Positions 1 to 5,667 of a DNA stretch of 5,667 nt are shown piece by piece. A program made the position numbers and the translations under genes. This stretch comes from Bacteroidota bacterium (lineage in GTDB: Bacteria; Bacteroidota; Bacteroidia; Chitinophagales; Chitinophagaceae), in contig JAEWWO010000405.1 of the NCBI GenBank assembly GCA_023396345.1, forward strand, positions 1 to 5,667, read 5' to 3'. A model generated the notes under the pieces. That model did no database searches, was not told the origin of the DNA, and saw nothing but the letters and a program-made list of their open reading frames with translations. How positions within the stretch are numbered: the first letter of the stretch is position 1; each line of letters starts with the position of its first letter.

Positions 1-18
1 CCGTTAATTAAATTTTTT

Positions 19-48
19 TTTGTTGTATTAAATATTATATTACATTTG
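19..48 (+). promoter_or_regulatory. Bacteroidota-type promoter of the leader-pheA operon
   Basis: TTTG at 19-22 and TACATTTG at 41-48 match the -33 (TTTG) and -7 (TAnnTTTG) elements known for the primary sigma factor of Bacteroidota, separated by 18 bases. The -7 element fits all six defined positions. Transcription would be expected to begin at about 53-57, giving a 5' untranslated stretch of roughly 11-15 bases before the leader peptide start at 68. The motif match is seen directly. The start site is inferred. Confidence 0.6.
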
Positions 49-67
49 CACAGAATTAATAGAGTAT

Positions 68-145
68 ATGCAAAGCAATAACAATTTCTTTTATTTTTTT
101 GGTTATTTCTATTTTAGCAAAAATAGACTGAGTTGTTATGCTTAA
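68..145 (+). CDS. pheL: Phe/Tyr-rich leader peptide of the pheA operon attenuator
   Basis: This 25-codon ORF (ATG at 68, TAA at 143) has FFYFFGYFYF at residues 7-16: six Phe, three Tyr and one Gly in ten residues, using both TTT and TTC for Phe. Residues 1-6 (MQSNNN) are ordinary, and the tail includes RLSCYA. It lies between a good promoter and a terminator hairpin immediately before prephenate dehydratase. This matches the design of enterobacterial pheL and other amino acid leader peptides, which sense charged tRNA through ribosome stalling. Phe and Tyr are exactly the two products of the downstream pheA and tyrA branches. The codons for residues 20-25 also form one strand of the antiterminator. 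The peptide itself probably has no function after synthesis. The symbol is by analogy of role, not by homology. The AT-rich DNA raises the chance of TTT and TAT codons, but the promoter and paired structures argue against coincidence. Confidence 0.82.
   Translation: MQSNNNFFYFFGYFYFSKNRLSCYA
108..127 (+). promoter_or_regulatory. Leader hairpin 1:2 (possible pause/protector hairpin)
   Basis: TCTATTTT at 108-115 pairs perfectly with AAAATAGA at 120-127 around an AGCA loop (8 bp). The 5' arm covers leader codons 14-16 (Phe, Tyr, Phe). A ribosome on those codons would melt the hairpin. The 3' arm shares bases 126-127 with the antiterminator, so the two structures compete only at the edge. By position it corresponds to the 1:2 pause hairpin of classical attenuators. 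It is AT-rich and weak, so a role in pausing is inference. Confidence 0.45.
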
Positions 146-187
146 ACCCAAATAAACTAAAATCATTAAAAGTATAAAATCTCAGTC
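126..187 (+). promoter_or_regulatory. Antiterminator helix of the Phe/Tyr attenuator
   Basis: Bases 126-143 can pair with 170-187 in 16 of 18 positions, including one G-U wobble. The core GACTGAG (126-132) pairs perfectly with CTCAGTC (181-187). A second block, 136-143 with 170-177, adds eight pairs. Only T133/T180 and G135/A178 are mismatched. The 3' strand takes bases 177-187 away from the terminator stem, so the two helices exclude each other. The 5' strand lies in leader codons 20-25 and the first base of the stop codon. A ribosome stalled on codons 7-16 would leave it mostly exposed, whereas one at the stop codon would cover it. Pairing is seen directly. The regulatory behaviour is inferred from known trp, phe and his attenuators. 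Confidence 0.75.
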
Positions 188-208
188 CAAACGGATTGAG
201 ATTTTTTT
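176..208 (+). terminator. Intrinsic terminator (attenuator) before pheA
   Basis: Bases 176-188 pair with 193-205 as a 13-bp stem with one G-U wobble (G185-T196) around an AAAC tetraloop. The 3' arm runs into T202-T208, giving a seven-T tract. Its 5' arm is also the 3' strand of the antiterminator. It lies after the leader stop codon and 8 bases before the pheA start. It could simply end an upstream transcript, but no gene other than the leader lies between it and the promoter at 19-48, so attenuation is the better reading. Confidence 0.85.
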
Positions 209-216
209 AATATAGT

Positions 217-1083
217 ATGGCAAAAAGTATCAGACAGAAATTAATTGAACAAAAAAATATTGTTTCTATACAAGGGTTTCCCGGCTGTTTTCATCAGGAA
301 GCAGCAGAAGTATTTTATAACGGAAACGTTGAAGTGGTATGCTGCAATACTTTTAAAGAAGTAATAAAAATAGCTTCCAATAAAAAAGAGAGTAGTGGCG
401 GAGTGATGGCTATAGAAAATTCAATTGCGGGAAGCATCCTACCCAATTACAATCTGTTATTAAAAAGTAATTTAAAAATTATAGGTGAAGTATATCTGCA
501 AATAAGTCAGAATCTGATGGTTAATAAAGGTGTAAAACTGGAAGATATTAAAGAAGTGCATTCGCACCCGATGGCATTGCAACAATGCGAACAATTTTTA
601 GATAAGCATCCCTGGAAGCTGGTAGAATCCGATGACACAGCATTGAGTGCAAAAAAAATATCTAAAAATAAAAGTAAAACCACTGCAGCTATAGCAAGTG
701 CGCTGGCTGCAAAGATTTATAATCTTGATATAGTTGCGCCTTCTATTCATACACTGAAAAATAATTACACGCGTTTTTTAATTTTAAACAGAGCCGAAGT
801 TGCTGAAGAAATTGAAGATGCCAACAAAGCTTCTGTTTATTTTCATACCGATAATTCCAGAGGTAGTCTGGCAAAAGTGCTGAATAAAGTAAATGATGCA
901 GGAATAAACTTAACGAAGCTGCAAAGTTTTCCGATTCCAGGAAGCGACTGGAAATACAGCTTCCATGTAGATATGGAGTTTGATAATAAATCTCAGTTCT
1001 TCAAGTTGATGAAAAAAATTGATCCGTTAACGGAAGAGATGAAAATTTACGGAATTTACAAAAGCGGAAAGTCTCTTAACTGA
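217..1083 (+). CDS. pheA: Prephenate dehydratase, monofunctional, with ACT domain
   Basis: This cytoplasmic enzyme converts prephenate to phenylpyruvate, the committed step to phenylalanine. The catalytic PDT domain spans about residues 15-192. It opens with IQGFPGCFHQEAA, contains the AIENSIAGSI segment at 65-74, and carries the TRF motif at 185-187 with Thr185 as the expected catalytic residue. A C-terminal ACT domain (about 205-282) has SRGSLAKVL in place of the usual GAL motif and LQSFPIPG in place of ESRP; in this family it binds Phe for feedback inhibition. At 288 residues it has no N-terminal chorismate mutase, unlike E. coli PheA. The start at 217 is the first in-frame ATG after the terminator hairpin and leaves about 14 residues before the first strand. 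No Shine-Dalgarno sequence is present. It is the first structural gene behind the Phe/Tyr attenuator. Confidence 0.95.
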   Translation: MAKSIRQKLIEQKNIVSIQGFPGCFHQEAAEVFYNGNVEVVCCNTFKEVIKIASNKKESSGGVMAIENSIAGSILPNYNLLLKSNLKIIGEVYLQISQNLMVNKGVKLEDIKEVHSHPMALQQCEQFLDKHPWKLVESDDTALSAKKISKNKSKTTAAIASALAAKIYNLDIVAPSIHTLKNNYTRFLILNRAEVAEEIEDANKASVYFHTDNSRGSLAKVLNKVNDAGINLTKLQSFPIPGSDWKYSFHVDMEFDNKSQFFKLMKKIDPLTEEMKIYGIYKSGKSLN

Positions 1084-1245
1084 TTAATGTTTAATTATGA
1101 AGAATTATAACATAATAAAAGAGTTTGAAAATATTCATTTTGATGCAGTGGAGATAATTAATTAATTACTTCAATAATTGTTTCTTCGAAAAGGTCAATA
1201 AATAAATTAAACACTAATCATTAATAATTAACCATTAATAATTAA
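1084..1245. other. AT-rich gap between pheA and the aminotransferase gene
   Basis: This is the longest gap inside the cluster (162 bases). I see no intrinsic terminator and no complete TAnnTTTG promoter in it; the nearest is TCATTTTG at 1135-1142, which lacks the TA. It contains an ATG-initiated ORF of 22 codons (1097-1165, beginning MKNYNIIKEF) with no recognisable family and no run of regulatory codons, which I do not call as a gene. The 3' end holds a tandem repeat annotated separately. Read-through from pheA seems likely, with possible RNA processing here. Confidence 0.5.
1219..1244. repeat. Tandem 12-base AT repeat abutting the start codon
   Basis: CATTAATAATTA occurs at 1219-1230 and again at 1233-1244, a 14-base period, ending one base before the aminotransferase ATG at 1246. 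Each copy is nearly self-complementary. It leaves the translation start region unstructured and A/T-rich, which suits start sites lacking a Shine-Dalgarno sequence. A role as an operator is possible but nothing else supports it. Confidence 0.6.
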
Positions 1246-2406
1246 ATGAACGTTTCTAAAAGATTACAGGGTGTAGAAGAATACTACTTTTCCAAAAAAC
1301 TAAGAGAAGTAGAAGAGATGAACAAGCAGGGAAAAAATGTTCTGAATCTGGGAATTGGAAGTCCTGATTTGCCTCCGCATCCTGAAGTAATCAAAGAGCT
1401 GAACGAAAGAAGTCTGGAACCAAATCTACACGGATATCAAGGTTATAAAGGCTTGCCCGTGTTGAGAAATGCCATGAGTGAATGGTATAAAAAATGGTAT
1501 AATGTAGAACTGAATCCTAACAGCGAAATTCTTCCTTTAATGGGTTCAAAAGAAGGAATCATGCACATTTGCATGACTTATTTGGATGAAGGAGATATAG
1601 CATTGGTGCCGAATCCGGGCTATCCAACTTATGCCAGTAATATTAAACTTACAGGGGCAAAAGCACTTACGTATAATCTGAATGAAGAGAATAGCTGGTT
1701 GCCTGATTTCGCAGAAATCGAAAAGAATGATTTATCGAAAGTGAAATTATTTTTTGTGAATTACACACAGATGCCAACAGGAAAAGCCGCTTCAAAAGAA
1801 CTGTTTGAGCAGATTATATCTTTTACAAAAAAACATAATATACTGGTGGTGCATGATAACCCTTACAGCTTTATTTTAAATGATCAACCGTTAAGCATTT
1901 TATCTGTTGTTGGAGCTAAGGATGTGGCGATAGAATTAAATTCTCTCAGCAAATCGCACAACATGGCGGGCTGGAGAATAGGTATGATGCTGGGCAATGC
2001 GCAGAGAATAGAGGAGGTGTTGAGGTTTAAAAGTAATATGGATAGTGGCATGTTCGCACCGTTGCAATATGCAGCTGCAAAAGCTTTGACCTTAGGAAAA
2101 GAGTGGCACGATCAAATGAATGCGGTATATCACACTCGCAGAACAAAAGTATATGAATTATTGGATTTGCTTGAATGTTCTTATGATAAAACACAGACAG
2201 GTTTATTTATATGGGCTAAAATTCCGGATGCGTATAATGATTGCTATCAAATAGCAGATGATGTGTTGTACCAGTCAAATGTATTTATTACACCGGGTGG
2301 TATATTTGGCAGTCAGGGAAACAGATACATCAGAATATCACTCTGTGGAAATGAACAAAGATTTGATGAATCAATTTCCAGAATTAAGAAATCTAAATTG
2401 AATTAA
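1246..2406 (+). CDS. PLP-dependent class I/II aminotransferase, probably aromatic
   Basis: This is a fold-type I aminotransferase of 386 residues, a normal length for the family. It has the substrate-loop region NLGIGSPDLPPHP (34-46), the cofactor phosphate segment GSKEGI (100-105), Asp204 and Tyr207 in HDNPYS (203-208) for the PLP ring, SLSKSHNMAGWRIG (233-246) with Lys236 as the Schiff-base lysine, and Arg363 in YIRIS for the substrate carboxylate. The usual NPTG motif reads MPTG (176-179), so Met replaces the Asn that normally contacts the PLP hydroxyl. Lying between pheA and tyrA, it probably transaminates phenylpyruvate and 4-hydroxyphenylpyruvate, usually with glutamate as donor. Similar sequences are often labelled aspartate or LL-diaminopimelate aminotransferase, and sequence alone does not settle the substrate. 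The tyrA start follows 4 bases after its stop codon, so the two are likely co-translated. Confidence 0.9.
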   Translation: MNVSKRLQGVEEYYFSKKLREVEEMNKQGKNVLNLGIGSPDLPPHPEVIKELNERSLEPNLHGYQGYKGLPVLRNAMSEWYKKWYNVELNPNSEILPLMGSKEGIMHICMTYLDEGDIALVPNPGYPTYASNIKLTGAKALTYNLNEENSWLPDFAEIEKNDLSKVKLFFVNYTQMPTGKAASKELFEQIISFTKKHNILVVHDNPYSFILNDQPLSILSVVGAKDVAIELNSLSKSHNMAGWRIGMMLGNAQRIEEVLRFKSNMDSGMFAPLQYAAAKALTLGKEWHDQMNAVYHTRRTKVYELLDLLECSYDKTQTGLFIWAKIPDAYNDCYQIADDVLYQSNVFITPGGIFGSQGNRYIRISLCGNEQRFDESISRIKKSKLN

Positions 2407-2410
2407 AGTA

Positions 2411-3286
2411 ATGTCTGATTTTAATAATCATATTTCAAAAGTTGAAACTGTTGCTATACTTGGGCTTGGGCTTATAGGAGGTACTTTTGCCTTTGCCTTA
2501 AAAGATAATAAGCTGGCAAAAAAAATAATTGGAATAAGTGTAGGAAGGGCATCTGAAGCCCGAGCTTTGGAGCTGGGGATTGTAGATGAATTATTACCCT
2601 TGGAAGAAGCTGTAAATGCTGCTGATTTAATAATTTTGTCGGTACCTGTAGATACCTGTGTGGAAGTGCTGCCCAAAGTTTTAGATTTAGTAGATAAACA
2701 GATTGTGATAGATATGGGTTCTACCAAAGAGGCTTTAATAAAAGCTGTGGCAAATCATCCGAAGCGCAGAAGATATTTGCCTACGCATCCTATGTGGGGA
2801 ACCGAATTCAGTGGGCCTGAAGCTGCCTTGCACAATGTATTGCAGGGAAAAAATTTTATTATCTGTAGCAAGGAAGACAGCGATGAAGATGTGGTAACAG
2901 AGGTTGAAGCTATTATTCGGGAAATAGGAATGCATATTGTATATATGAACGGAATGGCACACGATGTACACCTGGCGTATGTTTCGCATATTTCGCACAT
3001 CACAAGTTTTGCTTTGGCAAACACCGTTTTAGAAAAAGAAAGAGAAGAAGACAATATATTCGATTTGGCAAGCTCAGGTTTTGAAAGTACAGTGCGTTTG
3101 GCAAAATCCAATCCGAAAACCTGGGTGCCTATTTTTATGCAAAACAAAGAAAATGTTTTGGATGTGCTGAATGAGCATATAACACAGTTAAGAAAATTTA
3201 AAGCATCTCTTGAAAAAGAAAACTGGGATTTTCTTACAGAATTAATTGATAACAGTAATAAAATTAAAAAGATATTAGACAGATAA
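2411..3286 (+). CDS. tyrA: Prephenate dehydrogenase
   Basis: This enzyme oxidises and decarboxylates prephenate to 4-hydroxyphenylpyruvate using NAD(P)+, the committed step to tyrosine. The N-terminal Rossmann domain has VAILGLGLIGG, with GxGxxG glycines at 18, 20 and 23. Strand ends ILSVP (75-79) and the segment IDMGSTKE (100-107) follow. THPMWG (125-130) holds His126, matching the catalytic His of the HPMxG motif. The helical C-terminal domain has YVSHISH (190-196) and the segment GFESTVRLAKSNPKTW (223-238), where Arg229 is the expected prephenate-binding arginine. At 291 residues it is a monofunctional TyrA with neither a chorismate mutase domain nor a C-terminal ACT domain. Feedback control may therefore be limited, which would give transcriptional attenuation more weight (inference). 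It starts 4 bases after the aminotransferase stop. Confidence 0.95.
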   Translation: MSDFNNHISKVETVAILGLGLIGGTFAFALKDNKLAKKIIGISVGRASEARALELGIVDELLPLEEAVNAADLIILSVPVDTCVEVLPKVLDLVDKQIVIDMGSTKEALIKAVANHPKRRRYLPTHPMWGTEFSGPEAALHNVLQGKNFIICSKEDSDEDVVTEVEAIIREIGMHIVYMNGMAHDVHLAYVSHISHITSFALANTVLEKEREEDNIFDLASSGFESTVRLAKSNPKTWVPIFMQNKENVLDVLNEHITQLRKFKASLEKENWDFLTELIDNSNKIKKILDR

Positions 3287-3312
3287 TTTCGTCTGTTTTA
3301 TAATAAAATACA

Positions 3313-4977
3313 ATGATAAAATTTGAAGACATAGCATTAGATGAGAGAATTCTGAATGCTGTAAACGATCTTGGATTTCAACATCCAACAGAAATCCAAG
3401 AAAAATCAATACCCGTGCTGCTTTTAGGGCAAAAAGACTTTATAGGTCTGGCACAAACTGGTACTGGAAAAACAGCTGCATTTGGTTTGCCTCTCTTGCA
3501 ATTAATAGACGAGGGTCAGAAGCATCCTCAGGCTTTAATTGTCTGTCCTACACGCGAATTGTGTATGCAGATAGTAAAGGAAATAATCAATTTTAAAAAA
3601 TATATCAAAGGCGTACAAATAGTTGCAGTATACGGCGGAGCCAGTATTGTGATGCAAATGAAAGACATCAAAAAAGGTGTACAGATTGTAGTGGCAACAC
3701 CCGGAAGATTGATAGATTTAATCGAAAGAAAAGCTATTCATCTTGATAAAATAAAATATGTAGTATTAGACGAAGCTGATGAAATGCTGAATATGGGCTT
3801 TCAGGAAGACATAGAATTTATTTTGGGCAACACGCCAAACCGTGATTCCACGTGGCTTTTCAGTGCTACTATGCCTGCTGAAATCAGAAAGGTAAGCAAG
3901 AAGTATATGCAAAATCCCGTAGAGGTTACTGTAGGTAAAGCCAATACCGTTAACACAAGTATTGATCATCAGTATTATGTTACAACGGCTGCAAACCGTT
4001 ACGAAACTTTAAAAAGACTGATAGATTTTAATCCGGGTATTTACGGTATTATATTTACCAGAACAAAAGTGGATGCACAGAATATCACAGAAAAATTAAT
4101 CAGGGAAGGATATGATATTGATGCTTTGCATGGCGATTTAACACAGCCCCAGCGCGATAAGGTTATGAATCAGTTCAGAGATCGTGCTTTGCAGTTGTTA
4201 ATTGCTACAGACGTTGCAGCGCGTGGTATTGACGTGAAAGAAATAACACACGTCATCAATTATGAATTGCCCGACGATATTGAAGTGTATACACACAGAA
4301 GCGGCAGAACGGGAAGAGCAGGAAGCACCGGTGTATGTATGAGTATTGTGCATTCCAGAGAGGTGTATAAATTAAAGCAGATTGAAAAAGTATCTAAGGC
4401 CACCATCAATAAAATGGAAATTCCATCAGGTAAAGATGTGTGCAGAAAACAGTTTTATTTTTATATGGACAGATTGCTGAATGCAGATATTACCAATGAT
4501 GAATATGAAACTTATGTACCCATGCTACAGGAAAAATTTGCAGAGGTAAGTAAGGAAGATATTCTTAAACGTGTGGCTGCACTTGAGTTTGACAGATTTT
4601 TAAAATACTACGAAAATTCTGAAGACCTCAACAATCATCAGGATGCAAGAAGAGGAAATGATAGAAATGCCTCGCGCAACGAGCGCAGAGAAGGAAGCAA
4701 TTATAATTCACCAAAAGGTGACACTGCAAGACTGTTTGTAAATCTGGGAACTAAAGATGGTTTTCATAAATCAAACTTTATACAGTTTATTTTAGATATT
4801 TCCGATTTAAGTAAAGACGTATTGGGAAGAATAGATTTACGCGAGTTGAACAGTTGGGTGGAAATAGATAAAAAGGCTTCAAAGCAATTGATTAAATCTT
4901 TGGACGGTAAGAATTTCAGAGGAAGAAAAATCAGAATGAACGATGCCAGCAGCAGACCTTCAGGAAGAAAAAAATAA
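3313..4977 (+). CDS. DEAD-box ATP-dependent RNA helicase with DbpA-type RNA-binding domain
   Basis: All core helicase motifs are present: Q motif with Gln29 in GFQHPTEIQ (21-29), motif I AQTGTGKT (47-54), Ia PTREL (79-83), TPGR (129-132), DEAD (153-156), SAT (184-186), IIFTRTK (246-252), TDVAARGID (299-307) and HRSGRTGRAG (328-337). A dimerisation-like helical stretch (about 360-430) leads to an Asn/Arg-rich linker (about 439-468). Residues 471-545, starting TARLFVNLGTKDG, resemble the DbpA/CsdA C-terminal RNA-binding domain, and the tail is basic (RPSGRKK). Relatives unwind short RNA duplexes in ribosome assembly and in mRNA handling in the cold; the exact role here is unknown. Its architecture is closest to DeaD/CsdA or DbpA. 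It begins 26 bases after tyrA with no clear promoter or terminator between them, so it may be transcribed with the aromatic genes. No motif residue is missing. Confidence 0.95.
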   Translation: MIKFEDIALDERILNAVNDLGFQHPTEIQEKSIPVLLLGQKDFIGLAQTGTGKTAAFGLPLLQLIDEGQKHPQALIVCPTRELCMQIVKEIINFKKYIKGVQIVAVYGGASIVMQMKDIKKGVQIVVATPGRLIDLIERKAIHLDKIKYVVLDEADEMLNMGFQEDIEFILGNTPNRDSTWLFSATMPAEIRKVSKKYMQNPVEVTVGKANTVNTSIDHQYYVTTAANRYETLKRLIDFNPGIYGIIFTRTKVDAQNITEKLIREGYDIDALHGDLTQPQRDKVMNQFRDRALQLLIATDVAARGIDVKEITHVINYELPDDIEVYTHRSGRTGRAGSTGVCMSIVHSREVYKLKQIEKVSKATINKMEIPSGKDVCRKQFYFYMDRLLNADITNDEYETYVPMLQEKFAEVSKEDILKRVAALEFDRFLKYYENSEDLNNHQDARRGNDRNASRNERREGSNYNSPKGDTARLFVNLGTKDGFHKSNFIQFILDISDLSKDVLGRIDLRELNSWVEIDKKASKQLIKSLDGKNFRGRKIRMNDASSRPSGRKK

Positions 4978-4983
4978 TAAAAT

Positions 4984-5232
4984 ATGAATCCGAAATTAGA
5001 AAAGGAAATCGCATGGGTCAACAGCGACGAATTTATTTTAGGAGAATATATTTATATGGGAATGGCAATTGTGAAAGGTAAACGTGTATGCATTGCGGTT
5101 GCCTATAAAATTGATTATTGCATTAAAAAGGCAAGAGAGTTTGAGAAGTTAGATAGTAACGTTATCTTCACGCATGTAAACAAAGTGAGAATTGGAGAGC
5201 TTATGGAATGTGATAAATTTAAAATCAGTTAA
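4984..5232 (+). CDS. Hypothetical 82-residue protein
   Basis: I do not recognise this family. The ORF starts 6 bases after the helicase stop codon, and the gap is purely A/T with a second TAA. It ends with TAA and another in-frame stop two codons later. The protein is soluble-looking, with no signal peptide or membrane segment, and is rich in Lys (11) balanced by 12 acidic residues. It reads as a strand-rich first half (EYIYMGMAIVKGKRVCIAVAY, 21-41) followed by a helix (about 44-56) and a final strand with HVNKVRIGEL (64-73). Cysteines at 36, 46 and 76 show no metal-site spacing. Tight coupling to the helicase suggests co-expression and perhaps a shared RNA-related job, but that is inference. 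Codon use resembles the neighbours. Confidence 0.75.
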   Translation: MNPKLEKEIAWVNSDEFILGEYIYMGMAIVKGKRVCIAVAYKIDYCIKKAREFEKLDSNVIFTHVNKVRIGELMECDKFKIS

Positions 5233-5267
5233 TAAAATTATTTTAATCCAGATAAAATAGTAAAACA

Positions 5268-5667
5268 ATGAACGCAGAAGAATTGCAAAAACAAAAAGAA
5301 ACTTTATACAAGGTTTGGCATAAAAGACCCATGATTATCTCCGGTCCGTGCAGTGCAGAAACTGAAGAGCAAATTTTGGAAACAGCCAAAGGCTTATCGG
5401 CTACAGGTAAGGTAGATATTTTTCGTGCGGGTATTTGGAAACCACGCACACGTCCCGGAAGTTTTGAAGGTATTGGTGTAAAAGGTTTGCCCTGGTTGCA
5501 GGCTGCCAAAAAAGCTACCGGATTATTGATGGCTGTTGAGGTTGCTACTCCCAAGCAGGTAGAAAATGCATTGGAATTTGGCGTTGATATTTTGTGGATT
5601 GGCGGACGTACAACCGTGAATCCGTTTAGTGTGCAGGACATAGCAGATGCATTGAGAGGTGCTGATG
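5268..5667 (+). CDS. aroF: 3-deoxy-7-phosphoheptulonate (DAHP) synthase, N-terminal part, cut by window edge
   Basis: This enzyme condenses phosphoenolpyruvate with erythrose 4-phosphate, the first step of the shikimate pathway. The visible 133 residues show the hallmarks of the AroF/KDO8P-synthase-like type: GPCSAE (26-31) with Cys28 as a metal ligand, FRAGIWKPRTRPGSFEG (52-68) with Lys58, Arg60 and Arg62 in the substrate site, EVAT (91-94), and WIGGRTTVNPFSVQDIADAL (110-129). The usual WIGAR is WIGGR here. Bacteroidota homologues often carry a C-terminal AroQ chorismate mutase domain, which would make prephenate for pheA and tyrA; whether it is present lies beyond the window. ATG at 5268 is the natural start, with about 20 residues before the first strand, in an A-rich context and 35 bases after the previous stop. 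The symbol is a type assignment; aroA or aroG names are also used. Confidence 0.93.
   Translation, partial: MNAEELQKQKETLYKVWHKRPMIISGPCSAETEEQILETAKGLSATGKVDIFRAGIWKPRTRPGSFEGIGVKGLPWLQAAKKATGLLMAVEVATPKQVENALEFGVDILWIGGRTTVNPFSVQDIADALRGAD

What the first reader, a model, noticed from the sequence alone, without database searches (positions are those of the whole stretch)
19..216. Complete Phe/Tyr transcription attenuator ahead of pheA in a Bacteroidota genome
The 200 bases before pheA contain every part of a ribosome-mediated attenuator in correct order: promoter, aromatic-rich leader peptide, 1:2 hairpin, antiterminator and intrinsic terminator. Geometry fits. If the ribosome stalls on leader codons 7-16 (86-115), a typical front edge about 12-14 bases ahead leaves 126-143 mostly free to trap 170-187 and block the terminator. 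If it reaches the stop codon (143-145), it covers about 125-157 and the terminator forms. Such systems are best known in Proteobacteria; I know of little experimental work in Bacteroidota. Sequence elements are seen directly; function is inference.
Basis: partly seen in the sequence, partly recalled or inferred. Interest (0 to 1): 0.93.

Follow-up and report, generated by a model that had tools for sequence, protein, structure and literature searches.

The report
Phe/Tyr-sensing attenuator ahead of pheA
Just ahead of the phenylalanine- and tyrosine-making genes of a likely Bacteroidota bacterium lies a short reading frame packed with phenylalanine and tyrosine codons, followed by RNA segments predicted to fold in mutually exclusive ways, so that a ribosome stalled for lack of these amino acids would likely switch the genes on; the same layout recurs in dozens of related genomes, and similar elements have already been hinted at in print for flavobacteria.

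Summary
Window 68-145 encodes MQSNNNFFYFFGYFYFSKNRLSCYA*, after a Bacteroidota-type promoter match (TTTG 19-22, TACATTTG 41-48) and before a terminator-like hairpin (176-205); pheA starts at 217. Segment 126-143 can pair with the leader's start, or with 170-187 and so block the terminator. The leader exceeds 5000 shuffles and 540 control upstream regions. Leader plus terminator recurs in 71 of 156 pheA loci compared (window included), nearly confined to one pheA clade (70 of 76 there). The switching stem differs wholesale between lineages while both strands keep pace; the window has GACTGAG/CTCAGTC where most Chitinophagaceae relatives have GCCGGGA/TCCCGGC. Best explanation: classical ribosome-mediated attenuation of the Phe/Tyr operon. 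Function is inferred; no expression data were available. It is a new member of a known kind: a 2021 flavobacterial transcriptome paper names conserved 5' elements before pheA and hisG and 'strong clues' for leader-peptide attenuation. Not found in print: in 30 genomes of the Niastella family a cognate leader plus terminator precedes pheA (22/22 loci), hisG (22/24) and trpE (22/23), and most leaders with a recognisable promoter box are predicted to start 0-6 bases before the AUG. The window's predicted 5' UTR is 15 bases.

The parts
19..22 (+). TTTG, predicted -33 promoter element
   Evidence: Read directly; 18 bases before the -7 box. Consensus TTTG at about -33 from PMC7366714 (passages).
41..48 (+). 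TACATTTG, predicted -7 box (TAnnTTTG) of the primary sigma factor
   Evidence: Exact match; position -12 to -5 of the start site from PMC9723704 (passages).
53..67 (+). Predicted transcription start (53) and 15-base 5' UTR
   Evidence: Inferred from the -7 box plus 12 bases.
68..145 (+). Leader ORF MQSNNNFFYFFGYFYFSKNRLSCYA*; regulatory Phe/Tyr codons 7-16 at 86-115
   Evidence: Phe/Tyr-rich leaders in relatives.
73..98 (+). Strand 1 of the predicted protector hairpin 1:2
   Evidence: Pairs with 119-143 in the predicted fold; 1 of 100 shuffles as good.
126..143 (+). Strand 2: antiterminator strand, alternatively part of hairpin 1:2
   Evidence: 126-132 with 181-187 and 136-143 with 170-177; at most 2 of 200 shuffles as good.
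170..188 (+). Strand 3: pairs with strand 2 (antiterminator) or, from 176, with strand 4 (terminator)
193..205 (+). Strand 4 of the terminator hairpin (176-188/193-205)
   Evidence: -16.4 kcal/mol for 172-210.
206..208 (+). Rest of the T run of the predicted intrinsic terminator (the run begins inside strand 4)
   Evidence: Read directly.
217..1083 (+). pheA, prephenate dehydratase with ACT-like domain, first gene of the operon
   Evidence: PF00800 E 1.9e-56; ACT match below its curated cut-off.
1246..2406 (+). Class I/II aminotransferase of the operon
   Evidence: PF00155; order pheA, aminotransferase, tyrA in 51 of 53 relative loci.
2411..3286 (+). tyrA, prephenate dehydrogenase
   Evidence: PF02153 and PF20463.
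5268..5667 (+). DAHP synthase gene, cut off by the window end
   Evidence: PF00793.

Best explanation
Window 19-208 holds a promoter-like pair of boxes, a 25-codon Phe/Tyr-rich leader frame, a strand (126-143) complementary both to the leader's start and to the terminator's first arm, and a terminator-like hairpin ahead of pheA, and it would most likely work as a ribosome-mediated transcription attenuator for Phe and Tyr. Predicted course: RNA polymerase starts near base 53 and a ribosome starts on the leader AUG at 68. When charged tRNA-Phe or tRNA-Tyr is short, the ribosome stalls within codons 7-16, its front edge reaching no further than about 127, and 126-143 pairs with 170-187 before 193-205 has been made, so no terminator forms and pheA, the aminotransferase, tyrA and probably the DAHP synthase gene are transcribed. 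When both are plentiful the ribosome runs to the stop at 143-145 and covers strand 2 or releases it into hairpin 1:2; strand 3 then pairs with strand 4 and transcription ends near 206-210. Shown: the sequences, complementarities, chance tests and conservation. Inferred: transcription start, translation, stalling, kinetic preference for the antiterminator, termination and the amino-acid response.
For: Leader, stems, terminator-like hairpin and promoter boxes at the stated places. Leader beyond 5000 shuffles and 540 control regions; the Phe/Tyr enrichment is in frame (579 codons in the read frame against 161 and 175 in the others, 71 leaders). Leader plus terminator at 71 of 156 pheA loci: 47 of 53 relatives, 23 of 102 loci of a phylum-wide draw, and the window; in a family draw at 22 of 22, three of them genomes already counted. 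Own 2:3 duplexes average -15.8 kcal/mol against -8.6 when strands from unlike relatives are swapped (70 loci, 2130 swaps, 45 different 8-base strand-3 ends). First base of the last Phe/Tyr codon to strand 2: 9-14 nt in 58 of 70. 1:2 pairing -14.2 own against -9.8 swapped (67 loci). Terminator stem: 6 of 9 consensus pairs have double changes that keep pairing (33 sequences). Footprint-barred folds behave as the model needs at base 192. The controlled genes make Phe and Tyr; pheA, aminotransferase and tyrA keep their order in 51 of 53 relatives.
Against: No expression, RNA 3'-end or ribosome-profiling data for this organism. At full length the terminator is favoured whatever the ribosome does (12 terminator pairs in all four settings), so the model depends on kinetics. 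In 18 of 70 loci more than 2 of 200 shuffles reached the 2:3 pairing (L029, L035, L050 and L115 are clear misses), and in 28 of 67 more than 5 of 100 shuffles reached the 1:2 pairing, many of them Rikenellaceae. For the window's own strand 3, 7 of 42 foreign strands 2 paired as well. Inside the clade three Tidjanibacter loci (L034, L039, L043) and two unnamed loci (L094, L098) lack the leader, and L005 has a leader and a hairpin without a clean T run. 79 of 102 pheA loci of the phylum draw show no such element. The RNAalifold consensus of 33 sequences recovered the terminator stem only.
Confidence: 0.92

Rival explanations
1. The terminator is real but is switched by something other than leader translation, for example an RNA-binding protein, a T-box or a riboswitch; the Phe/Tyr frame is incidental.
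For: Terminator and alternative stems alone do not say what flips them; no translation evidence for this genome.
Against: No Rfam family fits: two hits far below gathering scores in the window, no gathering hit in 15 relative loci. Phe/Tyr codons are enriched in the read frame across 71 leaders, and the distance from the last Phe/Tyr codon to strand 2 is nearly constant, which a translating ribosome explains best.
Confidence: 0.04
2. The leader frame acts by translation itself (ribosome reinitiation, translational coupling, or a functional small peptide), and the hairpin is a minor or constitutive terminator.
For: Leader frames have been proposed to raise downstream translation by reinitiation at short distances (PMC4833913, passages); peTrpL of Sinorhizobium has a role in trans (PMC7298713, abstract start and passages).
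Against: 71 bases with a terminator-like hairpin lie between the leader stop and the pheA start; peptide ends after the Phe/Tyr tract differ with the RNA stem between lineages (RPGM, SRD, KRG, NRLS) rather than keeping one sequence.
Confidence: 0.03
3. Chance in A+T-rich DNA: a T-rich tract reads as Phe and the hairpin belongs to an unrelated transcript.
For: The region is very A+T-rich and T runs read as Phe.
Against: Shuffles and 540 control regions do not reach it; the promoter-like boxes lie upstream of the leader; the layout recurs with covarying stems, also in the G+C-rich locus L153.
Confidence: 0.01

Closest known systems
Ribosome-mediated attenuators of amino-acid operons in Proteobacteria (E. 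coli pheL-pheA, trpL, hisL; recalled)
   Same: Leader peptide rich in the end-product amino acid, 1:2 / 2:3 / 3:4 alternative stems, intrinsic terminator before the first structural gene.
   Different: No match to any Rfam leader family at the window or 15 relatives; mixed Phe and Tyr codons for an operon with genes for both; Bacteroidota promoter boxes; the phylum lacks Shine-Dalgarno sequences (PMC7366714, passages).
Conserved 5' elements before pheA and hisG and leader-peptide attenuation clues in Flavobacterium psychrophilum (PMC9723704, passages)
   Same: Same phylum, same genes; the paper sees leader-peptide attenuation before amino-acid operons and reports the pheA and hisG elements as without Rfam hits.
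   Different: The passages I saw give no sequence, structure, leader peptide or distribution beyond Flavobacteriaceae; its supplement was not readable here, so identity of the elements is not shown.
trpL attenuator of Sinorhizobium meliloti with a 5' end at the leader ATG (PMC7298713, passages)
   Same: Transcript begins at or next to the leader AUG, as predicted for most boxed Chitinophagaceae leaders here.
   Different: Alphaproteobacterial, Trp; the start is stated from earlier work there and only predicted here; the window itself has a predicted 15-base 5' UTR.
T-box and riboswitch control of amino-acid genes
   Same: Terminator/antiterminator choice upstream of the operon.
   Different: No such Rfam family found at the window or 15 relatives.

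Membership tests
Ribosome-mediated transcription attenuator | Short leader ORF with clustered codons for the operon's product | tested here: met
   9 Phe/Tyr in codons 7-16; 5000 shuffles at most 8, 540 control regions at most 5.
Ribosome-mediated transcription attenuator | Intrinsic terminator between leader and first structural gene | tested here: met
   Hairpin 176-205 with T run; predicted from sequence, termination not measured.
Ribosome-mediated transcription attenuator | Antiterminator exclusive with the terminator, supported by covariation | tested here: met
   126-132/181-187 and 136-143/170-177; own against swapped strands -15.8 and -8.6 kcal/mol over 70 loci, 18 of 70 weak against shuffles.
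Ribosome-mediated transcription attenuator | Protector hairpin 1:2 that sequesters strand 2 | tested here: met
   Window: 73-98/119-143, 1 of 100 shuffles as good; across relatives 5 or fewer of 100 shuffles in 39 of 67 only.
Ribosome-mediated transcription attenuator | Ribosome stalled on regulatory codons leaves strand 2 free; ribosome at the stop covers it | tested here: met
   Window distance 13 nt; footprint-barred folds to base 192 give 15, 13 and 0 antiterminator pairs for codon 13, codon 16 and stop.
Ribosome-mediated transcription attenuator | Leader is translated | tested here: inconclusive
   In-frame Phe/Tyr enrichment across 71 leaders argues for it; no ribosome profiling of this organism.
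Ribosome-mediated transcription attenuator | Read-through rises on starvation for the amino acid | not testable with these tools
   Needs expression data.
Rfam leader, T-box or riboswitch families | Match to a curated covariance model | tested here: not met
   Window: two hits at E 0.29 and 0.96, both far under gathering scores; 15 relative loci, none at gathering score.
Leaderless attenuator (as Sinorhizobium trpL) | Transcript starts at the leader AUG | tested here: not met
   Window: predicted 15-base 5' UTR. Family draw: predicted 0-6 bases in 18 of 20 pheA leaders with an exact box.

The most novel reading that the evidence does not exclude
Ribosome-mediated attenuation is the standard control of the Phe/Tyr, His and Trp operons in Chitinophagaceae, and it runs on near-leaderless transcripts: RNA polymerase starts 0-6 bases before the leader AUG, so a ribosome must load on the bare 5' end of the nascent RNA in a phylum without Shine-Dalgarno sequences and then stay coupled to the polymerase. 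The pheA version descends from one deep ancestor of a pheA lineage while its switching stem is repeatedly replaced as a whole.
Probability: 0.55. Interest if true: 0.72.

Novelty: new member of a known kind. Interest (0 to 1): 0.52.

Why it matters
A ribosome-mediated attenuator works only if a ribosome follows closely behind RNA polymerase. Widespread, covarying attenuators in Bacteroidota, a phylum with its own promoter code and no Shine-Dalgarno sequences, would be evolutionary evidence that transcription and translation are functionally coupled there, and they give ready-made reporters to test it. They would also explain how a large group of environmental bacteria senses Phe/Tyr, and likely His and Trp. 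The predicted near-leaderless start in Chitinophagaceae makes a question testable: how does a ribosome begin on a nascent RNA that has almost no 5' UTR?

Tried and rejected
Rfam, T-box and riboswitch readings: no support. E. coli-type sigma-70 promoter scan: 20 sites found against 20.2 expected, none on the + strand upstream of the leader, so not informative here. NCBIfam on the leader peptide: no family. MAFFT alignment with RNAalifold recovered the terminator stem only, since strand 2 shifts by a few columns between lineages; the 2:3 and 1:2 stems were therefore tested by swapping strands between loci. Homoserine dehydrogenase was tried as another amino-acid operon: 0 of the 22 loci whose gene start lay inside the locus (8 of 30 did not reach it).

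Corrections of my own work: read loci of minus-strand matches on the wrong strand, so their counts and 'no leader' rows are void; one search repeats both with the right strand and is the one cited (it also uses a slightly looser T-run rule). In one search only leader and terminator were scored, not the 2:3 or 1:2 pairing, and the hairpin it names for L248 (trpE) lies in what looks like coding sequence and is doubtful. One search takes the shortest ATG frame with the best score, so a longer in-frame start is possible in some relatives (alternatives). One search accepts leaders from 5 of 10 Phe/Tyr upward; L035, L045 and L051 are at 5. L149's strand 2 was not placed sensibly, so L149 was dropped, and L149, L045, L029 and L115. 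L025 (80 bases upstream) and L037 (none) cannot show a leader and count as misses in the 47 of 53. L125 of the phylum draw is the same sequence as L017, and both are counted. The tree is a quick one and warns of long branches.

Literature: ten searches. Lopatovskaya, Seliverstov and Lyubetsky 2010 (PMID 20198868), a comparative survey of attenuation in bacteria, is not held; I saw only its citation and recall that it covered several phyla, possibly Bacteroidetes, so priority for the general idea may lie there. A review of his genes in Bacteroidota (PMC8305728, passages) mentions attenuation once, for enterobacteria. PMC10272879 (passages) concerns ilvB leaders and does not mention Bacteroidetes.

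Full report
WHAT IS THERE. The window begins with an A+T-rich control region and runs through pheA (prephenate dehydratase, 217-1083), a class I/II aminotransferase (1246-2406), tyrA (2411-3286), a DEAD-box helicase with a DbpA-type C-terminus (3313-4977), an 82-codon frame without a family (4984-5232) and the start of a DAHP synthase gene (5268 to the end). In the first 216 bases lie TTTG at 19-22 and TACATTTG at 41-48, a frame at 68-145 reading MQSNNNFFYFFGYFYFSKNRLSCYA*, and a hairpin 176-188/193-205 that runs into T bases, the longest-stemmed of 7 terminator-like sites in the window. The leader stop ends 71 bases before the pheA start. A paper on Flavobacterium psychrophilum places the box TAnnTTTG at -12 to -5 of the start site (PMC9723704, passages), which predicts transcription from base 53 and a 15-base 5' UTR.

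THE SWITCH. In the predicted folds 73-98 pairs with 119-143 (hairpin 1:2), or 126-132 pairs with 181-187 and 136-143 with 170-177 (antiterminator 2:3), or 176-188 with 193-205 (terminator 3:4). Folding with a ribosome footprint barred from pairing and the RNA made to base 192 gives 15 antiterminator pairs with the ribosome on codon 13, 13 on codon 16, and none with the ribosome at the stop codon or with 126-143 masked. At full length to 216 the terminator forms in all four cases. The antiterminator therefore has to win by forming first.

CHANCE. Bases 53-216 fold at z = -4.62, 0 of 200 shuffles as good. The leader has 9 Phe/Tyr in 10 codons; among 5000 dinucleotide shuffles of bases 1-216 the best had 8 (2 of 5000), and among 540 regions upstream of other mechanically called ORFs in the fetched loci the best had 5. 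The 2:3 pairing was reached by at most 2 of 200 shuffles and the 1:2 pairing by 1 of 100.

RELATIVES. No whole genome is held for the window. Its pheA protein finds 53 loci, 45-73% identical, mostly labelled Chitinophagaceae, Chitinophagales or plain Bacteroidetes, then Saprospiraceae, Rikenellaceae and one Ignavibacteriales bin. A leader with at least 5 Phe/Tyr in 10 codons plus a terminator hairpin is found at 47 of these 53 loci. The six misses are L025 and L037 (too little upstream DNA), L034, L039 and L043 (three Tidjanibacter-labelled loci without a leader), and L005 (leader and hairpin present, no clean T run). In an even draw of 118 genomes of the phylum, 102 had the pheA family; of 103 matches, 102 were examined as loci L054-L155 (the remaining one is L013 again) and 23 have the element. 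With the window that makes 71 of 156. In a quick tree of the 156 pheA proteins, 70 of these 71 lie in one set of 78 rows (SH-aLRT 98), where 6 rows lack it by my criteria and 2 have too little DNA; outside it 1 of 77 rows (L153) has one, and L154 has too little DNA to tell. The label needs 5 changes against 51 in shuffles. The element thus looks old and mostly inherited with one pheA lineage, with a separate origin in L153 likely; the tree warns of long branches.

COVARIATION. Strand 2 and strand 3 of the same locus pair at -15.8 kcal/mol on average; strands swapped between loci with unlike strand 3 pair at -8.6 (70 loci, 2130 swaps, 45 different 8-base strand-3 ends). Against shuffles, 2 or fewer of 200 reach the pairing in 52 of 70 loci; in 18 more do. 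The stem differs as a whole between lineages: GCCGGGA/TCCCGGC in most Chitinophagaceae, GACTGAG/CTCAGTC in the window, CGAGGCTTT/AAAGCCTCG in L138, GGAGCGGT/GCCGTTCC in L047, ATGAGAACTTC/GAGTTCTCAT in L146. The leader's amino acids after the Phe/Tyr tract change with it, which I read as serving the RNA. The 1:2 pairing averages -14.2 own against -9.8 swapped (67 loci); 5 or fewer of 100 shuffles reach it in 39 of 67; it is convincing in most Chitinophagaceae and weak in many Rikenellaceae. The terminator stem has 6 of 9 consensus pairs with double changes among 33 aligned sequences. Phe/Tyr codons number 579 in the read frame against 161 and 175 in the other frames over the 10-codon tracts of 71 leaders. 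The first base of the last Phe/Tyr codon lies 9-14 nt from the first paired base of strand 2 in 58 of 70 loci, 13 in the window; a ribosome covers about 12 nt beyond its codon (PMC4833913, passages).

BEYOND pheA. In a draw of 30 genomes from the family of G003 (the genome of L013, Niastella yeongjuensis, Chitinophagaceae) I looked upstream of five enzyme families (scored, which replaces the mis-oriented). Cognate leader plus terminator: pheA 22 of 22 loci; hisG 22 of 24 (for example MHIHHHHHFLPHG in L174); trpE 22 of 23 (for example MKVQLINKHWWWHTNSGRGL in L263; the hairpin of L248 is doubtful); ilvD family 7 of 30 (Ile/Val-rich); homoserine dehydrogenase 0 of 22 (8 more loci did not reach the gene start). 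Thresholds differ by amino acid (6 F/Y, 4 H, 2 W, 8 I/L/V, 7 T/I/M in 10), no shuffled control was run for these other operons, and their antiterminator pairing was not tested. Three of the 22 pheA loci are genomes already counted above (L078, L276 = G042, L279 = G003).

NEAR-LEADERLESS START IN RELATIVES. With the -12 to -5 rule, each of the 23 leaders (of 29 from L001-L031) that carry an exact TAnnTTTG has a predicted 5' UTR of 0-5 nt (for L006 counting from its first in-frame AUG); 6 have no exact box. Of 181 other ORFs in the same loci 21 carry the box within 75 nt, 3 of them at 1 nt and 18 at 11-44 nt. In the family draw 18 of 20 boxed pheA leaders, 16 of 20 boxed hisG leaders and 6 of 9 boxed trpE leaders have 0-6 nt; 13 of 22 trpE leaders have no exact box. 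Leaderless mRNAs are 5.5% in F. psychrophilum (PMC9723704, passages), and 5' UTRs under 10 nt about 3.7% in Bacteroides thetaiotaomicron (PMC7366714, passages). The window (15 nt) and the Rikenellaceae with a box (11-45 nt) do not share this. Start sites are predictions from a rule measured in another family of the phylum.

WHAT IS KNOWN. PMC9723704 (2021; passages) reports 64 structured 5' regions in F. psychrophilum, 'strong clues' for leader-peptide attenuation before amino-acid operons, and elements before pheA and hisG conserved in other Flavobacteriaceae without Rfam hits. PMC7366714 (2020; passages) mentions small ORFs in long 5' UTRs of B. thetaiotaomicron 'reminiscent of leader peptides'. 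PMC2965389 (2010; passages) said that, to its authors' knowledge, leader-peptide systems had been shown only in Proteobacteria and Actinobacteria before their own Firmicutes case. A trpL transcript that starts with the leader ATG is known in Sinorhizobium (PMC7298713, passages). I found no paper describing the Phe/Tyr leader peptides, their covarying stems, the His/Trp counterparts or the near-leaderless start in Chitinophagaceae in ten searches of open-licence papers; a 2010 survey by Lopatovskaya and others was not readable.

VERDICT. The finding is real and, as far as sequence can tell, correctly interpreted. It is a new member of the known kind of ribosome-mediated attenuators, with strong comparative support and with prior hints in the same phylum. 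What would lift it is experimental proof of coupling in this phylum and the near-leaderless variant in its relatives.

Noticed in passing
L157-L180 (hisG), L241-L263 (trpE), L181-L210 (ilvD family): His-rich, WWWH-containing and Ile/Val-rich leader frames with terminators upstream of hisG (22 of 24), trpE (22 of 23) and ilvD-family genes (7 of 30) in the family of Niastella.
   Followed up: partly
L001-L031, L268-L288 upstream of the leader ATG: The -7 box sits so close to the leader AUG that most boxed transcripts are predicted to be leaderless or nearly so (0-6 nt), also before hisG and trpE.
   Followed up: partly
window 3313-4977: A DEAD-box RNA helicase gene with a DbpA-type RNA-binding domain stands between tyrA and the DAHP synthase gene; a homologue follows tyrA in 18 of 53 relative loci and precedes pheA in 6.
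   Followed up: no
window 4984-5232: 82-codon frame with no Pfam or NCBIfam family and no tblastn match at E 1e-5 in the 53 relative loci.
   Followed up: no
L153:1965-2165: G+C-rich locus with a second, fused-type pheA whose leader (GTG start, FSFYFYFYFGY) and terminator look independently evolved; it falls outside the main leader clade.
   Followed up: no
L032:3872-4004: A bin labelled Ignavibacteriales carries a Bacteroidota-like pheA with the same attenuator; horizontal transfer or mis-binning.
   Followed up: no
L034, L039, L043: Tidjanibacter-labelled pheA loci inside the leader clade in which no leader was found.
   Followed up: no
window 1084-1245: A+T-rich gap with repeated TTAATTAATT-like stretches between pheA and the aminotransferase gene.
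   Followed up: no
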